Source: Nitrospira sp. (GTDB taxonomy: Bacteria; Nitrospirota; Nitrospiria; Nitrospirales; Nitrospiraceae). Taken from it: a stretch of DNA of 64,000 nucleotides. Below are positions 1 through 64,000 of the stretch, piece after piece. The position numbers were made by a program, and so were the translations under genes. The first letter of the stretch is position 1; every line of letters starts with the position of its first letter. The DNA lies in assembly GCA_005116835.1 (NCBI GenBank), contig SWDM01000014.1:177536-241535 (forward strand), written 5' to 3'. The notes beneath the pieces are model-generated. The model made no database searches, was not told the DNA's origin, and saw only the letters and a program-made list of their open reading frames with translations.

Positions 1-108
1 CTTGACTTGCAGGAAGGTAAGCGCCTGTCTGTCTTCCGCCTCTTGCATCGAGGCGCAGCCTGCAAGTGAGACGAGCGAGATGAATATCGATAGCAGCGTT
101 GCCAGCAT
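1..108 (-). CDS. Lipoprotein, N-terminal part only
   Basis: Reading leftwards from an ATG at 108 there is an open frame of 36 codons running off the window edge. It begins with a short hydrophobic segment and ends in a clear lipobox (Leu-Ala-Gly-Cys, Cys at residue 18), followed by a charged mature start rich in Glu, Asp and Gln. This is a type II (lipoprotein) signal peptide, so the product is expected to be membrane-anchored by a lipidated cysteine. Nothing of the mature domain is visible, so function is unknown. It is divergent from the DsbA-like gene at 393, with a P2 palindrome between them. Confidence 0.6.
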   Translation of the reverse strand, partial: MLATLLSIFISLVSLAGCASMQEAEDRQALTFLQVK

Positions 109-250
109 GGGCACAGTATAACAGAGAGTAAGTTCGCGATACATTCGCTATAATGAGCGATCAGTGTCGATAGAACAGATTGCGGACAAATCGGGTTATA
201 CACAATGTACTGTTGGGATCATACATATTGGTGCTGCTGAAAAATAATCT

Positions 251-375
251 CAGGATGCTCAAAAAGGCTGTCCAGCAAGGCCGCAGGGAGCTCGGCGACC
301 GAAACGTACCCTTGGGGTACGTTGCAGGGAGACGGGCGACTGAGAACGCCGCTGGCGGACTTTTTCAGCATCCTG
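251..375. repeat. Palindromic element P2, copy 1
   Basis: A 125-bp imperfect palindrome. The outer arms begin CAGGATGCTCAAAAAG and end CTTTTTCAGCATCCTG. The centre carries a short GTACC/GGTAC hairpin and a conserved GCGTTCTC-like block (here inverted). The same architecture recurs at 15574, 18958, 31179, 35271, 53953 and 61935. It lies just upstream of the DsbA-like gene, and an open frame running through it is not part of that protein. Confidence 0.85.
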
Positions 376-392
376 CCAAGAAAGGAGTCGAT

Positions 393-1049
393 ATGGTGAA
401 AAGACGGTGTATGTACTGGGTCTTGGCAGTCTGTGCGGTTGTATGGACGGTCGCTATTCTGTGGGTCGCGCCGGCCGCAGCGGTCCCTCTCGATCTGAAC
501 GGTAAGTACGAGGTCATGACGGGTGAAGTGTCTACGCATACGCCCGGCAAGGTGAAAATGATCGAGTTTGCCGACTTTTATTGCCCTCATTGTCATCTTT
601 TCGACGAGACTGCGATCCCGCAGCTGATGAAAGAGTTCGGGAACAAGCTGGAGATTACGATGGTCGGCTTTCCCGTCATTCGTGGGAAACTCCCGACCGC
701 ATTCGATATGTATGAGCAGGCCAGGATGATGGGTAAGGGCAACGAGATGAGGAAGGTGTTGTTTCGCACGATCCACAAAGACAAGATCGACGGTGTGCTG
801 GATCGCTCGCTACGGGAAGTGCTGATTAAGGAAGTGGGCCTCGATCCGAAAGTGTTTGAAGAAGGAATGACCAGCGGAAAGCCGGCTAGGGCGGTTGACG
901 AGGGCAAGCGGTGGGGCGAACGGATTAAGGTATCATCCACTCCTTCAATCTTGCTGGATGGCAATATCAAGGTCGATGGCGCGAACATGAGCCCTGAAAA
1001 TGTCATGTCGATCATTCGGAGCATTCTGGAAAACGACGCGAAGAGGTAA
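393..1049 (+). CDS. DsbA-family thiol-disulfide oxidoreductase, exported
   Basis: A 218-residue protein. It starts with a basic n-region and one hydrophobic segment ending Ala-Ala-Ala, a signal peptide or anchor. A thioredoxin-fold active site follows, Cys64-Pro-His-Cys67, preceded by the usual Glu-Phe-(Ala)-Asp-Phe strand. A Ser-Thr-Pro-Ser motif near residue 187 would be the cis-proline loop. CPHC is the classical DsbA motif, so disulfide formation in periplasmic proteins is the likely role. The reading frame is open back to 180, but that extension translates a P2 repeat. The ATG at 393 has an AAAGGAG ribosome site six bases upstream and was chosen. It stands before the copper ATPase and may serve envelope or metal stress. 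Confidence 0.85.
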   Translation: MVKRRCMYWVLAVCAVVWTVAILWVAPAAAVPLDLNGKYEVMTGEVSTHTPGKVKMIEFADFYCPHCHLFDETAIPQLMKEFGNKLEITMVGFPVIRGKLPTAFDMYEQARMMGKGNEMRKVLFRTIHKDKIDGVLDRSLREVLIKEVGLDPKVFEEGMTSGKPARAVDEGKRWGERIKVSSTPSILLDGNIKVDGANMSPENVMSIIRSILENDAKR

Positions 1050-1057
1050 GCTTGAAA

Positions 1058-1139
1058 GTACTGAGTGCTGAGTACTGAGTGCTGAGACCTAAGTGCCGAA
1101 AGTCTGAAAACTCAGCACTCAGCACTTTGAACTCAGAAC
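1058..1139. repeat. Word-repeat hairpin (GTGCTGAG type)
   Basis: The left arm is made of repeated AGTACTGAG/GTGCTGAG words. The right arm is the complementary CTCAGCACTCAGCACT series, giving a long imperfect hairpin between the DsbA-like gene and the copper ATPase. Similar hairpins using the same word lie at 24048 and (in part) 39845. Confidence 0.75.
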
Positions 1140-1154
1140 TCCTTCTGAGGGAAG

Positions 1155-3695
1155 ATGGCGATTGATCCAATCTGTGGGATGACGGTCGATCCGGCTACGG
1201 CAGCCGGAAGCCATGACTACCAAGATCAGCGTTACTATTTTTGCGGCCTCTTTTGCCTGGAACGATTCAAGGCCGATCCGGAACGGGCGTTACAGCCGCG
1301 GTCAGTAAGTCCTCCCAAGCCGACCACAAGAAGATCCCTTCCCATGATGCAATCTGCTCCGGTTGTGACCGGGCCTGCATCCATCGATCCCGTGTGTGGG
1401 ATGACAGTATATCCAGCGACTGCAGCTGGTTCTTATCAGTACAAAGGGAAGACCTTCTACTTTTGTGCAACGAGTTGCCTCACCAAGTTTCGGATCGATC
1501 CGACCCACTATTTGATATCTCCTGAGCAGCGCGCTCCGCTCGTCATGCCGGTACTTCCTGGAGGGGTGGTTGAGTATATCTGCCCGATGGACCCGGAAGT
1601 GCTTGAGACCAAACCGGGGGCTTGCCGGATTTGCGGAATGGCGTTGGAACCCAAAGTCGTCTCGCTTGAAGATGAAGGGAATCCCGAGCTTGAAGACATG
1701 ACCAAGCGGTTCTGGTTCTGTCTCGGGCCTTCCCTCTTGGTTATGCTCCTGGCCATGGCCGACATGGTTCCCGGTTTATCGCTTCCCCAGGCCTTGACCG
1801 GCACGACGAGGAACTGGGTGCAATGGGTGCTGGCGACACCGGTGGTGCTCTGGGGAGGCTGGCCGTTTTTCCAGCGAGGATGGAGTTCAGTGGTGAGCTG
1901 GGCTCCCAACATGTTCACGCTCATTGCCATGGGAACTGGCGCGGCCTATGGCTACAGCACTCTCGCCACCGTCGCACCGACGATGCTTCCCAGTTCATTC
2001 CATCTGCACGATGGCTCCATCGCGGTCTATTTTGAAGCTGCGGCCATTATTACGCTGCTCGTCCTGCTCGGACAGGTCCTTGAGTTGAAGGCCCGGAGTC
2101 AGACGAGCTCCGCAATTCGTTCGTTGCTTCGGCTTGCGCCAAAGACGGCCAGGTTGATCAAACCGGACGGCGGTGAGGAAGATGTGCCGCTTGAGCACAT
2201 TCGGGTAGGTCTTCGACTGCGTGTCAGGCCGGGAGAACGAGTGCCGGTCGATGGAATGGTCGAAGAAGGTATGACGTCTGTGGATGAATCCATGATCACA
2301 GGGGAATCGATCCCGGTCCAAAAAACAGTCGGAGTACGGGTGACCGGGGGGACCATCAACGGCACAGGTGGGATCGTCATGGTCGCAGAACGAGTCGGGC
2401 GAGACACGATGCTTGCCCGGATCGTGCAGATGGTCAGTGAGGCGCAACGGACCAGAGCGCCGATCCAGCGCCTTGCGGATGTGACCGCGGGATATTTTGT
2501 TCCATTGGTTGTGGCTGCTGCGGCGATTACGGCAGTCGCTTGGGCGATCTGGGGTCCGGAACCGAAGTTGGCCTATGCGCTGGTCAATGCCGTGGCGGTT
2601 CTGATCATTGCCTGTCCCTGCGCGTTGGGATTGGCAACGCCGATGTCGATCATGGTCGGAACCGGTCGTGGGGCGACGGTGGGGGTCTTGGTGAAGAAGG
2701 CTGAGGCGTTGGAGGTGTTCGGTAAGGTCGATACGCTCGTCGTCGATAAGACCGGAACCCTCACGGAGGGTAAGCCGAAACTCCTGTCGGTGTTGGTGGC
2801 GCCGCCATGGTCCGATGCGGATCTGTTGCGTCTCGCGGCAAGCCTTGAACGCAGCAGCGAGCATCCGCTGGCGACAGCAGTGGTGGCAGGGGCCGAAGGG
2901 CGAGGGATCCAATGCGTTCCTGCTACGCAATTTCGTTCGGTGACGGGGAAGGGTGTGATCGGGATGGTCACTGGTCGTCGCGTTGCCATTGGGACGACGG
3001 CATTCCTGCAACAGGACGTTGGGGTATCCGGTGAGAGCCTCACGCATCTGGACAAAGAGGCGGCTGCGCTTCGCCGTGAAGGGCAAACAACCCTGTTTGT
3101 TTCCGTCGATGAGCAGGTTGCCGGCGTAATTGGCGTGGGAGATCCGATTAAAGCCTCTACTCGTGAAGCTTTGCGTGAGCTGAAGGCCGAAGGCATCCAC
3201 GTCGTCATGGTGACGGGAGATCATCTCGATACGGCAGAGGCGGTGGCCCGGCAGCTTGGCATTGAGGATGTCATGGCGAATGTCTTGCCGGCGCAAAAGG
3301 GAGAAATCATTGCCAGGCTTAAATCGCAAGGCCGCGTGGTCGCGATGGCCGGTGATGGTGTGAATGATGCCCCTGCCCTGGCGTTGGCTGACGTCGGTAT
3401 TGCGATGGGAACAGGGGCGGATACGGCCATTGAAAGCGCAGGCATGACGCTGGTGAAGGGGGATCTGCGCGGGCTGCTTCGCGCGCGGAGGCTGAGCCAG
3501 TCCACGATGCGGAATATCCGGCAAAATCTCTTATTTGCCTTTCTCTACAACGTGATCGGCGTTCCCATCGCAGCCGGCGCGTTGTATCCGGTCTGGGGAA
3601 TACTCTTGAGTCCCATGATTGCCAGTGCCGCCATGACCTTCAGCTCCGTGTCTGTCATCTCCAACGCCCTCCGCCTGCGGCATGTGGAATTGTAA
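1155..3695 (+). CDS. copA: Copper-translocating P1B-type ATPase with tandem YHS domains
   Basis: An 846-residue P-type ATPase that would export copper (or a similar soft metal) across the inner membrane. The N-terminus has two YHS domains (about residues 2-45 and 75-118), each with Asp-Pro-(I/V)-Cys-Gly-Met and a later Phe-Cys. A short metal-binding segment with Cys-Pro-Met-Asp-Pro and Cys-Arg-Ile-Cys-Gly-Met follows near 140-165. Visible core motifs are the intramembrane Cys487-Pro-Cys489, the phosphorylation motif Asp531-Lys-Thr-Gly-Thr, a Ser-Glu-His-Pro site and the hinge Gly733-Asp-Gly-Val-Asn-Asp-Ala-Pro. The usual GMTCxxC-type HMA domain is absent, replaced by the YHS pair. CPC plus HP indicates P1B transport; Cu+ is the best guess, with Cu2+/Ag+ possible. 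Confidence 0.93.
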
Positions 3696-3728
3696 GTGCG
3701 CCTCCGGCACACGCATGTTAGGCTACAA

Positions 3729-3836
3729 CGCTGGTTTATTTTGTTTATTTAGTTGGTTTGGTTTATCTGATTGGTTTCGTTCAACCAAACGGACTAGACA
3801 GACGAAATAGACCGAACAGACCAGACAGACTTTTGG
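3729..3836. repeat. Word-repeat hairpin (GGTTTGTTT type)
   Basis: A T/G-rich left half (repeats of TTTGTTTATTTGGTTGG-like words) faces an A/C-rich right half (CCAAAC, AGACAGAC, AAATAGACC). This forms a long imperfect hairpin upstream of the HtrA gene. A near twin with the same loop sequence (TTCGTTCAACCAAAC) lies at 20957-21072. Part of it reads as protein in front of HtrA but should not be counted as coding. Confidence 0.7.
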
Positions 3837-3862
3837 GGCAGCCTGCTAGAAAGGACCGTCGC

Positions 3863-5278
3863 GTGGTTGGATCCAACGTTCTATTGCGAGTGGTGATCGG
3901 GCTCGGTGTGGGGGGCGCGCTCCTGGCTGGAACAGGTCTGGCTGAGAATCGGGCGATTCCTCCTGTGGCGAGCGGGGGAGAACTTCAGGCGCAGGTCAAG
4001 GTGACTGCGACCAAAGTGATTCCTGCTGTCGTCAGCATTGCCTCCACAGTGATGGTCCGCGATCAAGCGTTCAGCGACGAAGCACTGCCGTTCGGGTTGT
4101 TCAAGGACGTCCCGTCGCGGCGGCAGTACGGCCAAGGTTCCGGTGTCATCGTGTCGTCGGATGGCTACATTATGACGAATAACCATGTCATTGCCGACGC
4201 CGTCGATGTAGAAGTAATTCTTGCCGACCGGCGGCAATTCAAAGGGCGTGTAGTGGCCACCGATCCGAAAACCGATGTGGCGGTGGTGAAGATTCAGGCG
4301 ACCAATCTTCCGACCGTGACATGGGGAGATTCGAGCACGCTCGCCGTCGGCGAATTTGTGCTCGCGATCGGGAACCCGCTCGGGTTAAGCCGCAGCGTGA
4401 CGTTCGGCATTGTCAGTGCCGTCGGTCGCGCGGATGTCGGGGTCGCGGATTTCGAAGATTTCATTCAAACCGATGCCCCCATCAATCCAGGCAATTCCGG
4501 CGGGGCCTTGGTGACGCTCAATGGGGAGTTGGTGGGGATCAATACGGCTATTGCCAGCCCCACAGGTGGCAGCGTCGGCGTGGGCTTCGCCATCCCGAGC
4601 AATATGGCCAGGGCCGCCATGCAGAGCCTGCTCAAGACCGGTCATGTCGTTCGTGGGTTCCTCGGCGCCTCGACGCAAGACGTGACGCCGATATTGGGCA
4701 AGGTCTTTCGTCTTCCCGACGTGAAGGGAGCGATCGTGACCGATGTGCAGGCGAAAGGGTCCGCCGAGAAAGCCGGACTCAAGCGCGGAGATGTGATCGT
4801 GAGATTCGACGGGCGCGACGTGATGGATAGCGGACATCTTCGAAACCTCGTGGCTGCCTCGACGATCGGGAGCAAGCATCGGCTGGACCTCATGCGCGAG
4901 AGTAAACCCTACCAAGCCGAATTGGTTGTGCAGGAAGCGCCGCGTGAACGGGTCAAGAAGAACCAGGCTGCGTCGTCCTCAGCCGCCACGGCCCATCCCC
5001 TTACCGGCGTCGTCTTCGACGATGTTACAGCGCCGTTGGCTCGGCAAATGGATCTGGCTGTGACCAGCGGGGTGGTGGTCACGGACATCGAAGAAGGAAG
5101 CCTGGCTGAATCCTCCGGTCTCCAGCCGGGAGACGTAGTACTGGAACTCAACCGTCAGCCCGTTCCAAACTTCTCCGTCTTTCAGCGATTGGCCGATCCG
5201 ATTAAGCCATCCGATCTTGCCCTCCTGCTGGTCAACCGGCAGGGGAACGTCATGTACATCCCCGTCAAGGGTGAGTAG
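3863..5278 (+). CDS. degP: HtrA/DegP-family periplasmic serine protease
   Basis: A Do-like protease of about 471 residues. A hydrophobic signal segment is followed by a trypsin-fold domain with the triad His108 (Asn-Asn-His-Val), Asp138 (Thr-Asp-Val-Ala-Val) and Ser212 (Gly-Asn-Ser-Gly-Gly-Ala). Two PDZ domains follow (about 250-335 and 380-465), the DegP/DegQ layout. It should degrade or refold damaged envelope proteins. The frame is open upstream to an ATG at 3758, but that extension is the translation of the repeat at 3729-3836. The GTG at 3863 has an AAGGA site seven bases upstream and gives a clean signal peptide, so it was taken as the start. The gene lies downstream of copA in the same direction, consistent with an envelope stress cluster. 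A P1 palindrome follows the stop. Confidence 0.92.
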   Translation: MVGSNVLLRVVIGLGVGGALLAGTGLAENRAIPPVASGGELQAQVKVTATKVIPAVVSIASTVMVRDQAFSDEALPFGLFKDVPSRRQYGQGSGVIVSSDGYIMTNNHVIADAVDVEVILADRRQFKGRVVATDPKTDVAVVKIQATNLPTVTWGDSSTLAVGEFVLAIGNPLGLSRSVTFGIVSAVGRADVGVADFEDFIQTDAPINPGNSGGALVTLNGELVGINTAIASPTGGSVGVGFAIPSNMARAAMQSLLKTGHVVRGFLGASTQDVTPILGKVFRLPDVKGAIVTDVQAKGSAEKAGLKRGDVIVRFDGRDVMDSGHLRNLVAASTIGSKHRLDLMRESKPYQAELVVQEAPRERVKKNQAASSSAATAHPLTGVVFDDVTAPLARQMDLAVTSGVVVTDIEEGSLAESSGLQPGDVVLELNRQPVPNFSVFQRLADPIKPSDLALLLVNRQGNVMYIPVKGE

Positions 5279-5289
5279 GGGGAGTGCAG

Positions 5290-5376
5290 GGTGACCAGAC
5301 GCCTCACGTGCTCGCAGACCGCGCACAATAAGAATGTGCTCGGTCGATGCGCGCAGTCTGAGGCGACCTGGTCACC
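5290..5376. repeat. Palindromic element P1, copy 1
   Basis: Arms GGTGACCAGACGCCTCA and TGAGGCGACCTGGTCACC flank the P1 core (CGCGCA, then AATGTGCTCGGTCGATG, then CGCGCA). It sits 11 bases after the HtrA stop codon and may act as a transcript end. The stretch 5377-5530 up to the HupE stop has only a degenerate half-copy of the core. Confidence 0.8.
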
Positions 5377-5530
5377 CCGCTTTAGGGGAAGTAGATTCCA
5401 GGGTGAATGCACACACTCAGAAGGATGATCTGGCTGTTCCACTCCTATCCTCCTGAGGCCGCTCGTTGCATGGGCACAGGAGACTCACCGGGCCATCTTT
5501 CTCCTGCTGGCAGTCTTTCCCTGCATCCTG

Positions 5531-6655
5531 CTAGAGAGGGATCAGTTTGAGATCGAAGGTTCGTTCGATGAGCCAGGCGCAGGCGAGACCGGCGATGGCG
5601 AGCGAACCGCTCACCAGCACCAGCCGTTGATAGGACCAGGATCTTCTCAGACCGTAAGCCATCGGCAAGAACATCGCGACGATCGCCAGTTGACCCACCT
5701 CCACTCCCAGATTGAAACTCACTAAGCTCAGCGCGAGAGATTCTTTTGGCAGACCGAGGTCGCTCAGCACCGTAGCAAACCCAAAGCCGTGAATCAGGCC
5801 GAACAGAAATGCCACTAACCAACGGCGCTGGGAAAGGGCTGGATAGAGATTGGCGCATGCAGCATAGATAACCGATGCGGCGATTGCGGATTCGACCAGT
5901 CGCGATGGTAGCGCGATCAGGCCTAGGGTCGCCAAGCCGAGGGTGATCGAGTGGGCGAGGGTAAAGGCGGTGACGATCGCAACGACTTCTCCGAGAGCGG
6001 AGAAGAAATCGGGAGTCGATTCCCACCGGCCTCCGGCTCTCCGCAGCACGGAGGGTAACAGTAATGCCAGCAGAAATAGCACGTGGTCATAACCAAGCCA
6101 GATATGCCAGATACCTTCCTGTGCATATTGTCGGATCTGTCGCCATGCCGAAGTCGTACCGATCGTAAATTGTTGAGCCGGCGATTCCTGACTGAAGATC
6201 GCGGCCAGCGTTTCGTTTCCGCCCGTGAGTTTCAGCAGCCCCTTGTGCTGGGCATCGAGCTCGAAGAGGAGCCGATAATCGATCGAGAAATCGCGAATGG
6301 GGGCTGGACAGGTTGTGGTGAATCGCAGCACCGCATAGGTGCCGTCTGTGTGATGGTCGATCAACTGATCGGCGATGGCTGTTGAACAGGGCCTCTTGCC
6401 GGTGTGAACGGTCAGATGCGAGAACGCATAGGAGGCGATGGCATCGTGCCTGGCACGCACCTCTCCCCAGGTAATGGCTCCGTCGCCGTCGGTATCCAAG
6501 CCGATTGCATAATCCAGGTCGCGCAACGCGATATCCCATCGCCCTTCGGCCTGTGAGTCGTTCACCGTAAAAGAGAGATAACTGTCGCTGGGCTTGTGGG
6601 CCCAGGCGGGAGCGCTCAGAAGAAGAAGTATCGCCAGGGCAAGGATTAGCCGCAT
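5531..6655 (-). CDS. HupE/UreJ-2 family membrane protein
   Basis: About 374 residues with a cleavable-looking signal (hydrophobic stretch ending Ala-Trp-Ala), then an extracytoplasmic domain of about 160 residues. That domain carries an EF-hand-like Asp-x-Asp-Gly-Asp-Gly loop near residues 53-58. A C-terminal membrane domain of six or seven helices follows, with the HupE/UreJ hallmark Gly-Tyr-Asp-His-Val-Leu-Phe and a later Gly-Leu-Ile-His-Gly-Phe-Gly-Phe. HupE and UreJ proteins are linked to nickel supply for hydrogenase and urease; the '-2' subfamily with a long N-domain is less well understood. The ATG overlaps the TPR gene's stop by one base (TGATG), so the two are translationally coupled. 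A GGAGGAGA site precedes the start. Confidence 0.8.
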   Translation of the reverse strand: MRLILALAILLLLSAPAWAHKPSDSYLSFTVNDSQAEGRWDIALRDLDYAIGLDTDGDGAITWGEVRARHDAIASYAFSHLTVHTGKRPCSTAIADQLIDHHTDGTYAVLRFTTTCPAPIRDFSIDYRLLFELDAQHKGLLKLTGGNETLAAIFSQESPAQQFTIGTTSAWRQIRQYAQEGIWHIWLGYDHVLFLLALLLPSVLRRAGGRWESTPDFFSALGEVVAIVTAFTLAHSITLGLATLGLIALPSRLVESAIAASVIYAACANLYPALSQRRWLVAFLFGLIHGFGFATVLSDLGLPKESLALSLVSFNLGVEVGQLAIVAMFLPMAYGLRRSWSYQRLVLVSGSLAIAGLACAWLIERTFDLKLIPL

Positions 6656-7857
6656 CAGGATCTCTCCTCCGGAAACTGCGCGGCCAGTTGTTGGAGCCGC
6701 AAGTCCTCCACATGATTGGCGCGCAGCCACGCGATGACCGGTCTCGCTGCCTCTCGGCTGCCAAAGGCTAGCGCGCTTTCGAGCAAGAGACGCGCGTCCC
6801 AGGGTTCTTTTTGGATCTTCCAGTTGGCTTGTGCGAGGCTGAGCGCCGTCTTTGGATCGTGAAGCAGCGCAAGGGTGAAGCGCGCCTCCTCTCGCACATG
6901 CACGTTGGTGCCTCGTTCTCGGCCAGCAGCAAAGCGAGCTGCGAGCTCAGCTATGTGTTCCTTCGATCCGGACAAGTGGAGCGCCTGCTCGGCCAGCGTC
7001 AGACGCAGGAGCAATCCGTCGGCTCTGGTCTCATGCTGTAAAAGGGTGACAACCTTTTGTGCGTGTCCTTGATCGAGAAGGAAATCGGCATAGGCGCCTA
7101 AGAGATACTGATCCTTTACATCGAGACTGCGCGCGTCGGTAAAATATTGTTCTGCGGTCTGTGCGTCTCCCGTGCGAGTTGCGGCTTCCGCCAGAATGGT
7201 GAAAATCCAGAGACGTTCGCGCGCTGAGACTCCTGGACGGTCCAGGAGCGAGGTCAGCTGCTCACGGCTCTTGGTGGCATGGCCGGTCAGGCTTGCAATG
7301 TCGCCCAAACAGGTGAGCGCGACATGCCGTCCTGCAAGGCGAAACAGCGGCTGGCAGGCGCGCCGAGCCTCTTCGTATCGTCCCTGGACCTGGTAGATCG
7401 ACGCTTTAGTGAGCCAGGCTTGGGCGTTCGTGGGCTGCATCCTCAGAACCGTATCGAGATCGGAGAGGGCGAGGTCGAACTCGTGGGCGTTTTGGCGGAT
7501 CGTCGCCCTTAACAAGAGCGTTGAGGGTGGAGGCGTCGCGTGATTCAACCAGGGAGCCAGTACGGCTTGCGCCTGACCAAGAAACCGCGGATCCCCTTCC
7601 GATCGTGACTGTTCGATGAGCCTGGTCGCAAGGGAAACAGCCGCATCTACGTTCTGTGGGTCATGCAACAGATTTGCGCGCAGTGCCCTGGTCTCTCTCG
7701 CAACTGGATCGGTGGCTTTGACTGTGAGCTGTTCGAGTACTTGATTGTCCTGTTGAGGGAGAAAAGGTTCTCCTGCTGCGATCGGGGCTTGGCTCAATGC
7801 AAGCCACCCGATTGCGATCAAACCGCTCACTGTGCGTATTCCGTTCATCGCGTTCAT
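6655..7857 (-). CDS. Tetratricopeptide-repeat protein, exported
   Basis: About 400 residues. A signal peptide (hydrophobic run ending Pro-Ile-Ala-Ala-Gly) is followed by about ten TPR-like helical hairpins; the clearest are around residues 95-175 and 210-270. TPR proteins scaffold multi-protein complexes, and this one is predicted to be periplasmic. It lies between the TonB-like gene (one base from that gene's stop) and the HupE-like gene (one-base overlap), so all three are in one transcript. Two in-frame ATGs (7857 and 7848) are possible starts; neither has a strong ribosome site, as expected for coupled translation. Confidence 0.75.
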   Translation of the reverse strand: MNAMNGIRTVSGLIAIGWLALSQAPIAAGEPFLPQQDNQVLEQLTVKATDPVARETRALRANLLHDPQNVDAAVSLATRLIEQSRSEGDPRFLGQAQAVLAPWLNHATPPPSTLLLRATIRQNAHEFDLALSDLDTVLRMQPTNAQAWLTKASIYQVQGRYEEARRACQPLFRLAGRHVALTCLGDIASLTGHATKSREQLTSLLDRPGVSARERLWIFTILAEAATRTGDAQTAEQYFTDARSLDVKDQYLLGAYADFLLDQGHAQKVVTLLQHETRADGLLLRLTLAEQALHLSGSKEHIAELAARFAAGRERGTNVHVREEARFTLALLHDPKTALSLAQANWKIQKEPWDARLLLESALAFGSREAARPVIAWLRANHVEDLRLQQLAAQFPEERS

Positions 7858-7858
7858 T

Positions 7859-8818
7859 TCAGTCGCGCGAATAAGTGATGGGTATGCGCATGATGATCTG
7901 CGGACGCTCGATGGCATAGTCGAGCGGCATAGGGAAGGCGCGATGCACCAGCGTCACAGCTTCCCGATCGATCCGCTCCAATCCGGAACTCGTTATAACT
8001 TCAGCTTCCATCAACTCTCCCGTGCCGGAGACCACAGCCTTGACCAGAACCTTGAGCTTGCTTGCATCATTGAGGGATGGATGCGAAAAACGCTTCAGTT
8101 CTTCCAGCCGACGGGACACAGCTCGCTGCAACCAACTGTAATCTGCTCGGGCCACAGACGGTTGATTGGAGGCTATCGGTAGAACTGAGGTGGGTGGTGC
8201 CTGCGATGGCTCGCGAGACTGAGCCGTCTCCATAGCAACATCGACGATGGACGGGGCCGGCTGCGGAGGTATTTCTTGCTCTGTTGACGCTGTGATAGCT
8301 GTGGATGGTTCTGTTGCAACCGGTGTTGTGGCCACCATTGTGTGAGGACGTTCGGGAGCGTTCCGTTGTATGGGCACTGTGCCTTGGATAGCTGGCGTTG
8401 GTTCGGAAATAGAAGCTGTCGGTGGTACTGTCTCTGGCTTGGCCAGCGCAAGATCCGTTGGCGTTGGGATGGCTATCACCGGCCTGACATTGTTGGATGC
8501 CTGAATTGTCTCGTTGATGTTGTTTGTCTGTTGTGGAACGGGTAAAGGCAGGTTCCGTATTAGCGACGCCTGAGTCGGCTCGCTGGCTTCATCCGGTTGG
8601 AGCAACTCATTTCCGGAGGGAGCGTCGATGGTCTGCTCAACAACGGAGGCCTGTTGGGGTAACTCGACAAGAGTAACGTCCCATCGAAAGGGCTCAGGGT
8701 GAATCATGGCGGGAAGATGACGGAAGGCCGGTATGATCACGCTCAGAAGGATTCCGTGTATGATGAGCGAGAGCCCCCATCCCTCGATCTGACGCCGTTG
8801 AATGGCCCTAGATTGCAT
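7859..8818 (-). CDS. TonB-like energy transducer protein
   Basis: A 319-residue protein. One N-terminal membrane helix (about residues 15-35) leads into a long linker rich in Pro, Gln, Thr and Ala, then a C-terminal TonB-fold domain of about 95 residues. The TonB domain contains a Val-x-Gly-Thr-Gly-Glu-Leu strand and Ser-Ser-Gly-Leu-Glu-Arg-Ile-Asp, typical of the family. It would carry proton-motive energy from an ExbBD complex to an outer-membrane receptor. No exbB or exbD is in the window. The TonB-dependent receptor at 13519 is a possible partner, but this is inference. It is the first of three tightly packed genes (TonB-like, TPR, HupE-like). Confidence 0.75.
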   Translation of the reverse strand: MQSRAIQRRQIEGWGLSLIIHGILLSVIIPAFRHLPAMIHPEPFRWDVTLVELPQQASVVEQTIDAPSGNELLQPDEASEPTQASLIRNLPLPVPQQTNNINETIQASNNVRPVIAIPTPTDLALAKPETVPPTASISEPTPAIQGTVPIQRNAPERPHTMVATTPVATEPSTAITASTEQEIPPQPAPSIVDVAMETAQSREPSQAPPTSVLPIASNQPSVARADYSWLQRAVSRRLEELKRFSHPSLNDASKLKVLVKAVVSGTGELMEAEVITSSGLERIDREAVTLVHRAFPMPLDYAIERPQIIMRIPITYSRD

Positions 8819-8876
8819 CTTTGCTCTCTCGGTTGTTGTGCAAGTAGCTCAGTGAGCCGTCTCTGAGAAGAATCAT

Positions 8877-8906
8877 GGGGGTGTCGCGCATAGGCGCGAC
8901 ACCCCC
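8877..8906 (-). terminator. Strong hairpin after the DUF4331 gene
   Basis: A perfect 13-bp stem (GGGGGTGTCGCGC / GCGCGACACCCCC) with loop ATAG, 11 bases past the DUF4331 stop in the direction of transcription. No clean U-tract follows, so it may be a partial terminator or an mRNA 3'-end stabiliser between DUF4331 and the TonB-like gene. Confidence 0.7.
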
Positions 8907-8917
8907 TAAGGCACCAG

Positions 8918-10423
8918 CTAGTTAATCGACTCTCCTGGATCGATGTGCCGACGATCCCGTCCATCAAATGGAGTCGGGAGGAATGGGAATGCTGTGGCAA
9001 TACCGTTGGCTGTCTTGTTGCCGCCGACGGACCCGATATTGAAGTTCACCCCGTCTCCCAGATTTGGAAAAGGAGTGGCGATAGGTGGATTGATTAGAAT
9101 GCCGGCCACGACCCGCAATGCGACATCGGTGACATCGTCGTTAGGCCGTCGTCCGTTCGGCCAACCGGCTTTGTCCGGAGTCGCATTTCCACTCTGGTCA
9201 TGAGCGAAAGGCCCCAGTCGTCTCTGACTATCCGCTGCCGTCGCAGGCACGCTCAAATCCACTCGCAGGAGATCAGATAGGGTCTCGTTGGTCTTGCCGC
9301 CGCCGCAGACCGGTGGGCCAGGGCTGTAGCGCAGCAACGCATTGATCAGATCTTCCCGATTCGTCGTCGGGAAAGGAGTTCCGAACACAGCGTTCAGCGC
9401 AGTCGCCAACGCTGAGTTGCAATAGAAGGAGACGAAGTCTGCTTCGTCTTCGGCGTCCGTGGCATTCCATTTGTCCTTCATGTTCGTTGGAATGATCAAT
9501 TCGTTCACCAACGGATTGCCCATCCGGGCTACCTGAACGAACCGGGATGAATTGTCCCGGTCGCCGTTCTTCTTGATGACCGTGACCTTGGGGCGGCTGG
9601 TTGTGGCATAGGCGCCGATCACCTTATTGCCGTTCGGGCCCATCAGGTCGTTGATCGGAATTTCGAGGGCGATCGTGTTGACGTTGAAGCCACTGAAGGT
9701 GTCTGCGACACGGGAGGCTGGAGCCCCAACGATCGTCGCATCGTTCGCATCATCGGCTGCGGAGAGAATCGGGGATATGTGGAGGTTCAATGTGTCGAAG
9801 GTTCCCCCTAGGTCGATGTAGAAGGTTTCATCCCGTTGACCGGCAAATACCCGCCCGCCGTTCTTTAGGGGGAAAACTCCCTTTGCCGCCAGCTGTTCAT
9901 AGTTCGGGGTGGTCCTGTTCCCGACATTCGATGGCACCGCGTACATCGGGCCGGTGCCCAAGTCCTTCGGCTGTTGGCCGAACCGCACTTCCGTCACCGT
10001 GTAACTTTGGCGTACCAGCAAGCCTTCGGAGCCTCCGCCGGTGAGTGCCGTGATAGGAGGGATTGCGACATAGGCCAATGGGAAAAAGTTTCCGGGCTGC
10101 CTGATCTCGGTCTTGAAGCGGATTTGATAGGTGATGTTCGCCGCAACATTGTTCTTGTTGTTGTCGACGTGGATCTCGTAGAGCACATCGTCGGCGAAAT
10201 TGAAATAGTTGGGACCGGACCCCGGTTCCTGACCCGGAATCACATTCATGATCAACACGGCCTTATCTGGATCCTGCCAGCTTCTGAATATGTAAAAATC
10301 CGTGATATCCGCTGCTGGGTCGTTCGCGATCAGCGGGGCCTCGCGATGACTGGCGGCAAAGACCGGCGCGCTCATAAGCAGCGCCAGCACTGCCAGCGTG
10401 AGGGTTCGAATCTGCGTCAACAT
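8918..10423 (-). CDS. DUF4331-family exported protein
   Basis: A 501-residue protein. It has a signal peptide (ending Pro-Val-Phe-Ala-Ala) followed at once by Ser-His-Arg-Glu-Ala-Pro-Leu-Ile-Ala, the DUF4331 entry motif, and Asp-Ile-Thr-Asp-Phe-Tyr-Ile-Phe. The motif Asn-Tyr-Phe-Asn-Phe-Ala-Asp-Asp-Val-Leu-Tyr-Glu is also typical of the family. Function is not established; members are periplasmic or surface proteins often found beside TPR and HupE/UreJ-2 genes, as here. A GGAGGCAAC site precedes the ATG. The preceding small lipoprotein gene is 44 bases away and probably cotranscribed. Confidence 0.85.
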   Translation of the reverse strand: MLTQIRTLTLAVLALLMSAPVFAASHREAPLIANDPAADITDFYIFRSWQDPDKAVLIMNVIPGQEPGSGPNYFNFADDVLYEIHVDNNKNNVAANITYQIRFKTEIRQPGNFFPLAYVAIPPITALTGGGSEGLLVRQSYTVTEVRFGQQPKDLGTGPMYAVPSNVGNRTTPNYEQLAAKGVFPLKNGGRVFAGQRDETFYIDLGGTFDTLNLHISPILSAADDANDATIVGAPASRVADTFSGFNVNTIALEIPINDLMGPNGNKVIGAYATTSRPKVTVIKKNGDRDNSSRFVQVARMGNPLVNELIIPTNMKDKWNATDAEDEADFVSFYCNSALATALNAVFGTPFPTTNREDLINALLRYSPGPPVCGGGKTNETLSDLLRVDLSVPATAADSQRRLGPFAHDQSGNATPDKAGWPNGRRPNDDVTDVALRVVAGILINPPIATPFPNLGDGVNFNIGSVGGNKTANGIATAFPFLPTPFDGRDRRHIDPGESIN

Positions 10424-10467
10424 AGTTGCCTCCTTGTGAAACTGGTCGCCATTCAGGCGGCCTGAAG

Positions 10468-10689
10468 TTAAATGTCTGGTTTTTGTGTGGGCTCAGGCTC
10501 GGCATTGGCTTGGTTTACCTGGCCGGCCTCAGCCCCTGTCAGTGCGTCAGACTGCGGAACACGCTGGTCCTCGGCTGCAGCTGCTGCCGGTCCACTAGAC
10601 ACGACAGGTGGGTTATCGCTCCCGCTGCAGGCGGACAGTATGCCGACGGCGAGCGCAAGACCCAGAACCGATAGTACGGGGGATTTCAT
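10468..10689 (-). CDS. Small lipoprotein
   Basis: A 73-residue protein. The N-terminus is a lipoprotein signal with lipobox Leu-Ser-Ala-Cys (Cys at residue 21). The remaining 50 residues are low in complexity, with an Ala run, Pro, Gln and Glu, and no recognisable fold. A strong GAGGAGG site precedes the ATG. It appears to head the DUF4331-TonB-TPR-HupE transcript. No homologue is recognised; a tether or spacer role is only a guess. Confidence 0.7.
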   Translation of the reverse strand: MKSPVLSVLGLALAVGILSACSGSDNPPVVSSGPAAAAAEDQRVPQSDALTGAEAGQVNQANAEPEPTQKPDI

Positions 10690-10760
10690 AGATACCTCCT
10701 CAGAGAACGATCCATCATGGGACCAATAGAGAATATTGCTGTCGATGACACGAATGCCTA

Positions 10761-11252
10761 TTAGTGCATGGAAGCCATTGGCCTCTCGACGATGTCGCTC
10801 TTCATCGGGCCCAGCGCGCCGAGCAGCTCGTTCTTTTCACGCTCCGGCACCTTGAACTTGTTGAGCGTGGCGACGAGATCGCCCACCAGCGCGTCAAAAT
10901 CGCTGCTGCTGACACCCATGCCGGTATGGGTAGCCTTCATGCTTCGGCCGCTGTAGGTGCAAGGACCGCCGGAGGCCTGGCAGATCTGTTCCACCAACAA
11001 CATCTTCAAGCGGGGAATGTCGGTGTTGGCAAACTTGCCATTGATACGGTTGTCGGCGGCGACGCGCCCAACGAAGTCATCCACTACAGCGGTGATGGCC
11101 GGTTTTCCGCCCAAGCGATCGTAGAGCGGCTTGTCCGCCATGGTCGTCGATTTAGACATCGCAGAACCGGATGTCGATTCCATGGTGTTGCAGCCTGTGA
11201 CGCTGAGCGCAAGCCCAGCAATGATGAGCGACATTGCGACTGTAATCTTCAT
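10761..11252 (-). CDS. Exported group 1 truncated haemoglobin (lipoprotein)
   Basis: A 163-residue protein. A lipoprotein-type signal peptide ends Thr-Gly-Cys (Cys at about residue 21), then about 20 linker residues and a truncated-globin domain beginning Leu-Tyr-Asp-Arg-Leu-Gly-Gly. The proximal haem histidine lies in Met-Lys-Ala-Thr-His-Thr-Gly-Met, the usual TrHbN position, preceded by the conserved Tyr-Ser-Gly-Arg turn. Such globins bind O2 or NO. An envelope-exposed version would suit NO or oxygen handling outside the cytoplasm, an attractive role in a nitrite oxidiser, but that is inference. The frame is open 27 codons further, but the ATG at 11252 has a GGGAGGA site and starts the signal peptide. 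Confidence 0.85.
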   Translation of the reverse strand: MKITVAMSLIIAGLALSVTGCNTMESTSGSAMSKSTTMADKPLYDRLGGKPAITAVVDDFVGRVAADNRINGKFANTDIPRLKMLLVEQICQASGGPCTYSGRSMKATHTGMGVSSSDFDALVGDLVATLNKFKVPEREKNELLGALGPMKSDIVERPMASMH

Positions 11253-11502
11253 GGCCCTATCCTCCCGGTGAGTGAAATGGTTAATTATTTGGAACCAGTT
11301 TGTCTTGCCGGCCCTGTCGGCGGCTTTACTCACTCTACGACCGGTTCTTTGATTTGGATGTTTCCTCTTTCTCAGCCTCCTTGCGGGAGCGTTTCAGCCG
11401 GTGCTATAGTTCGGGACATCCGAAGGGGGCAGAATAAAAAAGTATCTACAATAGAAATCCAATCTCCTCCATCCTCTCGTACAGGGTATGGGAGGAGATT
11501 CT
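11253..11502. other. Divergent promoter region with a small inverted repeat
   Basis: 250 bases between the divergent haemoglobin and ECF sigma genes. It must hold promoters for both. A short inverted repeat, TTCGGGACATCCGAA (11410-11424, 5-base arms around a 5-base spacer), is the only operator-like feature seen. No convincing sigma-70 hexamer pair was found for the sigma gene, which could fit autoregulation by its own product. Confidence 0.4.
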
Positions 11503-12105
11503 ATGTTGGTGATGCCTTTGGAAACGACGAGACACGTCCACGAGCAAGAGTGGGGAGAACTGATCGCTCTGACGGCACAAGGCGACCAGGCTGCGCTCGC
11601 CACCCTCTACGATCGCACCAGCCCTCAAGTCTACGGGCTGGTCCTGAAAATTCTCGACAATCGCGAAGCAGCGGAAGAAGTGACGTTGGACGTCTACACC
11701 CAGGTCTGGCGTCAGGCCCATACCTATGACGAAACGCGAGGCGCGCCTGGCGGCTGGCTGATGACCCTTGCCCGTACGAGGGCGATCGATCGCTACCGTG
11801 CCGGCGCGGCAGAGCGAGGGCGTATCGAGTCGCTCGACCTTATCGAGTTATTTGAGAGCGACGATGACACGCCGGAGCAGGAGCTGGCGGGGCTTGAACG
11901 GCGACGATATGTGCAGCAGGCCTTGGCGCTGCTCACGACGGAACAGAGAGAAGCGATCGTGCTCGCCTATTTTTATGGATTGAGCCAAAGCGGGATAGCC
12001 GAGAAGCTGAATCTCCCTCTGGGTACCGTGAAAACAAGGATGCGATTGGGCCTCATCAAACTGCGCGAGGCGCTCGCGCCCTATGAAGAAGGACTGGTCT
12101 CATGA
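11503..12105 (+). CDS. ECF-family RNA polymerase sigma factor
   Basis: A 200-residue sigma factor with region 2 (about residues 20-90; Tyr-Asp-Arg-Thr-Ser-Pro, then Glu-Glu-Val-Thr-Leu-Asp-Val-Tyr and Trp-Leu-Met-Thr-Leu-Ala-Arg) and region 4 (about 135-190; Leu-Thr-Thr-Glu-Gln-Arg-Glu-Ala-Ile and the helix-turn-helix Gly-Thr-Val-Lys-Thr-Arg). Regions 1 and 3 are missing, which defines ECF. It shares an ATGA overlap with the cupin anti-sigma gene, the arrangement of ChrR/SigK-like pairs that respond to singlet oxygen or redox stress. Two ATGs are in frame. The one at 11503 has a GGAGGAG site; the one at 11488 lies before that site and was rejected. Confidence 0.9.
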   Translation: MLVMPLETTRHVHEQEWGELIALTAQGDQAALATLYDRTSPQVYGLVLKILDNREAAEEVTLDVYTQVWRQAHTYDETRGAPGGWLMTLARTRAIDRYRAGAAERGRIESLDLIELFESDDDTPEQELAGLERRRYVQQALALLTTEQREAIVLAYFYGLSQSGIAEKLNLPLGTVKTRMRLGLIKLREALAPYEEGLVS

Positions 12106-12806
12106 CCGAGGCTCGGCTGCCGCAAGAATTGGAAGAGCAGGCAGCGCTCTTCGCGCTCGGACTATTGGAGCCTGACGATCGCCGGGCCTTTGCCGTTCGA
12201 CTCCAGGGGGAATCGCTGCCCTTGCGGCAAGCGACTACGGCGTATCGAGCGGTGGCGGAAGCGTTAGCTTCGGGAGTGGCTCCCGTGGCGCCGGGACCGA
12301 CGCTCCGTGAGCGACTCGTAAGCCGGATCGCCCATGAAGCCGCTCGCGAAACCGCGCAGTTTGAGTCTGTGGCGAACACCCTGGCGCTGAGTGCCGCGCC
12401 AGTTGCGCCTCGGGCTTCACTGCGGGAACGGGTTCTGGCGCACATTGGCAAGCTGGGGGATCCGCAGCTTCAAATGGAGTCTGCCTTCACCTTTCTCAGG
12501 ACATCCGAGCTCGAGTGGCAAGAGATCAGCCCGGGCACCTTCGTCAAAGTGCTGCATAACGATACGGCCAATGCCAGGGCGACGGTGCTCTGTCGTATGG
12601 AGCCAGGATCCATGTATGGCTCTCATCGGCATGCCCAAATGGAAGAGCTCTTCGTACTTGAAGGCACCTGCCACTGTGCCGGACGCCTCATGCATGCCGG
12701 CGACTATCACCGGGCCGAAGCAGGCTCCGTCCATCCTCCGACCTCGACGAAGACCGGCAGCCTCATGTTGGTGATCTCCTCTACTCAGAACCAGCCGCTT
12801 TCGTAG
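12102..12806 (+). CDS. Anti-sigma factor with C-terminal cupin domain (ChrR-like)
   Basis: A 234-residue protein. The N-terminal part (about 1-110) is helical, begins with Gln-Ala-Ala-Leu-Phe-Ala-Leu-Gly-Leu-Leu-Glu and holds a twofold internal repeat (Val-Ala-Pro-(G/R)-x-(T/S)-Leu-Arg-Glu-Arg). The C-terminal part is a ChrR-type cupin with metal ligands His175, His177, Glu181 or Glu182 and a later His. In ChrR the anti-sigma domain holds the ECF factor and the cupin supports release on stress. The N-terminal zinc motif (His-x3-Cys-x2-Cys) of classical ChrR is not visible here, so release may work differently. It is fused by an ATGA overlap to the sigma gene it should control. Confidence 0.82.
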   Translation: MTEARLPQELEEQAALFALGLLEPDDRRAFAVRLQGESLPLRQATTAYRAVAEALASGVAPVAPGPTLRERLVSRIAHEAARETAQFESVANTLALSAAPVAPRASLRERVLAHIGKLGDPQLQMESAFTFLRTSELEWQEISPGTFVKVLHNDTANARATVLCRMEPGSMYGSHRHAQMEELFVLEGTCHCAGRLMHAGDYHRAEAGSVHPPTSTKTGSLMLVISSTQNQPLS

Positions 12807-13076
12807 TACTGTCACGCTCACTTCATCGGCGTCTCCACAGAGGATGAGGCTCGCAACTAACGCGAATCATTCCAAGCCGGTGTTCCCTTTGACGATTAAC
12901 CTTTGCAGCAGCCGTACATGCAGTCGGGTATTCCCGTGATGAATTCTCTCCTAAATCGATGAATCCAATCGCTGCTCGCGCTTCGTAAGAAGCTCAGGAT
13001 CGGCAAACTCCGATTGCTCGTATGTCCTGTTCGTGCTATGAAGAAAATATTCGTGTTACTTGCCAGGGAGGTTTCG

Positions 13077-13493
13077 ATGAACCAACTCGTTCGGTTCGGC
13101 ATGTCGTTAGACCAACAGTTGCTCAAAGAGTTCGACCGTCACATCAGACGAAGGCACTACACCAACCGATCGGAAGCGCTCCGCGACCTGATTCGAGACA
13201 ATCTTGTCGGGCAGGAGTGGGATGAGGATAAGGAGACCGTCGGCACGATTACCTTAGTCTATGACCATCATGTGCGAGATCTGACAGGAAAGTTGACCGA
13301 CATTCAACATGACTGTCAGGGGCAGATTCTCTCCGGCATGCATGTCCATCTCGACCACGACCATTGTCTCGAAGTGCTTGTCGTCAAAGGCAAGGGGTCG
13401 GAGATCAAGAAGGTGGCCGACGCGCTGGTCAGCGTCAAGGGCGTGAAGCATGGCAAACTCACCATGACGACGACTGGAAAAGCTCTCCGTTAA
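13077..13493 (+). CDS. nikR: Nickel-responsive transcriptional regulator NikR
   Basis: A 138-residue protein with an N-terminal ribbon-helix-helix domain (Arg-Phe-Gly-Met-Ser-Leu, residues 6-11; Asn-Arg-Ser-Glu-Ala, 30-34) and a C-terminal ACT-like domain. It keeps all four high-affinity nickel ligands known from E. coli NikR: His78, His89, His91 and Cys97, in the pattern His-Val-His-Leu-Asp-His-Asp-x-Cys. It should repress nickel uptake genes when nickel is plentiful. The receptor gene at 13519 starts 25 bases downstream and is the obvious target or partner. The ATG has an AGGGAGG site. No perfect GTATGA-N16-TCATAC operator was found upstream. Confidence 0.93.
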
Positions 13494-13518
13494 CTCACCC
13501 TCACGGACAAGATTCGCC

Positions 13519-15573
13519 ATGAACAGTACGTCGTCAAGTTGGGTCGGCTGCGTGATCGGCGGAATGGCGCTCCTCATTGGTGGAGCGGCCTTTGCCCACG
13601 ACCCGGACGACGGCATCGTCGATGTGCCGGAGGTATCGATCGTTGGCACGCGTCCGGTGGCCGCGTCCTCGCAACAATTCATTCCGGACAAGGAAATTCT
13701 GCTTCAGCCGCAAGGCCGTCCCGCCCAGATTTTACGGTTAATCCCCGGTTTCATTGCGGTGGAACATTCCGGGGGCGCCGGCAAAGCCGATCAATATTTT
13801 CTGCGTGGGTTCGATGCAGATCACGGCACCGATGTCGCCTTCTACACCGACGGTATGCCGATCAACCTGCGTACTCATGCCCACGGGCAAGGTTACACCG
13901 ATCTGAATTTTATTATTCCGGAAACGATCGAGGGCGTGGATGTCTCCAAGGGGGCCTATCTTCCTGAATATGGTGACTTTGCCACGGCAGGGGCGGTGAA
14001 TTTCAGGACACGACAGGTGGTGCAAGAAGGAGTGGCCCAGGCGGCTGGAGGGCAGTTTGACACGCAACGGTATCTGCTGATGTTCTCTCCAACCAAAGAG
14101 AGGGTGCGTACCTTGTTCGCTGCCGAGGGGTACTATACCAATGGCCCATTCGAGAATGGGAATCGGTACTTTCGAACCAACCTATTTGGAAAAATGACGA
14201 CCAATTTGACCGGCCGGGATGAATTAAGTCTGACCGGCACGTTTCTGAAGTCTCAGTGGAATGGCTCCGGAGAGATTCCCTTTCGCGGGGTCACTGACGG
14301 CACACTTGGACGGTTCGGCGCGATCGATCCTTCAGAAGGGGGTAACACGCTCCGGAGCACCGCTCGATTGAACTACCATTACGATACGACATCAGGCGGC
14401 CAGTTTTTTGCTAACGCGTATGGGCAGTATTATCGGCTGGATCTCTTCACGAATTTTACGTTTTTCCTCAACGATCCCGTCAATGGCGACGGGATTCAGC
14501 AGTCTGACCGCCGCGTGATATACGGGGGCGACCTGGGATATAAGCAACAGGGAGAAGTGTTAGGTCTGCCGACAACCGGGACGGTCGGGTTTCAAACGAG
14601 AGTGGACGATATCCATGTTCGATTGGGCACCCAAACGACAAGAATGCCGACCGGAACCACGACAGACAGCAATATTCTTGAAGCGTCCTATGCGCCGTTC
14701 GTGAAGGTGGAGGTGGAACCGACGCCATGGGTGAAACTTGTAGGAGGACTGCGCGCAGAAACCTTCACCTTCGATGTGCGGAATCGTTGCACGAGCTGTG
14801 CGGAGCAACCAGCCGGACGCACAAGCTCCGGCATCGTCCTCCCCAAAATGAATCTCATCTTGGGTCCCTGGGCCGGCAACGAATTCTTCGCCAACTATGG
14901 CGAGGGCTATCACAGCAATGACGCACGCTCGGCTGTCTCACCGGGATCCTCACCGCTTGCGCGAGCCAAGAGCTATGAGGTCGGTGTGAGGTCGAAGCCT
15001 TGGGGGCCAGAGGGAGTCGAGGTGACCGCAACTCTATGGCGTGTGGATCTCAAGTCGGAACTCCTCTTTGTGGGGGACGAAGGGACAACGGAAATCCGAG
15101 GACCGAGCAGACGAGAGGGTGTGGAGGTGGCCGCGCGCGGACAGGTTTGGGGTCCGCTGCAAGTGAACGGCAGTGTGACGTGGACGAAAGCAGAGTTTCG
15201 CAACGGCGATGCGATTCCATTGGCGCCTGAATTGATAGGGTATGGCGCCTTGTTGTTGCGTTGGCCCGAAGGCTTGACCTCTCAACTGCAAGCCACCTAT
15301 CTCGGGGAGCGCTCGCTCATAGAGGACCGAAGCGTCAAGTCTCCTTCCTGGATTACCTTCGATCTTTCGGAGCGGTATCAACTGCCGGTCAAACTGTCCC
15401 AGGGACGTCTGGAGGCGTTCTTGTTCATTCAGAATTTGTTCAACACCGAGTGGGAGCAGGCCATATTTTCATTTGGATCGCAACGCAGGAATGAGGCTGC
15501 ACCGGTCAACGACATTCACTTCGTGCCGGGGAATCCGCGGATGGTCATGGGCGGCATCTCCTGGTATTTTTAG
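13519..15573 (+). CDS. TonB-dependent outer-membrane receptor (probable nickel/metal uptake)
   Basis: A 684-residue receptor. A signal peptide (ending Gly-Ala-Ala-Phe-Ala) is followed by His-Asp-Pro-Asp-Asp and a TonB-box-like stretch, Val-Pro-Glu-Val-Ser-Ile-Val. The plug domain (about 50-165) has Tyr-Phe-Leu-Arg-Gly-Phe-Asp and a His-rich Arg-Thr-His-Ala-His-Gly-Gln-Gly. A 22-strand barrel ends in the usual aromatic C-terminus Ser-Trp-Tyr-Phe. The His-rich plug and the NikR gene directly upstream suggest a nickel complex as substrate; cobalt or another chelate is possible. Transport needs TonB-ExbBD. A P2 palindrome begins one base after the stop. Confidence 0.87.
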   Translation: MNSTSSSWVGCVIGGMALLIGGAAFAHDPDDGIVDVPEVSIVGTRPVAASSQQFIPDKEILLQPQGRPAQILRLIPGFIAVEHSGGAGKADQYFLRGFDADHGTDVAFYTDGMPINLRTHAHGQGYTDLNFIIPETIEGVDVSKGAYLPEYGDFATAGAVNFRTRQVVQEGVAQAAGGQFDTQRYLLMFSPTKERVRTLFAAEGYYTNGPFENGNRYFRTNLFGKMTTNLTGRDELSLTGTFLKSQWNGSGEIPFRGVTDGTLGRFGAIDPSEGGNTLRSTARLNYHYDTTSGGQFFANAYGQYYRLDLFTNFTFFLNDPVNGDGIQQSDRRVIYGGDLGYKQQGEVLGLPTTGTVGFQTRVDDIHVRLGTQTTRMPTGTTTDSNILEASYAPFVKVEVEPTPWVKLVGGLRAETFTFDVRNRCTSCAEQPAGRTSSGIVLPKMNLILGPWAGNEFFANYGEGYHSNDARSAVSPGSSPLARAKSYEVGVRSKPWGPEGVEVTATLWRVDLKSELLFVGDEGTTEIRGPSRREGVEVAARGQVWGPLQVNGSVTWTKAEFRNGDAIPLAPELIGYGALLLRWPEGLTSQLQATYLGERSLIEDRSVKSPSWITFDLSERYQLPVKLSQGRLEAFLFIQNLFNTEWEQAIFSFGSQRRNEAAPVNDIHFVPGNPRMVMGGISWYF

Positions 15574-15766
15574 TAGACCGCTGAAAACGACTTCCAACTG
15601 CGTTCTCGTCTCGAAAGCATCCTCAACGGGGACCCGGCCGCCTCACCGACTCGGCGGCGCGCACAGACGTGGTGCTCCTTATTCGTCGCACCGTGCGCCC
15701 CGGAGGGTACGCTTCCGGTGCTTTCTTCGCCTGTGGCCTTGTTGGAAGATCGTTTTGAGCGGTCTA
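15574..15766. repeat. Palindromic element P2, copy 2 (long form)
   Basis: Arms TAGACCGCTGAAAACGA and TCGTTTTGAGCGGTCTA. The centre contains the family blocks TGCGTTCTCGTCTCGAAAGC, a CTCAACG block and GGTACGCTTCCGG, with about 70 extra bases. It starts directly after the stop codon of the TonB receptor gene. Confidence 0.85.
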
Positions 15767-15780
15767 CATAGTGAAGCCAT

Positions 15781-16371
15781 ATGAAGCCAATGAGAAGAGT
15801 ATTGCCACGCATCTACTTCAATCGTCCCACGCTGACCGTGGCCCGGTCGCTGGTCGGCAAGTATCTCGTTCGGGTGATCGACGGTCGTACGCTCGTGGGG
15901 AAAATCGTCGAAGTGGAGGCTTATGTAGGTTCAGAGGATAAGGCCTGCCATGCGTCGAAGGGGAGAACGCAGCGGACGGATGTCATGTTCGGTCCTGCAG
16001 GGATTGCGTATGTCTATCTCATCTACGGGATGTATCACTGCCTGAATGTGGTGACGGAGCGAGAGGAATTTCCTTCGGCTGTATTAATTCGTGCGATTGA
16101 AATCGATGGTAAGTTGATCGATGGGCCAGGGCGGCTCTGTCGAGCGATGCAGATCGACCGGAGTTTCAATCGTGCGGATCTCACAATCGGTGAATCTCTC
16201 TGGTTCGAAGACCGAGGAGTATCGGTCAAGAAGGAAGAGGTGGGGACTCACCCCCGAATCGGTGTCGATTACGCGGGCGAGTGGGCTGCGAAACTCTGGC
16301 GATTCAGGCTTCGTACGGTCACAGCCTCCACAGGGACGTGCCACACAAAAAAACAGGGAGGCGCCGGATAG
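15781..16371 (+). CDS. 3-methyladenine DNA glycosylase (AAG/MPG family)
   Basis: A 196-residue protein of the AAG fold, which removes alkylated purines from DNA to start base-excision repair. Visible family motifs are Ala-Arg-x-Leu-Val-Gly-Lys, Ile-Val-Glu-Val-Glu-Ala-Tyr (with the catalytic Glu), Asp-Lys-Ala-Cys-His-Ala, and Ala-Tyr-Val-Tyr-Leu-Ile-Tyr-Gly-Met-Tyr. These cover the whole length of bacterial members (about 180-210 residues). The ATG at 15781 was taken; another lies three codons in. The P2 palindrome ends 15 bases upstream, leaving little room for a promoter, so it may be read from the receptor gene. Confidence 0.9.
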   Translation: MKPMRRVLPRIYFNRPTLTVARSLVGKYLVRVIDGRTLVGKIVEVEAYVGSEDKACHASKGRTQRTDVMFGPAGIAYVYLIYGMYHCLNVVTEREEFPSAVLIRAIEIDGKLIDGPGRLCRAMQIDRSFNRADLTIGESLWFEDRGVSVKKEEVGTHPRIGVDYAGEWAAKLWRFRLRTVTASTGTCHTKKQGGAG

Positions 16372-16389
16372 GCCCGGCACCCCCCTGTT
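16352..16389. terminator. Bidirectional terminator
   Basis: The stem is AACAGGGaGGcGCCGG paired with CCGGcaCCCCCCTGTT, overlapping the end of the glycosylase gene. An A-run (AAAAAAA) on its left gives a U-tract for leftward transcription of the gene at 16411-16776. The convergent glycosylase gene can also end here. Confidence 0.7.
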
Positions 16390-16410
16390 GTATTCTACTG
16401 AAGAGCTCGA

Positions 16411-16776
16411 CTACTCGATCTTTCGATCACCTGCGATCTTTGTGGCGGAAGTCACAGGAGGGGCGATCTTGATCTGAGCACCCTGGACCTTCGGAAGTTG
16501 TCCTGCGCCCTGTCCTTCGGTAATCCGCGCATTGTCAGACTTGCTCAGGCGCTGTTCGCTATGTTTATCGGAGTTCTGTGACTTGAGTAATGTCGAGTCG
16601 CCATGCGCATCAGCCTGGCCAGGATCGTTGGCAGTTGGCTGACCCGTTACAGGGCTTCCGCTGTTCTTCATGGGGTAGCCTTCATGTTTGGGAAGGAGCG
16701 ATGGATTCGCGGAGGCCATCGAGAGCGCAAAGAGGACACCGGAGACGGTCGCAACAGTGCCGATTACGAGCTTCAT
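16411..16776 (-). CDS. Small exported protein of unknown function
   Basis: About 121 residues. A signal peptide (hydrophobic run, then Ser-Met-Ala-Ser-Ala) precedes a hydrophilic, low-complexity mature part rich in Ser, Asp, Gly, Gln and Lys, probably disordered. No domain is recognised. The ATG at 16776 has an AAAGGAG site; the frame is open 19 codons further but without a site. It is monocistronic, ending at the terminator beside it. Confidence 0.65.
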   Translation of the reverse strand: MKLVIGTVATVSGVLFALSMASANPSLLPKHEGYPMKNSGSPVTGQPTANDPGQADAHGDSTLLKSQNSDKHSEQRLSKSDNARITEGQGAGQLPKVQGAQIKIAPPVTSATKIAGDRKIE

Positions 16777-16892
16777 ACGCCTACTCCTTTGAATAAATGA
16801 TGGTGGCTGGAAACCCTGCGTTTTCAATTTCAAGGTGGAATCGGATGCCGCGAATCATAGCCAGGATGAGGGGGGTCTGTCAAAGGAAGAAT

Positions 16893-17250
16893 GGGAGGGG
16901 AGCAGCCAGGTGCCCTTCTTGCTCGCAAAACGCGCACGATAGGAATGTGCTCGTTCGATGCGCGCAGTAAAGGGCAGCCTTGGCCACTCCCCTTGAGGGC
17001 AAAGTTGAGGAAGAGGATAGGATGGGGGGGTAGCCTATTGGCCTTCCTTGCTCGCGCAACGCGCGGTCTCAGAAGGATGAGAATGGTAGGCTAGTCGTCC
17101 TCCTGCTCGCGGAACGCGCACGATAGGAATGTGCTCATTCGACGCGCGCAATCGAGGATCGGCCAGGCTACCCTTGAAAATGTATTGGGGAATTGAAAGA
17201 ACGCGCGCAGTAAAGGGCAGCCTCGGCCGCTCTCCTGTAGAGAGGCGTAG
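16893..17250. repeat. Cluster of four P1 palindromes
   Basis: Tandem P1 elements at about 16893-16994, 17031-17094, 17090-17168 and a half copy at 17195-17250. Each has the CGCGCA-ATAGGAATGTGCTC-TGCGCGCA type core, with different outer arms that still pair within a copy (for example AGCAGCCAGGTGCCCTT with AAGGGCAGCCTTGGCC). The last copy abuts the integrase fragment. Open frames across this stretch are translations of the repeats and are not genes. Confidence 0.85.
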
Positions 17251-17266
17251 GGGAGGATCTCTCTGG

Positions 17267-17356
17267 CTCCACAGTGACGTCAAGACAACGATGATGTATA
17301 TTCATGTCCTCAATCGCGGCACTGGGGGCGTTTGTAGTCCGGTAGATGGACTTTAA
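17267..17356 (+). pseudogene. intI: C-terminal remnant of an integron integrase
   Basis: About 29 codons ending in TAA read Leu-His-Ser-Asp-Val-Lys-Thr-Thr-Met-Met-Tyr-Ile-His-Val-Leu, then Gly-Gly-Val-Cys-Ser-Pro-Val-Asp. This matches the last conserved block of IntI tyrosine recombinases, including the catalytic Tyr region (His-Ser-Asp-x-x-Thr-Thr-x-x-Tyr-x-His-Val) and the terminal Gly-Val-x-Ser-Pro-(L/V)-Asp. Everything upstream is replaced by P1 repeats, so the gene is dead. It faces the same way as the cassettes, unlike class 1 integrons, where intI is divergent. Confidence 0.8.
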
Positions 17357-17407
17357 CCCCCCATACGGAGGTGCTGTTATGCGGATCCGCATAAGCATTG
17401 TTAGGAC
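17357..17407 (+). other. attI-like integration site
   Basis: Between the integrase stop and the first cassette lies an 18-bp perfect palindrome, TTATGCGGATCCGCATAA (17377-17394). It is followed by CATTG and the core G/TTAGGAC, with the crossover expected between 17400 and 17401. The cassette's own attC begins with GTCCTAAC, the exact complement of this core, supporting the site assignment. Confidence 0.7.
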
Positions 17408-18025
17408 TTTGCCTCACCGAAATAACATCCTCATGTTCTTAGTCACCCAGGAGTGCATATGAAGAAACTTTTCTCTATTCTCTTCATTGTCGTCATTACC
17501 GCAGCGACCACATTACCGGTTCAAGCGAAGGACACCAGGACCTGTACGCAGATAAGTGCACAGGAAATTGCTGCCTTATTTGACCGTTGGAACGCTTCGC
17601 TGGCAACCTTAGACCCCGATAAAATGGCGGCTCTCTATACGCCGGAGGCAGTGCTGCTGCCGACGCTATCGAACAAACCGCGTACCAATCATGAGGAAAT
17701 CCGCGATTACTTCGTGCATTTCCTCGAAAGGAAACCGCAGGGCACAATTGACTTCCGTATCATCAAGATCGGTTGCGATAGCGCTTCTGATACTGGTCTA
17801 TATACCTTCACGCTGCACGACACAAAGGGCAAGGCCAAAAAAGTGTCAGCCCGATATTCCTATGTTTACGAATACCTGGACGGTCAGTGGCTGATCGAGC
17901 ATCACCATTCTTCAGCGATGCCCGAACCGGTCAGGGTGAAATGAGATCCGTCGTTTAGTAGAAAATAAAAAAGTCCTAACAAAGCACTGCAGCCGACTGC
18001 TTCCAGCAGCGGCTGAGCGCCAGCG
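17401..18025 (+). mobile_element. Integron gene cassette 1 (SnoaL-like protein)
   Basis: The cassette runs from TTAGGAC (17401) to the G of the attC right core (18025). It holds a single gene and a 59-base attC. The left core of its attC, GTCCTAAC, is the exact complement of GTTAGGAC, the sequence formed when the cassette is circular. This is the defining feature of a true cassette and is seen directly in the sequence. Confidence 0.85.
17459..17944 (+). CDS. Exported SnoaL/DUF4440-like protein (SgcJ/EcaC type)
   Basis: A 161-residue protein. A signal peptide (ending Val-Gln-Ala) precedes a cystatin-like alpha+beta barrel of about 125 residues of the NTF2/SnoaL superfamily. Typical features are Ala-Leu-Phe-Asp-Arg-Trp-Asn, Ala-Leu-Tyr-Thr-Pro-Glu-Ala-Val-Leu-Leu-Pro, a middle Ile-Arg-Asp-Tyr-Phe and a final Trp-Leu-Ile-Glu-His-His-His-Ser-Ser. 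Members often bind small molecules or dimerise; no specific substrate can be named. The ATG has a CCAGGAG site. It is the only gene of cassette 1, sits about 58 bases from the crossover point, and lacks an obvious promoter, as is usual for cassette genes. Confidence 0.8.
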   Translation: MKKLFSILFIVVITAATTLPVQAKDTRTCTQISAQEIAALFDRWNASLATLDPDKMAALYTPEAVLLPTLSNKPRTNHEEIRDYFVHFLERKPQGTIDFRIIKIGCDSASDTGLYTFTLHDTKGKAKKVSARYSYVYEYLDGQWLIEHHHSSAMPEPVRVK

Positions 18026-18031
18026 TTATGC
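17973..18031 (+). other. attC site 1 (59-base element)
   Basis: Exactly 59 bases from GTCCTAAC to GTTATGC. The inner part folds as CAGCCgaCTGCT-TCC-AGCAGcGGCTG, a hairpin with the asymmetric bulge typical of attC bottom-strand recognition. The right core GTTATGC marks the start of cassette 2. Confidence 0.85.
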
Positions 18032-18048
18032 CGCAACATTGAGCCTGG

Positions 18049-18078
18049 TTGACATACTATATTTAGTATAGTCATAAT
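18049..18078 (+). promoter_or_regulatory. Promoter and operator of the HigBA cassette
   Basis: TTGACA (18049-18054), an 18-base spacer and CATAAT (18073-18078). The spacer contains the inverted repeat ATACTATATTTAGTAT (18054-18069), well placed to be the antitoxin operator. Transcription would start within a few bases of the toxin ATG at 18084, so the message is probably leaderless. Confidence 0.75.
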
Positions 18079-18083
18079 ATAGC

Positions 18084-18365
18084 ATGTGGCGCATCGAAGA
18101 ACACCGGCGGGTGGATAAACAGGCTGTGGCGGTTCCGAAGGATATCCTCAAGCGATATGAAAAATGGAAAGACATCGCGGAAATATCAGGCCCGCCTGGA
18201 CTCCGTCTGATCAGGGGGTTTCGTGATGAAGCCCTTTCAGGCGAGTGGCGAGGTTACCGATCTTGCCGGCTCGGACTTCAGTGGCGCGTTATCTACCGTG
18301 TGGTTGCCAAAAAATTGCTTTTCCAGGTCGCATCGATAACCGCACATGACTATAGGAGGCCATAA
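18084..18365 (+). CDS. higB: RelE/HigB-type mRNA interferase toxin
   Basis: A 93-residue protein of the RelE superfamily. A basic, compact sequence has Pro-Lys-Asp-Ile-Leu-Lys-Arg-Tyr-Glu-Lys-Trp near the N-terminus. The core strand pattern is Gly-x-Arg-Ser-Cys-Arg-Leu, then Trp-Arg-Val-Ile-Tyr-Arg-Val, then a late His-Asp-Tyr-Arg. HigB toxins cleave ribosome-bound mRNA. The toxin precedes the antitoxin, the HigBA order, and its TAA is directly followed by the antitoxin ATG. No ribosome site is visible before this ATG, which fits the leaderless transcript predicted from the promoter position. Confidence 0.85.
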   Translation: MWRIEEHRRVDKQAVAVPKDILKRYEKWKDIAEISGPPGLRLIRGFRDEALSGEWRGYRSCRLGLQWRVIYRVVAKKLLFQVASITAHDYRRP

Positions 18366-18623
18366 ATGAAAGAGTACCGTTCCGCCAAAAAGCATGTCGG
18401 GGTTTCGGTCGGCGAGTCCGTGCGCATTCTTCGTGAGCTTCAGGAGTTGAGCCAAAGCCAGCTGGCCCGTCTTACCGGGATTCCCCAAGCCACTATTTCG
18501 GCCATTGAGAATGACCGAGTCCGTCTGGGTGTCGAGCGTGCCAAGGTTTTCGCCCGGGCACTCAAGTGCCATCCCGGCGTGTTGGTTTTCCCCGGCTGGC
18601 AACTGCCCAACAAGGCGGCATAA
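18366..18623 (+). CDS. higA: HigA-type XRE antitoxin
   Basis: An 85-residue protein with a helix-turn-helix of the XRE/Cro family (about residues 20-75). Gln-Glu-Leu-Ser-Gln-Ser-Gln-Leu-Ala-Arg-Leu-Thr-Gly is followed by Pro-Gln-Ala-Thr-Ile-Ser-Ala-Ile-Glu-Asn-Asp. It should bind HigB and repress the promoter at 18049. A GGAGG site lies within the end of the toxin gene. Its stop codon TAA is embedded in the left core of attC2 (GCGGCATAAC), a compact fit of gene and recombination site. Confidence 0.88.
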   Translation: MKEYRSAKKHVGVSVGESVRILRELQELSQSQLARLTGIPQATISAIENDRVRLGVERAKVFARALKCHPGVLVFPGWQLPNKAA

Positions 18624-18690
18624 CACGTCGTTCCACTGAGAGCTCGGTCCCGCTGGCGCGAACCCCTGTCTGGTGAACTCTACGTTAGTT
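18618..18690 (+). other. attC site 2
   Basis: From GCATAAC to GTTAGTT, 73 bases. Outer pairing GTTATGCCGC/GCGGCATAAC is formed with the cassette start. Inner segments ACGT and GTTC-CAC pair with GTG-AAC and ACGT. The right core GTTAGTT deviates slightly from GTTRRRY. Confidence 0.75.
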
Positions 18691-18957
18691 GTCATGGGTC
18701 ATATTGTCGGCAAGACTTGACGATGCTTGCATGCACATCCTGTGGGGAAAGAACTGACCGGTTTACGTGTCACATGTTTCCGCCCTGCAGTCCGTAAGCG
18801 ATCGTTCATGCCGAATCCGAGAGGGGTTTTCGCCTTCTGGAGCGACTCACAGAAACGTACACAACCATCGGAACTGGTAGCGTTGGCTCTAGATTCGGAG
18901 CGATGTGGGCTAGGACTTCCATGGTTGGCATGAGCGACATATCAGGCGGCAGACCCA
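18691..18957. other. Spacer after the cassette array, no gene seen
   Basis: If a third cassette began at TTAGTTG, its attC should begin with the complement CAACTAAC; none is present before the P2 element at 18958. The array therefore ends here or the third cassette is truncated. No convincing coding sequence was found. Confidence 0.5.
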
Positions 18958-19084
18958 CAGGATGCTCAAAAAGTTCGTCCAGCAAGGCCGCAGCCGATGA
19001 AAGCACCGGAGGCGTAGCCTCTGGGCTACGTTGAGGATGCTTTCGAGGAGAGAACGCCGATGGCGGACTTTTTCAGCGTCCTGC
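18958..19084. repeat. Palindromic element P2, copy 3
   Basis: Arms CAGGATGCTCAAAAAGT and the complementary ACTTTTTCAGCGTCCTG. The central hairpin is TAGCCTCTGGGCTA and the GCGTTCTC block is present in inverted orientation. It ends five bases from the stop codon of the kinase-like gene. Confidence 0.85.
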
Positions 19085-19089
19085 GAATA

Positions 19090-20901
19090 TTAGGCTGGGC
19101 GGCGTGCGGGAGGCCGTCGGCGGCCGCGTCCGCGATAGGACGGGCCATGGCTGAGGCCTGGGAGGCGGATGGTGACGGTGGTGCCTTCACCTGGCGCGCT
19201 GCCGATGGCGATTGAGCCGCCATGTTCTTCGACGATCTTCTTGACCGTGGCGAGCCCCAGGCCGATGCCGGCCTGCTTTGTGGTGAAAAACGGTTCAAAG
19301 ACCTTGTCGACGATTTCTGCAGGAATAGGCACTCCGTCGTTCTTGATGAGGATGTGATCTTCCACACCTCGTCCCGCGCGGTGCTGGGTGACTTGAATAT
19401 GCAGATGCCCGCCTGGGTTCATCGCTTCCCGCGCATTCTTGAAAATACTGAGAAAGACTTGCTGGAGCTTGCCTTCGTCGCCGCGGACCGGCGCGATCAT
19501 CGTCGCGTAGTCCTTGGTCACCTGTATTCTGGTGACTTCGAGGTCAGTTGCTATCACCGTGAGCGCGCTCTCGATCACTTCGGGGATGCGGAGGAGTCGT
19601 CGGGTGAGTTCAAGCGGTTTCGCGAAGTCCAAAATTTCATTCAAGATGGCTTCGATACGGATCAAATCGCGCATCGCGTTCTCGACGCGTGTCTGTGGGT
19701 CGAAGTCGAGGATCCCTTCACCCGTGACTTCTTCCAATTGGGCGCGGATCGAGGCGAGAGGCTCACGGACTTCTGTAGCCAGGAACATACTGAACTCGCC
19801 GATGGCGGCCTGTCGCTCTTGTTTTCTGATTATGGGCTCCGAGGGGCCCGGAGCTGAGGTTCCTCCTGCTGGTCCGGTGGCCGGGGTTTGGCTGGTCGGC
19901 GCCGGAGCCGGGGCTTGGAGAATCTCCGCGATCTTCACAATCGTCGGCTCAAGCGTGCGGGCATCTGTCTGCTGGTAGCGGTCGGCTTCTTTCGAGGCCA
20001 GGGTAATCGTTCCGCCTACTTGTCCTCGGACGAAGAACGGCACGACGAGCGAGGAGAGCAGCCGGTCCTTGAAGAGATATTTATGATCGAGGAACCGTCC
20101 CTGAGTAGAAGCGAGATCATGATCCACACGCGGCTTCCGATGGCGGACCGCCCATCCGGAGGCTGAGCTGTCGAGTGTGAGACGGTGGCCCGGCTTGAGA
20201 TCTTTCTTTCCGTCCTTCTGTTCGCTCTTGAGATCGCCGGCCAGTCCCAGAACTTCGACATTGCCCGCGAGCGGATCGTAGCGGCAGGCCCAGATACGGT
20301 CGTAGGCGACGTATTGATTGGCGTCCGTCAATGCGGCAATGATCTTGTCTTGGAGTTCCGGTGTGAGCAGCGACGCAGGAGCCGTGAACAGCTCTGCCGG
20401 AGAAGGGGTCGGGGGAATGGGCTCATGGGCGACAAACGGCCGGCTGAGCAGGACATTCATATCGAAGAGGCCTTCGCGATCCAGCGCTTTGGTGATCTCG
20501 TCGCTGGCCTGTTCGATCAAGCCCTTCTCTTTTTTCGCAAAGGTGGCGCTTTCTTTTCGTCCGATGACGAGGAAACCGTACGTCCTGGTTCGATGCTGGA
20601 GGGAGACTCCAAGCAGCGACTTTGTGCCCGGCGTAATCAAGCGAAGGCGAATGGTGCGTCCGCCCTCCTGATCGTTCGTTGGGGACAAGGTCGAGATGGA
20701 GGGGGCCGACAGAGTTCTGAGAATGGCCTGAACGTCCCGTGGGGTGAAGCCTCGTGCGGCATGTCCGACGAGCGGGCCTTGGTCGCGGTGGAACAAGGCG
20801 GTGAGCGCGGCGTCGACCGGTAACTCGTTGAGGACGGATGTCAGGGTCCGCTGGAGATGCGTTTCAGGGATTGGTTTGCTTTGTGGATCTGCGGGTGTCA
20901 T
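19090..20901 (-). CDS. Histidine-kinase-like protein lacking the phospho-accepting His
   Basis: A 603-residue cytoplasmic protein with two GAF-like regions (about 10-150 and 175-330), a Pro/Ala-rich linker (about 330-355), an H-box/dimerisation helix region (about 365-430) and a HATPase_c domain (about 465-585). In the H-box the expected His-Glu-(I/V)-Arg-(N/x)-Pro reads Thr376-Glu-Val-Arg-Glu-Pro; the Thr codon ACA was checked in the DNA. The N-box Asn is kept (Lys-Asn-Ala-Arg-Glu-Ala-Met). The G1 box, normally Asp-x-Gly-x-Gly, reads Asn521-Asp-Gly-Val-Pro. The G2 box Gly-Ile-Gly-Leu-Gly-Leu is intact. No membrane helix and no response regulator beside it. It may bind nucleotide without autophosphorylating, a scaffold or sensor role rather than a kinase. 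Confidence 0.85.
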   Translation of the reverse strand: MTPADPQSKPIPETHLQRTLTSVLNELPVDAALTALFHRDQGPLVGHAARGFTPRDVQAILRTLSAPSISTLSPTNDQEGGRTIRLRLITPGTKSLLGVSLQHRTRTYGFLVIGRKESATFAKKEKGLIEQASDEITKALDREGLFDMNVLLSRPFVAHEPIPPTPSPAELFTAPASLLTPELQDKIIAALTDANQYVAYDRIWACRYDPLAGNVEVLGLAGDLKSEQKDGKKDLKPGHRLTLDSSASGWAVRHRKPRVDHDLASTQGRFLDHKYLFKDRLLSSLVVPFFVRGQVGGTITLASKEADRYQQTDARTLEPTIVKIAEILQAPAPAPTSQTPATGPAGGTSAPGPSEPIIRKQERQAAIGEFSMFLATEVREPLASIRAQLEEVTGEGILDFDPQTRVENAMRDLIRIEAILNEILDFAKPLELTRRLLRIPEVIESALTVIATDLEVTRIQVTKDYATMIAPVRGDEGKLQQVFLSIFKNAREAMNPGGHLHIQVTQHRAGRGVEDHILIKNDGVPIPAEIVDKVFEPFFTTKQAGIGLGLATVKKIVEEHGGSIAIGSAPGEGTTVTIRLPGLSHGPSYRGRGRRRPPARRPA

Positions 20902-20956
20902 TCGTGCGTTAAGGCCTTAGGATCGCGCATTGTAACAACGCAGAGGGAGCAATTCA

Positions 20957-21072
20957 ATGAACATCTGGTTCATTTGGTTGGTCTGGTTTGTTTTGTTTAT
21001 TTGGTTGGTTTGGTTCTTCTGATGAGTTTCGTTCAACCAAACAAACGAGACAAACCAAATAAACCAAATAAC
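20957..21072. repeat. Word-repeat hairpin (GGTTTGTTT type)
   Basis: The left arm contains TTTGGTTGGTCTGGTTTG and TTTGTTTATTTGGTTGG. The right arm contains CCAAACAAACGAGACAAACC and AAATAAACCAAATAACG. It is almost self-complementary and shares its TTTCGTTCAACCAAAC turn with the hairpin at 3729-3836. Confidence 0.8.
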
Positions 21073-21081
21073 GGTCTTATA

Positions 21082-21540
21082 TTATTGATCGGGATTGATA
21101 ATTTTGGGAGGGCGTTGGGGGAACGAAGGAGGTTCCGTTGAGCGATGACTGGAGGTCCATGCGTTGAGGATCATGGTGACCAGGCTGATGACCACTGCGC
21201 CACCGACTGCTGGCCAGAACCCTGTGACCGAGAATCCACTGACCAGGTACGCGGTCAGTTCCAGGAGGACCGCATTGACCACGATGAGAAACAGGCCCAA
21301 GGAGAGAACGATCAAGGGAAGAGTCAGCACGAAGAGAATGGGCCGGACCAGTAGGTTCAGAAACGTGAGCACCAAGACGGCGGCGAGCCCGGCAAGGAAC
21401 GAGTCGATCTCGAGGCCTGGCACGATCATGACCGCCAGAAATACCGCGATGCCCGTAATCAGGATACGAGTGATGGCCGCGCGAAACCCTCCGCCTAAGA
21501 AGTGGTGGTTCAGCTCACGTGTGACGTGAGGCGTCGGCAT
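21082..21540 (-). CDS. Four-helix membrane protein of the YvlD/phage-holin IV family
   Basis: A 152-residue protein with four hydrophobic segments (about residues 22-42, 46-62, 66-90 and 105-127). The family pattern Leu-x-Phe-Leu-Asn-Leu-Leu-Val-Arg-Pro-Ile-Leu follows the second helix. This family (pfam04020) is named for similarity to mycobacterial holins but is chromosomal and of unknown role, perhaps linked to envelope stress. No phage gene is nearby. The hydrophilic tail is Pro- and Ser-rich. It lies ten bases from the next gene's stop and is probably cotranscribed. Confidence 0.8.
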   Translation of the reverse strand: MPTPHVTRELNHHFLGGGFRAAITRILITGIAVFLAVMIVPGLEIDSFLAGLAAVLVLTFLNLLVRPILFVLTLPLIVLSLGLFLIVVNAVLLELTAYLVSGFSVTGFWPAVGGAVVISLVTMILNAWTSSHRSTEPPSFPQRPPKIINPDQ

Positions 21541-21549
21541 CGATTCCCC

Positions 21550-21945
21550 CTACTGCGTCGGCTCCGGCTGCTGTGCCGGCTCTGGCTGCACGGGGGCCGG
21601 TTGAGTAAGTGTCTGGTGAATCGGGGCGGGTGCGCCGCGCCTTGCCGAAGAGAAATGGATGTTGGTGGCGAGCAATACCTTCTCTTTCTCTTCCTTCGAG
21701 GCCTTGATGACGACACGATCGCCCACCTCGGGCATGTTCATCCCTTTCGAACCGCTCTCGTCCTTGTAGCGGGTTTTATTATCGACCCGCACGATCACCG
21801 ACTGGCCCTTGGTGGTTTTGATTTCGACATGGGTCTTGTCAATGGCCATGATCGTACCGAGCACATGTTGATCGGCGCTTTGGGCGAATCCTGGCGTCAA
21901 CATGCAGAGAAAGGCGAGAGTGAAAAGCAGACGGATCCACATCAT
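21550..21945 (-). CDS. Small exported protein, DUF5666-like
   Basis: About 131 residues. A signal peptide (ending Phe-Ala-Gln-Ser-Ala) is followed by a small beta-barrel-like segment with Val-Leu-Gly-Thr-Ile-Met-Ala-Ile-Asp and Val-Gly-Asp-Arg-Val-Val-Ile, the alternating pattern seen in DUF5666 and OB-like proteins. A Pro/Gln-rich tail with Gln-Pro-Glu-Pro repeats closes it. Function unknown. A TTG two codons earlier is also open, but the ATG at 21945 is better spaced from a GGAAGAGG site. It is followed by the four-helix membrane protein gene. Confidence 0.7.
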   Translation of the reverse strand: MMWIRLLFTLAFLCMLTPGFAQSADQHVLGTIMAIDKTHVEIKTTKGQSVIVRVDNKTRYKDESGSKGMNMPEVGDRVVIKASKEEKEKVLLATNIHFSSARRGAPAPIHQTLTQPAPVQPEPAQQPEPTQ

Positions 21946-22088
21946 TATCAATCCTCTTCCCTCTATCGGTCATTCAGCGATGAAGGCACAACAATCCTGG
22001 GGCCAACCCTGGAGATGAAGACGATCGGTTATGTTCCCTGGGCGGCATGCAACCACTATACAAAGTCCTGTGTCTGATTACCACCGAG

Positions 22089-22898
22089 CTATCTTGAGGT
22101 TGAGTCCGCGCGCGGCCCAATTAGGCGAAGGATCAGGAGCGCCATGACCGGGAGATGCATCAGCAGTCCGCTCATGCCCATGAAGGATTCGCCGATCCAA
22201 AAGGTGACACTCAGATTAAAAGCCAGCACGCCATAGTAGAGGCCGACACCTAACAGAAGCTGAGGTGTAATCGACTGAGTCAGCGAGAGTGCGGGAAGTC
22301 GGCGGTCGAGTGGAAAGTAGAGCGCGAGGGAGATGAGTCCAACCACCGCCCAGCCAACATAGTTGGCGAATGGGACGCCAAAGTGAAGGCCAGGGTCGGG
22401 GTAGTAGTAGATTTTCCCCAGAAACCAGCGGTCGCCCCGGAGAGCCACAGGGTCAATGACCATATCGATGAAGGCGAACAAAAAAGCGCTGAGCAGAAAC
22501 ACCGGCCAACCAGTCCGTGTTCCTACGGCAAGCTGCAGTGGTTTGAAGATTGAGCGAGTCGAGGGAGGGGACTGCCCGATTGGAAGAAGCAGACAGAGCG
22601 CAACACAGTAAGCGGCGTAGAGGAGAAAACTGAACGAAATCGAGTCCATGAACGGGACGTCGGAGAAATAGAGTTCCTGGCCCACAGTTGAACCATTGTA
22701 GTGGTACCAGCCGAAGGGAATGCCGGTGCGGGTAGAGGAATATTCACAGACGAAGGCCGTGGCCCAGCTAATCAGCCAGAACCGCCAAGTTCTCGGCCAG
22801 CCGATCAGCATGATTGCGGCAAACAAGAAGGCAGCCAGAAAGGCAAAGACGTAGGGGCGGAATACGATCGTTTTCAGGAATAGCGTGAAGATATCCAT
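22089..22898 (-). CDS. Carotenoid biosynthesis membrane protein (pfam04240, CruF-like)
   Basis: A 269-residue protein with seven or eight hydrophobic segments. The family signature is visible: Glu-Tyr-Ser-Ser-Thr-Arg-Thr-Gly-Ile-Pro-Phe-Gly-Trp-Tyr-His-Tyr (about residues 53-68), and later Met-Val-Ile-Asp-Pro-Val-Ala with Gly-Val-Pro-Phe-Ala-Asn-Tyr. CruF-type members hydrate carotenoid end groups, and other members act elsewhere in carotenoid synthesis, so the exact reaction is uncertain. It lies downstream of hpnA and ispA on the same strand, an isoprenoid block. A TTG codon before the ATG is also open. Confidence 0.85.
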   Translation of the reverse strand: MDIFTLFLKTIVFRPYVFAFLAAFLFAAIMLIGWPRTWRFWLISWATAFVCEYSSTRTGIPFGWYHYNGSTVGQELYFSDVPFMDSISFSFLLYAAYCVALCLLLPIGQSPPSTRSIFKPLQLAVGTRTGWPVFLLSAFLFAFIDMVIDPVALRGDRWFLGKIYYYPDPGLHFGVPFANYVGWAVVGLISLALYFPLDRRLPALSLTQSITPQLLLGVGLYYGVLAFNLSVTFWIGESFMGMSGLLMHLPVMALLILRLIGPRADSTSR

Positions 22899-22901
22899 CA
22901 A

Positions 22902-23058
22902 TGAGGAATGTGAAATGAGGAATTAGAAATGGTAGGCGTCCAGTCAGAGGGTCTAAGACTAGAATTCATCGTTGCGCACCATGACGCCAGGCGAAAATTC
23001 ATACAGAAACGGCTCCCGGAATTTGAATTCCACATTTCTCATTCCACATTCCTAATTC
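22902..23058. repeat. Word-repeat inverted pair (GAGGAATG type)
   Basis: GAGGAATGTGAAATGAGGAA at the left (22902-22925) faces TTCCACATTTCTCATTCC and ACATTCC at the right (23027-23052), separated by about 100 bases. It lies between hpnA and the carotenoid gene, inside a probable operon. Confidence 0.65.
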
Positions 23059-23060
23059 GT

Positions 23061-24044
23061 CTATGCGTAGCCGTGATCCCGGAACCAGCGCACTGCCTTC
23101 TCCAGCGCGACCTCCGGAGGTGTCTGAGGAATGCCGAGTTCTCGGATCGCCTTGCTGCAGTCGTAGTGCATCTTATATTTCGCCATCTTCACCCCCTCCA
23201 GCGGTATACGAGGGGACTGGCCTGTGAGGTTGGCGATCCATAGGTTGACGTAGGCCAGGGGAAGAATCGCCAGTCGGGGCAACTTCATCGAGGGCGCCTT
23301 GATTCCAGTCAGGCGGCTCAAAATCTCAAACACCTCTCGCAGCATCAAATTCTTGTTGCCCAGAATGTAGCGCTCGCCGATCCGCCCCTTCTCCATCGCG
23401 AGTAGATGGCCGGCTGCCACGTCATCGACATCCACGATATTCATCCCGGTTTCAATATAGGCCGGCATGCGGCCTTTCATGAAATCCACGATGACCTGTC
23501 CCGTTGGGGTCGGCTTTACGTCGCCTGCGCCGACCGGGGCGCTTGGATTCACGATGACGACCGGCAGCCCCGCCTTTGCAAGCGTGATAACCTCTTGCTC
23601 CGCCAGGTACTTCGACCGTTTGTAGTGGCCGGCCATCTGCTCGAGCGAGACCGGCGTTTCTTCCGTGCCGAGCCCTCCACCTGGCGGAAGGCCGATGGCG
23701 CCGATGGTGCTGCAGTAAACAATCCGTTCGATCCCGACGTCGCGCGCCGCTTCCAGCAGATTCTTGGTGCCGGTGACATTGATGTCGTAAAAAATCGAGG
23801 GATCCTTGGCCCAGAGCGCATAGTGCGCCGCCACATGGTAGAGCTGCCGGCAGCCAAGGAGAGATTTTCGTAACGAGGCCTGATCTCGCAGATCGCCCTC
23901 GACTCGCTCAACGGGCAAGCCCTGGAGATTCTGGAGGTCGGCTCCGGCGCGAGCTAAAACGCGGACATTGATGCCACGATCGACCAGCGCACGGACCACC
24001 GCGCCGCCGACAAATCCGGTTGCGCCGGTGACGAGGACCTTCAT
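23061..24044 (-). CDS. hpnA: Hopanoid-associated sugar epimerase HpnA
   Basis: A 327-residue short-chain dehydrogenase/epimerase. A Rossmann nucleotide-binding motif at the start reads Gly7-Ala-Thr-Gly-Phe-Val-Gly. The catalytic set is Ser-Thr after Tyr-Cys (about residue 112) and Tyr-Lys-Arg-Ser-Lys (about 141-145, the Tyr-x3-Lys pair). Length and C-terminal sequence fit the HpnA group (TIGR03466), proposed to modify the sugar-derived side chain of bacteriohopanepolyols. Squalene-hopene cyclase and other hpn genes are not in the window. Its position after ispA supports an isoprenoid lipid role. Confidence 0.88.
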   Translation of the reverse strand: MKVLVTGATGFVGGAVVRALVDRGINVRVLARAGADLQNLQGLPVERVEGDLRDQASLRKSLLGCRQLYHVAAHYALWAKDPSIFYDINVTGTKNLLEAARDVGIERIVYCSTIGAIGLPPGGGLGTEETPVSLEQMAGHYKRSKYLAEQEVITLAKAGLPVVIVNPSAPVGAGDVKPTPTGQVIVDFMKGRMPAYIETGMNIVDVDDVAAGHLLAMEKGRIGERYILGNKNLMLREVFEILSRLTGIKAPSMKLPRLAILPLAYVNLWIANLTGQSPRIPLEGVKMAKYKMHYDCSKAIRELGIPQTPPEVALEKAVRWFRDHGYA

Positions 24045-24047
24045 GAG

Positions 24048-24172
24048 AAGTGCTGAGTTACGAGTGCTGAGTGCTGAGGGAGGAGGGTTAAGACATGGGT
24101 GCAGTCTGAGCCGCGTATTCGGAGATATTGTCTCGTGTTTGTCTCAGCACTCATGGCTCAGCACTCAGCACT
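24048..24172. repeat. Word-repeat hairpin (GTGCTGAG type)
   Basis: GTGCTGAGTTACGAGTGCTG at the left pairs with CAGCACTCATGGCTCAGCAC at the right. It fills most of the spacer between ispA and hpnA and reaches the ispA stop codon. It uses the same word as the hairpin at 1058. Confidence 0.75.
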
Positions 24173-25061
24173 AATTTTTCCGTGAGGTGATATACCGTGC
24201 CAGGTCGCGGAGTGGGTCGGCGGCTGGGCCGAACGGGGAGAGGCGCGCGATGGCGCGGGCCACACAGTCGTCTGCCAGTTTCCTCGCTCCTTCGGCCCCG
24301 TAGAAGGTCGGGTAAGTTTTCTTGCCTCGTTCCGCGTCGGTATTGGGGTTCTTGCCCAACTCCTCACGAGTCCCGGTCACATTCAGCACATCGTCCGCGA
24401 TCTGAAAGGCCAGTCCAACATCCTCGGCAAAGCTCGTGAGGTCGTCCAGTTGGCGATCGCTGGCGCCGGCGGCGAGGGCGCCCATCCGCACTGCGGCGCG
24501 AATCAACATGCCGGTCTTATGTTTGTGGATGTTCTGGAGTGTCGGGAGATCGATGTCTTTGTTCTCAGCCTGGATATCGAGCACCTGGCCACCCACCATC
24601 CCCATGTTCCCCGAGCCGTAGGCCAGTTCTTGAATGAGGCGCACTTGGCGCGCCGGATCGCAGCCCTTCATCAGATCCGGATTACTGCAGAGATCGAAGG
24701 CCATCGTCAGCAAGGCGTCGCCGGCCAGGATAGCAATCGCGTCGCCATAGACCTTGTGGTTTGTCGGCTTTCCACGGCGGAAATCATCGTTATCCATCGC
24801 GGGCAGGTCGTCGTGAATCAGGGAATAGGTGTGGATCAGTTCCAGCGAACAGGCGATCGGCATCAAGCCAGGCGCAGGCTGTCCCACCGCTTCTGCCGTG
24901 GCGATGGCCAGAATCGGGCGGACGCGCTTGCCTCCCGCCATGAGGCTGTATCGGATGCTTTCATGGAGCGTGGTGGGTGCAGTGGCGGCGCTGGGCATGA
25001 CGGCATCGAGGAACCGATCCACGTCGACCCGTTTCTGCTCAAGGTAGTCTTTGATGTTCAT
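24171..25061 (-). CDS. ispA: Farnesyl diphosphate synthase (polyprenyl synthetase)
   Basis: A 296-residue all-helical prenyltransferase making FPP from IPP and DMAPP/GPP. The first Asp-rich motif is Asp-Asp-Leu-Pro-Ala-Met-Asp-Asn-Asp-Asp, followed by Arg-Arg-Gly-Lys-Pro-Thr. A Tyr five residues before it (Tyr-Ser-Leu-Ile-His) fits product control at C15, as in E. coli IspA. The second motif reads Asp-Asp-Val-Leu-Asn, with Asn where Asp is common. The N-terminal Gly-Gly-Lys-Arg-Val-Arg-Pro IPP-binding motif is complete. FPP would feed hopanoid, carotenoid and quinone synthesis, matching the neighbouring hpnA and carotenoid genes. Confidence 0.92.
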   Translation of the reverse strand: MNIKDYLEQKRVDVDRFLDAVMPSAATAPTTLHESIRYSLMAGGKRVRPILAIATAEAVGQPAPGLMPIACSLELIHTYSLIHDDLPAMDNDDFRRGKPTNHKVYGDAIAILAGDALLTMAFDLCSNPDLMKGCDPARQVRLIQELAYGSGNMGMVGGQVLDIQAENKDIDLPTLQNIHKHKTGMLIRAAVRMGALAAGASDRQLDDLTSFAEDVGLAFQIADDVLNVTGTREELGKNPNTDAERGKKTYPTFYGAEGARKLADDCVARAIARLSPFGPAADPLRDLARYITSRKN

Positions 25062-25144
25062 AGAGGGTGGAACTAGGCCTATCCAGCCAGCCTAGAATCG
25101 GCGCGGAGCGTAGCAAACAGCCTTGGTGGCTGTCAAACAGCGGA

Positions 25145-25320
25145 GGGGATGGAGCCTGATGATCTTCTGTGCTCGCGCAACGCGCGGTCGCGGACTCCCC
25201 TCGTTGGACGCGCGCAATGGAAGATCAATCAGGCCCCATCCCCGAAGAGAAAACGAGCAAGCTTGGATGGAGTATGTATATCGTTCGATGCGCGCAGTAA
25301 AGGGCAGGCAATCCAACCGT
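25145..25320. repeat. P1 palindrome and adjacent half copy
   Basis: A full P1 element at 25145-25243 has arms GGAGCCTGATGATCTTC and GAAGATCAATCAGGCCCC. It is followed by a truncated copy (25252-25320) holding ATCGTTCGATGCGCGCAGT. It lies between the ispA start and the terminator of the PEP-CTERM gene; nothing coding is seen in 25062-25484. Confidence 0.8.
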
Positions 25321-25484
25321 CGTTGATTGCTCTCCTCCGTTTTGAAATCCAAGGGGTTGCGCGGGTGGCATGAGGCGCGTTCCGCCCGTCGATAACCCGC
25401 CCCTTTCGGCTACTGCTTCCGCCACTCCCACGGCGGCACGCGCTCCTATCAGAGCCTGTCACGTCTTACCATACTCAAACGCAA

Positions 25485-25512
25485 ACGGCGGCCCCATTGC
25501 TGGAACCGCCGT
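25485..25512 (-). terminator. Terminator of the PEP-CTERM gene
   Basis: Stem ACGGCGGTTCC / GGGGCCGCCGT (minus-strand sense) around AGCAAT, followed by TTGCGTTTG. The same stem sequence recurs at 57063-57090 after the SmbP gene. Confidence 0.7.
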
Positions 25513-25536
25513 CTGCAATGACACTTTGCTTTGAGT

Positions 25537-26499
25537 CTACGTCACCCGCTTCCATCGCCACGCTGCCAGGCCTACGAGGCCGAACCCCAGGAGGAGAATC
25601 GTGGAAGGCTCTGGAACGGGAGTGGAATAGGTTGCACCGCTGGCTGTGGTAAGGCTGACTCCCTCTGTAAGGGAATCAAGAAACATCGTGCCCGTATGTC
25701 CCGCATCTATACGGGCAAAGGAATTTCCGCAAGTAGTATTAAGATGAATATCCGTCTCGCAAATCTCCGCTCTAGACAATAATCTCAAATGGCCCTCAAT
25801 CGAAATTGTCTGTCCTACAACAGACTGGAAGGTCATGCTCTGTGATGCTGAACAGAACCCAGAACAGACTGTTGCTGCAAGACTTGGTGATACCAGCGAA
25901 AATTCACCATTATTGAATTGTATAACTAGCAGCTGTATGAGGGGGCCGCCGGGGGAGAATAAAGTGGTAGTATGTCCTTCGTAGACACCGATGCTGAAGT
26001 CTATAAAGTTACCCGCGTGTCCTGCGCTCGTCATCGTCGCATTGAGGAACTGCGTGAGCTGTAGGTCCACGGGAGTGCCAATGGCAAATGTAGACGAGGT
26101 TATGTTCACCTCGTCTATCCATTTCGCAACGCCTGATGCTGCGGCATCAGGTTCAGCCTCTTGATCACGAATGAGTTGAGGACTGCCTCCGGAGGCAGTG
26201 GCACTCACACTTGTGAGTACACTTACTGAACCTACCGCCGCAGTCGCGTTAACACTCGCGCTCAAACTGACATTCGCGTCGATAAGCGAGATGCTGTCTG
26301 ACCCTGAAACTGAAGAAATTGAAGGGTCATGGACGTTATCATCTAAGAACCCCCCAACCCGGTGGTTAACTGTAAAAGGCGATGACTCAGTTAGCCCCCC
26401 TGTAGCAGTTATACTATATGAGTGCGCAAACGCTGGCTGTTCTGTCGGCAGGGCGAGCGCGGCAATCAACAGCGCACCAGATAGAATGTGAACTTTCAT
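25537..26499 (-). CDS. PEP-CTERM sorting-domain protein
   Basis: A 320-residue exported protein. An N-terminal signal peptide ends Pro-Ala-Phe-Ala. The large middle is Ser/Thr/Ala-rich and beta-strand-like. The C-terminus carries Val-Pro-Glu-Pro-Ser-Thr, a hydrophobic helix (Ile-Leu-Leu-Leu-Gly-Phe-Gly-Leu-Val-Gly-Leu) and Trp-Arg-Trp-Lys-Arg. This tripartite signal is recognised by exosortase (EpsH/XrtA), so the product is probably processed for export into extracellular matrix. No exosortase gene is in the window. The middle domain is not recognised. Confidence 0.88.
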   Translation of the reverse strand: MKVHILSGALLIAALALPTEQPAFAHSYSITATGGLTESSPFTVNHRVGGFLDDNVHDPSISSVSGSDSISLIDANVSLSASVNATAAVGSVSVLTSVSATASGGSPQLIRDQEAEPDAAASGVAKWIDEVNITSSTFAIGTPVDLQLTQFLNATMTSAGHAGNFIDFSIGVYEGHTTTLFSPGGPLIQLLVIQFNNGEFSLVSPSLAATVCSGFCSASQSMTFQSVVGQTISIEGHLRLLSRAEICETDIHLNTTCGNSFARIDAGHTGTMFLDSLTEGVSLTTASGATYSTPVPEPSTILLLGFGLVGLAAWRWKRVT

Positions 26500-27066
26500 G
26501 TTTACCTTTTTGACCGGTGATACTGAATGGCATGCCGTTCAGTGCTGCCCAGAGCGCTCGAAAGAACAGCAATTTGTGCGCCAGCGTGGAATTGTTTGAT
26601 TTAATTGGAGGAATGAGTTGTCTCTTATCCGAAGGTGTTAAAGAATTTGACAGCCCTACATCGACTGACCACATTAAAAAGGGGTGTCCTGGAGTGTCGC
26701 GATGAACGACGCGTCATCAGCAAACCCAATACTGCTGAGGTATTGACGCGTTTACAGGGCGGACTGCGCCGCTGTCCTGGTGCGCCGTGCGGTGCTGTAA
26801 GGACCTTTGACAGGTGCCGATGGAATTACACGGTGAACCGGCATCCGTTGTGTATGAGGTTAAGCTCGAAGCGGGTGGGCGTTGGCCAACTGCAGCCTTG
26901 GCCACTCCCCCTAGAGGGAGTGTAGGAAATTGGAAGGCCCTCGTCTGGACTAGTGACACGTCTTGCGTCTGATGCGCGTGGTTGAATCAATACCCCTAAC
27001 CCTTCACCCCTCACGTCTCCCATCGCCCCTTGCCTCTGGCCTCGCGCCTTCGCTATACTCCTTGCC
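26500..27066. other. Long spacer without a recognised gene
   Basis: About 570 bases upstream of the PEP-CTERM gene. It should hold that gene's promoter. The only repeat is a solitary P1-like arm near 26893-26925 (CAGCCTTGGCCACTCCCC and its partial complement). Short open frames here have no supporting features. Confidence 0.5.
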
Positions 27067-27354
27067 ATGAGTATTAGAAATGCCGCAGGAAAATGGGAGC
27101 CGATGCTGTTGGGGATTGAGCCCAGGATCTGTCGGGTCTGCAAGGAAGGGCTCTATCGCGACAAGACGTTTCTCAGCGGCGGTTGGTCCCGTTGCGCCTT
27201 GTGCGAGGACTTCGTCCACTATACGTGCCTGGCGAATGGGAAGGTTTCGTTTCTGAAAGCCCGTCCCCGTGTCTGTAAGATTTGCCGTACTGCTCAAGAA
27301 GATAGCGCTTCTTCTTCGCCGAAGGCAGCGGATCCTGTGGCCGTTGGGTCGTGA
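27067..27354 (+). CDS. Small Cys-rich zinc-binding-type protein
   Basis: A 95-residue protein with Cys-Arg-Val-Cys (about 23-26), Cys-Ala-Leu-Cys (about 43-46), a His-Tyr-Thr-Cys pair and Cys-Lys-Ile-Cys (about 71-74). This treble or cross-braced spacing suggests binding of two zinc ions. No specific family is recognised. Its last codons overlap the GTG start of the membrane protein that follows (GTGA), so the two are coupled. Several neighbours (27849, 35339) also have paired CxxC motifs. Confidence 0.65.
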   Translation: MSIRNAAGKWEPMLLGIEPRICRVCKEGLYRDKTFLSGGWSRCALCEDFVHYTCLANGKVSFLKARPRVCKICRTAQEDSASSSPKAADPVAVGS

Positions 27355-27689
27355 ACGCCAGCTCACAATCAAGTCCCGTAGAGGCCAGTCCTGGCCGGTG
27401 GCATACCTTTTCCCATGACATAGTCCGGTTCGTTGTCGCGCCGGTGGTTCTCCTCCTCAGTGGATTTTTCACGGCGAATTTCATCCTCAGCGGTTCCTAT
27501 ACCTGGCCGAGAACCAGTCAGACGCTGGCGCTGATTCTCACCGTGCTGATCCTTTCGCGTGAATTCGTCTATAAAGAGCAACTGTCGCGCAATATGGCGC
27601 CAGATCGTGCCTGGTCGGCCGTAGTCTATTCCTGCGTGCTCCCCTATGTGATGGGGCTGTTAGTGATGGTGACTCTGTGGGCGTTCTAG
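27351..27689 (+). CDS. Small two- or three-helix membrane protein
   Basis: 112 residues with hydrophobic segments at about 27-48, 56-70 and 92-111. No recognised family. The start is a GTG overlapping the upstream stop by four bases. Translational coupling to the Cys-rich protein upstream is the only functional hint. Confidence 0.6.
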   Translation: MNASSQSSPVEASPGRWHTFSHDIVRFVVAPVVLLLSGFFTANFILSGSYTWPRTSQTLALILTVLILSREFVYKEQLSRNMAPDRAWSAVVYSCVLPYVMGLLVMVTLWAF

Positions 27690-27710
27690 TCAGGGTCATA
27701 GACCCTGGCG

Positions 27711-27826
27711 CGTGAATCGCGAGACATGCGAGAAAGGCGCGACTCGAAGCTCCGATAACCTCGAACTTCGGACCTTGAGCCGTTGCTTGTCTCGCTCGTC
27801 CCGCCTGTCTCGCGCGTTTATCAGTC
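27711..27826. repeat. Word-repeat hairpin (GCGAGAC type)
   Basis: GCGAGACATGCGAGAAAGGC (27719 onward) faces TTGTCTCGCTCGTCCCGCC and TGTCTCGCGCG (27785-27817). The central CGATAACCTCGAACTTCGG gives a smaller hairpin. It is intergenic, upstream of the gene at 27849; 36570 and 61350 carry the same word. Confidence 0.7.
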
Positions 27827-27848
27827 TGCTTTGGTGTGAGGACCGTCG

Positions 27849-28217
27849 ATGGCGGACATTATTCGTAGCGGAGCCTTTCTCCAACAATGTTGGTCGGTGC
27901 ATCCGCTCTGCTTGACGGTCAAGCGCGTCGAGCCGGAACGCATTCTGGTGCTGACTTGTAGCTCTTGCCGCATGGTGCATCGAGTGACCACCGATTCGGT
28001 CGCCAGGTATGTATCGACAGGGGATTCCTCCGCGCCGGAACCGGATACGGCGCAGCCGGATGGGCTCGTGACGCTCAAGATCTGTTTGAGCGCCCATGCT
28101 CCGGCCCTGTCCCTTCGGGAGATGGATGTGTTTCAGGATGCTCTGTGGGTTCGCTGTGCGGAATGCAGGGCACAGTACGATCTGGCGGTCTCCCAGTTCG
28201 AAACGCATCAGAAATAG
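27849..28217 (+). CDS. Hypothetical Cys-pair protein
   Basis: 122 residues, soluble, with two Cys-x-x-Cys pairs (Cys-Ser-Ser-Cys near 38-41 and Cys-Ala-Glu-Cys near 102-105) about 60 residues apart, suggesting one structural zinc site. No family recognised. It is followed after 39 bases by another hypothetical gene on the same strand. Confidence 0.55.
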   Translation: MADIIRSGAFLQQCWSVHPLCLTVKRVEPERILVLTCSSCRMVHRVTTDSVARYVSTGDSSAPEPDTAQPDGLVTLKICLSAHAPALSLREMDVFQDALWVRCAECRAQYDLAVSQFETHQK

Positions 28218-28256
28218 CCTGGCTTGCCTGGCCGATTATCCAGCCAATCGTCGATC

Positions 28257-28871
28257 ATGCCACCACAGTTTACAGATGAAGAAGCGGTCTTGATGACCGA
28301 TCGGCGGTTCTTTCTGGCCAAGGCCCAGATCATGGTCAAGATCCGCCAGCTGCTCACGTCTACGCATATTGCGTTGAAAGAGGAGGTTGGGGCGGCTAGT
28401 CTCCTGACCCCGCCGGACTTCAACCCCGCCGGCTGCCAGTTCGTCAAAGGAGAATCGCTCGAATTATTTCCCTACCAATACCTGGACTTTCCGAAACACT
28501 TTCAGGACTCGAACGCCTTTACCTTTCGAACCCTTTTCTGGTGGGGGCATCACTTTGCGTGCGCCCTGATATTGGAGGGGGTGGGGATCAAGCAACACAA
28601 GGCGCGGATATTAGACCGGTTTCATCAGCTCGCTGGGCAGGGGCTGGAATTGTCGTTGGCGCCGACCCTGTGGGAATGGAAACAAGGTGTGGGGTATACC
28701 TTGCCGATCACACACGATCGCAAGGCGCAGATTGCCGCCGTGCTGGCCGAACGGTCTTTTGTGAAGATTGTCCGGTTCCTGCCGCTCACCGATCCGCTGG
28801 TACAGTCTGGTCAGATGCCGGAATTCAGTCGCCAGACCTTTCGAGCCATTCTCCCGATTGTGACACGATAG
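28257..28871 (+). CDS. Hypothetical protein
   Basis: 204 residues, soluble, no signal peptide. It has an aromatic middle (Phe-Pro-Tyr-Gln-Tyr-Leu-Asp-Phe-Pro-Lys; Phe-Trp-Trp-Gly-His-His) and a mixed alpha/beta composition. No family recognised. The frame is open 11 codons further with a TTG, but the ATG at 28257 is preferred. It is well conserved in codon character with its neighbours and probably cotranscribed with 27849. Confidence 0.55.
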   Translation: MPPQFTDEEAVLMTDRRFFLAKAQIMVKIRQLLTSTHIALKEEVGAASLLTPPDFNPAGCQFVKGESLELFPYQYLDFPKHFQDSNAFTFRTLFWWGHHFACALILEGVGIKQHKARILDRFHQLAGQGLELSLAPTLWEWKQGVGYTLPITHDRKAQIAAVLAERSFVKIVRFLPLTDPLVQSGQMPEFSRQTFRAILPIVTR

Positions 28872-28958
28872 CGAATCACCGCGTGACAAGCGCTACCCGA
28901 AGGCTGAAGGGGTGCAGGCCTCGGCGATTGCAGCAGAAGTGTTCATGAATAATGCTGG

Positions 28959-29258
28959 TTAGGGCCGCCAGAATGCCTCCCAATCCTCTTGTCGAATTTG
29001 CAGCGCCCGAAATACATCGACCGGAAGATTTGTGGATAACTGAGCTTGGGCTTCATAGCCCGCTATTTGCTTGTGCAGAATGAACGCCATGGCTTTTAAA
29101 TGTTGAAGGCTCAGCCGAATAGTCGCCACGCGCTCAATCGGCGGTGGGGAACCTGGCGCCACCAGATTGGCTCCGGATACTTGAAAGTTCAGTGTGCATC
29201 CTAGTGGTCCGATGTTGAGTTGAAATTGGTCGGCATACACATCGGGAACGTCAGCCAT
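28959..29258 (-). CDS. Small DUF3467-like protein
   Basis: 99 residues. It begins Val-Tyr-Ala-Asp-Gln-Phe-Gln-Leu-Asn-Ile-Gly-Pro and continues with Ile-Arg-Leu-Ser-Leu-Gln-His-Leu-Lys-Ala-Met, resembling DUF3467-type small proteins (tentative, from memory of the pattern). AAGGAGG precedes the ATG, a strong initiation site. Function unknown. Confidence 0.6.
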   Translation of the reverse strand: MADVPDVYADQFQLNIGPLGCTLNFQVSGANLVAPGSPPPIERVATIRLSLQHLKAMAFILHKQIAGYEAQAQLSTNLPVDVFRALQIRQEDWEAFWRP

Positions 29259-29437
29259 ACTTCCTCCTTGAGTTTAGTGAATGGAGCTGGGCGATATTAG
29301 CCTTCACTCTAGGATTGGGTCAATGGAGTTGAACTGCGCCGATACCTGTCAGTCGCAGGATTTGTCTCTGATCGGCAACTTGGGTACACTGAGCCCGCTG
29401 CACAGGTGAGGTAGTCAATCGCAAGGAGGATGACAAG

Positions 29438-30094
29438 GTGGCACAGGCAAGAACACGACTGGGTATCGGTATCGTACTCACGGTCAGTTTACTGATGGGA
29501 GCCGGCTGCGGGGGGATCGGGAAAACGGTCTATCTGGATCTTAAGCAGAAACAAGCGGCGGCGCTATCCGTCGATCCTGAACCGGTCAGGATCGTCATCG
29601 AAGCTTTCGAAGATCGGCGGGCGGAATGGAGTCGCCTCGGCCAGCGGACCCATTTGTGGGGTGGGGTGACCAACTTCAATGTGGCAGGCGAAAGGCCAGG
29701 GGAAGTGGTTGCCCAGGTTCTTGCTGACCGCCTGAAAACCCGCGGCTGGAAGGACCGGGCTTGGACGGTGCGAGTGGTTTCCAGTGGAGCAACGGCAAAC
29801 CTGAACGAGGCCGATATCGTCATCGGCGGGCAGCTCCTCGACTTTTCAGTTAATGCCAAGAGCCGGATTTTCTCAACGGTGGTGTCAGCGAACACCAAGC
29901 TGGTCATTACCGCGAAAAACATCGGCGATCAGAGCTCAACGACCAGAAGTATCGAGGGCGCACAACGAGAAACCGTCTTTTGGTTCGACGAAAACGATGT
30001 GCAACGGCTGTTGGCCGCGACATTAAAGGATGATATCGATCGGTATCTCGTCGATACGGTGATCGAGCAGAAGACCTTGCGACCGGCACGGTAA
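29438..30094 (+). CDS. Probable lipoprotein of the YajG-like type
   Basis: 218 residues. It has a hydrophobic N-terminal segment ending Met-Gly-Ala-Gly-Cys-Gly-Gly, a somewhat non-standard lipobox. The domain after it has Val-Arg-Ile-Val-Ile-Glu-Ala-Phe-Glu-Asp-Arg-Arg and Ala-Asp-Ile-Val-Ile-Gly-Gly-Gln-Leu-Leu-Asp-Phe, the pattern seen in YajG-like lipoproteins. The GTG start has an AAGGAGG site at good spacing. Function unknown; envelope location likely. Confidence 0.6.
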   Translation: MAQARTRLGIGIVLTVSLLMGAGCGGIGKTVYLDLKQKQAAALSVDPEPVRIVIEAFEDRRAEWSRLGQRTHLWGGVTNFNVAGERPGEVVAQVLADRLKTRGWKDRAWTVRVVSSGATANLNEADIVIGGQLLDFSVNAKSRIFSTVVSANTKLVITAKNIGDQSSTTRSIEGAQRETVFWFDENDVQRLLAATLKDDIDRYLVDTVIEQKTLRPAR

Positions 30095-30118
30095 CGGCCA
30101 GCGAAGAGATGATCGACC

Positions 30119-31180
30119 ATGCGTGAACATCGATGGGAAACGACCTTCCCTCTGACCTTCAATCAGGTGCTTGCCGTGGGCGAACGATTGGCTTCGTTGG
30201 GATTGAAGCCTGCGGTGGCTACGAAGGACGTTATCTGTTATGTCGAAGAATGGACGGTCGAGTCTCCGGAGGATTTCGACCAGTTGGACGCATGGTCTAC
30301 GGAAGATATGACCCTGATCCATGTCCGAGAGGGGTGGAGGGGCGATTTCTTTCTCCTCGCCGGGGCCTACCACACGATCTATCAACGCCATCAAGACGTC
30401 GGCACCTACTGTTCCGTCAGCCATCCCTGGCGCATTCGCGAGGCATTGCAGCTTCATGATCAGCGAAGCATGTTGTGGGTCGGGTTTCGGCACGCCCATT
30501 CGTTCGTCCGCGTCCGTATTCAGACTCGCGAGGTCTTTACGCCGGGCGAGACCTGTGGAGACAGGGAGCGGATGCGCTGGCTGGATGAGCGGAGGGCGGC
30601 ATTCCTTGAGGCTATTGCCGTGCTGGAGTTGCCGATTGAGACCCATGTCGAAAAGGATGCTGTAGCGCTATGCCTCCCTGACACAACCATCCCGTTTTTC
30701 TGTTCGTGGCCCGACGCGTTCGGCCCTTGCCAGTTCGAATACAACACCTCCGATGCGTTCGAACTCCTCGTGCCGGCCAGCAAGCTTGCCGCGACTTTTG
30801 CGCCGGAGCCTGCCGGGGTGAGAGCCTACCTCACGGGATTTTCGGAAGAAGCCTTGACCGAGTTCCAAGCGATCGAACCAGGCGCTCGCATTGCGTATCG
30901 CTGTTCTGTCCATTGCTCCCTCAACGATTTGCCTGCGGTGCTGGAAGTGATTCAGCCTGATGGTCGTCTCTACGCCACGTTGTGTGAATTTCAGACGCAG
31001 CTCCTGTTGCCGGAAAGCGACGATGCCTCCGCGATCATCGGCGTCGTCGGGTTCAACGGGCAGTTTCAGATTGAGGCTCGTCTGAACCGGGCGCCACTCG
31101 ATGCCGACGCCATGGTTGAATGGATGGAACGGCTGATCGGCCACCCGGTGATCTATGCGCCGCTTCCCGCCTTCATCTAG
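30119..31180 (+). CDS. Hypothetical protein
   Basis: 353 residues, soluble, no signal peptide or membrane segment. It has no recognised domain. Composition is even, with several Trp and Cys residues in the first half (Trp-Ser-Thr-Glu-Asp-Met; Phe-Phe-Cys-Ser-Trp-Pro-Asp). It starts 24 bases after the lipoprotein gene and may share its transcript. Its TAG stop overlaps the first two bases of a P2 palindrome. Confidence 0.6.
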   Translation: MREHRWETTFPLTFNQVLAVGERLASLGLKPAVATKDVICYVEEWTVESPEDFDQLDAWSTEDMTLIHVREGWRGDFFLLAGAYHTIYQRHQDVGTYCSVSHPWRIREALQLHDQRSMLWVGFRHAHSFVRVRIQTREVFTPGETCGDRERMRWLDERRAAFLEAIAVLELPIETHVEKDAVALCLPDTTIPFFCSWPDAFGPCQFEYNTSDAFELLVPASKLAATFAPEPAGVRAYLTGFSEEALTEFQAIEPGARIAYRCSVHCSLNDLPAVLEVIQPDGRLYATLCEFQTQLLLPESDDASAIIGVVGFNGQFQIEARLNRAPLDADAMVEWMERLIGHPVIYAPLPAFI

Positions 31181-31307
31181 CGGACAGCTGAAAACGATCC
31201 CCAACTGCGTTCTCGGATCGAAATAATCCTCAACGTACCCCAGAGGGTACGCCTCCGGTTATTTCTCTCCTGCGGCCTTGCTGGATGATCGTTTTGAGCT
31301 GTCCGCT
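31179..31307. repeat. Palindromic element P2, copy 4
   Basis: Arms AGCGGACAGCTGAAAACGAT and ATCGTTTTGAGCTGTCCGCT are an almost perfect pair. The centre has TGCGTTCTCGGATCGAAAT and the hairpin AACGTACCCCAGAGGGTACG. It overlaps the stop codon of the preceding gene. Confidence 0.9.
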
Positions 31308-31349
31308 TCTCCTTTGATTTCCCAGCACGCCGAGATATGGGCGTGCTCG

Positions 31350-31475
31350 CCTTGAAAACATCCTCAACGTAGCCCACCGGGCTAGAACTGCGCTTAGCAG
31401 TTCGGGGTGGGTGGGTGAGAATGCTACGCCTCCAGTGCTTTCGTCGGCTGCGGCCTTGCCTCTGGCCGCACCTCT
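31350..31475. repeat. Degenerate P2 element
   Basis: It keeps the P2 centre (CATCCTCAACGTAGCCCACC, then a matching CTACGCCTCCAGTGC and the GGCTGCGGCCTTGC block), with an inserted AACTGCGCTTAGCAGTT hairpin, and has lost its outer arms. Nothing coding is seen between 31308 and the gene at 31569. Confidence 0.65.
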
Positions 31476-31568
31476 TTCGCCTTGGTGCAACAAGGGGATG
31501 CCAGGGGAGCCTGCTCAGAAATCCAAGTTTTCATTGAACAAACGCCTCAGATTCCGCACAGTGGGGAG

Positions 31569-32678
31569 ATGAGTCCTCTCACTAAGATTCAATCGGTTCT
31601 GGCCAAGCCGTTCATGCCGGCGGTGTTTTTTATTTCAGGCGTAACCTATGACACCTTCACGCTCACGCGCATTGACCGTCTCATAGACAACCTGATCCTC
31701 CTCCTGTATCTCGTGGCCCTCGGTTTTCTCATCGTCCTTACAGGTCGCCTGGGTTCGGCAGCGGCAGCACCGGCTGGGACTGAACTGGAAGGGTCGGCCT
31801 TCACCAGGTTCTTGGCAAAGGCTCGGCCCTACTATCCGATGGCGATGCAATTTCTCTTGGGCGGACTCTTCAGCGCCTACGCCGTCTTCTACTCGCGGAG
31901 CGCGACCCTTACACGCACAGGTGTATTCCTGGGTGTGCTCGTGCTGTTGCTCGTGGCCAACGAGTTCTTGCGCGACCGCCTCTCGAACCTGCGCCTGCTC
32001 GTCGCGCTCTATGCCCTGGCGACCTTCAGCTTCTTTACGTTTTTCCTGCCCGTTATGATGGGGACGATCGGACCCTGGGTGTTTCTGCTGGGGGCCATAC
32101 TGAGCGCGGGCGTGACGCTGCGAGTGGTGCAGCTGATTTATCGACATAATCCAGATCGTTCACGGATGGAAGCAGTGTTGGTCGGAGGGCCTGCCATGGT
32201 CCTCATCGGCATTCTGATCGGGTTTTATTTCATGAACTGGATTCCACCGGTGCCGCTTTCGATGAAATTCGGCGGAATGTATCGGGAGGTGCAGAAGCAT
32301 GAGGACCGGTTTGCGCTTAGTTTTGACCGCGAATGGTATGAGGTCTGGAAACGTTCGCAGAGTCCTTACCCAGCCAACGAGCCGATCTATTGTTTTACCG
32401 CCGTCTTTGCTCCGATCTCGTTGAATACCACCGTCTACCACCATTGGTACTTCCGTAAAAACAGTGATAAGCCCTTTATCCATGCCGACAAGATTCCAAT
32501 CAAGATTGCCGGGGGCCGTGAAGGCGGCTACCGCGCCTATACCTTCAAGCAACGGCTCGATCCAGGGGACTGGCGCGTGGACGTCGAAACCGAAGACGGC
32601 CGGGTTGTCGGGCAGGTATCGGTTGAGGTAGCCGAGCGGGGAGAGACCGGGGCCACGCCCCGAACGCTTCTCTATTAA
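31569..32678 (+). CDS. Membrane protein with C-terminal DUF2914 domain
   Basis: About 369 residues. Seven or more hydrophobic segments fill residues 10-235. A C-terminal soluble domain follows with Cys-Phe-Thr-Ala-Val-Phe-Ala-Pro, Val-Tyr-His-His-Trp-Tyr-Phe and Gly-Gly-Arg-Glu-Gly-Gly-Tyr-Arg, the DUF2914 pattern, ending Gly-Asp-Trp-Arg-Val-Asp-Val-Glu-Thr. Function is not known. The ATG at 31569 follows a GGGGAG very closely; the frame is open upstream through repeat sequence and was not extended. The FKBP gene begins four bases after its stop, so they are an operon. Confidence 0.78.
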   Translation: MSPLTKIQSVLAKPFMPAVFFISGVTYDTFTLTRIDRLIDNLILLLYLVALGFLIVLTGRLGSAAAAPAGTELEGSAFTRFLAKARPYYPMAMQFLLGGLFSAYAVFYSRSATLTRTGVFLGVLVLLLVANEFLRDRLSNLRLLVALYALATFSFFTFFLPVMMGTIGPWVFLLGAILSAGVTLRVVQLIYRHNPDRSRMEAVLVGGPAMVLIGILIGFYFMNWIPPVPLSMKFGGMYREVQKHEDRFALSFDREWYEVWKRSQSPYPANEPIYCFTAVFAPISLNTTVYHHWYFRKNSDKPFIHADKIPIKIAGGREGGYRAYTFKQRLDPGDWRVDVETEDGRVVGQVSVEVAERGETGATPRTLLY

Positions 32679-32682
32679 TCTA

Positions 32683-33075
32683 ATGAAACGGCTTAGCGGG
32701 CTCAAGCTGCTTGAGGAACGAGAAGGTACAGGGGACCCTGCACAAAAGGGCGACCGCGTTGTCTATAACAGCAGACTGTACTTAAACAAAGGCGACGAGG
32801 TGCCGCTGAATGCGAAACAACTGGAATACCTTGCAGAAGACATGACCCGAGTCGAAGGAGGCGTCACCTTCGTCGACCGCACCACCGTACTTGGAAGCCG
32901 TCAGGTGATCGCCGGAATCGAACAGGCGCTGATGGGTATGAAAATCGGCGGTTATCGGAAGGTCTGCATCAGTCCTCATCTGGCCTATCGAGACAAAGGC
33001 ATTCCTGGTTTCATTCCTCCCGACGCGGTGCTGGTTGTGGAGATATGGTTGCGGGAAATACTTGCGCAGCCGTAA
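32683..33075 (+). CDS. FKBP-type peptidyl-prolyl isomerase
   Basis: A 130-residue single-domain protein. The FKBP pattern is visible: Gly-Asp-Arg-Val-Val-Tyr-Asn-Ser, Val-Ile-Ala-Gly-Ile-Glu-Gln-Ala-Leu, Met-Lys-Ile-Gly-Gly-Tyr-Arg-Lys-Val, Ile-Pro-Pro-Asp-Ala-Val-Leu-Val-Val-Glu. It would speed proline isomerisation. The middle segment (about 40-70) is longer and more diverged than in FkpA/SlyD types. There is no signal peptide, so cytoplasmic. Confidence 0.8.
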   Translation: MKRLSGLKLLEEREGTGDPAQKGDRVVYNSRLYLNKGDEVPLNAKQLEYLAEDMTRVEGGVTFVDRTTVLGSRQVIAGIEQALMGMKIGGYRKVCISPHLAYRDKGIPGFIPPDAVLVVEIWLREILAQP

Positions 33076-33192
33076 TGACAGCTGACCAAGTTTTTGCACT
33101 CCGTGGCGGATGTGGCAGGAGTACTCACCCTGAAATTGCCGTTATAGATCCAGTCGGTCACTTTCTGCTCCAGCTTGATGCTATAAGGAGTA

Positions 33193-33672
33193 ATGACATA
33201 CGTTGAGCCAAAAGGTGAGATTGTGGCAGTTTCCCAAGAAGGCGATGTGTCTCATGTATGTGTCCGCTTCGATAGGATGGATCTGGGTCCGATAGCTCCT
33301 GCTGGACTCTATGTTGACCCCAAGACAGGCAATGAAAGATTTCAGCTTCATAAACTAGCCAGAAATGATGGAGAGCTGTTCTATTTTGAGACATACAACT
33401 CCACACACCCACTGCCAATGCCAGGCGAAGTCTATTCCTATCGCGGATGGTGGTTGGCGGAAGCCATGGAGGCGGCTTTGGATACAAAGGCGGAGTGGGT
33501 AAGGGAGAAATATCCCGACAACAATGATCACGAGCACTGCTTATTTACCTGGGAAACTATCACCGCAAATTCGGAGATCAGTGAAGGCTATCGTTCTAAA
33601 TATGGCTGGATCACCGTCAATGCGTATGAGAAATTTATTCGCGAAGATATCTACCGTCTTCGACGTAAGTAA
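33193..33672 (+). CDS. Hypothetical protein (accessory)
   Basis: 159 residues, acidic and aromatic-rich, with no signal peptide. A strong AAGGAG site precedes the ATG. No family recognised; size and composition resemble small immunity-type or accessory proteins, but this is only an impression. Codon use is more AT-rich than flanking genes, suggesting recent acquisition. Nothing recognisable lies in 33076-33192. Confidence 0.5.
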   Translation: MTYVEPKGEIVAVSQEGDVSHVCVRFDRMDLGPIAPAGLYVDPKTGNERFQLHKLARNDGELFYFETYNSTHPLPMPGEVYSYRGWWLAEAMEAALDTKAEWVREKYPDNNDHEHCLFTWETITANSEISEGYRSKYGWITVNAYEKFIREDIYRLRRK

Positions 33673-33720
33673 GAGGGACGTCTATAAGTGGCGTGTCGCT
33701 ATATATCCGTGAGACCGCTT

Positions 33721-33783
33721 ACCCCCTGCCCTTCCAGTCACAACTGCGTCTCGACGCAGGCCCAGGACGAGGGCCATGCCATC
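33721..33783 (+). pseudogene. DUF1499 N-terminal fragment
   Basis: Translation gives Cys-Pro-Ser-Ser-His-Asn-Cys-Val-Ser-Thr-Gln-Ala-Gln-Asp-Glu-Gly-His, nearly identical to residues 13-29 of the DUF1499 protein at 34347. DNA identity over about 60 bases is high, with differences mostly at third positions. It is not linked to a start or to the rest of the gene, so it is a relic. It and the intact gene flank the toxin-antitoxin pair. Confidence 0.8.
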
Positions 33784-33895
33784 GTGGTGGCCTGTTCGAC
33801 GGTTAATGTGCAGCCGATTGCAAGGGGACGGCAAGTTCGCTAGACTCTCGTTATGGCTAGTGGTGCATCCTCAGTAGTAAGACGGAGGGCAATCC

Positions 33896-34096
33896 ATGAG
33901 CGAGATTGAACAGCTTGAGAAAACGGTATCAAACCTCTCGCCCAAGGATTTGGCGCAGTTTCGAGCCTGGTTCCTTGAGTTCGATGCGCGCGTGTGGGAT
34001 GAGCAAATCGAGACGGACCTCAAGGCCGGAAAGCTGGATGCGCTCATTACGGAGGCGCGAACCGAATTTGAACAGGGTAAAGCACGACCCCTGTGA
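33896..34096 (+). CDS. Antitoxin of a type II toxin-antitoxin pair
   Basis: A 66-residue acidic, helical protein: Glu-Gln-Leu-Glu-Lys-Thr-Val-Ser-Asn-Leu-Ser-Pro, then Phe-Arg-Ala-Trp-Phe near the middle and a Glu/Ala-rich end. This short type, followed by a RelE-like toxin overlapping by four bases (GTGA), is common in cyanobacteria and Nitrospira. It should neutralise the product of the next gene and repress the pair. AGACGGAGGGC upstream could be the ribosome site. Confidence 0.75.
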   Translation: MSEIEQLEKTVSNLSPKDLAQFRAWFLEFDARVWDEQIETDLKAGKLDALITEARTEFEQGKARPL

Positions 34097-34350
34097 AGCA
34101 TACTGCTTCGTCACGATTCTGGAACGCCTATCATGCCCTCCCTGAAGACATTCGCTCCCTGGCTGACAAGAACTTCCAGCTTTTGAAATTCAATCCGCGC
34201 CACCCTTCTCTTCGCCTTAAGCGCATCGGAGAACTGTGGTCGGTACGAGTCGGTGATCACTATCGAGCGCTTGGGTTCGATGCCCAAGGGGGAATCAACT
34301 GGTTCTGGATTGGCACCCACGCTGACTATAACAAGCTCATCGCTCCATGA
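34093..34350 (+). CDS. RelE/ParE-family toxin
   Basis: An 85-residue basic protein: Phe-Trp-Asn-Ala-Tyr-His-Ala-Leu-Pro near the start, Lys-Phe-Asn-Pro-Arg-His-Pro-Ser-Leu, then Trp-Ser-Val-Arg-Val-Gly-Asp-His-Tyr-Arg-Ala-Leu-Gly, the central RelE-fold strands. The last residues, Trp-Ile-Gly-Thr-His-Ala-Asp-Tyr-Asn, carry the usual His-x-x-Tyr. It probably cleaves mRNA. The GTG start overlaps the antitoxin stop. Its own stop overlaps the ATG of the DUF1499 gene (ATGA), a junction suggesting the pair was placed precisely against that gene. Confidence 0.8.
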   Translation: MKHTASSRFWNAYHALPEDIRSLADKNFQLLKFNPRHPSLRLKRIGELWSVRVGDHYRALGFDAQGGINWFWIGTHADYNKLIAP

Positions 34351-34721
34351 CTCGTAACGAGCCTTCCAAGCAACTTCCTCCTTGTCCCTCCAGCCCCAAC
34401 TGTGTCTCGACCCAGGCCCAGGATGAGGGCCATTCGATTGCTCCCTTTCGCTATCGTAAGTCTCGTGCTGAGGCGAAGGAGGCATTGAAGGAAGCTCTCC
34501 GTTCCATGTCGCGGATGAAACTTGTCGAGGAGGATGAGACCTATCTCCACTATGAGTCCACCAGCCTGTTATTTCGCTTCGTTGACGATATCGAATTTTT
34601 GTTCGACGATGAAGCCAAAACCATCCACTTCCGTTCCGCCTCCCGCACCGGCTACGGTGATCTGGGAGTCAATCGCAAACGCATGGAGCAGGTGCGTGCC
34701 CTCGCAGAGGGAAAACTGTAA
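34347..34721 (+). CDS. DUF1499-family protein
   Basis: A 124-residue protein with the DUF1499 opening Cys-Pro-Ser-Ser-Pro-Asn-Cys-Val-Ser-Thr-Gln, then a compact domain ending Ser-Arg-Thr-Gly-Tyr-Gly-Asp-Leu-Gly-Val-Asn-Arg-Lys-Arg. Function unknown. No signal peptide here, though many members have one; the ATG overlaps the toxin stop. A diverged duplicate of its 5' part lies at 33721, upstream of the toxin-antitoxin pair. Confidence 0.8.
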   Translation: MTRNEPSKQLPPCPSSPNCVSTQAQDEGHSIAPFRYRKSRAEAKEALKEALRSMSRMKLVEEDETYLHYESTSLLFRFVDDIEFLFDDEAKTIHFRSASRTGYGDLGVNRKRMEQVRALAEGKL

Positions 34722-34792
34722 CTCTATTCGGTAATTTCCTTTGGCGTTGAGGGGCCTCCTGCTACGATGTCGTAAACAGGAGGCCGGAGACG

Positions 34793-35116
34793 ATGGGGTT
34801 TAAACGGAAAGGATCGCGTGTTGAGGTCAACCGGGCCGGTCGCCTGCAGCGCGGGCCTCTCTCGGCGCCGTGCAAGGTGCTGGATGTCAGCGAGACAGGT
34901 GTCCGGATTGAGAGCCGCATGTTTGTGAAGAGCGGTGATGAGCTTCAACTCATGATCGAGCTTGAGCAAGGGAGAACGTTGACTTGTAGCTTACAAGTCG
35001 TCCATGTGCGTTCCCCTAAGTTCGGCTCGAAGATTACTTCAATCAGTCCGGAGGACCGGGAGCGACTGGCCCATATCTTCGACGATCGCGTACAGACCAG
35101 CTTTTCCCGCCGGTAG
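34793..35116 (+). CDS. PilZ-domain protein
   Basis: A 107-residue single-domain protein with both c-di-GMP contacts of PilZ: Arg-Lys-Gly-Ser-Arg near residue 5 (RxxxR type) and Asp-Val-Ser-Glu-Thr-Gly near 38 (DxSxxG). It is likely a small c-di-GMP effector. An AGGAGG site lies before the ATG. It is separate from the four-gene PilZ cluster at 42178. The spacer 35117-35270 shows nothing recognisable. Confidence 0.82.
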   Translation: MGFKRKGSRVEVNRAGRLQRGPLSAPCKVLDVSETGVRIESRMFVKSGDELQLMIELEQGRTLTCSLQVVHVRSPKFGSKITSISPEDRERLAHIFDDRVQTSFSRR

Positions 35117-35270
35117 CCGGTTCTTGCCCCATATTGCCTGGCAAGCTTGGATTGGCCTCAGCTCCCTTTTCCCTCTCCCTAAAACTCGTTCGTCAAAAAG
35201 TAGATTAAGCACATCAAATACCCGAAGGACCACCCTTTAGATTTCTGGGCTACTGACCGAAAGGGGATTT

Positions 35271-35340
35271 GGCAGGCTGTTTAGTTAGGCCGATCAGCAA
35301 GGCCGCAGCCGACGACGCCGGACTTTTTCAACAGCCTGCT
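35271..35340. repeat. Palindromic element P2, internally deleted
   Basis: 70 bases with arms GGCAGGCTGTTTAGTTAGGC and the paired CCGGACTTTTTCAACAGCCTGC. It keeps AGCAAGGCCGCAGCCGA but lacks the central hairpin. Its right end overlaps the stop codon of the minus-strand gene at 35339. Confidence 0.75.
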
Positions 35341-35545
35341 AGTGTGCGGGGCTGGGTGGTTTCTGGCCGAGCCTGGTTGTGTGTTGGAAGACACATTTCG
35401 GGCAGGTGTAGTGGACGAATTGCTTGCCACCGACGAGGCGTTTCTTCATCGTGACCTGGCACCAGGTGCAGAGGCGATCGGGGAGATCAGCTGAAGGCGG
35501 AATCGGGTTCGGGATAGATGATGTGCCAGTAGTCATGCGCGGCAT
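35339..35545 (-). CDS. Small zinc-ribbon-type protein
   Basis: 68 residues with Cys-Thr-Trp-Cys (about 27-30) and Cys-Pro-Lys-Cys (about 48-51), a classic one-zinc ribbon. Ser/Pro-rich ends surround it. A GGAGAGA stretch lies next to the ATG. No family recognised; it resembles the Cys-rich gene at 27067 in size. Another ATG lies three codons in. Confidence 0.6.
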   Translation of the reverse strand: MPRMTTGTSSIPNPIPPSADLPDRLCTWCQVTMKKRLVGGKQFVHYTCPKCVFQHTTRLGQKPPSPAH

Positions 35546-35715
35546 TCTCTCCGACCGCTGCGAACCTTGTCAATCAGTCGAGCGGGCTTCAGACGACTCA
35601 GGTCGAAAAAAAAGTTTCTCCAGCCCCTTTCATCTGAAAATTTTCGTGGTATAGTCCGAACCATCAGTCCATGGTCACAGTTTTTCACCCTCCTAACAGA
35701 AAGGTTAGAACTTAT

Positions 35716-36156
35716 ATGAGTAGCCCAACTGATTCTGAGACCGCAATCTTTCCACCCGAGTCCCCAGTAGCTGATTCCATTGCTCCCCAGGAGATGGTGG
35801 GCGATGGGAAGGCGTGGGGACTCTGTACCGCCCTCGATCTTCAAGACTGTAACCCCGACCTGATCCGTAATGCCGACCATATCCGCCGCTACGTCGTCGA
35901 GCTCTGTGAGCTTATCGACATGAAGCGATTTGGCGAATGCCAAGTCGTCGATTTCGGCTCAGGCCGCGTTGCGGGGTATTCTATGGTGCAGCTGATCTCA
36001 ACCTCGTTGATCAGCGGCCATTTTGCAAACGATACGAACAATGCCTACCTCGACATTTTCAGCTGCAAGGGTTATGACCCTGCCGTGGTCGAGACGTTCT
36101 CCAAAGATTTCTTCGGCGCACGTCGCAGTACGACGACGGTCACGCTCCGATACTAG
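35716..36156 (+). CDS. SpeD (AdoMet decarboxylase)-like protein
   Basis: A 146-residue protein related to bacterial S-adenosylmethionine decarboxylase proenzymes. Matching elements are Val-Val-Asp-Phe-Gly-x-Gly-Arg, Gly-Tyr-Ser-Met-Val-Gln-Leu, Ile-Ser-Gly-His-Phe and Tyr-Leu-Asp-Ile-Phe-Ser-Cys. At the self-cleavage site, where SpeD has Glu-Ser-His-Ile-Ser, this protein has Thr-Ser-Leu-Ile-Ser. The pyruvoyl-forming Ser is kept but the Glu before and the His after are changed. Relatives of SpeD with altered activity toward ornithine or arginine have been reported, so the substrate is open. An ATG 15 codons upstream is also in frame. A strong terminator follows. Confidence 0.75.
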   Translation: MSSPTDSETAIFPPESPVADSIAPQEMVGDGKAWGLCTALDLQDCNPDLIRNADHIRRYVVELCELIDMKRFGECQVVDFGSGRVAGYSMVQLISTSLISGHFANDTNNAYLDIFSCKGYDPAVVETFSKDFFGARRSTTTVTLRY

Positions 36157-36161
36157 GAGAA

Positions 36162-36191
36162 ACCGGGAGCCGCGGCACCGCGGCTCCCGGT
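36162..36191 (+). terminator. Rho-independent-type terminator after the SpeD-like gene
   Basis: A perfect 14-bp inverted repeat, ACCGGGAGCCGCGG / CCGCGGCTCCCGGT, with two central bases, followed by CTTGATA. It starts five bases after the stop. Confidence 0.85.
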
Positions 36192-36222
36192 CTTGATACA
36201 AGAGGTTGTTCCCTTCCCTGGA

Positions 36223-36558
36223 ATGATGAATTCCCCCACAGTCAAAGAGTTTTTTCAGCGTTTCCCCGATCTGCTCGATTCAGAGGCCGCAGAAGATCTT
36301 GATGTGGTCTATCAATTCGACTTGAGCGGGGCTCAGGGTGGGCAGTATATTCTTACGATCCGGGAGGGGGCCTGTCGGGTTACAGAGGGAATCCATGAGG
36401 ATCCTCACGTTGTGCTCTCGATGGCAGGAGAGGATTGTATCAAGGTGTTGACGGGCCAGTTGAGTGGGACCTCTGTTGCCATGTCGGGCCGGCTCAAGAT
36501 CAGCGGGGACATTGGGTTGGCAATGCAACTGAAGGCACTCTTTCCCACAGTCGGGTAA
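36223..36558 (+). CDS. SCP2 sterol-binding-type protein
   Basis: About 111 residues. The SCP2 fold pattern is visible: Val-Val-Tyr-Gln-Phe-Asp-Leu-Ser-Gly, Ile-His-Glu-Asp-Pro-His-Val-Val-Leu-Ser-Met, and Leu-Lys-Ile-Ser-Gly-Asp-Ile-Gly-Leu-Ala-Met-Gln-Leu. Such small proteins bind lipids; in a hopanoid-making bacterium a hopanoid or fatty acyl ligand is possible. The start is uncertain: ATG at 36223 or 36226, or a TTG at 36193 inside the terminator region. Confidence 0.75.
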   Translation: MMNSPTVKEFFQRFPDLLDSEAAEDLDVVYQFDLSGAQGGQYILTIREGACRVTEGIHEDPHVVLSMAGEDCIKVLTGQLSGTSVAMSGRLKISGDIGLAMQLKALFPTVG

Positions 36559-36569
36559 CATCTCCGTAG

Positions 36570-36660
36570 CAGGGCTGAGCGAGACTGGTCGAGCAAGGTG
36601 GGAGGCCAATCGGTTCACGTCGCGCTGCTCTCGCAAGTCTCGCCCTTCACGCGCCTGCGG
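36570..36660. repeat. Word-repeat region (GCGAGAC type)
   Basis: GAGCGAGACTGGTCGAGCAAG at the left faces CTGCTCTCGCAAGTCTCGC at the right, enclosing about 20 bases. It separates the SCP2 gene from the convergent RND gene and may end both transcripts. Confidence 0.65.
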
Positions 36661-36662
36661 CT

Positions 36663-39600
36663 CTATCGACCGATCGGCTCGGCCGGTATCCAGTCTACAT
36701 CCTGTAGCGCCTTATCCTCATGGCGGGGGAACCGTTCCTCTAACATCACATAGATCGTGGGAACGAGAAAGAGGGTGAGGATCGTTGAGAAACTGAGCCC
36801 TCCGACGACTGCGCGGGCTAAGGGGGCGTTCGTCTCGCCTCCGGTTCCCCAGCCAATGGCCATGGGGAGCAGCCCTAACACTGTGGCGAGGGAGGTCATC
36901 AGAATGGGTCGGAGTCTCGTCCGCGCGGCGGTGACTGCCGCGTCATGCAATTCCCGCCCTCGCCGACGCAGCACGTTCGTATAATCGACCAGCAGGACGC
37001 CGTTGGAGACCACGATGCCCAGCATCATGATGATCCCCATCATTGATGTCGTGGAGAGGGTCGTGTCGGTCAGAAAGAGGATCAGGATCACGCCCGGGAA
37101 GCCCATAGGGACTGCAAACATGATGATGAATGGATCGATCAGCGATTTGAACTGGGCCGCCATGACCATGTACACGAGGGCTAACGCCAGGGCCGTTGCA
37201 AAGAGCAACCCTGCAAATGTCTCTCGCTGTTGCTGAATTTGGCCGGCCAGTTTGATGCTGAAACCGGAGGGGAGCTGGATCTTGGCAATGGCTTCCTCCA
37301 AGTCGGCAGCGACGGCGCCGAGATCCCGATCCACCGGATTGGCGGTTACATGGACGACCCGCTGAAAGTATTTTCGGTCTATTTTCACCGGGCCGGCATT
37401 GAGCTTGAGCGAGGCGACATTTTTCAGGAGAACCGGTTCTCCCCTTTGTGAGGGCAAGAGGATGTTCTCGATGTCTGTGAGGTCGTTCCGGTGTTCTTCC
37501 CCGAGCCAGGCACTGATGTAGTATTCGTTCCCATTTTGAGGGTCGGTATAGATGATCGGGTCGGTCGGACCGTTGCCGTTGAGTGAAAAGAGTACGGCGG
37601 TGGCCACATCCGTTTCGCTGACACCGAGGAGCGCCGCCTTCTCGCGATCCACCACCACGTTGACCTCGGGATAGTTCTCCTCGCGACTGACCTCGATGTC
37701 GGCCAGGCCAGGTATTTGTTGCATCAGGCTTTCGACCTGCCGGATAACCACGCGCGCATCGTCAAAATCGTAGCCGTATATTTCTACATCGACGGACTTC
37801 TGCGACCCAAAACTGGTGATGCGTTTGATGAGCCCGCCAGGATCGAAGAACATCGCCACGCCGGGGAAGAGTTTGAGGACTTTGGGCCTCACATCGTTCA
37901 TGATTTGCACTTGGTTTCTGGTCCGCTTGTCCGGCGTGACGAGATGGACGGAGATGCTCGACGTATGGGGGCCGGTATTCGGGTTGAATAGGGAGGATCG
38001 GCCTTGGGCCAATACTCCGGTACTGGAGACGATGGTTTCCAGCTCCTCGGCGGGGATCTGGGCCCGTAGTACTCGTTCGATTTCGGCCACTTGCTGCTCG
38101 GTTTTCTCCACTCGCTGACCGACCGGTCCGCGCAGGACGATACGGAACTGGCTCTCATCCGACACCGGTAGAAACTCCGTGCCGATTTTGGAGGCCAGCG
38201 CGGTCGAGGCGGCGAAGAGGAGCAGGACGCCTGCGAGGAAGCGCCAGCGATGGGCCAAGACCCAGCGGAGCGATTCCTCATAGCCTCTGTCCAATGACTC
38301 GTACCGGGTACGGCTCCAATCCATCAGCCGAACGAACCATGCAGGCATCGAACGGTGAGACTCCAGCTCCGGCTTGAGGAATCTATAGCAGAGCGCCGGG
38401 GTGACCGTGCGGGAGACGAAGAAGGACGTGAACAGGGAAATTGCGATTGTGATCGTCAGGGGAATCAACAGCAAACGGGCAATCCCAGCGACAAAGAAGA
38501 TCGGAAGGAAGACGACGACCGTGGTGACCGTTGAGGCCAGGATGGGCATCGCCACTTCGCGGGCTGCTTCCAATATGGCATCCCAGCGGCGGGGCGATGT
38601 GTTGAGGTGCCGTTGAATGTTCTCAAGTTCCACAATGGAGTCGTCGACGAGCCGTCCGATTCCAAGGGCTAATCCTCCCAGCGTGAACACGTTCAGGGTT
38701 TGTCCTGAAAAGTACAGTACGATGAAGGTCACCATGATCGAGAGGGGAATGGAGACGGAAATGATCAGCGTACTCGTGAAATTGCGGAGAAAAATCAAGA
38801 TAACCGCTGCAGCGAGCAGCGATCCGTGTAGCGCCTGTTCGGCGAGGTTGCTGATCGACTGGCGGATATAGACAGATTGATCGAAAGAAATGCCGACTTT
38901 TACGCCGGGGGGAATGCCGACCATCTTCGGCAAGGCCGTGCGCAGGGCATCGACCACTGCCACGGTATTGGCGATGGGCTGTTTGTTCACCCGTAGATAC
39001 ACGGCCCTGGTTCCGTCCGTTCTGACAATATTGGTTTGAATGTCCGACGAGTCGGTCACGGTGCCGACATCCCGTACGCGCACGGGGCTGCCCTGTTGGT
39101 TGACCTTCACGATCACGTCCTGAATCGGGTCGACGGAGCGGAACTGATTATTGGTGAAGACGTTGTAGTCGAGATTGCCAGCCTTGATGTCGCCGGAGGG
39201 AAGGATGAGGTTGGAGGCCTTCACGGACTTGACGACATCGAGGATCGACAGGCTCCTGGCGTTGAGCAGTGCCGGGTCGAGGTTGATGTTGATCTGGCGG
39301 ATTTTCCCGCCTTCCACCGTGGCGGCAGCAACATTGGCGATCTGTTCGATCTGCGGGGCAATCGTATTCGAGGCCAGGTCGTAGAGAGCCCGTTCGTCGA
39401 GATCGTCGCTAGAGACTGTGACGAGTGAGACGGGGATATTGGAGACGTCGAATTTCACGATGAAGGGTTGGAGAATGCCGGGCGGGAGGCTGTTGAGGAT
39501 TTGGGTGACCCGCTGCATCACCTCCATCTGCCCGACGTTAATGTCCGCACCCCAGTTGAACCAGATCTGCACTCCGCCGATGCCTTGCTTGGCAAACGAC

Positions 39601-39842
39601 TCGACATGCTCGACGTTCGAGGCGGAACTCACCGCTTTCTCGATGGGATAGACGACGCTCTGTTCGATGTCGAGCGGTGGCGCGCCTTTATAGATCACAC
39701 CGACGAATGCAACGGGCACTTGAATTTGCGGGAAGAGATCCACCGGGAGCCGCTGGACGGAGGTAGCGCCCAGGATCACCATGGCCAGGGACAGCATCAG
39801 GATGCCGATGCGGTTGCGAAGTGCGAGGAGGGTCAGCCACAT
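36663..39842 (-). CDS. RND-family efflux transporter (HAE1-like)
   Basis: A 1059-residue inner-membrane pump with the 12-helix RND layout: helix 1 near residues 10-30, large periplasmic loops, and a second helix set after about 850. The proton-relay region reads Leu-Val-Asp-Asp-Ser-Ile-Val-Glu-Leu-Glu-Asn (about 405-415). Family motifs Gly-x-Gly-Gly-Glu-Thr-Asn-Ala-Pro-Leu-Ala and Met-Met-Gly-Ile-Ile-Met-Met-Leu-Gly are present. It exports drugs or other small molecules with the membrane-fusion protein encoded upstream; an outer-membrane TolC partner is not in the window. Confidence 0.92.
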   Translation of the reverse strand: MWLTLLALRNRIGILMLSLAMVILGATSVQRLPVDLFPQIQVPVAFVGVIYKGAPPLDIEQSVVYPIEKAVSSASNVEHVESFAKQGIGGVQIWFNWGADINVGQMEVMQRVTQILNSLPPGILQPFIVKFDVSNIPVSLVTVSSDDLDERALYDLASNTIAPQIEQIANVAAATVEGGKIRQININLDPALLNARSLSILDVVKSVKASNLILPSGDIKAGNLDYNVFTNNQFRSVDPIQDVIVKVNQQGSPVRVRDVGTVTDSSDIQTNIVRTDGTRAVYLRVNKQPIANTVAVVDALRTALPKMVGIPPGVKVGISFDQSVYIRQSISNLAEQALHGSLLAAAVILIFLRNFTSTLIISVSIPLSIMVTFIVLYFSGQTLNVFTLGGLALGIGRLVDDSIVELENIQRHLNTSPRRWDAILEAAREVAMPILASTVTTVVVFLPIFFVAGIARLLLIPLTITIAISLFTSFFVSRTVTPALCYRFLKPELESHRSMPAWFVRLMDWSRTRYESLDRGYEESLRWVLAHRWRFLAGVLLLFAASTALASKIGTEFLPVSDESQFRIVLRGPVGQRVEKTEQQVAEIERVLRAQIPAEELETIVSSTGVLAQGRSSLFNPNTGPHTSSISVHLVTPDKRTRNQVQIMNDVRPKVLKLFPGVAMFFDPGGLIKRITSFGSQKSVDVEIYGYDFDDARVVIRQVESLMQQIPGLADIEVSREENYPEVNVVVDREKAALLGVSETDVATAVLFSLNGNGPTDPIIYTDPQNGNEYYISAWLGEEHRNDLTDIENILLPSQRGEPVLLKNVASLKLNAGPVKIDRKYFQRVVHVTANPVDRDLGAVAADLEEAIAKIQLPSGFSIKLAGQIQQQRETFAGLLFATALALALVYMVMAAQFKSLIDPFIIMFAVPMGFPGVILILFLTDTTLSTTSMMGIIMMLGIVVSNGVLLVDYTNVLRRRGRELHDAAVTAARTRLRPILMTSLATVLGLLPMAIGWGTGGETNAPLARAVVGGLSFSTILTLFLVPTIYVMLEERFPRHEDKALQDVDWIPAEPIGR

Positions 39843-39844
39843 GA

Positions 39845-39960
39845 TGGAAGTGCTGAGTGCTGGGTGCTGAGTGCTGGGTACAAGGTCATCTTGGGCAAAT
39901 CCAAAAAACTCTTAGCATTACCTGCATTGATACTTTCAATTCAGGACTCAGGACTCAGGA
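39845..39960. repeat. Word-repeat region (GTGCTGGG/GACTCAG types)
   Basis: GTGCTGAGTGCTGGGTGCTG near the left and AGGACTCAGGACTCAGGACT near the right, only partly complementary. It lies between the fusion protein and pump genes of one operon. Confidence 0.65.
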
Positions 39961-41130
39961 CTGAGTAAGTGACTGCGTCTGCACGGGACTGCCGTCGTGC
40001 ACGAGATCTTTCCCGGATACGATCACCTGCTCCGATCCGTCCAAGCCCTTTGTAACCTCCACCCGGCTCTCATCGCGGACTCCGATTTCCACTGGTACTC
40101 GCTGGGCTCTTCCTTCACGCACAATGTAGACATATTGAGAGTCTTCCAATCGGCTCACTGCATCGATGGGGATTTGAATCGCGTTTCGATGCACGCCGAC
40201 CATGATTTCTACGCGGGCGAACATGCCGCCCTTCAAGACATGATCCTTGTTGGGAAGATCGACCTCGATCGTCATTGTGCGGGTAGCCCGGTTCAGCGCT
40301 TGGACAACGCGGGTGACCGTGCCCTCGAAGATACGGTCGTGATAAGCCTCGGCGCGAACTTCCACCTTTTGGCCTGCCTGGATGAGCGGGATGTCTTTCT
40401 CGACGACCTCGATCAGAATGCGGACCGTCTGGATCTCATGGAGGGTGAGAATCCCTCGCGAGGTGGTGGAAGTGCCGGCAGTTGTTCCGCTGACATAGGA
40501 GCCGAGATCGAGGTTGCGTTCGGCCACATAGCCGGCAAAGGGTGCGCGAATAAACGAGTAGGCCAGGTTCGTCTCGGCCTGCGCCAGGGCGACTTCCATT
40601 TGTTGGACCTGTGCGCGGAGAGAGTCGAGTGCCGCCACCGCCGCGTCGTACGCAACCTGGGCGTTGTCCAGATCTTGCTGCGAGACAAATTGGTCTTTGA
40701 TCAATGCTTGCATCCGATTGAGCATGAGGGTGGTGTTGCGGACGCTGGCATCCTGCTGTGAGACCCTCGCTTTGGCTGCAGCCAGGTTTGCCTTGGCCTG
40801 GTCGACGGCATGCCGATAATCCGAGTGATCGATCTCGATCAGAAGCTGGTTGGCTTTGACCAGGTCGCCTTTGTCGACATAGATTTTAGCGATGTAGCCG
40901 TTCACCCGTGAAAACAAATTGACTGATTGGTTGGGGGTGATGTCGGCGGTGTAGGTGAGTCGAATGTCGAGATCCTGTCTCAGCGGCGCCGTGGTGGCGA
41001 CGGTGATGACTCGGGGTTGGTGGGCATCGGTCTTGGCGCCGCTGCTGAGACGAAATACGACGAGGGCCGTGACTGCAAAGAAAATGATCACTCCGAGGGT
41101 GACGATCGGATGTTGCTTGAGGGGATTCAC
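39955..41130 (-). CDS. RND efflux membrane-fusion (HlyD-type) subunit
   Basis: A 391-residue periplasmic adaptor. An N-terminal hydrophobic anchor (about 9-28) is followed by a lipoyl-like half (Phe-Ser-Arg-Val-Asn-Gly-Tyr-Ile), a long coiled coil (about 110-190, rich in Ala, Gln, Asp and Leu) and the second lipoyl half (Ile-Arg-Ala-Pro-Phe-Ala-Gly-Tyr). A beta-barrel follows. It links the pump to an outer-membrane channel. The GTG start overlaps the TetR gene's stop (GTGA), so the regulator, adaptor and pump form one operon. Confidence 0.9.
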   Translation of the reverse strand: MNPLKQHPIVTLGVIIFFAVTALVVFRLSSGAKTDAHQPRVITVATTAPLRQDLDIRLTYTADITPNQSVNLFSRVNGYIAKIYVDKGDLVKANQLLIEIDHSDYRHAVDQAKANLAAAKARVSQQDASVRNTTLMLNRMQALIKDQFVSQQDLDNAQVAYDAAVAALDSLRAQVQQMEVALAQAETNLAYSFIRAPFAGYVAERNLDLGSYVSGTTAGTSTTSRGILTLHEIQTVRILIEVVEKDIPLIQAGQKVEVRAEAYHDRIFEGTVTRVVQALNRATRTMTIEVDLPNKDHVLKGGMFARVEIMVGVHRNAIQIPIDAVSRLEDSQYVYIVREGRAQRVPVEIGVRDESRVEVTKGLDGSEQVIVSGKDLVHDGSPVQTQSLTQS

Positions 41131-41786
41131 CGCGCGTGCCTCCCCGGCGTCTGATGTCCGGTCGGTATCTTGATCAGCCCGGTGAGGAATAGATCGACAT
41201 AGGTTGCCACCGTATCCTCATGGGATTGATGCATCGGGACTCCAAAGATTTCATGGAGTAGTCGGTGATGGACGACCATGCCGATGAAGGCGCGGGCTGC
41301 CAGGAGGGGATCGACTGGGCGGAACGCTCCTTCTTCAATTCTGGTACGTATGTATGTGGCGAGGTGGTCGTAGAACACTTTGTGGTGTTTGCCGAAGAAC
41401 ATCTCGGATAGTTCGTGCCCCTCCAGCGCGCTAAACAACAGGAGCCGCAAGAGTGTCGAGTCGACACCGGGGCGAATGCGGTAGCTCGCGATCATCGTAA
41501 ATACGCGATGGTCGTCGTGTGTATGGGCCGCCGCTTCAAGCGTTTCTAGCAGTTCGTTCACAGTCACTTTTTCTGCCAGAATCGCAGCGTAGAGCGTCCG
41601 TTTCGTCGGGAAATGCTTGAATACTAACGCCTCACTCACCCCTGCTGCTTTGGCAATTTCTTTTGTCGTGGTGCCGTTGAATCCTTTTGCGGCGAAGAGC
41701 GATGCGGCGGCCACGATGAGGCTGGCCTGACGATCGCGCGAGGAAGCCCGCAGGCCGTTCCTGGTTTTTGGCGCTCGCTTTTTCAT
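41127..41786 (-). CDS. TetR/AcrR-family repressor of the RND operon
   Basis: About 219 residues. The N-terminal helix-turn-helix has the TetR signature Ala-Ala-Ser-Leu-Phe-Ala-Ala-Lys-Gly-Phe-Asn-Gly-Thr-Thr-Thr, then Ile-Ala-Lys-Ala-Ala-Gly-Val and Phe-Lys-His-Phe-Pro-Thr-Lys. The rest is a ligand-binding helical domain. It likely represses its own operon. The ATG at 41786 directly adjoins a palindromic operator. An ATG eight codons upstream (41810) would place the operator inside the coding region and was considered less likely; no ribosome site clearly decides. Confidence 0.88.
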   Translation of the reverse strand: MKKRAPKTRNGLRASSRDRQASLIVAAASLFAAKGFNGTTTKEIAKAAGVSEALVFKHFPTKRTLYAAILAEKVTVNELLETLEAAAHTHDDHRVFTMIASYRIRPGVDSTLLRLLLFSALEGHELSEMFFGKHHKVFYDHLATYIRTRIEEGAFRPVDPLLAARAFIGMVVHHRLLHEIFGVPMHQSHEDTVATYVDLFLTGLIKIPTGHQTPGRHAR

Positions 41787-41808
41787 GGTAAGTAAGTACT
41801 CACTCACC
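41787..41808. promoter_or_regulatory. TetR-type operator
   Basis: A 22-bp near-palindrome: GGTAAGTAAGT joined to ACTCACTCACC, matching its own complement at 18 of 22 positions. The TGAGTGAGT half-site is common to AcrR-like repressors. It lies against the start of the TetR gene, suiting autoregulation. Confidence 0.75.
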
Positions 41809-41984
41809 ATGAGGTTAGCATGCAGCGCTTCCAGGGGGCAAGCAATGGATAGGAACGGGAGATGTGTCCTGTCAGGCAGGGCCTATGGGTGAGTCGAGGA
41901 TAGGAGGAGTGAACAAGAAAGACGCTTCAGCCTAGCCTGATCTGTATGGGATCGGGGTCAACTATGAAACCTCAGCGACGTCAT

Positions 41985-42182
41985 CCTAGCCCGTAGTCAT
42001 CATGAGCGTTTCTACTGCAATCGCGAATTCGCTGCTACGACAAGCCTTCGGCGGGCAGGCTCGCCGTTCGCTCCCTCGACGTACTGTTCAAGTATGCTTC
42101 GGGCACTCACGGTTCCGCGCGCCTGTCTCGCAGGGCGACGGCGCAATTTCGCCACGAACCGTTATGAATCATGCGGGCTAGG
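41985..42182. repeat. Long palindromic element P3
   Basis: A 198-bp imperfect palindrome. CCTAGCCCGtagtCATcATGA at one end pairs with TCATgATGCGGGCTAGG-like sequence at the other, and inner blocks such as AATCGCGAATTCG and CGCAATTTCGCC also pair. Its right end overlaps the TAG stop of the first PilZ gene. Only one copy in the window. The rest of the spacer 41809-41984 shows nothing. Confidence 0.7.
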
Positions 42183-42636
42183 ACATGGAATTGAGTTGTG
42201 GCCCAGAGGGAAAGGGATGGCTCTGGATGGTGTGCAAAGGAGGGCTTCCTTTGAGTGTGGAGTGGTTCACTTGTTTCCAGACAAAATGACGTAGTCTCGC
42301 CCGTTCTCGTTTCGTGACACGACGAAACTCGATCCCATATTCATCGCGCGTAGTCCAAATCACACGAGCCTCTGAGATGGGAATTAGACGAGACGTCTCA
42401 GGAATCGTCAGATAAAGAGCCAGGAAATGCTCCAAAGATGATACCTGTGCGCTGCGGAGTTTGCAGCCGCTCTCGGACAGATCAAGGACTAGCCCATCGC
42501 CAACCTGTTGAAGGTATTCAGTCGCTGAAAACCGAGCTTTGATCTGTACAGGAACCCGGCGGGCCGCTCTGCGCTCCGTAATCTGACCCGTGCTGGGAAT
42601 TGTCGCTTGCGTATCGATCCGTCGTCGCCCGATCAT
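42178..42636 (-). CDS. PilZ-domain protein (cluster member 4)
   Basis: 152 residues. PilZ contacts Arg-Arg-Ala-Ala-Arg-Arg (about 22-27) and Asp-Leu-Ser-Glu-Ser-Gly (about 53-58) are present. A 30-residue basic tail follows the domain. Last gene of a four-gene PilZ operon; 27 bases from its neighbour. Its stop codon lies in the P3 palindrome. Confidence 0.82.
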   Translation of the reverse strand: MIGRRRIDTQATIPSTGQITERRAARRVPVQIKARFSATEYLQQVGDGLVLDLSESGCKLRSAQVSSLEHFLALYLTIPETSRLIPISEARVIWTTRDEYGIEFRRVTKRERARLRHFVWKQVNHSTLKGSPPLHTIQSHPFPSGPQLNSMS

Positions 42637-42663
42637 TAAATTGTCCTTGTCACAACGGTCGGT

Positions 42664-43050
42664 CTATATAGAATGGACGAGATTCGAGCGCAAGAAGTAC
42701 GAGAGCCGGTTTCGTTCCCGTAGGTTCATCTTGAGGATTTCAACTCCGAATCGACGTCCTGAAGTCCAAGCCACCTTCGTTTCCATTACAAACAGCGGGT
42801 CTTGTCCGTCTGGGAGATAGAGGAAGATTGTCAGTTCCATCCCCAGCCTGACCGAAGCGTTACCGCGAATCCCCAATCCGGTTGGCGAGAGATCCGTGAC
42901 CATGCCATCTCCCATGAGAACCTCGCCGGAACGGTCTTGGGCCGAGTACATTAACCCGAACTCTACAGAGGGGCGGGAGTGTTGCCGTCGGTTTACCGCT
43001 TCCGCCACTGACTGAAGCCCGTTTTCGGATGTGATCTGTTGCCGTCCCAT
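42664..43050 (-). CDS. PilZ-domain protein (cluster member 3)
   Basis: 128 residues. Arg-Arg-Gln-His-Ser-Arg (about 21-26) and Asp-Leu-Ser-Pro-Thr-Gly (about 53-58) fulfil both PilZ motifs. AAGGAGG precedes the ATG. Closest in sequence to cluster member 2, suggesting tandem duplication (shared Leu-Gly-Ile-Arg-Gly-Asn and Arg-Phe-Gly-Val-Glu). Confidence 0.83.
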   Translation of the reverse strand: MGRQQITSENGLQSVAEAVNRRQHSRPSVEFGLMYSAQDRSGEVLMGDGMVTDLSPTGLGIRGNASVRLGMELTIFLYLPDGQDPLFVMETKVAWTSGRRFGVEILKMNLRERNRLSYFLRSNLVHSI

Positions 43051-43117
43051 GAAGACACCTCCTTGTTTCTGCCCCGGTCTCAGTTGATTCCGACGCGGTA
43101 TGAAGGGTGATGCTGGC

Positions 43118-43477
43118 TCATAAGAAGAATCGCAGATGGTTTTTCTCCTCCAATGTCAGGGTCTTCATCTCCACCCCAAATCGGTATCCTTCAGTCCAGG
43201 AGACGCGGCTTTGGGAAATGGCAAATGGCTTGTCCATTCCAGGAAGGTCGATAGAAAGGGCCACTTCTAAGCCTGGTGCGACCGATCGATTTCCCCGTAT
43301 GCCGATTCCGTTCGATGAGAGGTCCGTCACGACGCCATCACCGATGAGCATTTGGCCGGATTCCATGTAGGAATAGAACAAGGAGAAGAGTGTTGGGGTA
43401 CGGCTGGCATGTCGGCGATCGTATTGGCTGGGGAGTTTCGTTGCTGTGCCGATAGAAGCTGCGATGTGATGCCCCAT
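43118..43477 (-). CDS. PilZ-domain protein (cluster member 2)
   Basis: 119 residues. Arg-Arg-His-Ala-Ser-Arg (about 21-26) and Asp-Leu-Ser-Ser-Asn-Gly (about 53-58) are intact, and Gly-Ile-Arg-Gly-Asn-Arg-Ser-Val follows. A GGGAGGG site precedes the ATG. It ends directly after the domain. Confidence 0.83.
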   Translation of the reverse strand: MGHHIAASIGTATKLPSQYDRRHASRTPTLFSLFYSYMESGQMLIGDGVVTDLSSNGIGIRGNRSVAPGLEVALSIDLPGMDKPFAISQSRVSWTEGYRFGVEMKTLTLEEKNHLRFFL

Positions 43478-43505
43478 AGTTCCCTCCCTGTCGCTGGATG
43501 GTCGT

Positions 43506-43922
43506 CTAGAGGATACGAAAAGCCGTTCGTCGGTTATCTAGGGACGAAAGGCTGAGATTTTTCCAGACAACTTCTTGCAGCCGCTTCCTTTCCTCTGGTA
43601 ACAGCTTGGGGAATTTGACCGCGAACGAGTCTCTGGCGACCCAGGAGATGAGAACGTCGGTGATGCGCATGGGGGCCTGACCATCTTTAAGGTCTAGGAG
43701 CAGAGTGACGTGGCTACCCTGCGGGCTCGGAGCCGGGCCTAAGATCTTACAGCCTGTTTTAGAAAGATCTTTTAGGATTGCCTCACCTGAAACAGCCCGG
43801 GCGCCTACTTGACCGGAATAGCTGATTCGGCACCACATTTGGACACGTTCGGCATAGCGCTGATCCAAGAGCGAATGTGCTTTCTGATGTTTGGCTCTAA
43901 AAAATGAGTGTGGCGCCATCAT
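43506..43922 (-). CDS. PilZ-domain protein (cluster member 1)
   Basis: About 138 residues. Arg-Tyr-Ala-Glu-Arg and Asp-Leu-Ser-Lys-Thr-Gly supply the PilZ motifs, though the first lacks the doubled Arg. The frame is open to 44018, but GAGGAAATATCG before the ATG at 43922 is a better initiation site. First gene of the operon. The spacer to the IS30 relic has a G-run and no other feature. Confidence 0.75.
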   Translation of the reverse strand: MMAPHSFFRAKHQKAHSLLDQRYAERVQMWCRISYSGQVGARAVSGEAILKDLSKTGCKILGPAPSPQGSHVTLLLDLKDGQAPMRITDVLISWVARDSFAVKFPKLLPEERKRLQEVVWKNLSLSSLDNRRTAFRIL

Positions 43923-44172
43923 CGATATTTCCTCTTCGACATTTCTTCTGCGGGCTCGCCGTGACTCTTCGGTTATCCGCGACAACTTGAGGATACAACC
44001 TCCTAAAATTTCGGCCATACCTCAGTGGGGGGGGTGAGGATCCCACTTACAGGCTGCAGGACAACTCGGTTGATGCCAAAATATGGCTGAAATCCTCCGT
44101 ACGGTACTGAAGCCAGCTTAAGTTCTAACTCCAAGTGCAGCACTACCGGCCCTGATGGGCTAAGGTGTTGCC

Positions 44173-44440
44173 ATGACACAATCATGTTATACGCATTTGA
44201 GTGACACCGATCGTGAGACCCTGAGCCTCGGCCTGGCTCAGGGCCAGTCGTTACGGACGCTAGCGCGGATGTTGGGGCGATCTCCCAGCACCGTGAGCCG
44301 CGAGGTGGTCCGCAACCATGTGCGGGGCTGCCCCTACCGGGCTTGCACGGCGCAGGCTGTAGCGGCCAGCTGAGCCCGGCAGCCGCGGCGACCCTGCAAA
44401 CCGTTGATTCCCTGGCTGTGGCAGTACGCGAGAACGCCGC
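44173..44440 (+). pseudogene. IS30-family transposase remnant
   Basis: The N-terminal helix-turn-helix of IS30 transposases is clear: Tyr-Thr-His-Leu-Ser-Asp-Thr-Asp-Arg-Glu, then Gly-Arg-Ser-Pro-Ser-Thr-Val-Ser-Arg-Glu. An in-frame TGA at 44371 interrupts it. The same frame continues with Arg-Gln-Pro-Arg-Arg-Pro and Pro-Trp-Leu-Trp-Gln-Tyr, as in intact members, then loses similarity by about 44440. The DDE catalytic part is absent. From 44441 to 44662 nothing is recognised. Confidence 0.75.
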
Positions 44441-44662
44441 TGGTGTACCTGTTCAGCATACTGGGAGAAGATGCGCCTAAGCAGAGGGCCTCAATCGGCG
44501 TGGACTTCCAGCAAGATAGCAGCATGAGACATGTGAGACTGGCAGGAAAGGCAGGACTGGCGGCGTCAGGGCTTGTGCAGCGCGCCGGTTGCTTATGTGA
44601 GAAACCAGCAGACGGTTGAGTATTCTGCCACAAGCACTGGACGGTTAGGCGAGGGGTGTCAG

Positions 44663-45202
44663 TCAAAACACGGTGTCTGAATTGCCTTCGGTGATTTTAC
44701 GGCGGAGTTCCTGGCTCTCAAAAAAAATGATGCCGCGATCGGTTTCAGTCTCGTATCGGAGGTTCACGTCGGTTTCGAACCCAGCCCAGCTGTAGAACTT
44801 GACGAAGCCTCCGGCGATCTGTCCCGGCGTGCGGTCGAGTGGACCATAGAGCGATTGGAGGTAGGCGAGAATCTGCTCGTGGTTCGTGATGCCTCGGTAG
44901 CGAACTGTGACGCGCATGAACTTGTTTCCGACGGTTGTGAATCGCATGGAATCGACCGTTGTCGGGCCAAGTGAAGGAGCTCCGGCTTTCCGCTCATAGG
45001 TTTTAGATTGGCCGGCGTCCTCGACGATCGTGAAGGCGTCGGTTTCAGAAAGTGTTGCGCCCCAAGCGATTCCCTCGAACCCATTTGGATCGTTCTGCAT
45101 GGGCACGGCCGATGCCAGGGTTCCGTGCAGGCTGAATGAGAGAACAAGGCAGATGGAGAATACGCGACTGGCCCAAAGGCCTCTGTTGGGACTGGGGGGC
45201 AT
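44663..45202 (-). CDS. Exported protein, tandem paralogue B
   Basis: About 179 residues. A signal peptide (ending Leu-Ala-Ser-Ala) is followed by Val-Pro-Met-Gln-Asn-Asp-Pro-Asn-Gly-Phe-Glu-Gly-Ile-Ala-Trp-Gly, shared with the gene upstream. Other shared blocks are Arg-Phe-x-x-Val-x-x-x-Phe-x-Arg-Val-Thr-Val and Leu-Asp-Arg-x-Pro-Gly-Gln. No known domain. The ATG is one base from the upstream TAA, so translation is coupled. The frame extends upstream only into its paralogue. Confidence 0.72.
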   Translation of the reverse strand: MPPSPNRGLWASRVFSICLVLSFSLHGTLASAVPMQNDPNGFEGIAWGATLSETDAFTIVEDAGQSKTYERKAGAPSLGPTTVDSMRFTTVGNKFMRVTVRYRGITNHEQILAYLQSLYGPLDRTPGQIAGGFVKFYSWAGFETDVNLRYETETDRGIIFFESQELRRKITEGNSDTVF

Positions 45203-45203
45203 G

Positions 45204-45713
45204 TTACTCTGCAGAATCGGTGATGTGGTCGTTGAATAGAGGGGCCAGGGTCCGGCTGTCGATGAACACGAATCCCCTCTCGGTGTTCGCATGGTACGTT
45301 ACGTTGATCTCCGTATCGTTTCCGCGCCACGTATATTGCTGATTAAGCCCCCGCATCATCTGTCCTGGTACACGATCGAGGGAGCCGAACTGCCGCTCAA
45401 GATAATTGATGATCTGTTTGTGACGATCCTCGCCTTGATAGTGGACGGTCACTCGGGCGAATTGCTGATCAACCGATAGAAAGCGGACTCTTTCGACGGA
45501 GATTCCGGCATAGGATGGAGTGCCTTCTTTCAATTGGTATTCGTTGATGTGCGTGCCTGCTCTTGTGACTTCCAAGTCAGGCCTTGTGGACAGGGCCACA
45601 CCCCAAACCAGGCTCTGAAACCCGTTTGGGTCATTCACCATTGGTACCGCATAGGCAAGAATGGGGCAGCTCATACAAAGCAGGAGGATCAGGAGGAGAA
45701 GGAGCCGGTCCAT
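45204..45713 (-). CDS. Exported protein, tandem paralogue A
   Basis: About 169 residues. A Leu-rich signal peptide (ending Ala-Tyr-Ala) and Val-Pro-Met-Val-Asn-Asp-Pro-Asn-Gly-Phe-Gln-Ser-Leu-Val-Trp-Gly open the same domain as paralogue B. The two proteins are about a third identical by eye. An ATG at 45737, eight codons earlier, is also possible. The pair is divergent from the phosphonate operon, with which it shares a short promoter region; a functional link is not shown. Confidence 0.7.
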   Translation of the reverse strand: MDRLLLLLILLLCMSCPILAYAVPMVNDPNGFQSLVWGVALSTRPDLEVTRAGTHINEYQLKEGTPSYAGISVERVRFLSVDQQFARVTVHYQGEDRHKQIINYLERQFGSLDRVPGQMMRGLNQQYTWRGNDTEINVTYHANTERGFVFIDSRTLAPLFNDHITDSAE

Positions 45714-45786
45714 GCGATTTGTTTGCCCTTTAATCATATCGGAACGCTACCATGGCCGATCATATGGCGCAACTCCCTCAGTTTTG

Positions 45787-45816
45787 TTGAGAATGTCCTG
45801 AGGCATAGCTTATAAT
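45787..45816 (+). promoter_or_regulatory. Sigma-70-type promoter of the phosphonate operon
   Basis: TTGAGA (45787-45792), an 18-base spacer and a perfect TATAAT (45811-45816). Transcription would start near 45823, about 35 bases before the first gene's ATG, which has a GCGAGGAA ribosome site. Confidence 0.7.
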
Positions 45817-45857
45817 GCGCCGGTTTTCCATGTGCGTAGCGGCGAGGAACTGATCGG

Positions 45858-46355
45858 ATGATTGAAAGCGATGTGTTTGTCCAGGCCCTGCAAGATATTG
45901 GGGTGGATTTTTTTACTGGGGTTCCGGATTCGATTTTGGGCGGTATCATAGCCGAATTGATGGAGCGGCGCCTTTACACTCCGGCGGTGCGCGAAGATGA
46001 AGCAGTAGCCATGGCAGCCGGGGCCTATATGGCCGGCAAGATTCCCGCCGTTTTAATGCAGAACTCCGGCCTTGGAACATCCCTCAACACCCTCATTTCC
46101 CTCAACTATATCTATCAACAGCCTTGCATCCTGATCGTATCCTGGCGTGGTCAAGGTGGTAAGGATGCGCCGGAACATCTGGTGATGGGCGAAGTCATGC
46201 CGCAGTTTCTCGATACGATGAAGATCCCTCACCGGACATTGACGGAAAAGACTGCCATCGACGATTTCAAGTGGGTAGCCGAAACTTTTATGAAGAAGCG
46301 GATCCCCGTGGCGCTGAATATCACAAAGGGTGTCGTGAAGGGGCTGCATCCGTGA
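45858..46355 (+). CDS. Phosphonopyruvate decarboxylase, alpha (N-terminal TPP) subunit
   Basis: 165 residues, the N-terminal (Pyr) half of a TPP-dependent decarboxylase made as two chains. It has Val-Asp-Phe-Phe-Thr-Gly-Val-Pro-Asp-Ser, typical of Ppd, the catalytic Glu in Arg-Glu-Asp-Glu-Ala, and Gln-Asn-Ser-Gly-Leu-Gly-Thr-Ser-Leu-Asn. Ppd turns phosphonopyruvate into phosphonoacetaldehyde and pulls phosphonate synthesis forward. Sulfopyruvate decarboxylase (ComD) is a close relative and cannot be excluded from this chain alone; the aminotransferase and cytidylyltransferase downstream favour phosphonate. The beta gene follows after a 46-base gap with GTGAAACGTGAAACG words. Confidence 0.82.
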   Translation: MIESDVFVQALQDIGVDFFTGVPDSILGGIIAELMERRLYTPAVREDEAVAMAAGAYMAGKIPAVLMQNSGLGTSLNTLISLNYIYQQPCILIVSWRGQGGKDAPEHLVMGEVMPQFLDTMKIPHRTLTEKTAIDDFKWVAETFMKKRIPVALNITKGVVKGLHP

Positions 46356-46401
46356 CGGACGTGAAACGTGAAACGTATTCCGTGAAGCGTGAGGACAACC
46401 C

Positions 46402-46980
46402 ATGAGGCCAGAGCAAGGGACCATGCAGAGTCGGGCTATGGCCATGGCGGCCCTGTTGGAACTGCTTACCGACCAGCCTGTCATTATCTGTAATGGGTTT
46501 CCGTCTCGCGAGGCGCAAAAGATTGCCGACCGGCCGACACATTTTTACATGATCGGGTCAATGGGGTCAGCCGCGGCGATTGCGCTCGGCGTGGCTCTGT
46601 CGAAACCGAACAAACAATTGATTGTCTTCGACGGCGACGGGAACGTCCTTATGGGCATGGGGACGCTTGCGACAGTGGGGGCATTGAAGCCCAAGAATTT
46701 CATTCATGTAGTGTTCGATAACGAAGTGTATGGCACGACCGGTAATCAACCGACGATTTCCAATGTGGTCCCACTTGAAAAGGTGGCGAAGGCAGCCGGA
46801 TATGTGAATGTCGAGCGGGTGCGGGAACGCGAAGATCTTGTCTACGAGTTCAAAGACATGCTGAAGAAAGACGGGCCGAGTATGTTGCTGGTGAAGGTCA
46901 ACGAGATGGTGGAGGATGCCGGTCGAGTAATTTTGGATCCGCCGGACATTACGAAGCGGTTCATGCAGGCAATACGATAG
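46402..46980 (+). CDS. Phosphonopyruvate decarboxylase, beta (C-terminal TPP) subunit
   Basis: 192 residues, the TPP-phosphate-binding half. The metal/TPP motif is Gly78-Asp-Gly-Asn with the matching Asn about 27 residues on (Val-Val-Phe-Asp-Asn-Glu). Gly-Ser-Met-Gly-Ser-Ala lies near residue 53. Together with the alpha chain it rebuilds a full-length Ppd of about 360 residues. Most Ppd enzymes are single chains; the split form is unusual outside the ComDE group. It is on the same strand and in the same operon as the aminotransferase gene. Confidence 0.83.
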   Translation: MRPEQGTMQSRAMAMAALLELLTDQPVIICNGFPSREAQKIADRPTHFYMIGSMGSAAAIALGVALSKPNKQLIVFDGDGNVLMGMGTLATVGALKPKNFIHVVFDNEVYGTTGNQPTISNVVPLEKVAKAAGYVNVERVREREDLVYEFKDMLKKDGPSMLLVKVNEMVEDAGRVILDPPDITKRFMQAIR

Positions 46981-46983
46981 CGA

Positions 46984-47057
46984 TCAGCCTTCAGCTGTCG
47001 GCGGTCAGCGCCCGAAAGAGCTGATTGCTGAACGCTGATTGCTGAACGCTGAAGGGA
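46984..47057. repeat. Word-repeat hairpin (GCTGATT/GCTGAACG type)
   Basis: CAGCCTTCAGCTGTCGGCGG at the left pairs with GATTGCTGAACGCTGAAGG at the right. It fills the gap between the decarboxylase beta and aminotransferase genes and could tune expression inside the operon. Confidence 0.7.
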
Positions 47058-47060
47058 AAT

Positions 47061-48143
47061 ATGATTCTCCTGAACCCTGGGCCAGTCAACGTCAGCGAGC
47101 GTGTGCGGCAAGCGCTGTTGCGTCCGGATGTCTGCCATCGGGAGTCGGAATTTACCGAACTCCTGCACGGGATACAGGCAAAGCTGTTGAAGCTTTTTGT
47201 GCCAGGGGCAGAAGAGGAGTATGCCGCTGTTGTGTTGACTGGATCCGGTACCGCAGCGGTGGAGTCCGCCGTGATGTCGGCGCTCCCACATGGTAAGCGG
47301 ATGCTGGTGCTCAACAACGGTGTGTACGGCGAACGCATTTCCCAGATGGTCGGCCTGTATCGCCTGGGGGTGTCCGAACTCAAGTACGATTGGACAACAA
47401 GGCCAGACCCTGAACGTTTGCGGCTCGCGCTACGACAACATCCGGAAGCGCATGCGGTGGCCATGGTTCACCATGAAACGACCACCGGGCTCATCAATCC
47501 GGTCAAAGAGATCGCGGACGTTGTGGACAGCCAGAACCGCGTATTCATACTCGACGCGGTCAGTGCCTTGGCAGGCGAGCCATTGGATATCGCCGGCTCT
47601 CACATTTATATGGTGACCGGCACGTCCGGAAAGTGCATTCAGGGGTTCCCTGGGGTATCCTTCGTGCTAGTCCGCAAGGGGTTTCTCGAGCGGATGCGGG
47701 GCTACCCACGACGATCGATCTATCTCCATCTTACTCAATATGTAGATGATCAGGGTCGCGGGACGATTCCCTTTACGCCGGCTGTGCAGATTTATTATGC
47801 GTTTGATGAAGCATTGACCGAACTCATGGAGGAAGGGGTTGCCAAGCGGATTCAACGGTATAAGAAATGCTCGACCTTGATCAGAGACCGGATGGCAAAA
47901 TATGGCGTGAAGCCACTTCTGACACCCGAGATGCAGTCCAATACCATTACCGCCTATCATCTTCCCGAGGGCGTCGCCTATCAGTCATTGCACGATCGCC
48001 TGAAAGAGCAGGGTTATGTGATCTATGCAGGCCAAGGCAAGCTAGAGAGCAAGGTGTTCCGCGTGGCCAATATGGGCGCCCTTACAGAAGCGCAGTTGGT
48101 GGCATTTCTCGACGCATTTGAACAAATTTGTGGCGCAGCATGA
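47061..48143 (+). CDS. 2-aminoethylphosphonate transaminase (PhnW-type)
   Basis: A 360-residue class V PLP aminotransferase, the usual length for AEP-pyruvate transaminase. The start Leu-Asn-Pro-Gly-Pro-Val-Asn-Val-Ser and the PLP-lysine motif Ser-Gly-Lys191-Cys-Ile-Gln-Gly-Phe-Pro-Gly match PhnW. Asp-Ala-Val-Ser-Ala-Leu (PLP N1 contact) precedes it. In the biosynthetic direction it would aminate phosphonoacetaldehyde to 2-aminoethylphosphonate. Its stop overlaps the start of the nucleotidyltransferase gene by four bases (ATGA). Other class V aminotransferases are possible, but KCIQG is a good AEP marker. Confidence 0.85.
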   Translation: MILLNPGPVNVSERVRQALLRPDVCHRESEFTELLHGIQAKLLKLFVPGAEEEYAAVVLTGSGTAAVESAVMSALPHGKRMLVLNNGVYGERISQMVGLYRLGVSELKYDWTTRPDPERLRLALRQHPEAHAVAMVHHETTTGLINPVKEIADVVDSQNRVFILDAVSALAGEPLDIAGSHIYMVTGTSGKCIQGFPGVSFVLVRKGFLERMRGYPRRSIYLHLTQYVDDQGRGTIPFTPAVQIYYAFDEALTELMEEGVAKRIQRYKKCSTLIRDRMAKYGVKPLLTPEMQSNTITAYHLPEGVAYQSLHDRLKEQGYVIYAGQGKLESKVFRVANMGALTEAQLVAFLDAFEQICGAA

Positions 48144-48859
48144 AAGCCGTCATTCTTGCAGCGGGAGTCGGGAAGCGCCTGTGGGAGGTCACGCAACATC
48201 GCCCTAAATGCCTCATAGAGATCGGAGGCCGGTCTCTGCTACATCGCTATCTCGCTTCCCTCAGGAGTGTTGGGATTCACCAGGCCGACATCGTTGTGGG
48301 CTACAAGCAGGAAATGATCCGTGCGGCTGTGGTCGCTAACGACTGTGGCGTGCGTGTGAGTTTTCTTGTGAACGAGCAGTTCCACCGTGGCAGCATATCT
48401 TCGCTCTGGATCGCGCGCGCCTCATTGGACGACGACGTGATTGTCATGGATGCGGACGTGCTGTTCCATCAAGAGATCTTGCGCCGGTTGGTCGAATCTC
48501 CCCATGGGAATGCGCTGCTTATGGATGACACGGTCAAACAGACCGGAGAAGAGTGCATGGTCGTGGTCGAAGGCGGGCGTGTCATTGCGCTGACGAAGAA
48601 AATGCCGCTCCGTTACGACTATGCGGGAGAAGGCGTGGGGTTTCTCAAGGTTCGGCATGTCGATGCGCCGTACGTGATCGCATCGCTCAAGGATCATGTG
48701 GATCGAGAAGCCTGGCAGATGGAATACGAAGATGCGCTGCTGGGGTTTTTCCGCGATGTGAAAGTGGGGCATGAGAAGATCGGTGGATTACCCTGGACTG
48801 AGATCGATTTCGTGGAAGATGTGACGAAAGCGGAACGAGAAGTTCTGCCGAGACTGTAA
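48140..48859 (+). CDS. Nucleotidyltransferase, probable CTP:phosphonate cytidylyltransferase
   Basis: 239 residues of the MobA/LicC-like NTP transferase fold. The motif Leu-Ala-Ala-Gly-x-Gly-x-Arg (residues 6-13) is followed by Arg-Pro-Lys23-Cys-Leu and later Met-Asp-Ala-Asp-Val-Leu-Phe for metal binding. PntC enzymes, often fused to the AEP transaminase, make CMP-aminoethylphosphonate; here the two are separate but overlap by ATGA. Substrate assignment rests on context. The end Asp-Phe-Val-Glu-Asp-Val-Thr-Lys-Ala is typical of phosphocholine-type cytidylyltransferases. The start chosen is the ATG at 48140, four codons into the open frame. Confidence 0.82.
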   Translation: MKAVILAAGVGKRLWEVTQHRPKCLIEIGGRSLLHRYLASLRSVGIHQADIVVGYKQEMIRAAVVANDCGVRVSFLVNEQFHRGSISSLWIARASLDDDVIVMDADVLFHQEILRRLVESPHGNALLMDDTVKQTGEECMVVVEGGRVIALTKKMPLRYDYAGEGVGFLKVRHVDAPYVIASLKDHVDREAWQMEYEDALLGFFRDVKVGHEKIGGLPWTEIDFVEDVTKAEREVLPRL

Positions 48860-48921
48860 CAGGAGGATGTCACTGGTCAACGGTGAGGGAGACTCCGAAT
48901 GATCTGTGACGGTGTTTCAAC

Positions 48922-50349
48922 ATGAGTGAGAGTACAGTCCAAAAGCAAACAGGCCTCCAGGGATTGAGCACGGCAATTTTGTTGCCGTCGGTCAGCCTGT
49001 TCGGCGAGGCGTCTGAACTGTATGCCGACGAGGTGGGCCCCCTTACCAGCGTGGTGGGCATCGGCCTTTTTCAGCGGACGGTGCTAACGTTACAGCGAGC
49101 CGGTATTCGACAACTCATGGTATTGGTCGGGCCGGAAGAAGATCAGCTCAAACAGGCCTTGGGTAAAGGACCGCGTTTGACCATTCCCGTTCGCTGGATG
49201 CCGATTCGTGAGTTTCCTCTGGATGATCCTCGCACTTGGGAAGCGCTGGCGGCTGAAGTTCCAGGCTTCTGCCTCCTTTCCGGTGTGCAGGGTGTGTTTG
49301 CGAGCGCCTTGATCGAGAGCTTGCGGCACGAGGTGCAGGAGGGGCAGGTGATCGTTGTGGCCCGCTCCGATAACGAGCGAGATCGCCGGCCACGCCGGTC
49401 GACGGTTCGCATGAAAGTGCAGGCTGGACGCCTCTGCTCAATAACATCCAGACAGGACGACTCGGCGTTAGTCGCGGCTGATCTGGTTGTGTTTCCCGCC
49501 AGTTTCATGAGCGCAGCCGGTCAAGCCGATGTAGAGACTGGTGTGGCGCCGATTCGCCGCTGGCTTGAACGGGCGGCAGTCGACGGGCATGTGCGGGTTC
49601 TGACCACGGAGGGGAACAAGTCCCACTGGTATCAGGACGTGCGAGATCTTGCCGACGTGCGGGCTGCGGAGCTGAAACTCTATAATTCCCTGAAGGGTGA
49701 GTTCGAAGGCTTCGTCGACCGATTCTTCAATCGAAAGGTCTCCCGCTGGTTCACGCGTATCTTCCTTGCCATCGGTCTGTCGCCGAACGTCATTACGATC
49801 CTGGCGGCTCTCATCGGGTTGGTTGCAGCCGCAGGTTTTGGCATTGGAACATACAGCGCCGGTATTGCTGCTGCACTGTTGTTCCAACTGTCGGCAGTCA
49901 TCGACTGTTGCGACGGTGAAGTTGCCAGACTCACATTCACCGAATCTCCGTTCGGGGCCTGGCTCGATATTGCGATGGACAACGTGGTGCATATGGCGAT
50001 CTTTGCCGGCATTGCCGTGGGCTCCTATCTGCATATGGCTGGGAGCGCCGGCGCCTGGGTGCCCCTTGCGCTGGGTTCAGCAGCGGTTCTGGGAAATGGT
50101 CTCTCATTCCTGCTCGTCACCCGCGCTCAGAAGATCAAGTCCGCAAGTGAATGGAAGACCCCGGTTCAAGCCGCCTGGTCCGACTTCATGCTCAAGAACG
50201 TCGCGAGCCGAGACTTCTCCGTCATCGTTCTGATTTTTGCCGCGATCGGCAAGCTCGACTGGTTCCTCTGGATGGCCGCAATCGGATCCATGGTATTCTC
50301 TCTCCTGATGTTGTGGGTCATCAGGCCGTCAGCCACGACCCGTGCATGA
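48922..50349 (+). CDS. CDP-alcohol phosphotransferase with degenerate nucleotidyltransferase domain
   Basis: 475 residues. The C-terminal half (about 260-470) is a CDP-alcohol phosphatidyltransferase with a complete motif: Asp328-x2-Asp331-Gly-x2-Ala-Arg336-x8-Gly345-x3-Asp349-x3-Asp353, and at least five membrane helices. The N-terminal half (about 15-240) resembles an NTP transferase by order (Pro-Leu-Thr-Ser-Val-Val-Gly-Ile-Gly-Leu-Phe-Gln-Arg-Thr) but lacks the Gly-x-Gly-x-Arg and Pro-Lys catalytic residues. This fusion resembles inositol-phosphate cytidylyltransferase/DIPP synthase. In context it would transfer aminoethylphosphonate from CMP-AEP to a lipid alcohol. Confidence 0.82.
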   Translation: MSESTVQKQTGLQGLSTAILLPSVSLFGEASELYADEVGPLTSVVGIGLFQRTVLTLQRAGIRQLMVLVGPEEDQLKQALGKGPRLTIPVRWMPIREFPLDDPRTWEALAAEVPGFCLLSGVQGVFASALIESLRHEVQEGQVIVVARSDNERDRRPRRSTVRMKVQAGRLCSITSRQDDSALVAADLVVFPASFMSAAGQADVETGVAPIRRWLERAAVDGHVRVLTTEGNKSHWYQDVRDLADVRAAELKLYNSLKGEFEGFVDRFFNRKVSRWFTRIFLAIGLSPNVITILAALIGLVAAAGFGIGTYSAGIAAALLFQLSAVIDCCDGEVARLTFTESPFGAWLDIAMDNVVHMAIFAGIAVGSYLHMAGSAGAWVPLALGSAAVLGNGLSFLLVTRAQKIKSASEWKTPVQAAWSDFMLKNVASRDFSVIVLIFAAIGKLDWFLWMAAIGSMVFSLLMLWVIRPSATTRA

Positions 50350-50451
50350 TAACCGAGCAACCTGGTCCCCCCCCCTTGCTGAAGAGGGGGACATAGAGAT
50401 AGGCTCACCGAAGACTTGTCGGTGTTTCTCACCCTGGGTTCCTAGCCTAGC

Positions 50452-51471
50452 GTGTTAAAACTACTCCTACTCGTCATCGGTCTCCTCACCCTCATTCTCC
50501 TCGTCTGGCATATCGGTCCCGATCGCATCTATGAGGCGGCGTCGCAACTCGGGCCGATCGGGCTGTTACTCCTGCTGATTCCCTCCACCATCATGTACAC
50601 CGTCGACGCGTATGGATGGAAAGTTACGCTTGGCCCTTCGGCAAAGAACATTCCGTTCTGGCGTGTGCTTGCGATCCGGACTGCCGGTGAAGTGGTGAAC
50701 ATGACCACGCCGACGGCCTACGTTGGGGGGGAACCGCTCAAAGCCTATCTGCTGACAAAACATCATGTGCCGATGGTCGAGGGTCTTGCCTCGGTTGTCA
50801 TTGCCAAAACAACGATGACGATTGCAGAAGTGGTCTTCATCCTCATGGGCATCGCACTCGCGTTCTGGAGGGTCGGCGCCGACGGCTCATCCGGACAGAA
50901 TATAGCAGCGGCGTTGGTCAGTGTCGGCGTTCTGGTGCTTGTGACGGCGGCGCTCGTGTTTGTCCAGCAGCAAGGACTCTTTACCTGGCTATTGAAATTT
51001 GCTCGAAAGATTGGGCTGAAGATTCACTACCTCGAGGCGCGTGAGCAGAAACTACGGTCCTTGGATCGAACCATCTTGGATTTTTACCGTGACAACCGCC
51101 TGACCTTTTGTTCCTCCATTGGGCTATTCTTTGTCGGCTGGCTGGCGGAAGCGTTGGAGGTCTACATCATCATCTATTTTCTCGGCGGTCCGGCCATGGC
51201 GCTCTCCGCTATTTCCATCAGCGCCCTCTCCGTCTTTATCAAGAGCGGCACTTTCTTCATCCCCGGCAGCCTCGGCGCTCAGGACGGAGGGAATATGCTC
51301 GTCTTGAAGGCCTTTGGTTACTCCGATGTCACCGGCCTCACCTTCGCATTGATCCGGCGGTTCCGCGAGTTGATCTGGATCGGATTGGGGCTGCTGTGCT
51401 TAGCCCTCGCCGGCGGGAGGGCTTCGATTATTCGAGAAAGCCGCGCCGAGGACTTAGGAGATCGTACCTGA
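50452..51471 (+). CDS. HpnL/YbhN-type flippase-like membrane protein, copy 1
   Basis: 339 residues with seven or eight hydrophobic segments. The family pattern (UPF0104/TIGR00374, lysylphosphatidylglycerol synthase membrane domain, HpnL-like) shows as Glu-Val-Val-Asn-Met-Thr-Thr-Pro, Gly-Gly-Glu-Pro-Leu-Lys-Ala and Pro-Gly-Ser-Leu-Gly-Ala-Gln-Asp-Gly-Gly. These proteins are thought to move lipids across membranes. The GTG start follows CCTAGC, the same leader as copy 3. It lies 102 bases after the CDP-alcohol enzyme and is the first of three tandem paralogues. Confidence 0.8.
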   Translation: MLKLLLLVIGLLTLILLVWHIGPDRIYEAASQLGPIGLLLLLIPSTIMYTVDAYGWKVTLGPSAKNIPFWRVLAIRTAGEVVNMTTPTAYVGGEPLKAYLLTKHHVPMVEGLASVVIAKTTMTIAEVVFILMGIALAFWRVGADGSSGQNIAAALVSVGVLVLVTAALVFVQQQGLFTWLLKFARKIGLKIHYLEAREQKLRSLDRTILDFYRDNRLTFCSSIGLFFVGWLAEALEVYIIIYFLGGPAMALSAISISALSVFIKSGTFFIPGSLGAQDGGNMLVLKAFGYSDVTGLTFALIRRFRELIWIGLGLLCLALAGGRASIIRESRAEDLGDRT

Positions 51472-51514
51472 CATCAGTCGTGTTTCTTAGTAATTAGATT
51501 GTCTGTCGTGACCC

Positions 51515-52534
51515 ATGCTTAAGCTTGCTCTTCTCTTTGCAGGTCTCTTCGCGCTTTTTCTGATCGTGTGGCATATCGGTCTCCAGCGCATCTACGAGGC
51601 GGCGGCGCAACTCGGGCCGGTCGCGCTCCTCGTCATACTGATTCCCTCCGCCGTTATGTATGCCGTTGAAGCCTACGGGTGGAAAGTCACGCTTGGCCCG
51701 TCAGCCAAGGGCATTCCCTTCTGGCGTGTGTTCGCGATCAAGACGGCGGGTGAGGTGGTGAACCTGACGACGCCGGCAGGCTACATCGGCGGCGAGCCGC
51801 TCAAGGCCTATCTGCTGACAAAACATCATGTCCCGATGGTCGAGGGTCTTGCCTCGGTCGTCATTGCGAAAACGACGAAGACGGTCGCCGAGGTGCTGTT
51901 CATCCTTTTGGGCATCACACTCGCATTTTGGATGGTCGATAGCGACGGCTCATTGGGACAGACGGTCGTCGCGGCGCTGGTCAGTGTCGGCATACTGTTG
52001 TTCGTGACGGCGTCGTTGGTGTTCGCGCAGCGAAAAGGATTTTTTACATGGCTCTTGGAATGTACTCGGAAGATCGGACTCAAGATTCGCTTTCTCGAGG
52101 CGCGTGAGGAACAACTTCGGTCGCTGGATCGAATGATCCTGGACTACTATCGCCATAATCGGCGGGCCGTGTACTCCTCAACCGGATTGTTCTTTCTGAG
52201 TTGGATGGCGGAAGCATCGGAAGTGTACGTCATCATCTGGTTTCTGGGAGGGCCGACCCTTGTCCTTTCGGCCATCTCTATTAATGCCCTCTCTGTCTTC
52301 ATCAAAGGTGGAAGCTTTTTCATTCCTGGAAGCCTCGGCGCTCAAGACATCGGGAATTTTTTATTGCTAAAAGACTTTGGTTACTCCGATGTCGCCGCCG
52401 TGACATTTGCCCTCTTGAGGCGATTTCGGGAACTCGTATGGATCGGGATCGGGCTCCTGTGCCTCTCGGTGTTGCGTGGGCGCGCGGCAGGAACTCAAGA
52501 GCAACGCATGCTCGATTCAGGACATGGCTCCTGA
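51515..52534 (+). CDS. HpnL/YbhN-type flippase-like membrane protein, copy 2
   Basis: 339 residues, about three quarters identical to copy 1 by eye, same length and helix pattern. The lipid-family motif reads Pro-Gly-Ser-Leu-Gly-Ala-Gln-Asp-Ile-Gly, with Ile where copies 1 and 3 have Gly. It starts with ATG. 43 bases separate it from copy 1. Confidence 0.8.
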   Translation: MLKLALLFAGLFALFLIVWHIGLQRIYEAAAQLGPVALLVILIPSAVMYAVEAYGWKVTLGPSAKGIPFWRVFAIKTAGEVVNLTTPAGYIGGEPLKAYLLTKHHVPMVEGLASVVIAKTTKTVAEVLFILLGITLAFWMVDSDGSLGQTVVAALVSVGILLFVTASLVFAQRKGFFTWLLECTRKIGLKIRFLEAREEQLRSLDRMILDYYRHNRRAVYSSTGLFFLSWMAEASEVYVIIWFLGGPTLVLSAISINALSVFIKGGSFFIPGSLGAQDIGNFLLLKDFGYSDVAAVTFALLRRFRELVWIGIGLLCLSVLRGRAAGTQEQRMLDSGHGS

Positions 52535-52562
52535 TACAATCCCTCACCTTCTCTTCATCTCA

Positions 52563-52723
52563 GGCTGCTTCGGTGCCGAAGATGGAGGAAATGTGTTATG
52601 GTCGGAAATATTTTGATAGTCCGCTTCACCGGCATCACCTTCGTGATGTTCCGTCGGTTCCGTGAGCTGGCCTGGATTGGAGTAGGTTTACTCTGCCTGA
52701 GCTTCATCGTAGGCGATCGGTGA
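52563..52723 (+). pseudogene. Remnant of a fourth flippase-like paralogue
   Basis: Residual coding sequence between copies 2 and 3. It first reads Phe-Gly-Ala-Glu-Asp-Gly-Gly-Asn-Val. After a frameshift near 52606 it continues Thr-Gly-Ile-Thr-Phe-Val-Met-Phe-Arg-Arg-Phe-Arg-Glu-Leu-Ala-Trp-Ile-Gly-Val-Gly to a TGA at 52721. It matches the C-terminal 50 residues of the intact copies; the 5' 85% is gone. Confidence 0.8.
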
Positions 52724-52820
52724 TTATTGAGGAAGGCAGCGCTTGCAACCCAGACAACGGTTCCTAACACCCGGTCCCGCCTACAGCCGAAACTATTAAC
52801 CAAACCTCTAAGAGCCTAGC

Positions 52821-53951
52821 GTGCTAAGACTACTCCTACTCGTCGCCGGTCTCCTCACCCTTGGTCTCATTGTGTGGCATATCGGCCCAGGGAATATCTA
52901 CGACGCGGCGGCGCAACTCGGGCCGGTCGCACTCCTCGTTATGCTGATTCCCTCTGTCATCATGTATGCCGTCGAGGCGTATGGCTGGAAAGTCACCCTT
53001 GGTCCGTTGGGGAAAGATATTCCGTTCTGGCGTGTGCTTGCGATCCGGACGGCCGGCGAGGTGGTCAATATGACCACACCGTCCGGTTACGTCGGCGGCG
53101 AACCACTGAAGGCTTCCTTGCTCCGGAAGCATCATGTGCCGATGGAGGAAGCCTACACCTCGGTCATCATCGCGAAGACGACGATGACGATTGCCGAAGT
53201 GTTGTTCATCCTCATCGGCATCGCGCTGGGTGTGTGGCTGCTGGGGGGGAACGATTCGTCCGGTCATACCGTCGTGGCCGCGCTCTTGAGCGTGGGCCTG
53301 CTGGCATTGGGGACTGCGACGTTTGTATTCGTGCAGCGGCAAGGACTCTGTACCTGGTTCTTAGAGTTGTTGCGGAAGGTCGGGCTGAAGATCGCTTATC
53401 TCGAAGCGCGTGAAGAAAAGTTACGCTCGCTGGATCGAGCGATCTTGGAGTTCTACCGCTACAGACGTCCAGCCTTTTATGCCTCTACTGGGCTATTCTT
53501 TCTCGGTTGGATGGCGGAAGCGTTGGAAGTATACGTCATCCTTTATTATCTCGGTGGTCCTGCTATGGCACTTTCTGCAATCTCCATCGGCGCCCTCTCG
53601 GTCTTCATCAAAGGCGGCACCTTCTTCATCCCCGGCAGCCTCGGCGCCCAAGACGGAGGGAATTTGCTCCTCCTTGAAGCCTTCGGCTATTCCGGCGTCA
53701 CCGGCATTACCTTCGCGTTGCTCCGGAGGTTTCGGGAGTTGGTATGGATTATGGTCGGGCTGCTGTGCCTAGCAATGATGGGCCGGCTGGGTGCAAGAAG
53801 TGAAACTCTCGCGCCCGATTCAGGAATGGTTCCTGAACCATTTCTCCTTCCGCGAGTGGCTCCAGCCATTTCAGGAGCCGGCCTGGATCGGAATGGGATT
53901 GCTTTGCCTGTGATAGCTGGGAAGAATGGGATCGAGCAGGGACCAGTCTAA
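52821..53951 (+). CDS. HpnL/YbhN-type flippase-like membrane protein, copy 3
   Basis: 376 residues; the first 320 closely match copies 1 and 2 (Pro-Gly-Ser-Leu-Gly-Ala-Gln-Asp-Gly-Gly), followed by a unique 45-residue tail. GTG start after the same CCTAGC leader as copy 1, so both share recent ancestry of their 5' ends. A P2 palindrome starts two bases after its TAA. Three differing copies could handle different lipids or leaflets. Confidence 0.8.
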   Translation: MLRLLLLVAGLLTLGLIVWHIGPGNIYDAAAQLGPVALLVMLIPSVIMYAVEAYGWKVTLGPLGKDIPFWRVLAIRTAGEVVNMTTPSGYVGGEPLKASLLRKHHVPMEEAYTSVIIAKTTMTIAEVLFILIGIALGVWLLGGNDSSGHTVVAALLSVGLLALGTATFVFVQRQGLCTWFLELLRKVGLKIAYLEAREEKLRSLDRAILEFYRYRRPAFYASTGLFFLGWMAEALEVYVILYYLGGPAMALSAISIGALSVFIKGGTFFIPGSLGAQDGGNLLLLEAFGYSGVTGITFALLRRFRELVWIMVGLLCLAMMGRLGARSETLAPDSGMVPEPFLLPRVAPAISGAGLDRNGIALPVIAGKNGIEQGPV

Positions 53952-53952
53952 C

Positions 53953-54071
53953 AGGATGCTAAAAAAGCCCTCCAGCGGCGTTCTCGCATCGTTCAGAGGC
54001 TCAACGTACCGAAGCGTACGCCTCGCCTCTTCGCTCGCTGCGGCCTTGCTGGACGGCCTTTTGAGCATCCT
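53953..54071. repeat. Palindromic element P2, copy 5
   Basis: Arms AGGATGCTAAAAAAG and CTTTTGAGCATCCT with CCTCCAGC/GCTGGACGG inside. Central blocks are GCGTTCTCGCATCG, CTCAACGTACCGAAGCGTAC and GCTGCGGCCTTGCTGG. It begins two bases after the stop of the third flippase-like gene. Confidence 0.88.
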
Positions 54072-54147
54072 GAGCTATTCTGGCATCAGAGACATTCAGT
54101 GAGGTTTCAGCGGTGTGTTATGTATAAGCTGATTTTTCTGCGGCCCG

Positions 54148-54522
54148 CTAAGATGCCACCCGGTCCACTTGGATTGCGTGGAAGCGTTGAACCGTCCGTT
54201 CCCATATAAAATCGTGCAGCCGGAGGTTGGCGTCAGTTTCCACTTGGAGGAACTCGATCCCGGCCCGATTGCCATCTATCCACTGTACGTGGGCGAATTC
54301 AATCGGCAATGATTCTTGCTGGTCGGGGAGCACCAGGCGCAATGCAATGTCCTCCTTTGCCGACAGGGGCTTATCAGTTTCGATCATGCATCCCAAAGGC
54401 GAAAGATTTTTGATTGTCCCTTCGCCGACCAGAGTCGACAGCATACAGTACATCGCAGAGCAGGTAACTGGCAGGCGGTAGAAGCTGCGGTGATAAGGTC
54501 TGCTGATCATATGTTTCATCAT
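54148..54522 (-). CDS. PilZ-domain protein
   Basis: About 124 residues. Arg-Ser-Phe-Tyr-Arg near residue 13 and Asn-Leu-Ser-Pro-Leu-Gly near 40 correspond to the PilZ motifs (Asn in place of Asp in the second). The frame is open to 54660, but that stretch is a P1 repeat; the ATG at 54522 was taken, with another at the next codon. Not linked to other PilZ genes. Confidence 0.75.
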   Translation of the reverse strand: MMKHMISRPYHRSFYRLPVTCSAMYCMLSTLVGEGTIKNLSPLGCMIETDKPLSAKEDIALRLVLPDQQESLPIEFAHVQWIDGNRAGIEFLQVETDANLRLHDFIWERTVQRFHAIQVDRVAS

Positions 54523-54574
54523 GGGACAGAGTCTACGATGATCGGGGGCTGGGGGGAATTCCCCATTAGAAGGG

Positions 54575-54678
54575 GGAGGGGGGTGGCCTCCAATGGCCTC
54601 CTTGCTCGCAGAACGCGCACGATATGAATGTGCTCGTTCGATGCGCGCAGTAGAGGACAATCCGGGGCCGCCCCTGGA
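54575..54678. repeat. Palindromic element P1
   Basis: Arms GGGGTGGCCTCCAATGGCCTCC and a complementary GAGGACAATCCGGGGCCGCC series enclose the core ACGCGCACGATATGAATG, GTGCTCGTTCGATG, CGCGCAGT. Upstream of the PilZ gene. Confidence 0.8.
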
Positions 54679-54720
54679 AAGCGTAGCGAGCGAGCTTGGA
54701 AGACCTCGCGGTTAACGCGT

Positions 54721-54910
54721 GTGCTGCCGCCACTCAAGCCAGAGCTCTGTTGCTTGCCCTAGCGAAGCCCCGCTTGGCGCAGCAACTTGTTCCGTTCCGA
54801 CTGATCGTCGAACAGAACGTCGAACAGGCTGCGCCACCCGCCAGAGCGGGCCGCGAGGTTTCGCTAAGGCAAGAATCTCAACAGGGCTCTGATGCCCGCA
54901 GCGGCAGCAC
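54721..54910. repeat. Long palindromic element P4
   Basis: 190 bases. GTGCTGCCGC at the left end and GCGGCAGCAC at the right end pair perfectly. Inside, CTTGCCCTAGCGAAGCCCCGC faces GCGAGGTTTCGCTAAGGCAAG. The motif GAGCGAGCTTGGAAG lies on both sides (54686 and 54946). Open frames through it are by-products of the palindrome. The rest of 54911-55034 has no gene. Confidence 0.7.
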
Positions 54911-55034
54911 GACTGTCCTTGAGTGGATAGAGCGAGCGAGCTTGGAAGGATCGTGTAGAATGATGCGGGTCGCCCGATGCGCACAGTTGAAAGCTTTTCG
55001 CCGGAGTCTTGATCAGCGCATCAGCCTGAGAGAT

Positions 55035-55691
55035 TCAGTTTTTCAGGGAAGGACTCGCCATTGAACAGTGCCAACGCCGAAGGTGCTTGAGGTTCGGAAG
55101 CTTGGTTTTGCCATTGAACAGATAGTTCTCGATCACACCGTAGAGAGCGTAGTCGACGAACAACGGTCGATCAGCGATTAGAAACGGCGACTGTGCCAGC
55201 ATGTTGTCGAAGGGCTTCAGCAGTTCTGCAAATTGAGCGCATAGGTCTTTGCGCTGGTTCGTCCATGCTTGGACACAGCCCTTCCCGAACTTCCGTTCCT
55301 TGTGTCGGATCAGCATGACCCGTTCGAGCATGGGCCGTGACGGAATGATGTAGCTGTCGTTGATCTTGAATCCCACCATCTCCAAGTCGTTTTCGATATA
55401 GCGCGAGAGAATGAGTTGAATGCCCTCGAGCTCTTTTGGGAACAGGTTGAGGCTGTATCGCCGGTTGACATACCGCGCAACCTCCTGACCGAAATCAGTG
55501 ACATCGCAGATGGTCTGCTTTCCGTCGACTACACAAGGCACTGTGTAGCCATGTCCGTTCGTGGCTTTGATAATGGAAGCCCGCTCGTGAAAGGGGATGT
55601 TGCGAAGCCGAAACGGAATGCCATTCCGTTCAAGGATATGCCGCACTGAAATGCAGAACGGCGACCAGGGAAACTGAATGAGCGTAAGCAT
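55035..55691 (-). CDS. Glutathione S-transferase-like protein
   Basis: About 218 residues. The N-terminal thioredoxin-like domain reads Ile-Gln-Phe-Pro-Trp-Ser-Pro-Phe-Cys-Ile-Ser-Val-Arg-His-Ile-Leu-Glu-Arg, with Tyr-Thr-Val-Pro-Cys-Val-Val (cis-Pro) and Asp-Val-Thr-Asp-Phe in the glutathione-binding positions. The C-terminal domain is helical. Glutathione conjugation or a structural role is possible. The start at 55691 gives a natural N-terminus; the frame is open 22 codons beyond it. Confidence 0.75.
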   Translation of the reverse strand: MLTLIQFPWSPFCISVRHILERNGIPFRLRNIPFHERASIIKATNGHGYTVPCVVDGKQTICDVTDFGQEVARYVNRRYSLNLFPKELEGIQLILSRYIENDLEMVGFKINDSYIIPSRPMLERVMLIRHKERKFGKGCVQAWTNQRKDLCAQFAELLKPFDNMLAQSPFLIADRPLFVDYALYGVIENYLFNGKTKLPNLKHLRRWHCSMASPSLKN

Positions 55692-56585
55692 GGAGTCTAT
55701 ATGACGGAAGCGGAATGAAAATTCAATATCGGGGGGGAACCGGAAATGAACCGGCAATCAGAATCAGCCATCGCATGCATGTCAGGATGACCTCGCAAAG
55801 ATTGAAGAGGCTCGTGAGGTTAGCTATTGACCAGCTGTTTACGAAGTTCAGCAACTCCTACCTAGACAACCTATCTCCACAAGAAACCACAACCCAGGCT
55901 GTTCCTGACATGGGGCCTGATGGGGGTGATTTGTCCTGTCCTGGTAGCAGCGTGGTAGCAAATTCAGACGATTTTGACGCGTGAAATCATCATGCTGATA
56001 GGCAATGACCGACCGGTTATTGCCCAGTATGTCTGACTCTCCACAGAACCTGAAGGATTGCCTGTCCTTTAGTTCTTGAAATTTGAGCCCGGTGAGATTG
56101 ACAATTCGCTTTCCTCAAAACGGGTGATAGATGGCCATTTTGCGACTGTCGCTATGGCAAGCTCCACGCCGGAAAGCTGCCGCTCAAAGGATACGCTTCT
56201 CTTCATTCCCTTTCGCATCTTCCGCTACGGTCCAGTTGAAGCTGATACTGAATCCTGTAGATGGTCTATTCCCTCAAGGCACAGGTCAGGCAGGTATGGT
56301 TGTCGAAAAGCCTACATTCCTTCTTGTACCTCATAAGCAAGCACAGCAAAAGCCTTAAACTGTCTCCTTGTTATGAGATTTGGGGTGCAGTACCACCATC
56401 GTCGGTGAAGAAGGCGAGGTTGTGAAAGAACGGGACGTCATTGCGCGTAACGACTTCTGAGCGAAGTTCTCAAACAAAAAACTCGGTTTCGCAAGGCCTA
56501 TCAGGACTTCTTGACAGGCTACAGAAACCCTGTGTTAAGGTCAGGCGTTTTCGGCAGTGAATTCTAACCCTGGAGGGAGACAAAG
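55692..56585. other. Long spacer without a recognised gene
   Basis: About 890 bases. Several short open frames exist in both directions but lack ribosome sites, family motifs or signal peptides. The sequence is more AT-rich than average and may hold degraded mobile DNA (a stretch near 55920-56030 looks like eroded coding sequence). The SmbP promoter should be near its 3' end. Confidence 0.4.
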
Positions 56586-56930
56586 TTGATCGGCAAATTC
56601 TACCGTGGTGTCCTAATTCTGGCTGCGCTTGGAGCGTTCGTTGGTGTGCCCATGGTGAACGCCCACCCGTCCCCCTTGGGTAATGTCAGGGAGGCCATCG
56701 ACCACGCCAAGCAAGCGGTGACCCATGGCAAAGAGGGGCATGCTGAGGAGCTTGTGAAACATGCGGAAACGTCGCTGCAGTTTGCGAAGATGGGAGGTAG
56801 AGGCTTGCATTTGAGCGAAGGGATTAATCATCTCATCGAAGCTATAGAACATGGCAAAGCTGGTCACGCCGATGTGGGCACCGAACACATCGAAGCCGCC
56901 CTACAGCATTTGTTGTCTGAGATCGAATGA
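56586..56930 (+). CDS. SmbP-like small metal-binding protein
   Basis: 114 residues. A signal peptide (ending Val-Asn-Ala-His) is followed by a helical mature protein built from heptad-like units with regularly placed His: Ala-Ile-Asp-His-Ala-Lys-Gln-Ala-Val-Thr-His-Gly-Lys-Glu-Gly-His, then Leu-Val-Lys-His-Ala-Glu, Ile-Glu-His-Gly-Lys-Ala-Gly-His. This is the pattern of SmbP, first described as a copper-binding protein in Nitrosomonas europaea. It should buffer periplasmic copper. The start is TTG, supported by an excellent GGAGGGAG site seven bases upstream; no ATG is suitably placed. Confidence 0.85.
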   Translation: MIGKFYRGVLILAALGAFVGVPMVNAHPSPLGNVREAIDHAKQAVTHGKEGHAEELVKHAETSLQFAKMGGRGLHLSEGINHLIEAIEHGKAGHADVGTEHIEAALQHLLSEIE

Positions 56931-57062
56931 CGGACATTCTCACGAGCACATGAAGGGGGGGCGGTAGAACTCCCTCGTCCTTCTCAGTCGCGGTCTGAGG
57001 GGACTGGCGTGGTGGATGCGGAAACACACAGCGGAACCTACACTCCTTTCGCGTCGTCACAG

Positions 57063-57090
57063 ACGGCGGTTCCAGTATTGGAGCCGCCGT
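57063..57090 (+). terminator. Hairpin terminator downstream of SmbP
   Basis: Stem ACGGCGGTTCCA / TGGAGCCGCCGT with one wobble pair, then TCTTGTTTG. It is 130 bases from the SmbP stop. The stem is the same as that of the terminator at 25485. Confidence 0.75.
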
Positions 57091-57535
57091 TCTTGTTTGA
57101 CTCTTGCAAGGGCGCCGGTCCGGATAGTACCCACGTCAATGACGGGCTGGTTTAAGAGGGTTGGTGCTGGTGGTATCGGAAGCATCCGTAAGATGATGCG
57201 GTATTCAAAGTGTTGGAAAGCGAAGCACAAAAGGAAAGGCTTGTAGGCTGACCCGCAACCTGTGCCGCCGTGGGAGTGGTGTAAGGGGTAACCGTCAGAA
57301 CTAGCGGCAAATTGCTTTGCTGTACGACCGTTTTACAACCGCAACTTGTATCGCAGTTGAGTCCTTCTCGGCTCACCATTTCGTACTGTAGACAGAACCT
57401 TCAAAACGGTTTTCATGCTCCTTTGAAATGAACCCAGCCTTCTGCCCATATGCTCCACACAAGGCAAGATGGGTGTGGTTGAGAGCGCGACTCACACGCT
57501 TCGGCGAGAAGAGGGGAGGTGGGGCACATCACACA
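57091..57535. other. Spacer, no gene recognised
   Basis: No coding sequence with recognisable features. A GTGCTGGTGGTATCGG stretch and short T/G-rich patches only. Confidence 0.35.
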
Positions 57536-57613
57536 GTAGGGGTCGATTTGACGAAGTCTGTGTTCCAGTTGCACAGGGTGGATGCGGGAGGGTACGCGGT
57601 GCTCAGCGAGTAA
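57536..57613 (+). pseudogene. IS110-family transposase N-terminal remnant
   Basis: Val-Gly-Val-Asp-Leu-Thr-Lys-Ser-Val-Phe-Gln-Leu-His-Arg-Val-Asp-Ala corresponds to the first conserved block of IS110 (DEDD) transposases, including the catalytic Asp after Gly-(V/L). A stop follows after 25 codons and nothing of the rest is present. Confidence 0.7.
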
Positions 57614-58104
57614 CTGATCGCAGATGTATTGTTTTGTCTCGATGGGAGTAGCGTATGGATTTTGTTGAGATCCTTTGATTAGCCCCCATGGTAGCGGTCG
57701 GTCGTGGACTTCCGCTTTGGGTCGAAAGCGGTCGATTGACGCATGTACCAGAGGTGTTCGTCGCAGCGCATTATATAGGGAACCCACGATAGGAACGAAA
57801 CGAGAAGGACATGGGGACCTCGCAGGGAGACATATTCTAGGAAAGCTGGGAGGATAAGCCTACCGCCGCGTGACGTGCAATGACCGGACAGTCCTTGTAC
57901 ATGAAGAGGTTTCTTTAACCACCACATAGACAACGGTATTGACCTGCGATTTGTTAGATCGCAGCTCAAGTCAGTACGCAGATGCTACTTTCAAGCTAGC
58001 TCGTCGTCCCTCCCAGCGGGGGTGACCCAGGTATGCCCTTTAACTGCGCACGTTGAACGAGGCTTTCTTGTACCTCCTCCGCGATGTCATGCCCTTTCTC
58101 TAAA
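57614..58104. other. Spacer with a repeated 40-base unit, no gene
   Basis: No gene. The unit near 57970-58010 (GTCAGTACGCAGATGCT, then TTTCAAGCTAGCTCGTCGT) recurs at 58922 and 59168. A P1-like half-core lies near 58045. Confidence 0.45.
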
Positions 58105-58199
58105 GGGAGTCGCCGGACTGTCCTTCACTGCGCGCATCGGACGAGCACATTCTGATTGTGCGCGTTCTGCGAGCAAGAAGGATGGTCTGGCGGCTCCCC
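58105..58199. repeat. Palindromic element P1
   Basis: Arms GGGAGTCGCCGGACTGTCC and the complementary GGATGGTCTGGCGGCTCCC enclose TGCGCGCATCGGACGAGC, ACATTCTGATTGTGCGCG. Upstream of the truncated cstA copy. Confidence 0.85.
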
Positions 58200-58325
58200 T
58201 CTCCTCCTTCCGAGGCCGCGCGTTGCGCGAGCACAGAAAGATCCCTTAGCTACCATCCCTCCCTCTGCTCCGAAGCAAGGACCGATAGGGGTATCCGCCC
58301 GTCTCTTTGTGCCAGGGTGTCGCGC

Positions 58326-58499
58326 ATGTCGTTGTTAAAGCTGGTGCTTTGGGGATTCCTCGCCGTTCTTGGCTCGGTTGCGCTCGCCTTTGTTGTCGGT
58401 GTTGTCAATCCAACTGAAAAAGTGAAAGGGCTCTGGCTGGTCGTGGCAGCCGCGTTTCACGGAATGCTTCCGCAGGATCTCTCTCTGACGCTTCAGTAG
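58326..58499 (+). pseudogene. Duplicated 5' end of cstA
   Basis: The first 42 codons (Leu-Lys-Leu-Val-Leu-Trp-Gly-Phe-Leu-Ala-Val-Leu-Gly) nearly match the intact cstA start at 59337, then diverge to a different 15-residue end. The flanking upstream sequence (GACCGATAGGGGTATCC against GACCGACAGGGGTGTCC) is duplicated too. It is either a relic or encodes a 57-residue one-helix peptide. Confidence 0.8.
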
Positions 58500-58576
58500 G
58501 GGTGGACGTAACCGACTTTGGGTGGTGTAATCATAGCCGGAGCGGCATTTGAGACAATTCTGAGGGGGTACACTCC

Positions 58577-58750
58577 ATGCTGTACGAACTATTCATGTTC
58601 TCGTGGGCAGCAGTAGGGGGAGTTTGGGCAGCTATCATGGTACTCGGTGGCCTCTTGTGTGTGTGGTGTGCCTATATAGGTCGTAGGCACGCCCAGCGAT
58701 CTTCATCTGCATGTATGAACCAAGCCTCCCACCATTTAGCTCACTCCTAG
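58577..58750 (+). CDS. Possible small membrane protein
   Basis: 57 codons from ATG to TAG, not part of any larger frame. Residues 8-34 form one hydrophobic helix (Trp-Ala-Ala-Val-Gly-Gly-Val-Trp-Ala-Ala-Ile-Met-Val-Leu) with a basic, polar tail after it. A GAGGGGG site lies nine bases upstream. No homologue recognised. It sits between the truncated and intact cstA copies. Confidence 0.4.
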   Translation: MLYELFMFSWAAVGGVWAAIMVLGGLLCVWCAYIGRRHAQRSSSACMNQASHHLAHS

Positions 58751-59050
58751 TTCGCTCCTGCCATTCAGAAATCTCTGTCCACTTCTTGATTGCGAGGTTG
58801 AGCTGTTCGACGTGCGTGGATCTCGATCAACTTCTCCTCCACCCGTTGGCAGATGTACTGCCCAGCTCCTCCCTTGATTCGTCCTCTATAACGAGCGTTT
58901 CAACTCTGAAACCGCAGGTCAAGTCAGTATGCAAATGCTCATTCCAAGCTTGCGTGTTGCCTATTCAGGAAGGGTACCCTTGTCAGTCTGACCGCAATCG
59001 TCGAGCAAAATATGATGGTCCTTCCGAGCTAGCTTGTAGTTCTCTCAGCG

Positions 59051-59146
59051 GGGGTGGCCCAGGTATGCCCTTGACTGTGCGCGTCGAACGAGGGCCTTCA
59101 GAGGCCGCGCGTTCCGCGAGCTAGAAGGGCAGCCTGGTCGTTCCCG
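59051..59146. repeat. Palindromic element P1
   Basis: Arms GGTGGCCCAGGTATGCCCTT and AAGGGCAGCCTGGTCGTTCC with the core TGTGCGCGTCGAACGAGG, CCGCGCGTTCCGCGAGC. The 59168-59208 repeat unit (TGCAAATGTTCCCTCCAAGC) follows. Confidence 0.8.
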
Positions 59147-59214
59147 CCTCTTTCTTGCATTGAGTGATTACTGAAATGCAAATGTTCCCTCCAAGCTCGC
59201 TCGTTGTCCCTTTA

Positions 59215-59311
59215 GGAAGGGCACCCCTTGTCGGTCCGACTGCGGCCGTCGAGCGAGCACATTCTGATCGTGCGCGCTCCGGGAGCAACGGACCGACAGG
59301 GGTGTCCTTCC
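59215..59311. repeat. Palindromic element P1 (nearly perfect)
   Basis: GGAAGGGCACCCCTTGTCGG pairs with CCGACAGGGGTGTCCTTCC. The core GAGCGAGCACATTCTGATCG, TGCGCGCTCCGGGAGC lies between. 25 bases before the cstA start. Confidence 0.88.
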
Positions 59312-59336
59312 GTCCGTTTATGCTAGGATGCCACGC

Positions 59337-61346
59337 ATGTCGGCGTTAAAGCTGGTGCTTTGGGGGTTTCTTGCCGTTCTTGGCTCGGTTGCGCTCGCCT
59401 TTGTTGTCGGTCTCATCAATCCACAGGAAAAAGTGAACGGACTTTGGCTCGTCGTCGCGGCGGCCTGTATCTATGTGCTGGCCTTTCGCTTTTATGGCCG
59501 CTGGATTTCTCGGCGGGTGTTGGAGCTGAACAATCAACGCGTGACGCCGGCGATCCGGTTAAACGACGGAGTCAATTTTCACCCCACCAATAAATATGTG
59601 TTGTTCGGCCATCACTTTGCGGCGATCGCCGGAGCTGGGCCGTTGCTGGGGCCGGTGCTCGCGGCGCAGTTCGGCTTTCTTCCCGGTTTTCTTTGGCTGG
59701 TGATCGGTGCAGTGCTGGGTGGAGCGGTGCAGGACTTTATCATCCTGGTGGCGTCGATGCGGCGTAACGGCCGTTCGCTTCCTGAAATTGCGCGGGATGA
59801 GCTGGGTATTGTCACCGGGACTGCGACGGCAGTGGCAGTGCTCTTCATTGTGATTGTCGCATTGGCCGGGCTGGGATTTGCCGTTGTGAACGCGCTCTAT
59901 CTCAATGCTTGGGGTACCTTCACGATCGCGATGACGATTCCCATTGGCCTCATCATGGGCTTCTATCTTCAACGGTTCCGGCCCGGTCAGGTGGCGGAGG
60001 TCTCTCTGCTCGGTGTGGTCCTGTTGGTTGCGGTAGTGATCCTTGGTCGGGTGGTTGCTCAGTCCTCGGTTGCTGGTTGGTTTGAACTCGAGCGTGTGAC
60101 GTTAGTGTGGGCGCTTGCTGGCTATGGGTTTCTTGCCTCTGTCCTGCCAGGCTGGATGTTGCTCGTGCCGCGGGGCTATCTCTCTACCTTTATGAAGCTT
60201 GGGGTGGTGGTGTTGCTGGGGGTGGGCGTGGTTCTCATGGCGCCGACGATTGAAATGCCGCGAGTGACGATATTTGCCAGCGGAGGCGGGCCGATTATTC
60301 CCGGCACACTGTTTCCCTTTCTCTTTATTACCATTGCCTGCGGAGCCGTGTCTGGCTTTCACGCTCTGGTCTCTTCCGGGACCACGCCGAAGATGATTGA
60401 GCAGGAATCCCAGGCCACGGTCGGCTATGGGGCGATGCTGCTGGAAAGTTTTGTCGGCGTGATGGCGCTCATTGCGGCATCGGTGTTGATTCCTGGCGAC
60501 TATTTGGCGATCAACACCATGCTCTCGCCCGATGCTTTGGCTGCGATGGGTTTTCCCGTCTCACGGATTCAAGAACTTTCGCAGCTCGTTGAGGCGGAGG
60601 TGGCGGGTCGGCCTGGCGGAGCCGTTTCGCTCGCGGTTGGCATGGCCTCTATTTTTTCCGCGCTCCCTGGGATGTCTGGACTGATGGCCTACTGGTATCA
60701 GTTTGCGTTGGTCTTCGAGGCGTTGTTTATTCTCACGACGATCGATACAGGGACGCGCGTGGGGCGCTACCTCATTCAGGAGATGGGTGGGCGCTTCTAT
60801 CCTCCGTTGCGGAGGATGAATTGGTGGCCTGGTGTGGCGGTAAGTAGTGGGCTGATCGTGGGAGCCTGGGGCTACCTTATCGGTACCGGCAGTATCTCGA
60901 CTCTCTGGCCGATGTTCGGTGCCGCGAATCAGCTGCTTGGCACCTTGGCGCTCTGTATCGGCACGACGGTATTGATCAAGATGCGAAAAGCTCAATATTT
61001 GTGGATCACCGCGCTGCCGATGTTATTTGTCGGGACCATCACTTTAATCGGATCCTATGAGATGTTCCGCCTGTTTGTGGCCAAGGCTTCCTCTCTTGCT
61101 GACAGTGGACAGGCCTTTGCGCTGTACCTGGATGCGGGGCTCGTGACGGTAGTGGCCTTGCTCGCGGTGATCGTCTTGGGCGATAGTATCAGACAGTGGT
61201 ACGGCTATCTGATCCTGAAGCGGCCATTCACCAGCAGTGAGGTGGTGGTAATGGCGGGTGGAAGCTCGCCGGGAAGAATGCAGACGACGATTTGTCATGA
61301 TGATGAGGAGCGGCGATTGCAATTGCCCGGTGGAGGCTGTTGTTAA
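59337..61346 (+). CDS. cstA: CstA-family transporter
   Basis: A 669-residue membrane protein with about 16 hydrophobic segments. CstA motifs: Gly-His-His-Phe-Ala-Ala-Ile-Ala-Gly-Ala-Gly-Pro-Leu-Leu-Gly-Pro (about residues 87-102), Gly-Ala-Val-Gln-Asp and, later, Ser-Gly-Phe-His-Ala-Leu-Val-Ser-Ser-Gly-Thr-Thr-Pro-Lys. CstA (carbon starvation A) and its relatives take up pyruvate or peptides. In a chemolithoautotroph, uptake of simple organics such as pyruvate is plausible. The ATG at 59337 (equivalent to that of the truncated copy) was chosen over one three codons earlier. C-terminal Gly-Gly-Cys-Cys. Confidence 0.9.
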   Translation: MSALKLVLWGFLAVLGSVALAFVVGLINPQEKVNGLWLVVAAACIYVLAFRFYGRWISRRVLELNNQRVTPAIRLNDGVNFHPTNKYVLFGHHFAAIAGAGPLLGPVLAAQFGFLPGFLWLVIGAVLGGAVQDFIILVASMRRNGRSLPEIARDELGIVTGTATAVAVLFIVIVALAGLGFAVVNALYLNAWGTFTIAMTIPIGLIMGFYLQRFRPGQVAEVSLLGVVLLVAVVILGRVVAQSSVAGWFELERVTLVWALAGYGFLASVLPGWMLLVPRGYLSTFMKLGVVVLLGVGVVLMAPTIEMPRVTIFASGGGPIIPGTLFPFLFITIACGAVSGFHALVSSGTTPKMIEQESQATVGYGAMLLESFVGVMALIAASVLIPGDYLAINTMLSPDALAAMGFPVSRIQELSQLVEAEVAGRPGGAVSLAVGMASIFSALPGMSGLMAYWYQFALVFEALFILTTIDTGTRVGRYLIQEMGGRFYPPLRRMNWWPGVAVSSGLIVGAWGYLIGTGSISTLWPMFGAANQLLGTLALCIGTTVLIKMRKAQYLWITALPMLFVGTITLIGSYEMFRLFVAKASSLADSGQAFALYLDAGLVTVVALLAVIVLGDSIRQWYGYLILKRPFTSSEVVVMAGGSSPGRMQTTICHDDEERRLQLPGGGCC

Positions 61347-61349
61347 TGG

Positions 61350-61432
61350 TTAGCGGAAAAAGCGAGAAGGGTGAGACATGCGCGAGAAACCAATCTCGCT
61401 AGTCACGCACGTCTCGCGAGAAGCGGAGGGGA
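61350..61432. repeat. Word-repeat hairpin (GCGAGAC type)
   Basis: GCGAGAAGGGTGAGACATGCG at the left and CGTCTCGCGAGAAGC at the right with CGCGAGAAACC and TCTCGCTAGTC between. It lies between cstA and yajQ. Confidence 0.65.
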
Positions 61433-61435
61433 ACT

Positions 61436-61933
61436 ATGGCTGAGCAATTTTCGTTCGATGTGGTCTCTGAAGTGGATATGCAAGAGATGAGGAATGTCGT
61501 CGATCAAGCGACGAAGGAGGTCAAGCAGCGGTTCGATTTCAAAGATTCGAAGACGGAGATCACGTTGAAGGAGAAGGAAAAGGAGCTTTCCTTGGTCTCC
61601 GACGATGAGTATAAGCTCAACGCGGTGATCGACATTATCAAGACCAAGTGCGTCAAGCGCGGGGTCTCGCTGAAGGCCTTTACCTATGGGACGATAGAGC
61701 CGGCGCTGAGTGGGACTGTGCGCCAGGTGGCAAAGATCCAGAATGGGATTGCGGCGGACAAGGCTAAGGAGGTCTCGAAGGCCATCAAGGAGTCGAAGTT
61801 AAAAGTCCAAGCGCAGATTCAAGGCGAGCAGGTGCGTGTGTTGAGTAAGAGCAAGGACGACCTTCAAGCGGCCATGACATTTCTCAGGGGCAAGGATTTT
61901 GGAATTGATCTGCAGTTCACCAACTACCGCTAA
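61436..61933 (+). CDS. yajQ: YajQ family nucleotide-binding protein
   Basis: A 165-residue protein, the standard YajQ length. It has Ser-Phe-Asp-Val-Val-Ser-Glu-Val-Asp at the start, Arg-Phe-Asp-Phe-Lys-Asp-Ser near 33, and Gln-Ala-Gln-Ile-Gln-Gly-Glu-Gln-Val-Arg-Val near 130. It ends Leu-Gln-Phe-Thr-Asn-Tyr-Arg. Two ferredoxin-like domains bind nucleotides; some homologues bind c-di-GMP and affect transcription. A GAGGGGAAC site precedes the ATG. A P2 palindrome starts two bases after the stop. Confidence 0.93.
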   Translation: MAEQFSFDVVSEVDMQEMRNVVDQATKEVKQRFDFKDSKTEITLKEKEKELSLVSDDEYKLNAVIDIIKTKCVKRGVSLKAFTYGTIEPALSGTVRQVAKIQNGIAADKAKEVSKAIKESKLKVQAQIQGEQVRVLSKSKDDLQAAMTFLRGKDFGIDLQFTNYR

Positions 61934-61934
61934 A

Positions 61935-62059
61935 ACGGGATGGTGAAAAATGCCGCCAGCTTTGTTCTCGCGTCGTTCAGACCCTCAACGTACCGCAAGG
62001 GTACGCCTCGGGCCTTCACTCGCTGCGGCCGCGCCGGACGACATTTTTGACCATCCCGT
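61935..62059. repeat. Palindromic element P2, copy 6
   Basis: Arms ACGGGATGGTGAAAAATG and the complementary CATTTTTGACCATCCCGT, with GCCGCCAGC/GCCGGACGA inside. The central blocks GTTCTCGCGTCG, CTCAACGTACCGCAAGGGTAC and GCTGCGGCCGCGCCGG are typical. It lies two bases from the yajQ stop. Confidence 0.9.
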
Positions 62060-62076
62060 AAGGCCTTGTCTTGTGC

Positions 62077-63096
62077 ATGGCTAGAATTCTTATCCTCGCT
62101 CTCCTCCTGGCCGTTTCCCTCGTTGGCTGCAATCGCAGCGATGCGATCGTCGTGCTCCAGCTCCATCCGAAGAATCCGGACATCATCTACGTCGCGACGA
62201 ACGATTACATCTACAAGACGCGCGACGGGGGCCAGACCTGGACGAATTTATCGCAGGGTATGAGCCACTCGCGCGTGATTTCGATGGCGATTGATCCGAC
62301 GTACCCTGCCACTGTGTATGCTGGCACGAAGGGTGATGCGGTCTTTAAGAGCCACGATGGCGGTCAACGCTGGGCTTCAATGCGTACAGGGCTAGACGAT
62401 GCCACGATCTCGTCGGTGGTCAATCAATTTGTGTTCGATCCGGCGGACAGCAATCATATTTATCTCGCCACGACGATGGGTGTGTCCGAAACAAAAGATG
62501 GCGGCGAGCATTGGGTGAAGAAAATGGAAGGGATGAAAGAGGTGCTGATGGTGGTCACGCTCGGCATGGATCCCGCGAGGCCGGGGATCTTGTATGCCGG
62601 TACCAGCGGGGGCGTCTACAAAACGGTCAACGAGGCAGGTCTTTGGGAGAAGGTGAACAACGGTCTCGTGTCGCCAGACATCATTAAGTCGTCGCGGGCG
62701 CTCAGTGTAACGGCGGTGCTGGTTGATCAGTTTGAGCCGGATACGGTGTATGCCTCCACGCTGACGGGGTTGTACAAAACGGTGGATGGCGGAAAGGTTT
62801 GGGTACGGATCGGACAGTCCTTGCAAGACCAGATGCTGTTTTCGATGATCCTGGATCGCACGAGGAAAGGCGTCATTTATTTGGGCGGTCGGGAGGGCGT
62901 TCATCGAAGTGAAGATGGTGGAGCGACATGGGGTACACTGAATGAAGGGCTTGCGACGCTTAATATACGATCGCTCGCACAAAGTCCGACCGATCCGGCC
63001 ATGTTCTATGCAGGCACGAACGGAAGCGGCTTGTATAGGAGCAAAAACCGTGGTGAGACATGGGAACCGGTACCGACCACGTTTCAGAGCCAGTGA
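62077..63096 (+). CDS. Beta-propeller lipoprotein (Ycf48/BNR-repeat type)
   Basis: 339 residues. A lipoprotein signal (lipobox Leu-Val-Gly-Cys) is followed by five or six propeller blades, each with Tyr-x-Gly-(T)-x-x-G and an Asp-Gly-Gly-x-x-Trp BNR-like turn (for example Thr-Arg-Asp-Gly-Gly-Gln-Thr-Trp, Ser-His-Asp-Gly-Gly-Gln-Arg-Trp, Ser-Glu-Asp-Gly-Gly-Ala-Thr-Trp). Similar proteins include Ycf48 and sortilin-like scaffolds. Role unknown, likely protein binding at the membrane. ATG at 62077; a TTG two codons earlier is possible. Confidence 0.82.
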   Translation: MARILILALLLAVSLVGCNRSDAIVVLQLHPKNPDIIYVATNDYIYKTRDGGQTWTNLSQGMSHSRVISMAIDPTYPATVYAGTKGDAVFKSHDGGQRWASMRTGLDDATISSVVNQFVFDPADSNHIYLATTMGVSETKDGGEHWVKKMEGMKEVLMVVTLGMDPARPGILYAGTSGGVYKTVNEAGLWEKVNNGLVSPDIIKSSRALSVTAVLVDQFEPDTVYASTLTGLYKTVDGGKVWVRIGQSLQDQMLFSMILDRTRKGVIYLGGREGVHRSEDGGATWGTLNEGLATLNIRSLAQSPTDPAMFYAGTNGSGLYRSKNRGETWEPVPTTFQSQ

Positions 63097-63102
63097 GGGA
63101 GA

Positions 63103-63894
63103 TCACTGCTGCGGGCTGGTGCCGCGTCCTTGAATAGTGGAACCGACAGCGGAAGAGCCGAAGGAGGAACCGACCGTCGAGTCTCCGAGGCTCGAGCCAA
63201 CACTAGAGCCACCAAAACTCGATCCCACCGTTGAGTCTGACAGGCTGGACCCCACAGTGGAACGCTGCAGCGATGAGCTGACCGACGAGGACTCTTCGCT
63301 GTTGAGTCTCGATTCTCCAATCGAAGGTCCGGCGCGACCTGTCCCCCCGATGGCGAAACCGGCAGGACCGGATGAGCCGATGTCGTGACTGCTTCGCGAG
63401 GAGGCTCCGACCTCTTGGCCCGTCACGCCTTGGCCCCCGATTGCGTTGCCGGTCTTCGGTGTCTTGCCGATGTTGGGCCCAGCAGCAGGGGCGTTGCCGA
63501 TGTTAGGGCCTGTCTTTGGCCCTGTTGATTGTTTCGGCGCCTGGATGTCCTGCTTTAGGGATTCTTCCATCTCGCGTATGGCTTGGGCGGCTCGGCCTGC
63601 TTCTTCAAAATTTCCGGACTCGCGGGTGTTGCTGATGGTGCCAATGCGATTGAGCGTGGCGCGCAGATTTTTGATATCTGATCTGGCCTTTGCCACAGGT
63701 GGAATCATTTCGCGCAGCATGTTGCCCCGAGATGCCAATGAGTGATTGGACAGCTTAGCCTGCGTGGACTTGAGCAGATCATCCACCTGATCTCCCATCT
63801 CTTCGATCTGTTGAAGTTCGGAGAGATCGGTCTTGCAACATTCAAGAAATTGCCGGTACCGGCTTAAGAATATAGGCGCTCCCGGGTTCAGCAT
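63103..63894 (-). CDS. Coiled-coil plus nonapeptide-repeat protein, possibly 5'-truncated
   Basis: 263 residues as read. Residues 15-115 are helical and likely coiled coil. From about 120 a Gly/Pro-rich stretch with repeated Gly-x-x-Ile-Gly (Asn-Ile-Gly, Ala-Ile-Gly, Asp-Ile-Gly) leads into five 9-residue repeats of the form Ser-Thr-Val-Gly-Ser-Ser-(L/F)-x-x. This could form a beta-helix or surface fibre. There is no signal peptide. The first ATG overlaps the end of a transposase gene (ATGCTGA), so the original N-terminus may have been lost by insertion; ATGs further in are possible starts. No homologue recognised. Confidence 0.6.
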
Positions 63895-64000
63895 GGGTAC
63901 AAATTGAGCCCTCCGCAGTGGAAGTAGATCGCCGTCTTGAAGTTCTCGATGTTGCGAAACCCGCAGGCCATGCTCTTGATCTTCTGGATCTGGCTGTTGA
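63888..64000 (-). CDS. Transposase, C-terminal part (ISL3-like)
   Basis: 36 codons ending TGA at 63888-63890, entering from beyond the window: [13 protein letters not shown], then [12 protein letters not shown]. This matches the C-terminal end of DDE transposases of the ISL3 type, where (S/A)-x-G-(F/Y)-(R/K)-N is a hallmark. The insertion-sequence end should lie just left of this, inside the adjacent gene. Confidence 0.75.

Follow-up and report, generated by a model that had tools for sequence, protein, structure and literature searches.

Clusters of attC sites lacking an integrase (CALIN) are recognised by the presence of at least two attC sites with no integrase nearby, as defined in the section of the IntegronFinder 2.0 paper used here, whose figures for the phylum Nitrospira comprise two CALIN, both in Ca. 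N. inopinata (PMC9024848). Mobilisation of CALIN cassettes in trans is an accepted idea, to judge from the relevant portions of two further sources (PMC9668308, PMC12444791). The Xanthomonas integron at the ilvD locus is an ancestral platform at a fixed locus, with an often truncated intI and contents that vary by group; in the part of that study drawn on here, its authors place the cassette dynamics before intI inactivation and cite earlier work in which strains with the same lesion usually have identical arrays (PMC12444791). In Treponema, the excerpted account has intI transcribed toward attI, and T. phagedenis retains attC sites, but no intI, at the syntenic position (PMC3607928). Finally, cassettes of the delta-attI type, from mobile integrons, indicate that shortened attI sites can recombine, according to the portion of the source at hand, in which the shortened sites lie inside resistance cassettes and were tested with IntI1 (PMC12901181). 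In one open-access library, little was found on Nitrospira integrons, and no title centred on the subject.

Here we describe a locus of Nitrospira sp. (genome G000; assembly of 3.94 Mb in 24 contigs, completeness 99.3%) that shares traits with each of these systems. In the window, by which we mean the whole 64-kb stretch of DNA analysed, positions 17267-18690 hold the 3' stump of an intI gene, an attI site and two cassettes, in one direction throughout. With two attC sites, the second of them weak, and no complete intI near, the stretch falls within the CALIN definition; it differs from a CALIN in that it keeps attI and the end of intI, that this dock is present in at least ten species and that there is evidence of cassette turnover after the truncation. 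The locus shares with Treponema an intI that points toward attI, whereas a stump-plus-attI dock and cassette exchange after integrase loss are not described in the excerpted account of that genus (PMC3607928). Unlike in Xanthomonas, where the same lesion usually goes with identical arrays (as cited in the part of PMC12444791 used here), one lesion goes with different arrays in Nitrospira species, and unlike in the delta-attI cassettes (PMC12901181, same portion), the shortened attI is the receiving site. Of the features that mark a chromosomal integron, an attI adjoining intI is present, and so are attC cassettes in a single orientation, although attC2 is weak; a complete intI in cis is missing, with model positions 287-315 of 315 left. 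The integron reading of the window holds, with the integrase truncated in cis. Truncated chromosomal integrons and CALIN are known; what is new is the evidence for turnover at an inherited attI without a cis integrase. As judged from sequence comparison, we think it probable that this is a chromosomal integron whose intI was cut to a stump and whose attI kept gaining and losing cassettes by means of an integrase acting in trans.

An earlier, sequence-only reading of this DNA had described an integrase C-terminus of about 30 codons, an attI-like palindrome and core behind it, and two cassettes in which the left core of attC complements the cassette's own first bases, the first attC being 59 bases long; all of these features were found where that reading had placed them. 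The stump (17267-17356, plus strand, stop codon included) is the C-terminal end only: its frame closes with DVKTTMMYIHVLNRGTGGVCSPVDGL and a stop codon, the ORF ending at 17356, and the integron integrase profile TIGR02249 matches 17267-17353 at model positions 287-315 of 315 (288-315 in a second search). The last 29 codons scored 31 bits in the genome search and 35.9 bits (E 5e-9) when run alone. In NCBIfam at E≤1e-3, two integron-integrase models and nothing else matched the stump. A remnant of a Xer recombinase, against which the sequence-only reading had asked for the fragment to be compared, finds no support, zero XerC/XerD models matching at that threshold in NCBIfam. The stump keeps the end of the motif that carries the catalytic tyrosine. 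Since only this end of the motif is left of the enzyme, the stump alone cannot be active. The same reading had pointed out that intI faces the same way as the cassettes, an orientation seen in the window and beside the complete intI genes of G000 and G014; the intI at the Xanthomonas ilvD locus presumably has the usual divergent orientation. Because intI lies upstream of attI and runs in the same direction, a deletion of its 5' part would spare a stump and leave attI and array intact beside it. A consensus scan found three promoter-like sites in the region, compared with 1.4 on average in shuffles of it; one, TTGACA-18-CATAAT (18049-18078, plus strand, 11 of 12), lies inside cassette 2, and a weak match (9 of 12, to be read against that same shuffle average) lies inside the stump, where one might speculate that it accounts for the stump's persistence.

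The attI core that follows (17374-17402, plus strand) is of a short form, in which a palindrome at 17377-17394, TTATGCGGATCCGCATAA, is fused to the core CATTG|TT, running straight into CATTG|TTA, with cleavage after 17400. In the full form, seen adjoining complete intI genes in G014 and G152 and measuring 175 bp in G014, two near-identical palindromes stand about 120 bp from each other and enclose a promoter-like pair; this recurrent pair, recognised by eye, resembles TTGRAN-17-TATKGT and is not in the short form. In the window and in most aligned orthologues, the two palindromes are fused to one and the intervening stretch is gone. Stump and first palindrome together are 83% identical over 120 nt to their counterpart beside the complete G014 intI. 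The short form was also seen at G028:C8:644214 (L068) and G005:C242:1578 (L206), with attC-model matches downstream of both, and the exact attI core pattern gave 0 matches in viral contigs.

In the first cassette (17401-18025, plus strand), the opening bases pair with the cassette's own R'' along 11 bp, and in the second (18026-18684, plus strand) they do so along 10 bp. Cassette 1 contains an ORF for a SnoaL-like/TIGR02246 protein (17459-17944, plus strand) with a signal-peptide-like start, as judged by eye, and ends in attC1, which at 17973-18031 (plus strand) measures 59 nt. Cassette 2 encodes a toxin-antitoxin pair, namely a RelE/YafQ-like toxin (18084-18365, plus strand; TIGR02385 above cut-off, PF15738 below cut-off) and an HTH antitoxin (18366-18623, plus strand; PF01381), and ends in attC2 (18615-18690, plus strand), with a closure of 10 bp and a weak fold. 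A linear R''/R' attC finder missed both sites, since R'' pairs with the start of its own cassette and not with that of the next one, and a circular-closure search was used instead. Closures of 10 bp or longer number two in the real sequence, whereas 200 dinucleotide-shuffled versions of the 2 kb have 0.015 on average; 0 of these 200 held two such closures and 1 of 200 held a chained pair. We also built an attC covariance model from 15 training sites, seven from other loci of G000 and none from the window. Its only matches in the 64-kb window are on the plus strand, at 17974-18031 with E 2.3e-6 and at 18618-18689 with E 0.11, so that the covariance check proposed by the sequence-only reading came out clearly for attC1 and weakly for attC2. 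Genome-wide, attC1 has an E of 1.4e-4, and attC2 is missing from the list of attC sites at E≤1 (150 of 1828 candidates scored). Because the training sites were picked by the same closure rule, 14 of the 15 in the circular form, the R''/R' pairing is no evidence alone; the position of the matches in the window is. Linear folding of the bottom strand gave z -2.74 for attC1 and z +0.74 for attC2, the latter no better than shuffles. The weakness of attC2, taken alone, would agree with inverted repeats that arose by chance next to a fragment of a phage-type recombinase; we find it hardly credible that this is no integron at all, given the independent attC model, the profile matches to IntI only, the shuffle test and the edges seen across species (below). 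A third cassette after 18684 was considered and rejected, as the sequence there is the right flank common to other species.

The genes for the kinase, the small protein and the glycosylase around the integron keep the same order across Nitrospira loci, mostly with less than 1 kb between kinase and small protein, and it is this interval that the integron occupies in some species of the window's clade. On the left of the window's integron lie a 3-methyladenine DNA glycosylase (15781-16371, plus strand; NCBIfam TIGR00567) and a small protein (16411-16833, minus strand), both kept in relatives; the conserved right neighbour is a GAF histidine kinase (19090-20901, minus strand). Intergenic repeats at 16890-17245 (around CGCGCAGT...GGGCAGCC), which also occur beside the locus in relatives, stop close to the point where intI is truncated. 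On the window, zero matches came from Rfam (gathering thresholds) or from ARAGORN.

A DNA search with stump and attI matched 56 of 175 family genomes at E≤0.001; the stumps in G015 and G025 escaped it and came to light by protein comparison alone, so that absence from the DNA search is no proof. Among the 25 genus genomes with the kinase, downstream DNA was compared for 12, plus G008 and G017, with other stump loci added separately; metagenome assemblies are included among the comparison genomes. A stump is present at this locus in 11 related genomes, G000 included, several of whose contigs show one side only; a further, eroded stretch in G008, stump-like by eye only, is kept outside this count. 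Ten of the 11 loci align across a common junction between non-intI sequence and stump (17240-17266 on the plus strand of the window; alignable in 10 species), with gaps of 12 nt in G025 and 11 nt in G103 and small indels in others. The remaining one, G015, has other sequence before the stump and a full-length attI, and was excluded from the junction alignment and the identity counts. Stumps elsewhere differ in length, from which it follows that truncation is common and that the junction seen here does not mark a fixed end. A kinase tree places the stump in 9 of the 23 rows of one clade (support 100/99), and these rows fall on either side of the clade's first fork, itself supported at 80/71; G015, with its different junction, is one of the nine, four rows without a stump in the interval are nested in the clade (G005, G016, Baikal-G1 and G002, the last with N in its interval) and 10 rows carry no stump label. 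This distribution requires 5 changes, a number as low in 229 of 500 shuffles, so that the kinase tree alone does not separate a single gain followed by losses from spread between species. The case for one origin of the truncation thus comes from the common junction and not from the tree, and we infer a single ancestral truncation, with cassettes that are later than it. Two further observations concern copy number: the orthologous locus of G004 holds tandem stump-attI copies (L199, G004:C22:188000-207304, 4330-4467 and 7512-7641), the second preceded by a 29-aa kinase fragment, and G017 has a second stump-attI copy beside its kinase (L202 2437-2566).

Comparison of the orthologous loci revealed fixed edges around differing contents. 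Across 21 pairs from the seven species with a readable short attI (G020 and G017 left out for a broken attI core or one lying at the end of a contig, G103 for a full-length attI), mean pairwise identity reaches 91.5% in the attI core, with values of 75.1% for the flank, 79.7% for the stump and 75.7% for the linker, and is 28.1% over the next 30 nt, which belong to the first cassette; with G020 and G103 added, the nine-species figure for the attI core is 82.6%. No two of the seven species have a first cassette in common, and array DNA matches extend over 26-45 nt, with other loci only. Downstream, attC-model sites at E≤1 are present in five of the six species besides G000 (G012, G004, G026, G025 and G023; G012 and G004 also supplied training sites), the attC scan leaving out G027, whose contig ends 355 bp on. 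Of the 16 sequences aligned at the right edge, seven (G000, G026, G025, G023, G008, G103 and Lac Pavin) become similar at the last core site, G|TTAGYTG, and have in common the first bases of the right flank (18685-19089, plus strand, in the window); in G020 and G028 the similarity sets in just past this site, and the other seven cannot be aligned there. The only content at this locus clearly common with the window is cassette 2 in G008. Among other members of the clade, G004, G009 and G017 have in common a 209-aa ORF that follows an attI at this locus (protein identity 81-86%), and G004 and G008 have 727 bp in common at 93%; some content is thus kept among close relatives, and turnover is not fast.

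Could the species instead hold different remnants, left by deletion, of a large ancestral array that stopped changing when intI was lost? Several observations would fit: the stump is no active enzyme, close relatives hold some cassettes in common, deletion is common (BLAST found no stump in the interval of G002, G005, G016, Baikal-G1, G006, G008 and G009), and the identical arrays usual among Xanthomonas strains with one intI lesion, as cited in the portion of PMC12444791 used here, offer a precedent. However, seven first cassettes with nothing in common begin at the same cleavage point, both window cassettes are too similar to copies elsewhere at silent sites, as detailed next, and copies of the SnoaL cassette sit at other loci behind different attI sequences. 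We therefore regard an array static since the loss of intI as unlikely. The sequence-only reading had held the cassettes to be frozen unless an integrase acts in trans; the first half of that statement is probably wrong, as the cross-species comparison indicates turnover after the truncation, and the proviso has become its key part, given a complete intI on another contig and the turnover across species.

Silent sites bear on the timing of cassette movement. Fourfold-site identity between the window cassettes and their copies in other species is 81-88%, compared with 53-65% for neighbouring genes. For SnoaL, it amounts to 56/67 against G017 (pooled neighbours 484/823; one-sided Fisher p 2.4e-5) and 59/67 against G008 (pooled neighbours 398/708; p 6e-8), and for toxin and antitoxin to 37/44 and 38/47 against G008 (one-sided Fisher p 1.3e-4 and 5e-4), counts that are small per cassette and are set against 4-5 neighbour genes, with TerC included for G017. 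As a control, homologues at another locus of G004 gave 16/38 for the toxin and 19/45 for the antitoxin, not above the G004 neighbours (399/742), so that the toxin and antitoxin genes are not conserved at silent sites in general. The excess in fourfold-site identity indicates that both cassettes moved between lineages once these had diverged; should the truncation be ancestral, this movement probably postdates it. In G017 and G008, the SnoaL cassette occupies other loci, and the similarity of the three sequences (G000, G017 and G008) begins exactly at the cleavage point CATTG|TT. Of 175 family genomes, three, G000 among them, hold a SnoaL copy with more than 80% identity, and toxin homologues (75-85%) adjoin attC-model matches in G004, G132 and G040.

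Movement between lineages might also have come about by homologous recombination, with whole arrays swapped through the common flanks and site-specific steps confined to integrase-bearing donors. The flanks are indeed common, at about 75-80% identity, and the toxin-antitoxin cassette, which in G008 occupies the locus that it has in G000, with the adjoining 40 bp or so of right flank also similar, could have been carried in this way. Such swaps do not match the SnoaL cassette, which differs in locus and in attI, nor a boundary that lies exactly at the core site, and donors with a complete intI at the locus number 0 among 32 genus genomes; we give this explanation a rather slim chance.

Turnover in trans, the reading that we prefer, raises the question of where the integrase would come from. 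The search for a complete intI that the sequence-only reading had recommended yielded one in G000, a 508-aa ORF on contig C10, which is not the window's contig (TIGR02249 464 bits, cut-off 265); it faces its own array, as the stump does. Above this cut-off, intI is present in 2 of 32 genus genomes, G000 and G014, and eight of the nine genus genomes in the junction alignment have none in their assembly; at this locus, a complete intI was found in none of the 32. The complete IntI of G000 belongs to another lineage, about 57% identical to that of G014, and its own attI differs. At least 16 attC-model matches at E≤0.01 were obtained in G000, the training sites among them not being independent. 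The attI of G014 has nine matches in G000, on C6, C10 and C16, the window's included (three of them only 38-53 nt); one of them falls within the complete integron's array, and the rest have no intI match nearby, except for the window's stump. At C10:131947, a further intI stump is accompanied by an attI-like stretch and a cassette.

Several side observations concern these other copies. The second attI within the array of the complete integron (L009, G000:C10:180000-198000, about 7140-7290 of the reverse complement) has, by eye, a decayed stump-like tail. On C16 (L212, G000:C16:36000-49000, about 4000-7700, minus strand), attI-cassette units without intI were seen, with a repeated module (TTAATGCGRCAGGGCTGAGGACCGC...) between attC and the next attI; the module also occurs after attC in the C10 array, and attI copies may be spreading as units. 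The Nitrospira IntI ORFs (L071 2516-3772; L009 12850-14373) are extended at the N-terminus, ahead of the SAM-like domain, by about 100 residues or more; this extension is similar in the two lineages and has no Pfam match.

Taken together, these comparisons suggest that recombination at the dock is, or formerly was, carried out by an IntI encoded elsewhere, which might stem from a gene such as the C10 intI or from integrases since lost. The short fused attI appears still to be the site of first-cassette change and hence is likely usable, and a core of about 30 bp would then suffice as the site. Going further, one could picture that in Nitrospiraceae a single integrase, or none, serves many inherited attI docks dispersed along the chromosome, the roughly 30-bp attI and the stump being self-sufficient, exchange running clade-wide and lifelong, and the stump being kept as a promoter; we put this forward tentatively, as a possibility that we doubt more than we favour.

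Integrase-less cassette clusters are common and often read as degraded integrons. At this locus, a common lesion, a conserved attI and low silent divergence combine into a natural test of a dock over species-level time, and its outcome, as far as sequence can tell, is that a dock without a cis integrase probably still receives cassettes. The analysis points to a short attI and to an integrase that lend themselves to joint testing, in a nitrifying lineage.
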